This document shows positions 1 through 34,816 of a stretch of 34,816 bases of DNA, one piece after another. Position 1 is the stretch's first letter. Every line of letters begins with the position of its first letter. Made by a program: the position numbers and the translations under genes. This DNA comes from an uncultured Methylococcaceae bacterium (lineage in GTDB: Bacteria > Pseudomonadota > Gammaproteobacteria > Methylococcales > Methylococcaceae). The stretch covers positions 1 through 34,816 of the forward strand of contig CAIWDB010000661.1 of assembly GCA_903911305.1 (NCBI GenBank), written 5' to 3'. The notes under the pieces were generated by a model that searched no databases, was not told the DNA's origin, and saw nothing but the letters and a program-made list of their open reading frames with translations.

Positions 1-701
1 AAGGTCAACGAAAGCGTACCGGGTTCTGGGATTGCGGTAGCGCTTGATGTAGCACTGGCTACAAGCCTGAAAGTTCGGGATTGACCACCATTAAGGGTCG
101 CAAGCGGGTCAGTCAGTTCAACTTGAAAAGTTTCATTTCCACTGCTCGACCCGTTCGACACCAAGTCTGCCGGGGTTAGGTTGACAAGACTCCTGACATA
201 ATTCCCGTCTGCATAAAAGTCCAACGAAAGAGCGGCAGAGGCGGCTTCACTAATCAAATTGTCCGCAAGCAATTCCCAAGCCCAACTCGTGTCAATTTGT
301 ATCAACAAAGTCAGTGCCGAACTTCCGGGATTTGAGATTTTAAGCTCGCCGTAGGATGTTCCGGTTGCAAACGATGTCGTTCCAATTTGAAAAATGGGAT
401 CTGGCGTTGGTATCGCGGAGCCTTTGGTTGTTGCCAGAACTTGAAGGTCGTTGGTTGTAAGCAAAGTTGTCGTGGCACTTGATGAAGCACTCCCATTCCC
501 AAGTGGATCGACAAAATGATCTGTGAAATTTGTTGGAGCCGAATTCTGCGTGACAGTGGCATTGCCAGTGAGCGTGTCCAGAATAAGGTTCCCCGAGATT
601 GAAGTGTCATAACGGGCACTTGCATAGACGGGCAACATTGCCACACTCAGCAGCACTATTACAATGGTTCGCAGCAATGGCGAAACATATCTGATTTTCA
701 T
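1..701 (-). CDS. PEP-CTERM exported protein, C-terminus cut by window edge
   Basis: A frame opens at ATG 701 and runs without a stop to the window edge, giving about 233 residues. AGGAG lies 5-10 bases before the ATG. Residues 1-29 look like a signal peptide: a few basic residues, a hydrophobic stretch (IVIVLLSVAMLPV), then a YASA cleavage region. The middle is rich in Ser, Thr, Asn and Gly, as in secreted beta-rich proteins. The last visible residues are AIPEPGTLSLT, which is the start of a PEP-CTERM sorting signal; the expected transmembrane helix and basic tail lie outside the window. Such proteins are exported by Sec and processed by an exosortase at the cell envelope. No exosortase is visible here. 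The role of the mature domain is unknown. A 111-residue frame at 311-646 on the same strand is only a shadow of it. Confidence 0.8.
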   Translation of the reverse strand, partial: MKIRYVSPLLRTIVIVLLSVAMLPVYASARYDTSISGNLILDTLTGNATVTQNSAPTNFTDHFVDPLGNGSASSSATTTLLTTNDLQVLATTKGSAIPTPDPIFQIGTTSFATGTSYGELKISNPGSSALTLLIQIDTSWAWELLADNLISEAASAALSLDFYADGNYVRSLVNLTPADLVSNGSSSGNETFQVELTDPLATLNGGQSRTFRLVASATSSATAIPEPGTLSLT

Positions 702-734
702 CAGTTTCTCCTGTGGCTAGGTGAAGGATTAACG

Positions 735-773
735 GTTCAGCCTGAACTTTTTGGCGGTTGGCTCAGGCTGAAC
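735..773. repeat. 11-bp perfect inverted repeat between two exported-protein genes
   Basis: GTTCAGCCTGA (735-745) pairs perfectly with TCAGGCTGAAC (763-773) around a 17-base loop. It lies in the 90-base gap between the haem-binding protein gene and the downstream PEP-CTERM gene on the minus strand. No T-tract follows it on the minus strand, so an mRNA-processing hairpin or an operator fits better than a simple terminator. Confidence 0.5.
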
Positions 774-791
774 ACACGTACAGGAAGTAAG

Positions 792-1571
792 TTAGTTCTG
801 TACTACTGGTAGAGTAGCCGCGATTGAAGTAGCGCTTGATGAACAGCTCGGATGACCCCATCCGCCTGCGCTATTGTTTAAGCTATTCACAGTGGTTTTC
901 AGGCCGGCAGAAATGATATCGTAAACAATATTGTCTGGACGGGTAGCGTCACCGCTTAAGACAGTCGGTATGTTACCTAAGTGATCATAGCCAAGGGTGT
1001 TGCGAACACGCCATGCTATGTTGTGGTCCGCGCAGGAGGAGTCGCCGCTGACGCCTAACCCACCCACGATGACATGACCAGACGTATAGAGCCCAAGACC
1101 GCCACCAAATATATTTACGCCGCCAATCTTGCCTCCCACCATAGGGTCAGTCGCCGTACCGAAGAGTGACGAACTACCACGATAGGCCACATTGGTATCC
1201 ACAGGGTTGCTAAATTGAAGACCAGCCAATGTGCCGCCCGGTTGGACTGCCGAGAAAAGGTTTGCAGTTGAAATGGACACTACGTCAAGACTAAACGCAT
1301 TGGCTGTATTGGCCTTTTGTGCGGAGATTACCCGACTGCCTAGCCACTGTGAACCGGAGTTTGCGCCAGAGTAAGCCACGGCACACACGGTGCCATCACG
1401 GGCGACTATGGTTCCCCACATATTTAGGCCGAAGCCACCGTTGGATTGTTGCTGTGCGAGTATCAGTGCAGCTTTGAGGGCTGGCTGGCTGGGAAGTCCA
1501 TCGCAAACGCCAGCCATGACAGTGGAGGAACCCATCATCAAAGCCATTGCGGCCAACAGTTTTTTGTTCAT
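792..1571 (-). CDS. Exported GlcG/HbpS-like (DUF336) haem-binding-type protein
   Basis: The protein has 259 residues from ATG 1571. This start is preferred over ATG 1577 because AGGAG (1581-1585) is 9 bases from it and only 3 from the other. It has a clear signal peptide (MNKKLLAAMALMMGSSTVMA) with cleavage expected at the VMA-G step. The mature part resembles the GlcG/HbpS (DUF336) fold: an ALKAALILAQQ helix, glycine-rich strands, a GGLGVSGDSS segment and a terminal-type helix SCADHNIAWRVRN. Proteins of this family bind haem or small ligands, and secreted ones occur beside oxidases and cytochromes. The neighbour at 2041-2739 is a c-type cytochrome-like gene, so a periplasmic haem or redox role is a reasonable inference. 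The mature domain has four cysteines. The exact ligand is not known. Confidence 0.75.
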   Translation of the reverse strand: MNKKLLAAMALMMGSSTVMAGVCDGLPSQPALKAALILAQQQSNGGFGLNMWGTIVARDGTVCAVAYSGANSGSQWLGSRVISAQKANTANAFSLDVVSISTANLFSAVQPGGTLAGLQFSNPVDTNVAYRGSSSLFGTATDPMVGGKIGGVNIFGGGLGLYTSGHVIVGGLGVSGDSSCADHNIAWRVRNTLGYDHLGNIPTVLSGDATRPDNIVYDIISAGLKTTVNSLNNSAGGWGHPSCSSSATSIAATLPVVQN

Positions 1572-1823
1572 ACGCATGATCTCCTAAAGTTGGATTGGGA
1601 AAACTTACAAGAAGGGCATAAGAGGTTTCGCGCCGAAACTTACCCCTATAATTGTGCAAAAACCTATCTTACTGATATTTCGGATTTTATGACTGACTGA
1701 AATCAGGTACAGCCCAAACCGAAAACAACAGTTGTGGTTTGGCGTGTGATTTTATACACAAATCCCGGTATGAAAGTAAAGAATTATTTTCGGTAGTTTT
1801 ACCTAGACCGAGCAGTCACGTTG

Positions 1824-1858
1824 GCATATATAATGCTCATTAATAGCATATTATATGC
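1824..1858. repeat. Imperfect AT-rich inverted repeat upstream of the haem-binding gene
   Basis: GCATATATAATGCT (1824-1837) and AGCATATTATATGC (1845-1858) pair at 12 of 14 positions around a 7-base loop. It sits in the 350-base AT-rich stretch upstream of the minus-strand gene starting at 1571, where a promoter or operator is expected. A shorter hairpin (AGACCGA / TCGGTCT, 1897-1915) lies just beyond. Apart from these and the terminator at 1929-1960, I see no gene between 1578 and 2040. Confidence 0.35.
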
Positions 1859-1928
1859 AACAACCTTTTTGCATCTTGAAAATAGATAGTTACTTGAGAC
1901 CGATATCCTCGGTCTAAAAACGACACGC

Positions 1929-1960
1929 AAAAAAAACCGCCGCAGCTTTCGCCGGGGCGG
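1929..1960 (-). terminator. Rho-independent terminator after the cytochrome-like gene
   Basis: Read on the minus strand, a stem CCGCC / GGCGG (1960-1956 with 1941-1937) is extended by CGGC / GCTG around a GAAA tetraloop with one C-C mismatch, and is followed by eight T residues (1936-1929). It lies about 80 bases downstream of the stop at 2041 and has the form expected of an intrinsic terminator. Confidence 0.85.
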
Positions 1961-2040
1961 GTTTGTGAACTTCTTTCTTTGAACCTGTGGAGCAAGCCAT
2001 TAAACGCTGCCCACAAATGACGCTGACTTATCTGTTTTGC

Positions 2041-2739
2041 TTAAGGCGCATTCAGTTGGAAGCTGGAATAATACAGTTGGTTATAATCCAATATACCATT
2101 CATGTTGGTGTCTACCCCAAAATAGATAACATATTTCCCGCTTGGCAGACCGGTGACATCAAATAACGTCAAACTGGATATATTAACTAACGGCCCTTGG
2201 TAGGCTGGAAGAGCGCCACTCAAGTTTGTTCCAATATCCTTCCAAACGTTTGGATAGATATAGTAATACCAGTGTCCCCAATGGGTGTAAGCCACAAGCC
2301 ACCAGTCAGCTTTTTTACCTTGACCAGAGGCAGGGGCGAGCGAAATTGCCAGCGACGAGCCATTGAGATTAAGCAAGGGCGCGGGGATAGCCTCCGAGGT
2401 TCTTGGGAAACCGGCATTTTCCCATGCATGCATGGCGCTTAATTGCTCTGCATTAAACGTTGGGTCACCGCTGTCTGGGGATGGCATCTCCAACTCCCTC
2501 ACTTCTGCCATTAGTTCAGCAGAATTCACTATCGCTACCTCATAGGTATCAAAATCAATAGAAACCGGGGCTCCGTTTCGATTAGCTCCGCTAAGATTGG
2601 TTTAATGGCAGGAAAGGCAATTGGTTGCCAATGCTTTCTCCCTGATGCCGTTCGAACCCTCATAGACAGGATCAATGGCAAAAGCATGATCTGCAATAAA
2701 AAAAAGAAATAGAATGCTAAATGCACTTTTCATTTTCAC
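2041..2739 (-). pseudogene. Exported c-type cytochrome-like protein interrupted by TAA after CXXCH
   Basis: One frame runs from GTG 2739 (or ATG 2733; AGGGGAA lies just upstream) to the stop at 2041, broken by a single TAA at 2602-2604. Before the stop are a signal peptide (MKSAFSILFLFFIADHAFA) and ATNCLSCH, a haem c attachment motif CXXCH. The stop directly follows that motif. Beyond it the same frame continues as TNLSGANRNGAPVSIDFDTYE and then an ..MPSPDSG..QLSAMHAWENAGFP segment, typical of the remainder of a small monohaem cytochrome domain. A C-terminal surface-type domain of about 110 residues follows (ADWWLVAY, YPNVWKD, then a calcium-loop-like DTNMNGILD). Without the stop the protein would have about 232 residues. 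Nonsense mutation, sequencing error and readthrough are all possible. A downstream open frame could also begin at GTG 2529 with GAGG upstream, but it would lack signal peptide and haem motif. Confidence 0.75.
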
Positions 2740-2965
2740 AATCGTTCCCCTATGCTACAAATATTCAAATAAAAGCAATGTGCTAAATAAATTACAATCA
2801 TTCCAATACATAGCTTATTTTAGAGCATCATCTATCCAAACGTTCCTATCTGACTAGCTGATGTATTGCAACATCTTAGGTTCGGAGCGTCAATGTAAAG
2901 AAAACGTTGAAACCAAACACTGGGGCGATGAATAACATAAACTCTGTGCATAAGCAAAATGACTT

Positions 2966-2996
2966 GTCTGCCCAGCCCTCTGCTATTCAGGCAGAC
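2966..2996 (-). terminator. Weak hairpin overlapping the stop of the small PEP-CTERM gene
   Basis: GTCTGCC (2966-2972) pairs with GGCAGAC (2990-2996). On the minus strand the hairpin begins in the last codons of the gene ending at 2987. Only a weak T-containing stretch follows (AAGTCATTTTGC), so termination is uncertain. The region from 2740 to 2965 shows no gene I can support. Confidence 0.3.
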
Positions 2997-3427
2997 AATC
3001 GCTGTTTGCGGAAAAGCGTTTGCGCCAACATGCCAACGGCTAAAAGTATTAGGCTTGATGGTTCTGGCGCTTCGGAACCGGACGTAAACCGAGTAAACCC
3101 TCCCCCGGTGACAGACGTATAATCGATTTGACCTAAGCTTGCTAACACACCTGTGTTGGAACTTCCATAAAGCTGCCCGTTATAGCTTGCCAGCGCCGAA
3201 ATACTGGCGGAAGTTTCGGCATTTATCTCGGTGTATGTCAGGCTGACAAGGTCGAGAGTACCAAATGTGTCGTTATTTCCGGTCAGAAAAACCAAACTGG
3301 ACGCTGTGGAATGTCCAGATACCAACATTGCAAACAAGGCAATGAGGCTTGTTAATAAGTGTTTGCTTTTCTTTACACAATTGAGTATTTGTGTTTGCGC
3401 TGATGCGCAATTGCTATTTTCCGCCAA
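2987..3427 (-). CDS. Short PEP-CTERM exported protein
   Basis: The frame gives 146 residues from TTG 3427, the only common start codon ahead of the hydrophobic leader; an in-frame stop lies just upstream and there is no clear ribosome-binding site, so the start is uncertain. A leader with KKSKHLLTSLIALFAMLV and a cleavage region at HSTASS resembles a signal peptide. The mature part of about 100 residues has one beta-propeller-like stretch (LVFLTGNNDTFGTLDLVSLT, later GQLYGSSNTGVLASLGQIDY). The C-terminus is a complete PEP-CTERM signal: APEPSSLILLAVGMLAQTLF followed by RKQRLSA. It should be processed by an exosortase and exposed or released at the cell surface. It is short for the class and may be the remnant of a longer propeller protein. 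This is the second PEP-CTERM gene in 3.5 kb. Confidence 0.75.
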   Translation of the reverse strand: MAENSNCASAQTQILNCVKKSKHLLTSLIALFAMLVSGHSTASSLVFLTGNNDTFGTLDLVSLTYTEINAETSASISALASYNGQLYGSSNTGVLASLGQIDYTSVTGGGFTRFTSGSEAPEPSSLILLAVGMLAQTLFRKQRLSA

Positions 3428-3515
3428 ACAGGGATGTATTGGTTATGGAGTTTTTAACACAGGGTGGAAGGGTTGGCTACCCACGAAATCTGACGAAACC
3501 TGTCGAAAAGTAACA

Positions 3516-4220
3516 TTATTGAATGTTGACTTGGCCCGAAAAACAGTAACCCACCCCGTGGAAATTTAAGACAGGGGCATCCTCTCCGGTAAGTTTGCGA
3601 ATTTTATTCCGCAACCTTAACATTAGGCTGTCAAATGCGCGCCCAAGATAATCATCCTCTGGATAGGCCAAGAGAGTTAATAACTGCCTGCGCCCTATTA
3701 AATTCTCGTCTGCTTCAGCAAGGATTCGAACCAAGTTGAATTCCTTGCCAGTCAGATTAATTTCAACGCCATCAGGGCTGATGAGTAGCCTAGTTGAAAG
3801 GTGTAGAACCCAAGCATTCATGGATGCCATGGGTTGGGAGTGGCGCTCCAAATGTCGTTTGGCAAGGTTTTCAATAGCCGCCACCAGTTCCCTCATATTC
3901 ACAGGCTTGACTAAATAAAGGTCTGCGCCACAGGAATAACCCCGAATGCGGTGTTCAATATCGCTGTGAGCGGTAAGGATAATGATGCCGAGATCAGTGT
4001 TATGGCGCACATATTCGGCAAGCACATAGCCTGATTGGTCCGGTAAGCCGATGTCGATTACAGCAACATCGAACGACTCTTGATCAAGGCATTGGTAAAA
4101 TTCCCGTGCGCTGCCTACCGCTTTCATACTATATCCTTCATCTTCGACAAAGTAAGCCAACGCTTCGCGCATGACGATGTCGTCATCCACTATTAAAACT
4201 CGAAATGATGAATTGTTCAT
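3516..4220 (-). CDS. OmpR/PhoB-family two-component response regulator
   Basis: The protein has 234 residues. Residues 6-120 are a receiver domain: acidic pocket at D12-D14 (VLIVDDD), phosphoacceptor D56 (VIDIGLPD), conserved T83 (IIILTAHSD) and K105 (YLVKPV). Residues 135-230 form a winged-helix DNA-binding domain with the family landmarks LTGKEFNLVRILAE, the recognition-helix region DSLMLRLRNKIRKL and the wing NFHGVGYCF. It is expected to bind DNA as a phosphorylated dimer and to act as a transcription factor. No histidine kinase is present in the window, so it is an orphan here. The divergence of its last residues (SGQVNIQ) is normal. Its targets are unknown; the nearby exported-protein genes on the same strand are candidates by position only. 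Confidence 0.9.
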   Translation of the reverse strand: MNNSSFRVLIVDDDIVMREALAYFVEDEGYSMKAVGSAREFYQCLDQESFDVAVIDIGLPDQSGYVLAEYVRHNTDLGIIILTAHSDIEHRIRGYSCGADLYLVKPVNMRELVAAIENLAKRHLERHSQPMASMNAWVLHLSTRLLISPDGVEINLTGKEFNLVRILAEADENLIGRRQLLTLLAYPEDDYLGRAFDSLMLRLRNKIRKLTGEDAPVLNFHGVGYCFSGQVNIQ

Positions 4221-4286
4221 TTGGTTGAATAAAATCCCTGCAACTTTGACAAGCTGCTTAGCTTGAGTTCATACGGTCTAAGTTTA

Positions 4287-4292
4287 ATTATA
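4287..4292 (-). promoter_or_regulatory. Candidate -10 box for the response regulator
   Basis: The minus strand reads TATAAT at 4292-4287, about 67 bases before the ATG at 4220. No good -35 box is found at 16-18 bases, so this is a candidate only. The 270-base gap 4221-4490 is AT-rich and shows no gene. Confidence 0.35.
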
Positions 4293-4490
4293 GCGTGTTA
4301 TCATTCCTTTTTCATAAATTAGGTATAGAGTCAATTTCATGGATAGCTTAGATGCTTCTTTGTCGGCATTTATAACTCCGTATGGTTATCGGCTCTTAGC
4401 ATGGGAATTATGGTGTATATCTTAATTCGAGGGATATCTGTTCAATCGTTAACTAGATAGTTTATCAGTTGAGTTTAATTGGTATTCATC

Positions 4491-5102
4491 CTAATAATCG
4501 GCTTTATATCCAGAAATGCAGATTTTACCCTCTGCGATGTTTTGAAGTATACTTTTGAACAATGCATGTTCGGCTTTCAACACGCGATCTTGCAAGGATT
4601 TTGGTGTATCTCCATGAATCACTCGAACTTTTTCTTGCGCAATGATAGCTCCAGTATCGTATTCCTCGGTCACTAAATGAATGGTTGCACCTGTTTCATG
4701 CTCGTCCGCTGCCAATACTGCTTCATGGACATGAATGCCATACATGCCTTGTCCGCCAAATTTTGGCAATAGGGCAGGGTGGATATTTAAAATAGCACCC
4801 GCATACCTGTTTAGCGTTTGCTCGCCTAGTTTTTTCATATAACCCGCCAATATGACAATATCAACTTGGTGTGCCAAGAGGGTGTCGAGTATTGCTTGGT
4901 CTAATTGTTCTGGTGACGAGTGGGTTTTTCCACTGAGATGATAATGGGGTATAGCCTCATATCTGGCTTTTGCCAATGCGCCGGATTCGGCATTGTTACT
5001 AATAATGACAGCGGGGGTTGCATTCAACTCGCCTGATTTGCAGGCATCAATGATGGCCTGCATATTACTGCCTCCATGAGAAGCAAGAAAACCTAGTTTC
5101 AT
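4491..5102 (-). CDS. purN: Phosphoribosylglycinamide formyltransferase
   Basis: The 203-residue protein is a full-length GAR transformylase, which transfers a formyl group from 10-formyl-tetrahydrofolate to glycinamide ribonucleotide in de novo purine synthesis in the cytosol. The N-terminal phosphate-binding loop is present (ASHGGSNMQAI, residues 7-17). The catalytic set is intact: N106 and H108 in ILNIHPALLP, and D149 in EEYDTGAIIAQ. AAGGA precedes the ATG by 7 bases. The gene is not next to purM, its common partner. The upstream gene on the same strand is the ribonucleotide reductase, 158 bases away, with a hairpin-forming repeat in between, so it may have its own promoter. Confidence 0.95.
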   Translation of the reverse strand: MKLGFLASHGGSNMQAIIDACKSGELNATPAVIISNNAESGALAKARYEAIPHYHLSGKTHSSPEQLDQAILDTLLAHQVDIVILAGYMKKLGEQTLNRYAGAILNIHPALLPKFGGQGMYGIHVHEAVLAADEHETGATIHLVTEEYDTGAIIAQEKVRVIHGDTPKSLQDRVLKAEHALFKSILQNIAEGKICISGYKADY

Positions 5103-5176
5103 GATGAATCCTTAATTCAAAGAAAGGTGGCCCATACTTTAACCACTAGTGCGGTATACGGGAAATGAACTCGTAA

Positions 5177-5231
5177 AACCCGGATTACGCGATGTCCTTC
5201 GACTTCTCTCAGAACAAGCTTCGTCCGGGTT
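5177..5231. repeat. Degenerate REP-like intergenic repeat with inverted ends
   Basis: AACCCGGA (5177-5184) pairs with TCCGGGTT (5224-5231). Between them lies GTCCTTCGACTTCTCTCAGA, which resembles the widespread proteobacterial intergenic repeat that reads like TCCTTCGAC..GCTCAGGACGAA. It lies between the ribonucleotide reductase stop and purN. Confidence 0.45.
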
Positions 5232-5260
5232 GACTCAATCATTAAACGAACTGGGTTACG

Positions 5261-8188
5261 TTACCCACAGGCCCCCACCGCCCCGCAAGCCGAGCAAAAA
5301 TCACAGCCATCCTTGCGGATGACGGCGTAGTTGCCGCATTCCAAGCAACGTTTTCCGGGGTGGACTTCCTGCGCCCCAACTGAACGCGCCTTAAAGTGGA
5401 CGACATTCTCAGCTTCGTATTCCACCATGACTCCCATATCGTCCACAGGGAAACCCTCTTCGTCCAAAATTCCAAGCATGGAGTGGCGATGCAAGATCAA
5501 CCGGCATAGATAAGCAATCGTGGAAGGATACGAAATCTTCCGCCTTTCCCCCGGCACCCAAGCCAAAAAGTCACCACGTGGCTCAGGGAAATCCAATAAT
5601 TGTCGCAGCTTTGCCCCAACCCACGCCGGGTCCACTACACGCATATCGAACGACAGGCTTTTGCACAGTCCGTCCAGTACCCTTGGATATTCCCCCGATA
5701 GCCATACCGAATAGGGTCGGCGTTGTCCGTTTGGCAGGGTAAGTTCTTTCAAACCCATCACAAAATCATCATTCGTTGCCGGATTGTGGATGTCAACCGT
5801 CCACGACAAAGTGCCGTCCGTGCCGGTTTTTGGCTCTTTCGGCGACATCAGTGCATCTAGCACGGGAGTATCCCCCTCGCCTTCGAAGGCGCCCAACTCC
5901 ATGCAACGGTAATGCACCAATTTTGCAAAACCTGCCACCAAACTGGGCACTCTGACTGGCTCGCCGTTGGGTGGCATGGATAGGTCAAATCCATCGTCAC
6001 CTTGGGCTTTCATCAAACTTTTCAACTTGGTTTCCAACCATCCCCGGTCATTCGAACGCATGTCCATGGAGAGTGATTTTGACAACGCTGCCAAGCCACG
6101 GGGTTGTTCCGCGCCATTGACCCAAACTTCAAAAGGACGCCTGCCGCCTTTTTTGTGCGATTCGGTTTCACGCGATTCGTTTGCCTGATTGACCGGGCTT
6201 GTTTCCAAATGGCCCACAAACACGGCAAAACCGCCTAAACTGTGTTCGACAAAATAGGTCCAAGCCGGATTGCCACCTGCCGGTCTGGGTCTGCGCCTCC
6301 AACGCAAAGAAGCCAAGGCCGGTTCAGGGACTTTTTCCAATCGCAAGCGGCGGTCTGGGTCAGTCTCGTCGAATTCTTGACTGGGGTCATCAGCTTCCGA
6401 TTTGGCGGTATCGGCAATCAACACCTGACCGACGATATTGTTGGGCCGATAGGTGGCCAGACCCTTCAAACCTGCTTTCCACGCTTCCAGATACAAATGT
6501 TGAAATTCTTCAAAGGGGTAGTCGGCTGGCACGTTGACCGTTTTGGAGATGGAGGAATCGACAAAGGGTTGCACTGCCTCCAACATGCGCATGTGATCCA
6601 ATGCGGATATTTCCAAAGCGGTGACAAACCCCTCTGGCAAATGGTTAGTGTCGCCTCCACTCTCGCGGAACAAGCGCCATGCGTGATCCTCCACCGGGTA
6701 TTCCTTGATCGTGCCATCCGCCTGACGTTTGCGCCGGGTGTATGACCAAGAGAACGGGGGTTCGATGCCATTGCTGGCATTGTCGGCAAATGCCAATGAA
6801 ATAGTGCCGGTCGGTGCGATGCTCAATAGATGGCTGTTTCGCAGGCCGTGTTGGGAAATGGCGGTTTTGATCGTATCCGGCAATCGCGAGGCAAAGCCGG
6901 AACTCAAGTATTTTTCAGCGTCAAACAGAGGAAAACGCCCCTTTTCCCGCGCAAGGTCAACCGATGTCATATAGGCCGCGTCGCGCATGACTTCGGCGAT
7001 TTTAGCACCGCATTCCCTTGCTTCAGCCGTGTCATAGCGCAAACCCAACATGGCCAGGGTGTCGCCCAAACCCGTGAAGCCCAGCCCAATGCGTCGTTTC
7101 GCCTTGGCTTCTTCGTATTGCTTTTCCAAGGGCCAATAGGTCACATCCAGTACGTTGTCCAACAGACGTATAGAGGTGCAAGTCAACGCTATTAATTTAT
7201 CAAAATCAAAACGCGCTTCGCTTCCAAATGGTGAAATGACAAACCGGGTTAGGTCAATGCTGCCCAAGCAACAGCAACCATAAGGCGGCAACCATTGTTC
7301 GGCACAAGGGTTGGTCGCCTCAAAGGTTTCGCAGTAATAGAGGTTATTGTCAGCATTGGCACGATCCACAAACAACACACCCGGTTCGGCATGGTCGTAA
7401 GTGGATGCGGTGATTTTGTCCCAAATTTCCCTTGCCCGCACTGTGCGATAGACCCACAGCCCATCTTCACGCTTATAGGCTCCTTGTTCCTTACATTGCT
7501 CGCCCGGTTCAGCGGGATGAACCAATTCCCAAACCGCATCATCTTCAACAGCCCGCATCAATCCGTCGGTCACGCCCACGCTGATATTGAAGTTGGACAA
7601 TTCGCCGGCTTGGTCTTTGGCATGAATGAAATCCAACACATCAGGATGGTCGCAGCGCAACACGCCCATCTGTGCGCCCCGCCTCGCCCCGGCAGATTCC
7701 ACGGTTTCGCAAGAACGGTCAAACACCCGCATATACGAAACCGGGCCGGATGCGCTGGAAGCCGTGCCTTTCACATTCGCCCCTTTGGGGCGGATGGCGG
7801 AGAAATCATAGCCGACACCGCCGCCACGACGCATGGTTTCGGCCGCTTCGGAAAGCGCCGCATAGATACTCGGTTTGCCATCCACGGTTTCGGAAACCGA
7901 ATCCCCCACCGGTTGCACAAAGCAGTTAATCAACGTTGCTTGAATACCGGTGCCAGCGGCAGACATGATGCGACCGGCAGGGATGAAGCCTTCTTGCAGT
8001 GCGTGGAGAAACTGTTTTTCCCAATGCTTGGGGTCTTGTTCCACGGAGGCTAACGCTTGGGCAACCCGTGCAAAGATGGCATTGGCATCCCGCTCTTCGC
8101 CTTTGGCGTATTTTTCGAGTAAAACTTCTTCGGAAACCGTTTGGGGCGGCAAGCTAGGGCTGGGTTTAAGCTGTGTAGATTGTTTCAT
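5261..8188 (-). CDS. nrdJ: Adenosylcobalamin-dependent (class II) ribonucleotide reductase
   Basis: The protein has 975 residues from ATG 8188; a TTG at 8230 in the same frame is possible but begins directly after the upstream stop. It reduces ribonucleotides to deoxyribonucleotides using B12. Landmarks counted from the ATG: C89 (LINCFVQP, first redox cysteine), N294-P-C295-A-E297 (thiyl radical cysteine and partner glutamate), a YGCCCLGSIDL stretch after it, and PTG at 459-461 (IAPTGTISLAFADNASNGIEP). Residues about 640-905 contain two related TSCPD-like units, each with an SLSMDMR or SLSFDMR segment. The C-terminus is a cysteine-rich zinc-ribbon-like tail (CLECG, then CDFCSACG and GACG), characteristic of long NrdJ proteins. 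No NrdR or other reductase subunit is adjacent. No clear ribosome-binding site is seen at either start. Confidence 0.93.
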   Translation of the reverse strand: MKQSTQLKPSPSLPPQTVSEEVLLEKYAKGEERDANAIFARVAQALASVEQDPKHWEKQFLHALQEGFIPAGRIMSAAGTGIQATLINCFVQPVGDSVSETVDGKPSIYAALSEAAETMRRGGGVGYDFSAIRPKGANVKGTASSASGPVSYMRVFDRSCETVESAGARRGAQMGVLRCDHPDVLDFIHAKDQAGELSNFNISVGVTDGLMRAVEDDAVWELVHPAEPGEQCKEQGAYKREDGLWVYRTVRAREIWDKITASTYDHAEPGVLFVDRANADNNLYYCETFEATNPCAEQWLPPYGCCCLGSIDLTRFVISPFGSEARFDFDKLIALTCTSIRLLDNVLDVTYWPLEKQYEEAKAKRRIGLGFTGLGDTLAMLGLRYDTAEARECGAKIAEVMRDAAYMTSVDLAREKGRFPLFDAEKYLSSGFASRLPDTIKTAISQHGLRNSHLLSIAPTGTISLAFADNASNGIEPPFSWSYTRRKRQADGTIKEYPVEDHAWRLFRESGGDTNHLPEGFVTALEISALDHMRMLEAVQPFVDSSISKTVNVPADYPFEEFQHLYLEAWKAGLKGLATYRPNNIVGQVLIADTAKSEADDPSQEFDETDPDRRLRLEKVPEPALASLRWRRRPRPAGGNPAWTYFVEHSLGGFAVFVGHLETSPVNQANESRETESHKKGGRRPFEVWVNGAEQPRGLAALSKSLSMDMRSNDRGWLETKLKSLMKAQGDDGFDLSMPPNGEPVRVPSLVAGFAKLVHYRCMELGAFEGEGDTPVLDALMSPKEPKTGTDGTLSWTVDIHNPATNDDFVMGLKELTLPNGQRRPYSVWLSGEYPRVLDGLCKSLSFDMRVVDPAWVGAKLRQLLDFPEPRGDFLAWVPGERRKISYPSTIAYLCRLILHRHSMLGILDEEGFPVDDMGVMVEYEAENVVHFKARSVGAQEVHPGKRCLECGNYAVIRKDGCDFCSACGAVGACG

Positions 8189-8230
8189 GTTTTTGAATTC
8201 TAAAAAGTTAATTTGATCAGGAACAGTCAA

Positions 8231-9148
8231 TTACGAGCGTTTCTCACCTATGGTGGTGCAAAATAAAGGTTGAATAACACCGAGTTCAGTCAGTGTTTTG
8301 TCCAAATAAGTCAGTAGGTTTATTTTCTTTTTTTCAATTGAAGTTAAAGGCTCAGGAAAATTTCCCCCCAATCCTTCAAGGGCAGGGTACAAAATGCCGC
8401 CATAAACGACTTTCAAGAGAGGATGAAAGTATTTCTCGTACTCAGGCATGATTTGTGTCGAGTTACAGGCTTCGCTTGGGTCAAATTCGCTAGGGGGATA
8501 CTGCAACCAAAAGCCCTTCACTTGTCCCATGTGAGTGGTGCGCTTTTTGACCGGCAACAAAGCCAACAGTAAAGCGGTTGTCACGCAACGGTTCCGCAAT
8601 GGGATTTGAAGGTATTCAGGCCCAATCCATTCAGTAAAGGTGATCAGGCCATTGGGGCGTAGCGCTTTATGGGCTTGCTGAAAAAGGTTTTGAATGTTTT
8701 TAATATGATGCAAGCCATGACTTCCCACCACCAAATCGTATGATTCGGGCTTCAATTCAATTTGGTTGACATCTTCGCAAACACCGTTGAATGGAAAATC
8801 AACTTGAACCCGCGACAGCGATACACTGCTTAGGTCATACCCGGTAACCTCGGCAAAACGAACAGGGCTGCTGGGATAATGAAAATAATATTTTTCCGAA
8901 GCCATGTCTCCACAGACCAAGGCCAAACCTTTTAAATCATTATGTTCCTCGGGGGGATAACGTTTTGCCAACAATTCATGGCAAGTCACCACACTCGTCT
9001 GGACGGGTCCAAATAGAGAAGCCAAGTGCTCCGACACACCAGGAACCGCCATCCAACTGACATCGCGAACTTGGTCGATGTTAATAGTATCCCACGTGTT
9101 GGCAGCTTTCTGGATATCGTTTTCTTCTGTCTGTTCTGCATTTGTCAT
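8231..9148 (-). CDS. Class I SAM-dependent methyltransferase
   Basis: ATG 9148 gives 305 residues; a GTG at 9196 in frame would add 16 residues that do not look conserved. The fold matches the Methyltransf_11/25 group: the motif I region LKGLALVCGDMASEKYYF, an acidic end of strand 2 (VTGYDLSSVSLSRVQ), motif II (SYDLVVGSHGLHHI) and a motif III-like HKALRPNGLITFTEWIG. The usual glycine-rich loop is altered (LALVCGDMASE rather than VLDIGCGTG), so SAM binding should be tested. The substrate is unknown. Its stop at 8231 lies 42 bases before the nrdJ ATG on the same strand, so the two may be co-transcribed. Confidence 0.75.
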   Translation of the reverse strand: MTNAEQTEENDIQKAANTWDTINIDQVRDVSWMAVPGVSEHLASLFGPVQTSVVTCHELLAKRYPPEEHNDLKGLALVCGDMASEKYYFHYPSSPVRFAEVTGYDLSSVSLSRVQVDFPFNGVCEDVNQIELKPESYDLVVGSHGLHHIKNIQNLFQQAHKALRPNGLITFTEWIGPEYLQIPLRNRCVTTALLLALLPVKKRTTHMGQVKGFWLQYPPSEFDPSEACNSTQIMPEYEKYFHPLLKVVYGGILYPALEGLGGNFPEPLTSIEKKKINLLTYLDKTLTELGVIQPLFCTTIGEKRS

Positions 9149-9220
9149 GATGGTATTCCGAAAAAGTAAGTTGAAGCTGTGGCCAAAGTATTGCACGCTT
9201 CAGCACTCGAACTATCTCTC

Positions 9221-9550
9221 CTAAGGGTTGATGCAACGGTACACCTTGAATGGCTGCTCACCGTCGATTAAGGGTCCGGAAGTAACGATGGTGTCCCCAC
9301 CCATATCGCCGGCATTGTTTCTAGCCAGTCGATAGACTTCTGCCTGAATGGTGCCTTTATCCCTTGCGATGAAGCCAATTTTGGCTGCGGTGACGGCAGA
9401 AACACGGCCCAATTCTTTACACCGCCGGACTTCTTGAGCGGCAAGAATGCGAACCTTTTCCCCTTGTGGCTTGAGTTCCACCCAAGTGCAAGCTGACAGC
9501 AGGGCGGCAGATAACAATCCTACAGCATTAAATTTAACGATTCTGTTCAT
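9221..9550 (-). CDS. Small DUF4156-like lipoprotein
   Basis: The 109-residue protein has a type II signal peptide: a basic start MNRIVKF, a hydrophobic segment and lipobox LLSAC with the lipidated cysteine at residue 21. The mature part has KVRILAAQEVRRCKELGRVS and a C-terminal QPFKVYRC, with two further cysteines that could form a disulfide. The pattern is that of the DUF4156 family of small envelope lipoproteins. TAGGAATC precedes the ATG with close spacing. Its function is not known. It is followed on the same strand, 72 bases on, by the methyltransferase gene. Confidence 0.8.
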   Translation of the reverse strand: MNRIVKFNAVGLLSAALLSACTWVELKPQGEKVRILAAQEVRRCKELGRVSAVTAAKIGFIARDKGTIQAEVYRLARNNAGDMGGDTIVTSGPLIDGEQPFKVYRCINP

Positions 9551-9677
9551 GATTCCTAAACCCCGACGAATGATAATCTGAACACTATCTTATAGAACAG
9601 CGGCGATTTGGAAAAGCGGTGACGCAAAGTCCCCTCTCGGTGTTAAAATGGCGCATTATTTTCCGAATAGGCTGTAA

Positions 9678-11402
<1,725 letters not shown>

Positions 11403-11449
11403 CTAACACCATTCCCTTCCATTTCGGCAAGGGTGACACAAACCATTCT

Positions 11450-11474
11450 CTCTCCCGCTGGGAGAGGGCGAGGG
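11450..11474 (+). repeat. GGGAGAGGG-type palindromic intergenic repeat
   Basis: CTCTCCC (11450-11456) and GGGAGAG (11460-11466) form a 7-bp stem around GCT, followed by GGCGAGGG. This matches the common proteobacterial intergenic repeat of the form CCCTCTCCC..GGGAGAGGGCGAGGG. Its right end supplies the purine-rich GAGGG that precedes the kdsA ATG by 8 bases. Confidence 0.6.
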
Positions 11475-11482
11475 CACATAAC

Positions 11483-12304
11483 ATGAAACTCTGCGGATTT
11501 GAAACCAGCCTTGAACATCCATTTTTCCTGATCGCCGGACCTTGTGTCATCGAAAGCGAACAACTCGCTTTGGACACTGCCGGCCGACTCAAGGAAATCA
11601 CTGCCAAGCTTGGCATAAACTTCATTTTCAAATCCTCCTACGACAAGGCCAACCGATCTTCGCTAGGCAGTTTCCGCGGTTTGGGCTTGAATAAAGGCTT
11701 GCAGATTTTGGAAAAGGTCAAACTTAGCATTGGTGTGCCAGTGCTTACCGATGTCCATGAATACACGCCTTTGGGAGAAGTGGCCGATGTGGTGGATGTG
11801 TTGCAAACCCCGGCTTTTCTGTGTAGGCAGACGGATTTCATCCAAGCCGCCGCCGCCACTGGCAGACCCGTCAACATCAAAAAAGGCCAGTTTATGGCCC
11901 CTTGGGACATGAACAATGTCGTCGATAAAGCCAAATCCACCGGCAACGATCACATCATGGTGTGTGAACGGGGCGTGTCTTTCGGTTACAACAATCTAGT
12001 GTCCGATATGCGCTCTTTAGTGGTCATGCGCAGCACCCATTGCCCCGTCGTATTCGATGCCACCCATTCCGTGCAACTGCCCGGAGGTCAAGGCAATGTG
12101 TCAGGCGGGCAACGCGAACATGTGCCGACCTTGGCAAAAGCCGCCGTCGCCGTCGGCATCGCCGGCTTATTCATGGAAACCCACCCCGACCCTGAAAAAG
12201 CCCTCAGTGACGGGCCAAATTCCTGGCCTTTGCATAGGATGGAGGAGTTGTTGGAGGTGTTGGTGGGATTGGATAGAGTAGTTAAGGGGAGTGGGTTTTT
12301 GTAA
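11483..12304 (+). CDS. kdsA: 2-dehydro-3-deoxyphosphooctonate aldolase (KDO-8-P synthase)
   Basis: The 273-residue enzyme condenses phosphoenolpyruvate with arabinose 5-phosphate to give KDO-8-phosphate for lipopolysaccharide inner core. Family motifs are present: IAGPCVIES at 17-25, the [11 protein letters not shown] substrate loop at 50-60, [17 protein letters not shown], and [12 protein letters not shown]. Cysteine 21 stands where metal-independent enzymes such as the E. coli one have asparagine (GGMNVLES), so this protein should belong to the metal-dependent type. The ribosome-binding site appears to come from the GAGGG of the intergenic repeat just upstream. It is likely co-transcribed with pyrG. 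Confidence 0.95.
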
Positions 12305-12348
12305 GCCATACCATCTTTTCCGTAAACTTACCCGTTGGGAAAGTACCC

Positions 12349-12576
12349 ATGCACGCCGAAAGATTCATACTTCGCACTGACAGTGATGGACATTTGGCTA
12401 ACCTGCCGACTTTTCCACCAAACGAGGAGGTTGAGGTCATCGTTTTACTCAAGGAACCGAAGAAACCCAAGCCGCGAAATCAACCCTCCCCTCTATTAGC
12501 TTGGCAGGGCGCCAAGCTAATAGGAGATGATATTGCACCAGCGTTCTCTGCTGAAGAATGGGGTAAGTTGCTTTAG
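12349..12576 (+). CDS. Small antitoxin-like protein of unknown family
   Basis: The 75-residue product begins MHAERFILRTDSDGHLANLP and then NEEVEVIVLLKE, a short beta-rich start resembling small VapB-type antitoxins, and ends IAPAFSAEEWGKLL, an ending I associate with antitoxins paired with PIN toxins. GGGAAAG lies a few bases before the ATG. No toxin gene follows: the next gene is uvrD on the opposite strand. A 13-bp perfect inverted repeat lies inside the frame at 12493-12523 and encodes residues around LAWQGAKLI. The gene may be a solitary or degrading antitoxin. The family assignment is from memory of sequence pattern and is uncertain. Confidence 0.5.
   Translation: MHAERFILRTDSDGHLANLPTFPPNEEVEVIVLLKEPKKPKPRNQPSPLLAWQGAKLIGDDIAPAFSAEEWGKLL
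12493..12523. repeat. 13-bp perfect palindrome inside the small antitoxin-like gene
   Basis: CTATTAGCTTGGC (12493-12505) and GCCAAGCTAATAG (12511-12523) are exact reverse complements around AGGGC. The stem would be very stable in mRNA. It stays in frame with the host gene. Confidence 0.7.
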
Positions 12577-12577
12577 G

Positions 12578-12597
12578 AAAATCATACTCCTGATTTT
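12578..12597 (+). terminator. Weak hairpin after the antitoxin-like gene
   Basis: AAAATCA (12578-12584) pairs with TGATTTT (12591-12597) just after the stop codon at 12576. The stem is AT-rich and the T content is within the stem, so this is a weak candidate for a terminator between two convergent genes. Confidence 0.3.
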
Positions 12598-12634
12598 GAA
12601 ATTTGGAATTTGGTACTCGCCCCCAATGCGGCAA

Positions 12635-14818
12635 TCAAACCGCCCTCAAATTCGCAAAATCCAGCACCAACCATTTACTTCCCACATCGGCAAAATTAAC
12701 CTGCACCCGCGCTTGCGCGCCTTCGCCTTCGGCTTGCAGGATGATACCCTCGCCGAACTTGGCATGAGCCACACGCTGGCCGAGCTTGAAACCACCCGCT
12801 GTGCCAGAAGTCAATGAATAAGAACCTTTGGGTTCTTTGGCAGTGACGGGGCGGGTGACATTCGCCTTCATGCGGATTTCATGGATATGTTCTGTGGGTA
12901 TTTCACGCAGGAAACGGGAAGCACGGAGATAGCTTTCCTTGCCATAGATGCGCCGAGACTCGGCGTGAGTCAGGTAGAGCTTTTGCTTGGCGCGGGTAAT
13001 GCCGACATAACACAGCCGACGCTCTTCTTCCAAGCGTCCGGCTTCTTCCAAAGATTGCATGGATGGGAACAAGCCTTCCTCCAAACCGACCACAAATACC
13101 AAATCAAACTCCAAGCCCTTGGCAGAATGCAGGGTCATCAACTGCACACAATCTTCTGAGGCATCGCCCTGCGCTTCGCCGGCTTCCAAAGCGGCATGGG
13201 CAAGAAAGAAATCGAGCAGGCTTAAGTTTTCGCCTTCTTCTTGTTGCGGGGCTTCTGATTCAAACTGTTTGGCGGCGGTGACCAATTCCTCTAAGTTTTC
13301 CACCCGCGTCTCGCCCTTGTCGCCTTTTTCTTGTTTATAAAACTCGATCAGGCCAGATTTTTCGACGACAATCTTGACTTGTTCATGCAGCGGTTTGTCT
13401 TTGGCTTGCGCGGATAATGCATTGATCAAATTCAAAAATACCGCCAATAGTCCTTTAGCTCTGGCGGTGAACAGATTGCCACGACTGAGTGCCTCTGCGG
13501 CTACCCACAGTGAGCAATCTTCGGCTTGAGCCAATTCACGGATGGCATCCAAGCTTTTAGCGCCGATGCCGCGTGTGGGCGTATTGATGACCCGCTCAAA
13601 TGAAGCATCATCGCTACGGTTGGACAGCAACCGCAAATAAGCCAGCGCATCTTTGATTTCCTGCCGTTCGAAGAAACGCAAACCGCCATAAACGCGGTAG
13701 GGAATACCCATCGCAATCAGCTTTTCTTCAAACTGCCGTGATTGTGCATTGGAGCGATACAAAATGGCAGATTCATCGCGTTTATTGCCTTCTTGAGACC
13801 ATTGGCGGATGCGATCCACGACAAAATACGCTTCGTCTTGTTCGTTGAATGCCGAATAGACGGCAATGGAATCACCCGCGCCATCCTCGGTCCACAAGTT
13901 CTTACCTAACCGCCCTTCGTTCTTGGCGATCAAAGCATTGGCGGCATTCAGGATATGCCCGGTGGAGCGGTAGTTCTGTTCCAACCGGACGATTTGATGG
14001 TTAGGGTTGTCCTTTTGGAATTTGAACAGGTTTTCGATCTTGGCCCCGCGCCAACCATAAATCGACTGGTCGTCATCGCCAACCACAAACAAATTGTCAC
14101 GATCATGGGTCAGTAAACTCAACCATGCATATTGAATGCTATTGGTGTCTTGGAATTCGTCCACTAACACGTGGCGGAAACGGCGTTGATAATGTGCCAG
14201 TTGTTCGGGATTGTCGCGGAGAAACTCATGGGAGCGAAGTAGCAATTCAGCGAAATCCACCAAACCAGATTTGTCGCATTGTTGTTCATAAATCTTGTAA
14301 ACTCGCAGCATCTGCCGCTCAAATGGGTCGGATGCTTCAAGCATGTGGCGGGCGCGGTGGCCTTCGTCTTTTTGTCCGTTGATCCACCATTGGATTTGGC
14401 GCGGCGGCCATTTCTTATCGTCCAGATTCAACTCTTTGACGATGCGCTTGACCAGCCGCAACTGATCGTCAGAATCCATGATTTGGAATGTCTCCGGCAA
14501 ACCCGCTTCGGTGGCATGACGACGAAGTAGACGATGGGTCAGTCCATGAAACGTACCCATCCACATACCGCCAGCCGGAAAACTGAGTAGGGTTTCAATG
14601 CGTCCGCGCATTTCCCTAGCGGCTTTGTTGGTGAAGGTGACGGCTAGAATGCTGTTGGGGGAGACTTGCTCCACCCTCATCAGCCAAGCGATTCGATGAA
14701 TCAGCACACGGGTCTTGCCGCTGCCCGCGCCGGCCAAAATCAGCATGGAGGTAGGGGGTGCAGTGACCGCCGAGCGTTGGGCGGGGTTGAGTTTGTCGAT
14801 GATTGTGGTAATGTCCAT
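12635..14818 (-). CDS. uvrD: DNA helicase II, UvrD/PcrA family
   Basis: The 727-residue superfamily 1A helicase matches the usual UvrD length (about 720). It unwinds DNA 3' to 5' in nucleotide excision and mismatch repair. Motifs in order: Q-motif LNPAQRSAV (10-18), Walker A AGAGSGKT (29-36), motif Ia AVTFTNKAAREM, motif II DEFQDTN (220-226), motif III GDDDQSIYGWRGA (247-259), motif IV QNYRS (281-285), motif V-VI TLHSAKGLEFD and YVGITRAK. The C-terminus ends with a Tudor-like segment (GQRVAHAKFGEGIIL..) that in UvrD contacts RNA polymerase. It is convergent with the kdsA side and divergent from ruvX, with 64 bases between starts. Confidence 0.95.
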   Translation of the reverse strand: MDITTIIDKLNPAQRSAVTAPPTSMLILAGAGSGKTRVLIHRIAWLMRVEQVSPNSILAVTFTNKAAREMRGRIETLLSFPAGGMWMGTFHGLTHRLLRRHATEAGLPETFQIMDSDDQLRLVKRIVKELNLDDKKWPPRQIQWWINGQKDEGHRARHMLEASDPFERQMLRVYKIYEQQCDKSGLVDFAELLLRSHEFLRDNPEQLAHYQRRFRHVLVDEFQDTNSIQYAWLSLLTHDRDNLFVVGDDDQSIYGWRGAKIENLFKFQKDNPNHQIVRLEQNYRSTGHILNAANALIAKNEGRLGKNLWTEDGAGDSIAVYSAFNEQDEAYFVVDRIRQWSQEGNKRDESAILYRSNAQSRQFEEKLIAMGIPYRVYGGLRFFERQEIKDALAYLRLLSNRSDDASFERVINTPTRGIGAKSLDAIRELAQAEDCSLWVAAEALSRGNLFTARAKGLLAVFLNLINALSAQAKDKPLHEQVKIVVEKSGLIEFYKQEKGDKGETRVENLEELVTAAKQFESEAPQQEEGENLSLLDFFLAHAALEAGEAQGDASEDCVQLMTLHSAKGLEFDLVFVVGLEEGLFPSMQSLEEAGRLEEERRLCYVGITRAKQKLYLTHAESRRIYGKESYLRASRFLREIPTEHIHEIRMKANVTRPVTAKEPKGSYSLTSGTAGGFKLGQRVAHAKFGEGIILQAEGEGAQARVQVNFADVGSKWLVLDFANLRAV

Positions 14819-14882
14819 GCCGACATTTTACAGTAGTCATTTCATTATTGCCGAGAACCCTTAAAATAAACTCGTTGTTAAG

Positions 14883-15359
14883 ATGCCAACCATCCCTCAC
14901 CCCAAACTCGGTACTTATTTAGGCTTCGACTTCGGCGACAAGCATATTGGCATTGCTGTGGGCCAAAGGCTGACTTGTACCGCCACTGGATTGGTTACGA
15001 TACCGACACAGGGCAAACTAGCACGATGGGAAGCCATCAACAAGCTAGTCGAAACGTGGCAACCCTGTGGCTTTGTCGTCGGCTTGGCTTACCAAGATGA
15101 CGGTAGCGCCAACCCCATCAACGCGCAAATTCTGAAATTCTGCCGACAACTGGAAGGTCGGTACGGGTTGCCGGTTTATACTATGGATGAAACACTATCC
15201 ACCGTCGAATCCAAGAGCCTATATTATCAAAGCCGGGCGAAACGCTCGGCAGGCTTTGGCGCGATAAAAGACACCCTTGCCGCCCAGTTGATTTTACAGA
15301 CTTGGCTGGAACATATTGCTGATCAAGAAAGACAAGAAAAATGGTTGATTTCCAATTAA
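14883..15359 (+). CDS. ruvX: YqgF/RuvX family resolvase-like protein
   Basis: The 158-residue protein has the RNase H-like fold of the YqgF family. It begins YLGFDFGDKHIGIAVG with the first acidic residue D16, has a middle GFVVGLAYQDDGS strand and a YTMDETLSTVES segment with the next acidic residues. Family members act in Holliday junction resolution or in processing of the pre-16S rRNA 5' end. It overlaps pyrR by 19 bases, indicating translational coupling. The family's common upstream partner yqgE is not present here; uvrD is divergent instead. No strong ribosome-binding site is visible. Confidence 0.9.
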   Translation: MPTIPHPKLGTYLGFDFGDKHIGIAVGQRLTCTATGLVTIPTQGKLARWEAINKLVETWQPCGFVVGLAYQDDGSANPINAQILKFCRQLEGRYGLPVYTMDETLSTVESKSLYYQSRAKRSAGFGAIKDTLAAQLILQTWLEHIADQERQEKWLISN

Positions 15360-15847
15360 GTGTAGAAAAAAAGTTGGATCGGTTGCATTCCGGTCTGGTA
15401 GCCGAAATCACCCGGCGAGAACTGCGTGACCCTTTGATGATCGGCATCCATACCGGAGGAAGCTGGGTTGCCGAAAAACTGCATGAGCGCTTGGGTTTAA
15501 AAGATCCTCTAGGTTTGTTAAACATCTCCTTTTACCGCGATGATTTCTCCCAAATTGGCATTCACCCAAGGGTTTTGCCTAGCAATTTGCCGTTTCGGGT
15601 CGAAGGCCGCGATATCCTGCTGATTGATGATGTGCTATATACAGGCAGGACTATCCGAGCGGCTTTGAACGAAATTTTTGATTATGGCCGCCCGGCTCAA
15701 ATCGTTTTGGGCGTGCTGATCGAGCGTGACGGCAGGCAAATTCCGGTTCAGGCCGATTGCATTGGCGGTAGGATAGATTTAGGCCCAGATGAAAAAGTCA
15801 AATTATCTGGGCCAAATCCATTGTCGTTAAGTATTCATTGCTCTTAA
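15341..15847 (+). CDS. pyrR: PyrR bifunctional regulator / uracil phosphoribosyltransferase
   Basis: The 168-residue protein is a type I phosphoribosyltransferase. The PRPP-binding motif is DILLIDDVLYTGRTIRAA (91-108), and the flexible loop region carries SFYRDDFSQIG (63-73). Homologues transfer phosphoribose to uracil; in Gram-positives they also control pyr mRNA attenuation, but in proteobacteria an RNA-binding role is not general. The position directly before pyrB and overlapping ruvX is the standard gammaproteobacterial order. I see no attenuator between pyrR and pyrB (15 bases), so any control would act upstream. Confidence 0.93.
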   Translation: MVDFQLSVEKKLDRLHSGLVAEITRRELRDPLMIGIHTGGSWVAEKLHERLGLKDPLGLLNISFYRDDFSQIGIHPRVLPSNLPFRVEGRDILLIDDVLYTGRTIRAALNEIFDYGRPAQIVLGVLIERDGRQIPVQADCIGGRIDLGPDEKVKLSGPNPLSLSIHCS

Positions 15848-15862
15848 TACGGGTCAATAAGC

Positions 15863-16843
15863 GTGAACACATCCATCCAATTCGACGCAACTGGAAAGTT
15901 GCGCCATTTCCTGACCATTGACGGATTGAGCCGAGAGTTGCTGGTTCGCATTATGGATGTTGCCGAGTCCTTTTCTAGCGTGACAGACCAGCAGGTCAAA
16001 AAGGTACCTTTGTTGCGAGGCAAAACCATCGTCAATCTGTTTTTTGAAAACAGCACACGAACTCGCAATACATTCGAACTGGCCGCCAAGCGTCTTTCCG
16101 CTGATGTGCTTAACGTCAATATCGCAACCTCAGCCACATCCAAGGGGGAAAGCCTGTTGGACACCATCCGCAACATTGAAGCCATGTCTGTGGATATGTT
16201 TGTGGTACGGCATGAAGCAAGCGGAGCGGCACACTTTATCGCCCAACATGTCGCACCGCATATCAGTGTGGTCAATGCCGGGGACGGAAGCCATTCCCAT
16301 CCTACCCAAGCGATGTTGGACATGTTTACCATCCGCCAATACAAGGACGATTTCTCCAAACTCAAGGTGGCGATTGTCGGTGACATTTTGCATTCACGGG
16401 TCGCCCGCTCAGAGATTCTCGCCTTGAATATCTTGGGTACTGAAGAGGTGCGTGTCGTTGCACCAAAAACCCTGTTGCCTGACCATCCTGAAAGCTTGGG
16501 AGTCAACGTGTTCCATGATTTAGACCAAGGATTGGAGGGAGTGGATGTGGTGGTCATGCTGCGTTTGCAAAAGGAGCGCATGAGTGGAGCCTTCTTGCCC
16601 AGCGAACACGAGTATTTTTCTTATTTTGGACTTACCGAAGAACGCCTTGCCAAGGCTAAACCCAATGCGATTGTGATGCATCCTGGCCCAATCAACCGGG
16701 GGGTGGAGATCGACTCAAGAGTGGCGGATGGCCCGCAATCGGTTATCTTGCGGCAAGTCAGCAACGGCATTGCCGTGCGCATGGCGGTTATGTCAATGGT
16801 ACTAGGCGGACACGGTGAGACGAATACGGGAGGTGCATCATGA
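15863..16843 (+). CDS. pyrB: Aspartate carbamoyltransferase catalytic subunit
   Basis: The 326-residue enzyme joins carbamoyl phosphate and aspartate in the second step of pyrimidine synthesis. The carbamoyl-phosphate loop is [12 protein letters not shown] (61-72) and the [11 protein letters not shown] segment lies near the C-terminus. The SATSKGES loop, with its active-site lysine, is present. No pyrI regulatory subunit is adjacent. Instead pyrC' follows, with ATG overlapping the pyrB stop by 4 bases, as in Pseudomonas-type ATCase where the two proteins form a dodecameric complex. That points to the class A type of ATCase. Confidence 0.96.
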
Positions 16844-18129
16844 GCGGCGAAAGAATCGTCATTAAAGGAGGAAGGGTCATTGATCCATCCAATGGCATAG
16901 ATGCAATGGTTTCCGTGTGCATTGCCGGGGATAAGATCGTTGCCGTCGGCGAGATTCCTATTGGGTTTGAGGCTGATCAGGAAATAGACGCGAAAGGTCT
17001 GATTGTTTGCCCCGGTTTTGTCGATCTATGTGCAAGGCTGCGTGAACCCGGCCAAGAGTTTAAAGCCACCATCGCCAGTGAAACGGCGGCGGCGGCGGCG
17101 GCGGGCGTAACGACCTTATGTTGCCCTCCAGATACCCGCCGGGTCATTGATACACCGGCAGTGGTTAATTTGCTCAGGGAAAGGGCCGATTCGGTAGGCA
17201 AGGCGCGAGTGATACCGATTGGCGCATTGACCCGTGGCTTGCAAGGAAAAGAACTCAGTTCAATGATGGCATTGAAAACTGCCGGTTGTGTAGCCGTTGG
17301 CAATGCCTATGCGCCTGTGGAAAACCTATTAGTGCTTAGGCGAGGATTGGAGTACGCTGCAAACTGTGGGTTGATTGTTGTCGTCCGGCCTGAAGAACCC
17401 ACATTACGCAACCGGGGATGCGTTCACGACGGGGTAATCGGCAGTCGCTTAGGCTTGCCGCTTTTCCCTTCGTCTGCGGAAACAGTGGCCGTAGCCCAAA
17501 CCTTGGTGCTTGCCGAACAAACAGGCGCAAGGGTTCATTTTGGTCAGTTGAGCAGTGAACGCGCCGTGGCGATGATCGCGGAAGCTCAACAAAGGGGTGT
17601 CGGGGTAAGCGCCGATGTTGCCATTCATCAATTGCATTTGACAGAATCTGCCGTCATTGGATTTGATGCCAATGTCCATGTCAACCCGCCATTTCGCTCG
17701 CAATCAGATCGAGATGCTTTGCGAGAAGGGTTGGCAAGCGGTGTCCTTTCAGCGATATGCTCGGATCACCAACCCCATGATCCAAATGCCAAATTAGATG
17801 CATTTCCGGCAACTGAACCGGGCATGTCTTCGCTAGAAACCTTGTTGCCACTGAGTTTGAAATTAGTTGAAGAAGGCGTTTTGGATTTGACCAGCGCCAT
17901 AGCCCGCTTGACTGAAGGCCCATCCGCGATTTTGGGCTTGGGTGCGGGAACATTGAATGCTGGAGCCACGGCAGATGTTTGCCTATTCGACCCTATTCAG
18001 GAATGGACAGCAGAAGGCACTGACTGGCATAGCAAAGGTCTTAACACACCATTTTACGGATCGGTGTTCAAAGGGCGAGTCACTATGACCTTGCTTGGCG
18101 GGCATATGGTGCATTGCCTGCGATTGTAG
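16840..18129 (+). CDS. pyrC': Non-catalytic dihydroorotase-like ATCase partner (PyrC'/PyrX)
   Basis: The 429-residue protein has the amidohydrolase fold and dihydroorotase-like length. The metal-binding H-X-H that should follow the first strand (as in DLHVHFREPG) reads [10 protein letters not shown] here, with C64 and R66 replacing both histidines. The later [13 protein letters not shown] and SDHQPHDP segments are kept. Loss of the HXH ligands marks the inactive pseudo-dihydroorotase known from Pseudomonas, which holds ATCase together and does not catalyse. An active pyrC must lie elsewhere. A (CGG)7 triplet run at 17084-17104 encodes an alanine stretch. Its start overlaps pyrB, indicating coupling. 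It is the last gene of the ruvX-pyrR-pyrB-pyrC' run. Confidence 0.93.
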
Positions 18130-18203
18130 AGTCAAAGCCGATGAATTGCTGTCGGGAGGGAGAGGAAAGTTGAAAGTGGGTGGTCTACCAAGGAGACAAA
18201 TAA

Positions 18204-18241
18204 AAACGCCCTATATCGCTTTATATAAACATAGGGCGTTT
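18204..18241 (-). terminator. Hairpin with minus-strand T-rich tail, candidate gvpA terminator
   Basis: AAACGCCCTAT (18204-18214) and ATAGGGCGTTT (18231-18241) form a perfect 11-bp stem with a 16-base loop. On the minus strand the stem is followed by TTATTT, giving a run GTTTTTATTT. On the plus strand the tail is only TTTC. It therefore fits best as the terminator for gvpA, 243 bases past its stop, though it might act in both directions. Confidence 0.55.
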
Positions 18242-18437
18242 CAAAGCTCGTCCCTGTGCATACAACGTCAACTAAAGGCCTAAATCTTTTTCAATCTGCC
18301 CATTTCGCCAACCTACGCCACTTTATTTTTGGTGTTTTGGGGGATATGGTCAAACTGACAGCCCGGACTTATTTGCGCCATTCCTAGCGCGGGGGTGGTG
18401 TTGCCGGATTGCGGATAAACAGGCCGAAGAAGACATC

Positions 18438-18477
18438 ACCCGCCGTCCGTCTAAACAGCGGCGGGTTCCGTTTTTTT
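18438..18477 (+). terminator. Plus-strand intrinsic terminator just short of gvpA
   Basis: ACCCGCCG (18438-18445) pairs with CGGCGGGT (18459-18466), then TCCG and seven T residues (18471-18477) follow. It would end plus-strand transcripts from the pyr cluster six bases before the gvpA stop codon. The same stem also lies at the 3' side of the gvpA message and could stabilise it. No gene is seen in the 354 bases 18130-18483. Confidence 0.65.
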
Positions 18478-18483
18478 ACCTTA

Positions 18484-18702
18484 TTAGGCTGGAGCCGCTG
18501 CGCTAGCAGTCAGGCCAATAGCTTCAGCATATTTCAAATAGGTTTCGACGGAAGCAACAACGACGCGGGCTTCGACGGACAGCAGTTCAATACCTACCAA
18601 TGATACTTTTACCCATGCATCAATCACGATGCCTTTGTCCAGAATGCGGTCTACAACTTCAGCTAAACTTGAAGAGTCGGTTGATTTTTGTACTTTTGCC
18701 AT
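18484..18702 (-). CDS. gvpA: Gas vesicle major structural protein GvpA
   Basis: The 72-residue product, from ATG 18702 with AGGAG 9 bases upstream, matches the highly conserved shell protein of gas vesicles. Typical segments are [20 protein letters not shown] (11-30), then [20 protein letters not shown] and [14 protein letters not shown] (52-65), with an Ala-Pro-Ala end. GvpA assembles into the ribbed hollow shell that gives buoyancy. A longer GTG start at 18720 would overlap the ribosome-binding site and is rejected. None of the accessory genes (gvpF, G, J, K, L, N) lies within the window, so this is an isolated copy. An operator-like palindrome lies just upstream. Confidence 0.93.
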
Positions 18703-18739
18703 GATGAAATACTCCTTCACGTTGGTTATTTAATTATCC

Positions 18740-18761
18740 CCAATGACTGGATTGTCATTGG
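18740..18761 (-). promoter_or_regulatory. Operator-like palindrome upstream of gvpA
   Basis: CCAATGAC (18740-18747) and GTCATTGG (18754-18761) are perfect inverted repeats around six bases, 38 bases upstream of the gvpA ATG. A GATAAT that could be a -10 box lies immediately downstream on the minus strand. This is the arrangement of a regulator site overlapping the promoter. The rest of 18762-19235 shows no gene I can support. Confidence 0.45.
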
Positions 18762-19235
18762 TTCTTGTTTCTGCAGCAGATTGCTGCTTGTCTTATTATT
18801 AACAAAAAATGTGCCAATGCGGATTTTGGTTTTCTTGGTTTCTAACGAGTGGCTAATTCTCTACTACAAAACCGGAGATAACACGCTAACCAAATGAATT
18901 TCATGGATATAATTTAACTTCACAAAAACATCAATTTGTTGTAATGGTTTGACATAATCCTCGTAAATTGTATTTTTGGAAGGTTTCAAGTATTGGACTC
19001 ATGGAAGCCCTTCCCGATTCAGGAGCAAATACCATAGACTATGGAAAATATTCCATTGTTTGACTTGATGGACCTTCGGAGCTTGAAAAAGTCCAATGTT
19101 TATTTATCGCAATCTCTAAAAAAAAAGACATTTCAACTTGTACCAAGCTTACAGACTTAGCCGTAAGAGGGAGTTTGTAGATTTCGGTTATCTGAGAGTT
19201 TACCCATTTCCTTTTGAATTGCTTGAAATTCTTAG

Positions 19236-19976
19236 GCATTTCTAGAGTATGAAGCCTATGAGCAAAAACAAACTGACCTAGAGCGCCACATATACTTGTG
19301 CGCATTGCAGGACAACAATGAGGTTCTGTTTTACCATTTGCTGCTTGATCACGCAGAAGAAATGATGCCCATTATTTATACGCCAGTTGTCGCCATGGGA
19401 TGCGAGCAATTCAGCCATATTTATCGGAGGCCAAGGGGGATTTTCATCAGTTATCCCATGCGCACACGAATACGCACTCTGTTGCACAACCGCCCGCATT
19501 CTAAAATTGATGTGATATCCAACCCGACAGACCGCGCGGATGCCCGTCCCGATGACTTGATAGAATGGACCGAAGGGCGCGCACTGATTGCCACCGGGTC
19601 GCCATTTGCCCCGGTTTCATTCGGGGACCGTGCGATTCCCATAGGACAATGTAATAATGTGTTTATCTTCCCATCTGTTGGCCTAGGGGTCATCGCATCG
19701 GGTGCCCGCCGCATCACAGATGGCATGATGCTGGCCGCCGCCAGAGCCTTGGGTGACAACTCACCCGCTTTACGCGATGCCAATGGCTCCTTGCTGCCAG
19801 CCATCAGCGAAATCAGAAAGGTTGCCATTGACGTGGCCGTTGCCGTGGGAACCGAGGCGCAAAGAGTAGGACTGGCACCCCTCACTGACTTACCTACATT
19901 GCGGGATAAAGTTGTCGCCAGCCAATGGATACCGGCTTATACGTGGATAAAATTCAATTTGCCAGTGGTGGCATGA
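19236..19976 (+). pseudogene. Remnant of NAD-dependent malic enzyme with large internal deletion
   Basis: Read in one frame from 19236, [20 protein letters not shown] leads into [20 protein letters not shown] and [20 protein letters not shown], the N-terminal domain of NAD-malic enzymes. After HSKIDVI the frame jumps directly to [20 protein letters not shown] and [27 protein letters not shown], the C-terminal part. Roughly 250-300 residues with the catalytic core and the Rossmann NAD domain are missing, with the joint near 19520. Upstream of 19236 a TAG (19233-19235) and frame disruption remove the expected start. The remaining reading frame has stayed open, so the deletion was in frame and may be recent. 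The common order places the first in-frame start at TTG 19296. It should not be functional as a malic enzyme. Confidence 0.85.
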
Positions 19977-20063
19977 TGTCATTTTGCTTGAAGAGCTTAT
20001 TCAGGCAAAGTATGGAAAACCTAATCAATATACGCCCTTTTAATCACTGAGAGCATATCAGTC

Positions 20064-21185
20064 ATGATCGAAACCACTCTTAAACATACTCCGCTGTCTG
20101 GTTTGCATACTGAACTTGGCGCAACCATGGTGCCATTTGCGGGTTATCAGATGCCAGTCCGCTATGCGCCCGGGATTATCAACGAACACCTCCACACGCG
20201 ATCAGCGGCAGGGCTGTTCGACGTTTCACACATGGGTACGATACACATTGAAGGCGATGCCGATTTGTATGCTGATTTTGAAACGATGGTTCCTGGGGAT
20301 ATATTGGGATTACAGCCGGGGGCAGTGCGCTATTCAATGCTTCTAAATGATAGAGGCGGCATCATAGACGATATCATGATCACACGACCTGCCACTGACA
20401 CTGACAGGCGTCAGTTGTTGTTGATCGTGAACGCGGCAGGAAAAGCGGGTGATTTCGAACATCTACGCGCCAAGCTTGCTGGCAAGGCAACAGTGAAACT
20501 ACTTGAAGACTGCGCCTTGCTTGCCTTGCAAGGCCCAAAAGCGGCAACTATCTTGTCGCGCTATTGCCCGGCGACTAGCCAATTAAAATTCATGCAAAGC
20601 GGGGTGTTCGCTGTTGATGGGTTTGGTGAGTTCGTCATCAGCCGAACAGGGTACACTGGGGAGGATGGTTTTGAAATTTCACTACCCGCCATCCAAGCCG
20701 AAACCTTTGCGCGTTCACTGCTGGCAGAACCCGAGGTCATGATGATAGGTCTTGGCGCCCGAGACTCCTTACGTTTGGAAGCGGGCATGCCGCTATACGG
20801 TCACGACCTGGACGAAACAATCACACCGATTGATGCTAGTTTGACGTGGGTGATTGGCAAACGACGCAGGGACGAAGGCGGCTTTCCGGGATACTCAATT
20901 ATCCGTCATGAATTGACAGATGGCCCTGTGCGTAAAAGGGTTGGCATCCGTCCCGAAGGCAAGGCCATCGCCCGTGAAGGCACGGAAATCCTCTCCGCCA
21001 ATCAATGCATAGGCGTGGTGACAAGCGGGGGTTTTGGGCCAAGTGTGCCGGGACCGATAGCCATGGGTTATGTGGAACCTGCGTTTGCGGCAACGGGTAC
21101 GCCACTCAAATTGATTGTGCGGGGAAAACCCTTGCTTGGTGAAGTCGTCGATCTGCCGTTTATCGCACATCGGTATATTCGCTAG
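20064..21185 (+). CDS. gcvT: Glycine cleavage system T protein (aminomethyltransferase)
   Basis: The 373-residue protein matches GcvT in length (about 364-370). It releases ammonia from the aminomethyl group carried by the H protein and forms 5,10-methylene-tetrahydrofolate. Motifs seen: FAGYQMPVRY near the start, SAAGLFDVSHMG (47-58), the catalytic aspartate region LLNDRGGIIDD (93-103), SRTGYTGEDGFE, GARDSLRLEAGMPLYGHD and TSGGFGPSVPGPIAMGYV. gcvH and gcvP are not adjacent. I looked for a glycine riboswitch in the 87 bases upstream and saw none. The ribosome-binding site is weak (GAGAGC). Confidence 0.93.
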   Translation: MIETTLKHTPLSGLHTELGATMVPFAGYQMPVRYAPGIINEHLHTRSAAGLFDVSHMGTIHIEGDADLYADFETMVPGDILGLQPGAVRYSMLLNDRGGIIDDIMITRPATDTDRRQLLLIVNAAGKAGDFEHLRAKLAGKATVKLLEDCALLALQGPKAATILSRYCPATSQLKFMQSGVFAVDGFGEFVISRTGYTGEDGFEISLPAIQAETFARSLLAEPEVMMIGLGARDSLRLEAGMPLYGHDLDETITPIDASLTWVIGKRRRDEGGFPGYSIIRHELTDGPVRKRVGIRPEGKAIAREGTEILSANQCIGVVTSGGFGPSVPGPIAMGYVEPAFAATGTPLKLIVRGKPLLGEVVDLPFIAHRYIR

Positions 21186-21305
21186 GGCAGTGTTGTTCAA
21201 CAAGCGAATGTCTTTAAGCAAGGCTTCAGTTAACAGGCTGACCCAGGCATTAAATGGCAAACCTATGTACACTGATTTCATTCTCAACGCAAAATCACCA
21301 TAAAC

Positions 21306-22928
21306 ATGACTCTACGCATCGCCTTAGCCCAAATCAATCTCTTGGTCGGTGACATCGCAGGAAACACCCGCCGAGTTTTGCAAGCCGCCTTCCGCGCCAG
21401 AGACGAATTTAAAGCTCATGCTGTAGTTTTTCCCGAACTGACCCTCGCTGGTTATCCTCCTGAGGATTTGTTGTACAAACCGCATTTCCTTAATCAACTC
21501 GAACTCGCCATGAAGGATGTGGCAAAACAAACGTCAGGCATTACAGTAGTGTTGGGATTCCCTGAATTGAGCGACGGCATCCTCTACAACAGTGCGGCAG
21601 TGTTGCGCAATGGGGCTGTGCATAAAATTTACCGCAAACAAGAGTTACCCAATTATGGAGTGTTTGACGAAAGACGTTATTTTCAACCGGGAAAAGAACC
21701 TTGCGTGTTTGAGTTGGAGGGAGTGGATGTGGGTGTCACCATTTGTGAGGACATCTGGCTTCATGGCGCAGTGGAGCAGGCAGCGGAAGCAGGGGCAAAA
21801 CTGATACTCAACCTGAATGCATCGCCATTCCAATCAGGCAAATGCAAGCAAAGGGAACAAGCCGTGTTGCAACGGGTCAATTCCACTTGCATTCCATTAG
21901 TGTATGTCAATTTGGTGGGCGGGCAGGACGAACTGGTGTTTGACGGGGCATCCTTCGTCATGGATGCCAACGGAGAGGTAGTCTATCGCGCCACCAAATT
22001 CAGCGAGGCGCTGGATGTAGTGGAATTTGACCAACAAGCTGATAGCCTTGTGGCATTGCCGGGAAAGATGATCCAATCGGAGAGCGAAGTGGCCTATGTT
22101 TATAAGGCACTGGTACTGGGCATTCGCGACTATGTGATCAAAAATGGCTTTCATGGCGCAGTGCTGGGCCTTTCGGGCGGCATTGATTCGGCTTTGACTT
22201 TGGTATTGGCGGTTGATGCTTTGGGCGCGGACAAGGTGGAGGCCGTCATGATGCCCTCCCGTTACACAGCGGATATGAGCGTCGAGGATGCCCGGCTGGA
22301 GGCGGAAGCCTTGGCTGTGGAACATCATGTAATCCCTATCGAACCCGCTTTCCAAGCCTTTACCGGGTTGTTGGCGGACACATTCGCAGGCCTGCCCCGC
22401 GACACGACAGAAGAGAACATTCAAGCCCGATGCCGGGGCGTATTGTTGATGGCCATTTCCAACAAAAAACGCAAAATTCTGCTGACGACCGGCAACAAGA
22501 GCGAGATGAGCGTAGGTTATGCAACCTTATACGGCGACATGGCCGGTGGTTTTGCACCCTTGAAAGATGTGCCTAAACTGCTGGTCTACAAATTATGCGA
22601 ATACCGCAATGGCATCAGTCCAGTGATACCCTTGCGGGTTCTGGAACGCCCACCTTCGGCGGAATTGGCACCGGATCAGAAAGACGAGGATTCTTTGCCA
22701 GCCTATGCAGTGCTAGACCCGATTTTAGAACGCTATGTGGAATGGGATCAATCGGTGGAGGAAATTATAGCCGCTGGCTTTGCAGAAACAGATGTATTGC
22801 GCGTTGCGAGGCTGGTGGACATCAACGAATATAAACGATGCCAGGCACCCCCGGGCGTGAAAATCACTCGGCGTGCCTTTGGGCGTGACCGACGCTATCC
22901 TATCACCTGTGGATTTAATCGGAATTAG
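21306..22928 (+). CDS. nadE: Glutamine-dependent NAD+ synthase
   Basis: The 540-residue protein fuses a nitrilase-type glutaminase to an NAD synthetase. In the first domain (1-255) the catalytic triad is E44 (FPELTLAGYPPEDLL), K111 (YRKQELPNYGVFDERRYF) and C147 (TICEDIW). In the second domain (265-540) the ATP pyrophosphatase loop SGGIDS is at 290-295, with a GNKSEMSVGYATLYGDMAGG segment later. It amidates nicotinate adenine dinucleotide in the last step of NAD synthesis. Length agrees with proteobacterial enzymes of this type. It begins 120 bases after gcvT on the same strand without evident terminator between them. Confidence 0.96.
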   Translation: MTLRIALAQINLLVGDIAGNTRRVLQAAFRARDEFKAHAVVFPELTLAGYPPEDLLYKPHFLNQLELAMKDVAKQTSGITVVLGFPELSDGILYNSAAVLRNGAVHKIYRKQELPNYGVFDERRYFQPGKEPCVFELEGVDVGVTICEDIWLHGAVEQAAEAGAKLILNLNASPFQSGKCKQREQAVLQRVNSTCIPLVYVNLVGGQDELVFDGASFVMDANGEVVYRATKFSEALDVVEFDQQADSLVALPGKMIQSESEVAYVYKALVLGIRDYVIKNGFHGAVLGLSGGIDSALTLVLAVDALGADKVEAVMMPSRYTADMSVEDARLEAEALAVEHHVIPIEPAFQAFTGLLADTFAGLPRDTTEENIQARCRGVLLMAISNKKRKILLTTGNKSEMSVGYATLYGDMAGGFAPLKDVPKLLVYKLCEYRNGISPVIPLRVLERPPSAELAPDQKDEDSLPAYAVLDPILERYVEWDQSVEEIIAAGFAETDVLRVARLVDINEYKRCQAPPGVKITRRAFGRDRRYPITCGFNRN

Positions 22929-23019
22929 CCGCTAAAAACTGACCGTATGGGAAATTTAAAGCCCCAGCCGGTACTTACTTGACCTTGAACTATAAGCACC
23001 GACTGGACTAGGTTGAACT

Positions 23020-23340
23020 TCAGAAACGCCCTCTGCCTCCGCCGGGCGCACCGCCACCTGGACCTCCACGGCGCGGGGCCCCACTGGAAGAACCCTCAGT
23101 GCGAGGACGGGCTTCATTGACGCGAACGCTTCTGCCCTTGAGATCAGCCCCATCTAGTCCTTTGATGGCAGCTTCGCCCTGAGCCTTGTTGGACATTTCG
23201 ACAAACCCGAAGCCCTTGGACTGGCCGGTGAATTTGTCTGTGACCACATTGGCGGTAGAAACCTCGCCGAACTGCTCGAAAGCCGTGCGGAGATCATCGC
23301 TGGTGACCGAATAGGATAAGTTTCCTACGTAAATATTCAT
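23020..23340 (-). CDS. RRM-type RNA-binding protein
   Basis: The 106-residue protein is one RNA recognition motif (residues 1-77) followed by a glycine- and arginine-rich tail (GAPRRGGPGGGAPGGGRGRF). RNP2 is IYVGNL (3-8) and RNP1 is KGFGFVEM (42-49), both with the aromatic residues that stack on RNA. Proteins of this kind are common in aquatic proteobacteria and cyanobacteria, where several are cold-induced; that is family knowledge, not shown here. The gene is alone. It is preceded by a 300-base stretch with a consensus -35 box and a chain of hairpins, suggesting control at the RNA level. Confidence 0.93.
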   Translation of the reverse strand: MNIYVGNLSYSVTSDDLRTAFEQFGEVSTANVVTDKFTGQSKGFGFVEMSNKAQGEAAIKGLDGADLKGRSVRVNEARPRTEGSSSGAPRRGGPGGGAPGGGRGRF

Positions 23341-23361
23341 CGAAAAAACCTGCTCTTTAAC

Positions 23362-23587
23362 TATTGCGCCATTTCAAATCATCACATCAGCAGCCCAATC
23401 AATGGCGCAATAAAACGAGGTCTGATGACTCCCGCCCTGATAAGGCGGCAGATTCCAAGGTCTTTTCCAATATACGCTGGAAAACTTATCTAAAATTCAT
23501 GGTTTAGGATGGGTATGACAGCAAACCCACCGAAAGCCGCATCCTTCAGCGCTTGCCGATGAGTCAATCAATGATTAGGGTCATCGG
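23362..23587 (-). other. Chain of five hairpins upstream of the RRM gene
   Basis: Five separate inverted repeats lie in a row: TATTGCGCCATT/AATGGCGCAATA (23362-23412, 12 bp), CCGCC/GGCGG (23432-23448), TTTTCCA/TGGAAAA (23463-23484), GGATG/CATCC (23507-23544) and CCGATGA/TCATCGG (23556-23587). They fill nearly all of the gap 23341-23654 between the RRM gene and the kinase gene. With the candidate promoter at 23610-23639 they would form a structured 5' leader of roughly 260 bases. A separate small RNA is the alternative. I do not recognise a known riboswitch. Confidence 0.5.
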
Positions 23588-23609
23588 GGGAACGTCCAAA
23601 TCTACGCTC

Positions 23610-23639
23610 ATTGTTAATGGGCTATAGATTTTCTGTCAA
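23610..23639 (-). promoter_or_regulatory. Candidate sigma-70 promoter for the RRM gene
   Basis: The minus strand reads TTGACA at 23639-23634, a full consensus -35. At 18 bases it reads AACAAT (4 of 6 matches to a -10) and at 17 bases TAACAA. Transcription from here would give a leader of about 260 bases before the ATG at 23340. Confidence 0.4.
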
Positions 23640-23654
23640 CAGTTTTTTTCTAAA

Positions 23655-24572
23655 TTAATGCGAAAACTTTGCAAGCAATGCGCTTAGATCATTTGACGTG
23701 GCAAGTCCCGCCCTCGCACCAGAGGTTTGGCAACACAATGCACCCGCAGCACTCGCGTAGCGCAATAGTTCCTCCCACCCCAAATTTTTGGCAATTCCAG
23801 CGGCAAAGGCCCCGTGAAAGGCATCTCCTGCACCTGTGGAATCGATTGCTTGTATTGGAAAAGCGGGCAATGATCCGCTAACGCCATCATTTCGCCATAT
23901 CAGCCCTCGCTCACCCAGTGTAATGACAACAACGGGCGATTGGCTGGCCAACCGTGCCAATGCCTCTTCTTCATTGTCATCTTGCAGCCATTGTTTGGCG
24001 AATTTTTCCGAAGCCACCAGATAATCCACTTTATGCATCAACGCTTTCGTTCCTTCGTGCAGGGAGCCGGCATCCAGCACGAGGGGAATGCCACAGGTTC
24101 GCGCCCAGTCGGCCAAAGAAACCGAAAGCGAGGGTTCGTGACCATCAAGCAATATTACCTTTGGCCTGATGCCGGTAAAGTCGATCTCGTCTTGGTTCAA
24201 GTGCCGTGTTGCCCCCTTGAAATTCACCAGCGCCCGGTCACCATTTGGCTTGACTAGGACGCAGGACAAAGGTGTGGGGGCATCTCCACGGACCACGTAG
24301 CGCGTATCCACGCCTTCTTGGACAAGTTCCAATGCGTGAGACTGCCCGTAAAGATCGTTTCCCAAATAACCGGCAAAGGCGGCGTTCAATCCAAGTCGGG
24401 CCACAATCACAGCGGCATTGGCAGCCGGACCCCCCCCACAAGCCAGGAAATCATCGGCGAAAATCTTCTCATCAGCCAGAGGGTGGTGAGGAACCGAAAA
24501 CACCAAGTCGTAGGAGGCGTGTCCTACGCATAGCACATCATGGGTGGGTTCACCAGCAAGTGCTTTTTGCAT
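23655..24572 (-). CDS. PfkB-family carbohydrate kinase
   Basis: The 305-residue protein is a ribokinase-fold kinase. The N-terminal signature is LACGGGPAANAAVIVARLG (43-61), and the C-terminal one is DSTGAGDAFHGAFAAG (244-259), with catalytic base D250 in the GAGD anion hole. It phosphorylates a sugar or nucleoside with ATP; the substrate cannot be told from the sequence, and a ribokinase, a fructose-type or an adenosine-type kinase are all open. It lies on the minus strand, 15 bases downstream of bamD, so co-transcription with bamD is possible. Confidence 0.88.
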   Translation of the reverse strand: MQKALAGEPTHDVLCVGHASYDLVFSVPHHPLADEKIFADDFLACGGGPAANAAVIVARLGLNAAFAGYLGNDLYGQSHALELVQEGVDTRYVVRGDAPTPLSCVLVKPNGDRALVNFKGATRHLNQDEIDFTGIRPKVILLDGHEPSLSVSLADWARTCGIPLVLDAGSLHEGTKALMHKVDYLVASEKFAKQWLQDDNEEEALARLASQSPVVVITLGERGLIWRNDGVSGSLPAFPIQAIDSTGAGDAFHGAFAAGIAKNLGWEELLRYASAAGALCCQTSGARAGLATSNDLSALLAKFSH

Positions 24573-24587
24573 CCTAAACTTTCCTGA

Positions 24588-25484
24588 TCAACGATCCAAG
24601 CCGATGAAGTCCCACACTTTTTCCGCTGGCGTAGGCTGATATTCATCGGCAATGGTCTCAGGATTGGCATCTTCCCCGTAATTCAGCGCATAGACACGTG
24701 CGGCATCATTGGCGAGATCGTCCAATTCCAGCTTGCGATAGGCTTCTTCCATTATCTTCAATGCCTTTGGAATGGCTTGGGTGCGAGGGTATTTCTCCAA
24801 CACCCCATTGCAGCGCTTGGCGGCAGCGACATAGGCTCGACGACGCATGTAAAAATCGGCGACATTGATTTCGTACATGGCTAGATTGTTGCGCATCGCA
24901 TTAACCCGCTTCTTGGCATCTTCGGTGTATTTGCTATTGGGAAACTTGTTTATCAATTCTTCGAAATCGCGCATCCCCTCACGTGCCGAACCAGGGTCGC
25001 GTTGCGATGTATCGGTGGGCAGGAAGCGGTCAACAAACGAGCGGCCCTTGTTATAATTGACCAAGCCTCGAAGGTAGTAGGCATAGTCAACCTTCTCATG
25101 GGTTGGGTTGAGCTTGATGAAGCGGTCAATAGCGGCAAGTGCAGAGTCGGGCTCGTTTTTCTTATAATAGGCGTAGGCAACTTCCAATTGAGCTTGAGTG
25201 GAATATCTGTCGAAGGGATAGCGGGCTTCCAATTTTTCATACAACTTGACAGCCTTGTCATAATTGCCTTCTGTCAGTTCATTTTTGGCTTCTTTATAAA
25301 ATTGCTGGGCGGACCAATTGACATATTCATCATCGGAGGCGCTGCTGCCTCTTTCACTATCTAAGCCAAACAGGCTCATCAAAGTACAAGAAGATAACAA
25401 TATGCCCATGCAGAGCATCAAAACGGGTAATAATTTCGGGCAGTTAATCAATCTGGCGTTTATCATGGTGCTAAAAAGTCGCAT
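24588..25484 (-). CDS. bamD: Outer membrane assembly lipoprotein BamD
   Basis: The 298-residue lipoprotein has a leader with lipobox LLSSC, lipidated at C33, when counted from ATG 25484; an ATG at 25466 would shorten the leader by six residues, and neither start has a clear ribosome-binding site. The mature part contains TPR-like helices typical of BamD: YKEAKNELTEGNYDKAVKLY, LEARYPFDRYSTQAQLEVAYAYYK, ALAAIDRFIKLNPTH and DYAYYLRGL. It works with BamA to insert beta-barrel proteins into the outer membrane and is essential in most species studied. It is divergent from rluD, the conserved arrangement in gammaproteobacteria. Confidence 0.95.
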   Translation of the reverse strand: MRLFSTMINARLINCPKLLPVLMLCMGILLSSCTLMSLFGLDSERGSSASDDEYVNWSAQQFYKEAKNELTEGNYDKAVKLYEKLEARYPFDRYSTQAQLEVAYAYYKKNEPDSALAAIDRFIKLNPTHEKVDYAYYLRGLVNYNKGRSFVDRFLPTDTSQRDPGSAREGMRDFEELINKFPNSKYTEDAKKRVNAMRNNLAMYEINVADFYMRRRAYVAAAKRCNGVLEKYPRTQAIPKALKIMEEAYRKLELDDLANDAARVYALNYGEDANPETIADEYQPTPAEKVWDFIGLDR

Positions 25485-25600
25485 AATCGTTCATGCGTTA
25501 AACGGATAATTGTCTGAGTATACCTTGAAATCTTGCTTGCCAATAGCCAAAACATCCACGATGGGCGTGTTTCGCCCACTTGGCCAACTAATTTACATGA

Positions 25601-26560
25601 TTGAATCCTATTGTGTCCGAAACCGAACAGTTCACCGCTGAAATCCCCCTAGAATTGGCTGGTCTGCGCTTTGACCAAGCCTTGGCCGAACTTTTCCCCG
25701 ACTTTTCCAGAAGTAAACTACAAAGCTGGATCAAACAGGGCCATGTCATGCTGGACGGCGAAGCCCACAATCCGAAACGAAAAGTGTTGGGCGGCGAACA
25801 GGTGATACTGCATGCAGAAATTGAAATGGAGACCGATTGCGAACCTGAAGACATTCCGCTCGATATCCTATTTGAAGACGAGGCATTGCTGATCGTCAAT
25901 AAACCGGCGGGTTTGGTCGTGCATCCTGCCGCAGGGCATCGTGAAGGCACTTTGCAAAATGCACTGTTACACCATGAGCCAAGTCTGGCGGGAATTGCAC
26001 GTTCCGGCATCGTTCACCGAATAGACAAGGACACTAGCGGACTCCTTATGATTGCCAAAACACTCAAAGCACACAAGTCCTTGGTGGACCAGTTGCAAGC
26101 CCGCGAGATAGACCGTGAATACTTGGCCTTGGCGCAGGGATATTTGACGGCTGGTGGGACAGTGGACGAACCGATCGGACGCCATCCTACGGATCGCAAA
26201 CGTTTTGCCGTGCGCGAAGACGGCAAGCCATCAGTGACCCATTATCGGATTGAAGAGCGCCTACCGGGGCACACCTTACTCCGTGCCAAGCTGGAAACTG
26301 GCCGTACCCACCAAATTCGTGTTCATTTGGCCCATATCCGCCACCCCTTGTTAGGCGATCCTGTCTATGGCGGGAGATTGCGGCTATTGCCGGGCGGCAA
26401 TCAAGAATTGGGCAATGTCTTGCGCGGCTTCCGCCGCCAAGCGCTACATGCAGAAAAACTTGGCTTGGAACATCCGACCACAGGGGAGTGGTGTGAATGG
26501 AGGGTGGACATGCCACAGGATTTCCAATGCCTCCTAGAGGCTTTGAGGCAAGCCGCATGA
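25601..26560 (+). CDS. rluD: 23S rRNA pseudouridine synthase RluD
   Basis: The 319-residue protein has an N-terminal S4 RNA-binding domain (about 15-75; LRFDQALAELFPDFSRSKLQ) and a pseudouridine synthase domain with the catalytic motif HRIDKDTSG (139-147, D142) and GRTHQIRVHLAH later. It modifies uridines in helix 69 of 23S rRNA. The start is a TTG, or GTG four codons later; an ATG at 25597 is out of frame. Its stop overlaps the pgeF start by 4 bases (ATGA). It opens a run of five same-strand genes reaching 29665. Confidence 0.94.
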   Translation: MNPIVSETEQFTAEIPLELAGLRFDQALAELFPDFSRSKLQSWIKQGHVMLDGEAHNPKRKVLGGEQVILHAEIEMETDCEPEDIPLDILFEDEALLIVNKPAGLVVHPAAGHREGTLQNALLHHEPSLAGIARSGIVHRIDKDTSGLLMIAKTLKAHKSLVDQLQAREIDREYLALAQGYLTAGGTVDEPIGRHPTDRKRFAVREDGKPSVTHYRIEERLPGHTLLRAKLETGRTHQIRVHLAHIRHPLLGDPVYGGRLRLLPGGNQELGNVLRGFRRQALHAEKLGLEHPTTGEWCEWRVDMPQDFQCLLEALRQAA

Positions 26561-27288
26561 AAGACTTTTGCATAGAACCGAACTGGCCCGCCCCTCCAAG
26601 CATTCACGCCTACAGCACACTGCGAGGAGGAGGCGTTAGCCAAGGCGATTTTGCAAGCTTAAACCTTGCTGCGCATGTCGGTGACGATCCGTCCCACGTA
26701 CACACCAACCGGGATCGCTTGCGCAAAGGTTTACGATTGCCCTCTGAGCCTTACTGGCTCTCTCAAGTCCATGGCAATAAAGCAGTCAAGGCAACACCGA
26801 ATGCACAATTGCCACCCGAAGCCGATGCATCCTACACTACCCAGTCTTGCTTGGTATGTGTAGTGATGACAGCCGACTGCTTGCCGGTTTTATTCTGTGA
26901 CCGTCAAGGTGATCGGGTGGCCGCTGCCCATGCCGGCTGGCGCGGATTGGTTGGAGGGGTGTTGGAATCGACCGTGAACGCACTGGGCAATGACAATCTG
27001 ATGGCCTGGCTAGGCCCGGCGATTGGGCCGAAAGTCTTCGAAGTCGGCGCAGAGGTTCGCCTGTCATTTTTAGAGCGGCTAGGCGATGGTGAGAAGGCTT
27101 TTGTGCAAATTGATGAACAGCACTGGCTGGCAGACCTTTACAGTCTCGCCCGCTTGACCTTGGCTCGCGTTGGGGTTGAGGAGGTGTATGGCGGCGATGA
27201 ATGCACCTTCTCCGATTCAGATCGTTTCTTTTCCTACCGGCGAGATAGCCAGACCGGGCGCATGGCCAGTCTCATCTGGCGAGAATAA
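26557..27288 (+). CDS. pgeF: Peptidoglycan editing factor / laccase-domain protein
   Basis: From ATG 26557 the protein has 243 residues, the family length; a longer frame starts at 26497 inside rluD but its extra 20 residues look random. Zinc-ligand residues are present: H72 (LSQVHG), C108 (MTADCLPVLFCD) and H125 (AHAGWRGL). YfiH/PgeF proteins have been described as purine nucleoside phosphorylases and as enzymes that remove misplaced residues from peptidoglycan precursors. The 4-base overlap with rluD is a conserved arrangement. The next gene starts 21 bases later. Confidence 0.93.
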   Translation: MKDFCIEPNWPAPPSIHAYSTLRGGGVSQGDFASLNLAAHVGDDPSHVHTNRDRLRKGLRLPSEPYWLSQVHGNKAVKATPNAQLPPEADASYTTQSCLVCVVMTADCLPVLFCDRQGDRVAAAHAGWRGLVGGVLESTVNALGNDNLMAWLGPAIGPKVFEVGAEVRLSFLERLGDGEKAFVQIDEQHWLADLYSLARLTLARVGVEEVYGGDECTFSDSDRFFSYRRDSQTGRMASLIWRE

Positions 27289-27309
27289 GCCACCAACTCA
27301 TATCCCCTC

Positions 27310-28101
27310 ATGCATTTACTTTTTTGGATCATCCTATTTACGTTGATTGGCGGCATTTTGAGCGTCATCGCAGCGTCCTTGTTTCTTCTAGTGCCAGACC
27401 GCCACTATGCCAGCATCCTGCCGCATGGGGTCAGCTTTGCCCTAGGCGCACTGCTCAGTGTGGCGTTTCTCGACTTGTTGCCCCATGCGGTTGAAAATGC
27501 AGGGGTTGACAATGTCCAGCCCCTGTTTGCCACTGTGCTGATCGGCATACTTGCGTTTTTCATGATGGAAAAACTGCTGCTATGGAGGCACTGCCACACC
27601 ACCGATTGTGAAGCCCACAACGATGGCGAGGAACATTATCACCAGCCTGCCGGCACACTGATTGTGGTGGGCGACGGCATCCACAACTTCGTAGACGGAG
27701 TGCTGATCGCTGCCGCATTTCTGACTGACGTGCATTTGGGTGTTGTCACCAGTTTGGCTGTCGCCGCGCATGAGATTCCCCAAGAAGTGGGTGATTTCGC
27801 CATTTTGCTGCAAAGCGGCTACCCTAAGGCAAAGGCATTTTTATACAATCTTCTGTCCAGTTTAGGCACCGTGGCAGGGGGTGTCTTGGCTTATTTTGGC
27901 TTGGAGCGTGTCCATAATTCGCTGCCTTATTTTCTTGCTTTGGCAGCCTCCAGTTTCATTTATGTGGCAGTCGCCGACCTAATACCCACTTTGCACAAGA
28001 AAACCCACACCGGAGCGGTGATTCAACAAATGGCGCTTATCTTAGCGGGGGTCTTTTTGATTACAGCGGTGCATCATTACGCCGATAGCTTTGGGATTTA
28101 G
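27310..28101 (+). CDS. ZIP-family divalent metal transporter
   Basis: The 263-residue membrane protein has about eight hydrophobic segments. The metal site is HNFVDG (125-130) in one helix and HEIPQE (154-159) in the next, the signature of ZIP (ZupT-like) importers. A cytoplasmic loop at about 94-112 is rich in histidine and acidic residues (HCHTTDCEAHNDGEEHYH), the usual metal-binding loop. It should carry Zn, Fe or Mn into the cytosol. It sits 21 bases after pgeF, whose product binds zinc, and 3 bases before the radical SAM gene. Confidence 0.93.
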   Translation: MHLLFWIILFTLIGGILSVIAASLFLLVPDRHYASILPHGVSFALGALLSVAFLDLLPHAVENAGVDNVQPLFATVLIGILAFFMMEKLLLWRHCHTTDCEAHNDGEEHYHQPAGTLIVVGDGIHNFVDGVLIAAAFLTDVHLGVVTSLAVAAHEIPQEVGDFAILLQSGYPKAKAFLYNLLSSLGTVAGGVLAYFGLERVHNSLPYFLALAASSFIYVAVADLIPTLHKKTHTGAVIQQMALILAGVFLITAVHHYADSFGI

Positions 28102-28104
28102 CCA

Positions 28105-28980
28105 ATGACGAACCAACAGCAACTGACTCAGGCAATCCTCACCACTACCAACCATAGCCGAGACAGTGCGGGATTGACTTATATCTATCCGGTCATTTCC
28201 AGACGCAGTGGCGGTTTGTCCATTGGTGTCAACCTAAACACCAACAATGCCTGTAACTGGCGCTGCGTTTATTGCCAAGTGCCTGACTTGATTCGTGGCA
28301 GTGCGCCAAAGACCGACTTGGGCTTACTGGAAACGGAATTGCGTGGATTTTTGGATGACGTATTGACGGGGGATTTCTATCGTCGCTTTTCCGTTCCCGC
28401 GGAACAGCAAACCATCCGCGACATAGCCATTTCCGGTAATGGCGAACCCACCAGCTCAATGGAATTTGATCAAGTAATCGGACTAATTGGCTCGGTGGTC
28501 GCCGACTATGACTTGCTTGGCAAAATCAAGCTGGTGCTGATCACCAACGGTAGCCTCATCCGCCGGGAACATGTGCAAAAGGGTTTGGCACATTGGGGCG
28601 AACTGGGGGGCGAAGTGTGGTTCAAGCTAGACAGCGCAACCGAAGCAGGCAGCCAATATGCCAATGGCATCCACCACACCCCAACGAGTGTGTTGCGCAA
28701 CATGGAAATTGCTGCAAGGCTTTGTCCAACTTGGTTGCAAACTTGCCTATTTGCCGTTGACAGTCAGCCGCCTAGCGTGGAAGAGTGCGAAACCTACTTG
28801 GCTTTCCTTCAACACATTCAAGCGCAACCTATTGAACTTTGCGGGGTTTTGCTGTATGGCCTTGCCCGCCCGTCCATGCAAGCAGAAGCGCCAAGCCTTT
28901 CAGCCCTACCGTCTGATTGGATGCAAAACTTTGCTTTAAAAATACAGGCTATTGGCCTAGAAACACGATTGAGCCTTTGA
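28105..28980 (+). CDS. Radical SAM protein (COG0731-like)
   Basis: The 291-residue protein carries C50-N-W-R-C54-V-Y-C57, the CxxxCxxC motif that binds a 4Fe-4S cluster and SAM. A GNGEPTSS stretch, a LVLITNGSLIRRE strand and an EVWFKLDSATEAG segment resemble the tRNA-wybutosine and related radical SAM group (COG0731), but bacteria do not make wybutosine and the substrate is unknown. It lies 3 bases after the ZIP transporter and 1 base before the hydrolase, so it is tightly coupled with both. Metal supply for the cluster is a possible link to the transporter, as inference. Confidence 0.88.
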   Translation: MTNQQQLTQAILTTTNHSRDSAGLTYIYPVISRRSGGLSIGVNLNTNNACNWRCVYCQVPDLIRGSAPKTDLGLLETELRGFLDDVLTGDFYRRFSVPAEQQTIRDIAISGNGEPTSSMEFDQVIGLIGSVVADYDLLGKIKLVLITNGSLIRREHVQKGLAHWGELGGEVWFKLDSATEAGSQYANGIHHTPTSVLRNMEIAARLCPTWLQTCLFAVDSQPPSVEECETYLAFLQHIQAQPIELCGVLLYGLARPSMQAEAPSLSALPSDWMQNFALKIQAIGLETRLSL

Positions 28981-28981
28981 C

Positions 28982-29665
28982 ATGCCACTTGAAACCCGAA
29001 AAATCCATATCAGCCATGAGCTTGAAGTCTCCAGTCAATGGGCGATTCCTGAAAACTACCGGCCCGGACTGGACATCGCATTGGTTTTGGCACACGGTGC
29101 GGGCAATGGCATGGAACATCCCTTCCTCAGCCAGGTTCATCTGGCCTTGGCTGAATCAGGTTTATTGGCGGTGAAATTCAATTTTCCCTACATGGAACTG
29201 GGCCGCAAAGCACCCGACCGCACACCGCTACTGGAAGAAACTTGGCGGGCAGTGATTCGTGCTGTGCGTTCGGATACACAGCTTGCACCTAGTCAGCTTT
29301 ACATTGGCGGCAAGAGCATGGGCGGACGTATGGCTTCCCATGTCGCAGCCCAAGGCGAAGCTATTGACGGTTTGGTTTTTCTTGGCTATCCGCTTCATCC
29401 CGCAGGCCAACCAAGCAAACCCCGCATCGATCATTGGTCAACAATCAACTGTCCCTCGCTGTTTATCCAAGGCACTCGCGACAGTTTATGCCAGATTGAT
29501 AGTCTGCGAGCCGAATTGCCGCGACTTGGCGGTCCGACCACACTCCATGAAGTAACAGGGGGCGACCATTCCTTCAAACTCCCCAAATCAGCGGGTATCA
29601 GCGAAACGCAAGTCAGGCTGGAAATCGTCGCCAGTATTTTGGCGTGGATAGGCAAGCTGGCATAG
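28982..29665 (+). CDS. Alpha/beta hydrolase of the KANL3/Tex30-like type
   Basis: The 227-residue protein has an alpha/beta hydrolase core. The oxyanion strand is LVLAHGAGNGMEHP (34-47), the nucleophile elbow is GGKSMGGR with S112, the acid is D167 (QGTRDSLC) and the histidine is H196 (GGDHSF). The triad is complete. The substrate is unknown; related proteins are annotated as dienelactone hydrolase-like. The ATG follows the preceding stop by one base. It is the last gene of the run and is followed by nested palindromes at 29676-29740. Confidence 0.88.
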   Translation: MPLETRKIHISHELEVSSQWAIPENYRPGLDIALVLAHGAGNGMEHPFLSQVHLALAESGLLAVKFNFPYMELGRKAPDRTPLLEETWRAVIRAVRSDTQLAPSQLYIGGKSMGGRMASHVAAQGEAIDGLVFLGYPLHPAGQPSKPRIDHWSTINCPSLFIQGTRDSLCQIDSLRAELPRLGGPTTLHEVTGGDHSFKLPKSAGISETQVRLEIVASILAWIGKLA

Positions 29666-29675
29666 CCGATATTAG

Positions 29676-29740
29676 GCATTGCCCTAGGGCCGGAACCTCA
29701 AAGCTTGCTTTGATGGGCAATGCTTGCGTTGAACGCAAGC
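29676..29740. repeat. Nested palindromes after the hydrolase gene
   Basis: GCATTGCCC (29676-29684) pairs with GGGCAATGC (29715-29723). Inside is TCAAAGC/GCTTTGA (29698-29713, loop TT). Overlapping the right arm is GCTTGCGTT-G-AACGCAAGC (29722-29740). Together they give a branched structure, as in REP-like elements. It may end the upstream transcript, but no T-tract follows. Confidence 0.55.
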
Positions 29741-29793
29741 GACTCGTGTGTAACTCAAAACCAACCGAATGTATTGGGCCTGCATCCACGAAG

Positions 29794-29973
29794 TCAGTTT
29801 TTGCCTAGGTCAATAGGCTGCGATTCCACTTCATCATAATACCGATGGTAGGAGATTATTTTGAGTACCAATTGACCGTCTTTAGTGACTAGCAATTCTT
29901 CTCCGGTCGCCTCCACTTCGCGGAAGTAATCAGACATCCGATCTTTCATCGCTCTTTCAGAAATTATTTTCAT
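29794..29973 (-). CDS. Phd/YefM-like antitoxin, no toxin visible
   Basis: A 59-residue frame begins at ATG 29973 with GGAGG 5 bases upstream. The product reads MKIISERAMKDRMSDYFREV then EATGEELLVTKDGQLVLKII and ends PIDLGKN. The E-A-T-G-E-E-L-L-V-T-K-D-G pattern and the N-terminal SERAMKDRMSDYF helix fit the Phd/YefM antitoxin family, which repress their own promoter and bind a partner toxin. No PIN, RelE or Doc-like frame follows before the palindromes and the hydrolase gene. It may be a solitary antitoxin or a remnant of a toxin-antitoxin pair. The strong ribosome-binding site and intact frame suggest it is expressed. Confidence 0.75.
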   Translation of the reverse strand: MKIISERAMKDRMSDYFREVEATGEELLVTKDGQLVLKIISYHRYYDEVESQPIDLGKN

Positions 29974-30063
29974 GACAGCCTCCTAATCCACAGGATTGAG
30001 AATTCGTTGCATTAAGACAACATTACGTTGCTTTCAAGTCTACGCTAGCAGAAATTTTACTTT

Positions 30064-30085
30064 TTTGCAACAACTTTGTTGCAAA
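30064..30085. repeat. Palindrome next to the TSUP permease stop
   Basis: TTTGCAACA (30064-30072) and TGTTGCAAA (30077-30085) are perfect inverted repeats around ACTT, three bases past the stop at 30089 on the minus strand. The tail on that strand is A-rich, so it is not a standard terminator; on the other side it could be an operator upstream of the antitoxin gene. Confidence 0.45.
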
Positions 30086-30088
30086 GTT

Positions 30089-30850
30089 TTAACGAATCCA
30101 AAAGACAACCGCAACTGTTACGCCGATAATCACCACGATCCATCGCAACACAGTCGGCTTGATTCGCCCTGCCAATTTGCCGCCCAAAGCCCCTCCGAGT
30201 AAAGCACCGGCAGCCATGACCAAGGCTATAGGCCAATTAACCAAACCTGAAAAGATGAAAAAAAATGCGGCGGCGATATTAATGGCGAAAGCAACGCCCT
30301 GTTTCAAGGCGTTAAGGCGATTAAGCGTATCGTCCAGCATCAAGCCCAACACAGCCAAAACGACCACACTGACGCCTGCTCCAAAGTACCCTCCATAAAT
30401 CGAAGCCAAGAAAACGGGCAGCACACCGATTGACTCTAAATGGCGCAGTGAATTGGGATGACGGGAACTGCGGAGCAACCATGCCCGGATGACATCTTGG
30501 ACGGCAAGCAGTCCGGCCGCGAACAAGATAAGATAAGGCACCAAAACACGAAACATTTGCTCGCCCGTGTGCAATAGCAAGAACCCGCCCAAGGTTCCAC
30601 CCACAACCCCGGCAAGCAGATATAGCCAAAATCGCCGTTGATGCCCCTGCAACTCATTCCGCTGGGCCATGGTTGCGGCCAAGTAACCGGGGCTTAATGC
30701 CACCGTATTGGTTAAATTGGCGACAACGGAGGGAACACCCAAGGTGGTCAACAATGGAAATGTAATCAGTGTACCGCCCCCGGCCACTGCGTTTACCATG
30801 CCCGCCGCAATGGCTGACAAGCCTATCAGCAAATATTGAATCTCTGTCAT
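30089..30850 (-). CDS. TSUP-family (TauE/SafE-like) membrane permease
   Basis: From ATG 30850 the protein has 253 residues; a TTG at 30910 in frame would add 20 residues of no clear character. About eight hydrophobic helices are seen in two repeats. The first repeat has [20 protein letters not shown] and [15 protein letters not shown], and the second has [20 protein letters not shown] and [17 protein letters not shown], matching the TauE/SafE (TSUP) family, whose members export or import sulfite, sulfonates or other anions. The substrate cannot be told from the sequence. AAGG lies just before the ATG with short spacing. Confidence 0.9.
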
Positions 30851-30968
30851 GGCCTTTTCATCGGTAAATTCATCACGACACAGGTTTACATAAGCTGGAT
30901 AATGGGTCAACTTTATCAGGTGGCTATCGAAAATTTGAAGTGACTGAGGTTAGGCAGCGGTCTAGGCT

Positions 30969-30997
30969 TTGACGCTCCTGATACACTAGAACATAAA
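30969..30997 (+). promoter_or_regulatory. Candidate sigma-70 promoter for the sirtuin gene
   Basis: TTGACG (30969-30974) and CATAAA (30992-30997) stand 17 bases apart. A second possible -10, TATAAT at 31017-31022, lies just downstream without a good -35. Either would serve the gene starting at 31124. Confidence 0.35.
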
Positions 30998-31123
30998 CAA
31001 CTTTTGCGTCCGTGCGTATAATTTATCATTCACACTGAATTTTAATTTGGCGTGGACTTATTTTGATGGATAATTTCTAATCGAAAACTGATAATTCAAA
31101 GAACACTTTATGAATTTCTCATT

Positions 31124-31858
31124 ATGCCTAAGCGATTGCATGAATTTTTGACACAGGCCCGGCACATTGTCGTCTTTACCGGGGCAGGCGTTTCGGCTGA
31201 AAGCGGGGTTCCCACTTTCAGCGATGCCCAGACTGGCTTATGGGTTCGCTATGAACTCCACGATCTAGCCACCCCTGAGGCATTCATGAAAAATCCAAAA
31301 CTGGTTTGGGAATGGCATGTTTGGCTAAGAAAGCTCATAGATTCTGCCCAGCCCAACCCTGCCCATAGGGCTATTGCATGGATGGAGGAGCATCTTCCCA
31401 AGGTGACGGTGATCACCCAAAATGTTGACGGACTGCACCAACGGGCAGGCAGTCGCAACGTCATAGAATTGCACGGCAATATTCAGCGGACGCGATGCTT
31501 CAACGAGGGCTATGTCGTGGGGGACTGGGAAAAAACTGAGGAAACCCCGCCCAAATGTTCAGTGTGCGGTGGATTTTTGAGGCCCGACGTAGTTTGGTTC
31601 AACGAAATATTGCCTGAAGAGGCATGGCTGGCGGCAAGTGATGCCGTCAGGCATTGTGAGGTGCTTATCAACATTGGCTCATCGGGTATCGTCTATCCAG
31701 CGACAGAACTTTGCAACTTGGCGATAGCAAGTAACGCAAAAGTCATCCAAATCAATCCTAGGGTGACGCCATTGGATGCACATAACAACCTCAACTTGCG
31801 TGGAAAGGCGGGGCAGATCATGCCAAAATGGGTAAAAGAGGTGTGGGGCAAAACATAA
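31124..31858 (+). CDS. cobB: Sir2-family NAD-dependent protein deacylase
   Basis: The 244-residue sirtuin removes acyl groups from lysines using NAD. NAD-binding FTGAGVSAESGVPTF (18-32), QNVDGLH (99-105) and the catalytic histidine H117 (IELHGN) are present. Zinc ligands include C125, C145 and C148; the second residue of the first pair is not a cysteine at the usual place (CFNEG), as in E. coli CobB. By alignment with SIRT5 and CobB, the YxxR motif that reads acidic acyl groups appears to be H65 and L68 here, so deacetylation may be favoured over desuccinylation. That alignment was done by eye. No lysine acetyltransferase is adjacent. Confidence 0.92.
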   Translation: MPKRLHEFLTQARHIVVFTGAGVSAESGVPTFSDAQTGLWVRYELHDLATPEAFMKNPKLVWEWHVWLRKLIDSAQPNPAHRAIAWMEEHLPKVTVITQNVDGLHQRAGSRNVIELHGNIQRTRCFNEGYVVGDWEKTEETPPKCSVCGGFLRPDVVWFNEILPEEAWLAASDAVRHCEVLINIGSSGIVYPATELCNLAIASNAKVIQINPRVTPLDAHNNLNLRGKAGQIMPKWVKEVWGKT

Positions 31859-31960
31859 CGCCCTTTCGCAAGTAGTCTGTTCAGCGTTTTCATGGTGCAT
31901 ACAAACATCACTTTCATTCCCAATCTAACTTTTAACGACTATTCCAAGAAAGGCCAAATC

Positions 31961-33133
31961 ATGGACATTTCCATCCTGAGATACCTAGACATTCTGGTCG
32001 GCTTTGCATTCGTGATGGCATTGACCAGTTCTTTCGTTACATTGTTGACGCAAATGGTGCATTCTTTGGAGAAAACACGGTCATCCCTTTTGGAAAAGGG
32101 CATCTCTTCTTTATTAAAACGTGCTGCCCCCTCCTTGACAGCCTATGCTGACGAGATTGCGAAAGCGATTTTACAGTGGCATCACGTCAGCGGTGATACC
32201 GATAGCAAGCGGGATGTGATTGTGCGGGAGCAATTTATCAAAATCATACTGGAAATTGTGGCAGACCCGTCCCCTGCTGGAACCGAAAACGGCATGTCCC
32301 AAGAAGCAAAAACCGCCCTCGCCAGTCTGTTTACAGACCCAACAGGCCAGTTGGATAGTTCTGCCTATGCGGCAAAGCTGCTTGAATCAATAGACAACAC
32401 CATCTGCACACTGGAAACCAGCAATCCAAACCTAGCCACCCATACCATCCATACCCAAGCCATCGTGACAGCCGGGGCAGGAAAATTCATCAATGCATTG
32501 ATGACCCGTTTCGACAGTATGAGCGATAGTTTATCGGCACTGTTCACTACCTATTCCCATCGGGTGACATTTTTATTGTCCTTGCTAGTCGCTTTGGCGC
32601 TTCCGCTAGACACTATCGACTTAATGCAAAGGTTATCCTCAGATGACAAATTGAAGGATGCCCTGGTGACCGAGGCAATTAAAGAATCCAATGCCCAAAA
32701 TCAGATAGACAAATCAAACTCAACAGATACGAATCCAGTACCGCAAAAGCAAGGCAGCGGACAAACCTCACCAGCGCCAATAGCCTCGTCAACAAACTCT
32801 ACAACACCATTGGATGATATTGACTTCACAGCCATTAATAATGCCTATGATCGTTTGAATAACCCACAATTGAGCATTATCTCTCATGGCGGATGGAAGC
32901 ACATACTTAATTTTGACCAACCCTCTCTGAGTTATTATATGGAATTCCTTTTTGGATGCTTCTTGAGTGCGTTATTGCTGAGTATAGGCGCACCATTTTG
33001 GTTTGAAGCCTTAAAGAATTTGATTAACTTACGATCCAGTTTGGCAAAAACTGACGATTTAGGCCGCGAATATCGAAGCAACGATCAAACCACTCCTGAA
33101 ACAAAACCTGAAAATCAGTCGACTACAAAATAG
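31961..33133 (+). CDS. Uncharacterised membrane protein with three hydrophobic segments
   Basis: From ATG 31961 the product has 390 residues; a further start at 31892 would add 23 residues without pattern. AAAGG lies 7-11 bases before the chosen ATG. Hydrophobic segments are near the N-terminus (ILVGFAFVMALTSSFVTLLT), in the middle (VTFLLSLLVALALPL) and near the C-terminus (FLFGCFLSALLLSIGAPFWF). After the last one comes FEALKNLINLRSSL, a pattern I associate with bacterial proteins of unknown function. The middle region between the second and third is rich in Ser, Thr, Asn, Gln and Pro (about 265-310) and is probably a flexible linker. It follows the sirtuin by about 100 bases. No enzymatic motif was found and I do not recognise a named family. 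Confidence 0.7.
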   Translation: MDISILRYLDILVGFAFVMALTSSFVTLLTQMVHSLEKTRSSLLEKGISSLLKRAAPSLTAYADEIAKAILQWHHVSGDTDSKRDVIVREQFIKIILEIVADPSPAGTENGMSQEAKTALASLFTDPTGQLDSSAYAAKLLESIDNTICTLETSNPNLATHTIHTQAIVTAGAGKFINALMTRFDSMSDSLSALFTTYSHRVTFLLSLLVALALPLDTIDLMQRLSSDDKLKDALVTEAIKESNAQNQIDKSNSTDTNPVPQKQGSGQTSPAPIASSTNSTTPLDDIDFTAINNAYDRLNNPQLSIISHGGWKHILNFDQPSLSYYMEFLFGCFLSALLLSIGAPFWFEALKNLINLRSSLAKTDDLGREYRSNDQTTPETKPENQSTTK

Positions 33134-33164
33134 CCAGTAGCCTTATTTTCCTGTTATTCAATAT

Positions 33165-33203
33165 GGGGCGACATTAACCGTCATGGTTCAATGAGTTCGC
33201 CCC
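33165..33203 (+). terminator. Terminator hairpin between convergent genes
   Basis: GGGGCGA (33165-33171) pairs with TCGCCCC (33197-33203), extended inward by CATT/AATG and AACC/GGTT around GTCAT. The plus strand then reads GATATTTTCCATTTTT, a T-rich tail. It lies between the stops at 33133 and 33218 and may act for both convergent genes. Confidence 0.65.
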
Positions 33204-33217
33204 GATATTTTCCATTT

Positions 33218-34741
33218 TTAATCTTTCACCTTAACCAAGGCAATATTCCCTTTCTGCCAAACCACTGGGCCACAGTTAGAAATCTTGTTCAATGATTCCG
33301 GTCGGAAGCTTACCAACCAACGAATTGGCACTTCGGTATTTTGTCCACAGCCCTGTTCAAATATGTGCTTACGCAATTGGATATATGAATACCAACGTAT
33401 GATATCATCAGGATTGGTTGGCACAAACTTCCAAGAAACCAAGGTAGGGCGGGCTATTTCCCGATTCAGCACTAAATATTCTTGCTCAAACTCTTTGTAA
33501 GGTTCTATTAGCACAATATCGCCGGACTGAGTGTGCGTCTCGACGGCTGCTATGAGCGACTGTTTTTCTTGGAATATATGATACCGGTGAAAATCCACGT
33601 TGTTTTTCACATGCCACCCGCAAAACGACACTAAAATCGCACAGGTCAACAGGGCTTTAAGTTTTCGCCCATCGGTGGATAGCTGCCCTTTAATTTGTCC
33701 GACCAATACGGTTATCACAAAAAATAAAGTCAGCGAACTGGGGCGGAATAAATAGAGTTTGGCAACATAAAAAGTATGCCTATCTAAATAAGAAATTAAC
33801 ATCGCAAGAATCAGCTCAGCTAATCCCACTATTCCGGCGATGACTATCAAATTATTGTTTTCTTTGCTGGCGATGATTGACATTACCACAAGCAGGCAAG
33901 CCGTGGTAATCAATCCAGGAATCCACCCCCAAAATGTCCAAAACGGGGACGAACCGGCAAACGGTGCAATATGGTGAGGGTTTCTGATTTCAGCATAGAT
34001 TTTATCGGCTGAAAGCCCATTAAACGTTAAAGCATGGGTTCCCAATTGATCTTTTGCGACAATATAAAGCAAGGGCGAAATCAATACACAAAAGAGCAAT
34101 AAAGCTTTGCCAGGGGAGACCATTTCCCTAACGCTCAACCCGTGCAATATGATAATGACTAAAGCCCAAAAACCACCGACCAGAAAATGCATATAGGTCG
34201 CCATGGCGGAGAAAATAATCGCTGCCCACCAGCGATTATGATTAACCGAGCCAAATGCAAAAAACAGAAACGCATAGGCCAAGGTTTTACTCTCAACCCC
34301 ATAAAACAGCCATTCCCCTCCCATTAACTGCTCGCCCACCAGATCGAACAAAATGACAGTCAGCAAGGCATCCATCAAGGAGAGCCTTAGCGACCGAAAG
34401 AAATAAGTTAAACTGGCGGCATAAAAAAGTGCCATGCCAATCCGCGCAATCGCGTGGCCCGTTTCATAGCCAAATAGATAGACCAAAGACCCAAACAAAT
34501 ATTCCGTGGCAAACCGTGCATTGGATTGGTCAAATACAGCATGATACTGGGTAAACTTTTCGGGGGAAATGGTGCGATAGGCTAATTCAAAGTAATTTTC
34601 TTCGTTACCCGTCAAACCCATTGGATATAACATCAATATCATCAATGCGCTCAGCCAGCCAAAACAAAGCAAGCCATTTTGAGACTGATCCAATTCCAAA
34701 GCGTATCGCTCGACGGAAGCCAATAATTGGTTTTTTTTCAT
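33218..34741 (-). CDS. Polytopic membrane protein, GT-C-like
   Basis: ATG 34741 gives 507 residues and has GGGG upstream; TTG 34747 in the same frame is less likely. About ten hydrophobic segments are present up to about residue 380 (for example LCFGWLSALMILMLY, LLLFCVLISPLLYIV and LTLFFVITVLVG), then a soluble tail of roughly 130 residues. An early loop after the first helix has NEENYFELAYR, and a GEWLFYGVESKTLAYAF segment lies near a luminal-side loop. The layout resembles GT-C fold glycosyltransferases or oligosaccharide-polymer enzymes, but I cannot identify a donor motif with confidence. The upstream frame at the window edge may belong to the same transcription unit. Confidence 0.65.
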   Translation of the reverse strand: MKKNQLLASVERYALELDQSQNGLLCFGWLSALMILMLYPMGLTGNEENYFELAYRTISPEKFTQYHAVFDQSNARFATEYLFGSLVYLFGYETGHAIARIGMALFYAASLTYFFRSLRLSLMDALLTVILFDLVGEQLMGGEWLFYGVESKTLAYAFLFFAFGSVNHNRWWAAIIFSAMATYMHFLVGGFWALVIIILHGLSVREMVSPGKALLLFCVLISPLLYIVAKDQLGTHALTFNGLSADKIYAEIRNPHHIAPFAGSSPFWTFWGWIPGLITTACLLVVMSIIASKENNNLIVIAGIVGLAELILAMLISYLDRHTFYVAKLYLFRPSSLTLFFVITVLVGQIKGQLSTDGRKLKALLTCAILVSFCGWHVKNNVDFHRYHIFQEKQSLIAAVETHTQSGDIVLIEPYKEFEQEYLVLNREIARPTLVSWKFVPTNPDDIIRWYSYIQLRKHIFEQGCGQNTEVPIRWLVSFRPESLNKISNCGPVVWQKGNIALVKVKD

Positions 34742-34752
34742 AAGCAATGCCC

Positions 34753-34816
34753 CTAATGTTTTTCAACCCAAGCAACGGGATCATGCGATGCAGGATATTC
34801 ACTGATGTCAATACTG
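34753..34816 (-). CDS. C-terminal end of an upstream gene, cut by the window edge
   Basis: One minus-strand frame enters from the right edge and reads SIDISEYPASHDPVAWVEKH before a TAG at 34755-34753, 11 bases ahead of the ATG at 34741. It is open with no stop to the window edge. About 20 residues are too few to name it, and chance cannot be excluded. Confidence 0.4.
   Translation of the reverse strand, partial: SIDISEYPASHDPVAWVEKH

Follow-up and report, generated by a model that had tools for sequence, protein, structure and literature searches.

A probable young nonsense pseudogene of a duplicated, exported cytochrome gene in an uncultured Methylococcaceae bacterium, with the stop directly behind the haem-attachment motif

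The minus strand of the window, i.e., the whole stretch of 34,816 nucleotides analyzed here, carries a gene for an exported monohaem cytochrome which is interrupted by one in-frame TAA directly behind its CXXCH haem-attachment motif, and which is most probably a young nonsense pseudogene of a duplicated gene. This assignment draws on the presence of an intact paralogue in the same genome, on the sense codons found at the position of the stop in 22 of 22 homologues, on the constraint recorded downstream of the stop, and on the larger number of lone departures and the longer end branch of the window copy. Three decayed-looking loci of the same family and a decayed malic enzyme gene in the window were also counted toward it, whereas the lack of a significant difference between the two copies in joint codon fits was counted against it. 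The gene resembles other nonsense pseudogenes of duplicated bacterial genes in its single stop, readable frame, intact paralogue and past constraint, and differs from the ordinary cases only in having its stop at the codon next to the haem motif. As a young pseudogene, it represents a clean but ordinary case of duplicate loss in an exported cytochrome family of patchy distribution across the order, and its importance would increase only upon proof that the truncated peptide bears haem or that the stop is read through.

The order of events may be envisaged as follows. An ancestral gene would have coded for an exported protein in which a signal peptide was followed by a monohaem cytochrome c domain and a C-terminal beta domain. 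It would have been duplicated from its ribosome-binding site to its terminator, and selection would probably have acted on both copies over much of the period that followed. The window copy would then have gained the stop directly after CXXCH, with the second copy remaining unbroken. Translation of the window copy would now end after 45 codons, yielding an exported and presumably functionless stub of about 24 residues with neither an axial Met nor a fold, which would most likely be degraded.

The interrupted frame and its intact paralogue

As judged from the open reading frame and the comparison with the paralogue, the interrupted gene occupies positions 2041..2739 of the minus strand and runs from GTG to TAA over 232 codons, a count that begins at GTG 2739-2737, takes in the inner TAA and leaves out the final stop TAA 2043-2041. 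This reproduces the length given in a preliminary description of this DNA, and the paralogue likewise starts with GTG (GTG AAA x AAA AGT). The ribosome-binding site mentioned there corresponds to an SD-like AGGGGA (2746..2751, minus strand) ahead of GTG 2739, with an alternative ATG at 2733, in a region spanned by the paralogue alignment. The signal peptide VKMKSAFSILFLFFIADHAFA (2677..2739, minus strand) is of the Sec type as read by eye and resembles the starts of homologues, with a putative cleavage site. The motif CLSCH (2605..2619, minus strand; NCLSCH in the frame) is followed immediately by TAA (2602..2604), just as originally described, and behind this stop the frame reads TNLSGANRNGAPVSIDFDTYE and is open for 186 codons up to TAA 2043-2041. 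Compared with the paralogue, these 186 codons show 70% amino acid identity and a dN/dS of 0.27, indicating a coding sequence rather than an accidentally open frame. They contain the remainder of the monohaem cytochrome domain (2398..2601, minus strand) and a C-terminal beta-rich domain common to other proteins of the genus (2044..2382, minus strand).

The signal peptide, the CXXCH motif and the distal Met (in EMPSP) are all readable in the window frame, in agreement with the earlier statement that signal peptide, cytochrome segment and C-terminal domain had been preserved. Both copies match the Pfam family Cytochrome_CBB3 below the cut-off, with E values of 0.03 for the window copy (stop read as X) and 5e-4 for the paralogue. 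The further statement that nothing else in the gene was damaged holds for stops and frameshifts, of which no others are present, but not for conserved residues: in this copy alone, the second Pro of MPP is changed to Ser (Pro in 95% of the outgroup rows), a Leu to Phe (Leu invariant in those of the 21 outgroup rows that have a letter there), and a Pro of the C-terminal domain to His (Pro invariant in 11 outgroup rows). Of the strong terminator claimed for the gene, a terminator-like hairpin with a GAAA loop and a T run is indeed found at 1929..1960 (minus strand) within the stretch aligned with the paralogue, and has a centroid energy of -16.5 kcal/mol; its strength is not borne out by the z-score against shuffled sequences (-0.59), and the hairpin is absent from the list of a simple terminator scan.

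The unbroken paralogue is located on contig C126 of the same genome (G000, of which the window is contig C661), shares 72% amino acid identity with the window copy, and contains TCA (Ser) at the position of the stop. The DNA sequences of the two copies align over 870 columns with 77% identity. The alignment takes in both the ribosome-binding site and the hairpin, and breaks off at these elements on either side. A contaminant origin of contig C126 was considered and rejected: this contig reads as carrying tgt, secD and secF, and its secD is the only full-length match in the genome and 94-95% identical to those of the genus members G001 and G002, showing that the contig belongs to the organism. 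The G+C contents of C126 (0.45-0.47), the window (0.495) and the compared stretch of G001 (0.473) differ little and were not counted against it. The intact second copy, of which the preliminary description did not know, makes the loss of the window copy easy to explain.

The synonymous divergence between the two copies amounts to about 0.68 and is thus lower than the values obtained against G001 for purN (1.97) and the ribonucleotide reductase end (0.96), which suggests that the duplication occurred after the species split, although the comparison is rough and purN is near saturation. In the tree of the cytochrome part, the window copy and the paralogue are grouped with modest support (86/78), while they are joined at 98/97 in the tree of the C-terminal domain. 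The end branches in the cytochrome tree are 0.65 for the window copy and 0.29 for the paralogue, and it is this long end branch of its own that places the window copy slightly nearer by path to a homologue in another genome (L094 of G103; 0.89) than to the paralogue (0.93).

The codon in relatives and selection on the two copies

A search with a three-row profile gave matches in 14 of the 311 genomes of the order, the window genome counted. Of the 27 places found, 23 were used for comparing the codon after CXXCH, namely the window, the paralogue and 21 others (in G051, G097, G099-G101, G103, G169, G215, G218, G263 and G306), while the partial places L104, L111, L112 and L105 were excluded. In the paralogue and all 21 other places the codon is a sense codon, coding for Ser in 19 cases, Ala in two and Thr in one, with TCA being used in nine; L104, the sole partial place covering the motif, has a sense codon after it as well. 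None of the 22 homologues ends at CXXCH, contrary to a possibility raised in the preliminary description, whose proposal of a very recent pseudogene arising by a single base change at a TCA-type Ser codon is supported by the TCA of the paralogue and by these homologues.

The exported monohaem cytochromes of the order share with the window copy, for the most part, a signal-like start and the elements AIxPVYxG..GI....NCLxCHSS, RNGAP, DTY, MPP and W..xGFP, and occur in several copies in some genomes, but they carry other C-terminal parts; no fusion of the cytochrome with the C-terminal domain described here was seen outside the two copies of G000. Among the 38 genomes of family f1, the cytochrome part was matched solely in the window's own. 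Three genomes of genus g35 (family f8) have their cytochrome genes arranged in close multi-copy runs; these genes contain another repeated C-terminal domain (L095, L096, L099, L106, L107, L109, L113-L115 and L117). As judged from three-frame reading, the four partial places represent three decayed-looking loci in G087, G263 and G216, from which loss of members seems to be usual in this cytochrome family. The locus in G087 has sense codons after the motif, with the domain continuing in another frame, and at the loci in G263 and G216, no motif-bearing front half was recognized ahead of the match; the G216 genome is 77% complete, but its match lies inside a contig.

Selection was assessed by joint codon fits with shared branch times and separate omega values for the pre-stop segment, the post-stop cytochrome part and the C-terminal domain, using three outgroup sets; these fits comprised at most five taxa per part, with outgroups and branching chosen by us. 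For the three parts in this order, omega was 0.12-0.16, 0.95-1.14 and 0.16-0.18 on the window branch, compared with 0.07-0.09, 0.35-0.43 and 0.10-0.11 on the paralogue branch. An omega of 1 on the window branch was rejected for the C-terminal domain (p 0.0001-0.0026; omega range about 0.07-0.47 from an interpolated profile with one outgroup set) and for the pre-stop segment (p 0.0003-0.0043), but not for the post-stop cytochrome part (p 0.73-0.96). The differences between window copy and paralogue were not significant for the post-stop cytochrome part (p 0.077-0.110), the C-terminal domain (p 0.51-0.62), or all three parts jointly (p 0.37-0.45). When the parts were fitted separately without shared times, the difference between the copies in the post-stop cytochrome part became larger (2dlnL 5.28), and an omega of 1 was not rejected for the C-terminal domain (2dlnL 1.58). 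Lone departures from columns in which at least 60% of the outgroup rows agree were counted for window copy versus paralogue as 2 versus 0 in the pre-stop segment, 9 versus 4 in the post-stop cytochrome part, and 5 versus 1 in the C-terminal domain (L011, L012 and L016 excluded from the rows of the latter).

The constraint on the C-terminal domain in the joint fits suggests that the downstream frame was probably both translated and under selection along most of the window branch, and hence that the stop should be young. The post-stop cytochrome part may already have been drifting, and the lone departures counted behind the stop (9 versus 4 and 5 versus 1) point in this direction. The main alternative to a pseudogene is that the draft consensus is wrong through faulty assembly or sequencing, or has captured a recent or minority polymorphism, with the gene being intact in most cells. 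As the window copy contains no further stop or frameshift, either case would look alike, and the apparent constraint on the C-terminal domain of a gene without any other lesion fits such an origin just as the state of the assembly does, a draft of 5.84 Mb in 661 contigs with an estimated contamination of 2.95%. However, a single substitution without an indel is generally not the usual kind of consensus error, and the omega close to 1 in the post-stop cytochrome part is in line with weakened selection, even if the window copy does not differ significantly from the paralogue in this part. We therefore regard an intact gene behind a faulty or polymorphic consensus as unlikely.

Possible products of the interrupted gene

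A constrained C-terminal domain behind the stop is also expected if translation has continued by some route. One such route, proposed in the preliminary description, is readthrough of a leaky or programmed TAA, or its decoding by a suppressor tRNA, to yield some full-length haem protein, which would be consistent with the fully open downstream frame and the constraint on the C-terminal domain in the joint fits. The Rfam tRNA model gave 40 tRNA genes in the draft genome, for all of which anticodons were assigned by ARAGORN, and none of these 40 has a stop anticodon (TAA, TAG or TGA); in this search, scoring extended to 150 of the 241 first-look candidates, and the expected tRNAs for Cys, Gly-GCC, Ile-GAT and Ala-TGC were among those not found. 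Three matches to the release-factor family are present in the genome. A reassigned code or a suppressor tRNA, for which a check had been suggested, was rejected on the basis of the tRNAs found and the presence of the release-factor family. The adjoining response-regulator gene (4220-3516, minus strand) uses TAA as an ordinary stop, the stop of the cytochrome gene is conserved in none of the 22 homologues, and an omega of about 1 in the post-stop cytochrome part is not predicted if a haem protein is made. Readthrough is accordingly considered highly improbable, and of the three options named in the preliminary description (a very recent pseudogene, a sequencing error and readthrough), the first is the one supported.

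Another conceivable route is internal initiation at GTG 2529, which is preceded by GAGG at a spacing of 8 nt (2527..2541, minus strand) and would lead to synthesis of the C-terminal domain alone. The omega of about 1 in the cytochrome part combined with the low value in the C-terminal domain would suit this putative start. However, the predicted product of 162 amino acids lacks a signal peptide, while the three other proteins with this domain whose starts are visible (L003, L004 and L013) open with signal-like stretches as judged by eye. Moreover, the GAGG spans the codon for the conserved Glu in DTYE and also occurs in the paralogue, where it precedes TTG, so its occurrence is probably incidental, and there is very little reason to expect that this start is used.

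Finally, the stop itself might be functional, giving rise to a natural exported haem c peptide, about 24 residues long and ending exactly at CXXCH, in effect a genome-encoded microperoxidase matured by System I. CcmF is present in the genome, from which System I is likely to be present, and haem attachment by this system has been reported for CXXCH peptides as short as 12 residues (according to excerpts of PMC3601427, with a similar point in those of PMC3884852); haem attachment to peptides of 9 to 20 residues in vitro has been described for the bacterial synthase CcsBA (excerpts of PMC8112865). Going by these excerpts, a stub of about 24 residues could be loaded with haem. The artificial microperoxidases produced via System I in E. 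coli (Braun and Thony-Meyer, 2004, as cited in excerpts of PMC3601427 and PMC3884852) are likewise short exported CXXCH peptides, but they were engineered, whereas the stub from the window would be natural and would carry CXXCH at its very C-terminus. The open-access literature searched yielded no account of a naturally occurring cytochrome truncated at CXXCH. The pre-stop segment is constrained on the window branch (omega 0.12-0.16), which speaks for such a peptide, but it comprises 35 codons, and the same segment of the paralogue is equally constrained (omega 0.07-0.09), so the constraint need not concern the stop. The same stop occurs in none of the 22 homologues. With 53 of the 233 paralogue codons being one step away from a stop, a stop at precisely the codon after CXXCH represents an event of about 1 in 50 that was noticed after the fact, which makes its position a weak argument. 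A functional haem peptide is thus given hardly any credence.

The C-terminal domain and the genomic setting

The pattern DWW..GHWY..YP..W..IGT..YQGPL..YFGVDTNMNG.LD, which characterizes the C-terminal domain (2044-2382 in the window), ends different larger proteins in the genus (L003, L004, L005-L009 and L013-L017), including a HAF-repeat protein (L003, by NCBIfam), a DUF3466-like protein (L013) and others recognized by eye. Relatives of the domain are also found in records from Desulfobacteraceae and Nitrospirae, and no Pfam or NCBIfam family scored above the cut-off. The predicted model is beta-rich and of modest quality (mean pLDDT 66.6); a Foldseek search with it gave no PDB match at E <=0.001, fibronectin-III-like structures making up most of the best rows (E about 0.03-0.1), and no function follows from a fold assigned on this basis. 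A sequence search of solved structures with the paralogue gave no match below E 0.016.

In the window, the genes for a response regulator, a PEP-CTERM protein and the interrupted cytochrome (792-4220, minus strand) are located between purN and an HbpS-like gene (PF03928); in the genus relative G001, purN is followed by an HbpS-like gene. The three intervening genes had no match in the stretch from G001 (tblastn, E 1e-3), and in the other five genus stretches purN was the sole match, apart from a match to the reductase end in L089, a stretch truncated by the end of its contig. An orthologue of the window cytochrome gene was not found in the genus stretches compared, nor among plasmids (no match) or viral contigs (47 pattern matches, none confirmed). 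Farther along the window, a remnant of a malic enzyme gene (19296-19976, plus strand) has lost a large inner part: its single open frame covers the beginning of the N-terminal domain (profile positions 1-70 of 182) and continues with the final portion of the NAD-binding domain (128-257 of 258).
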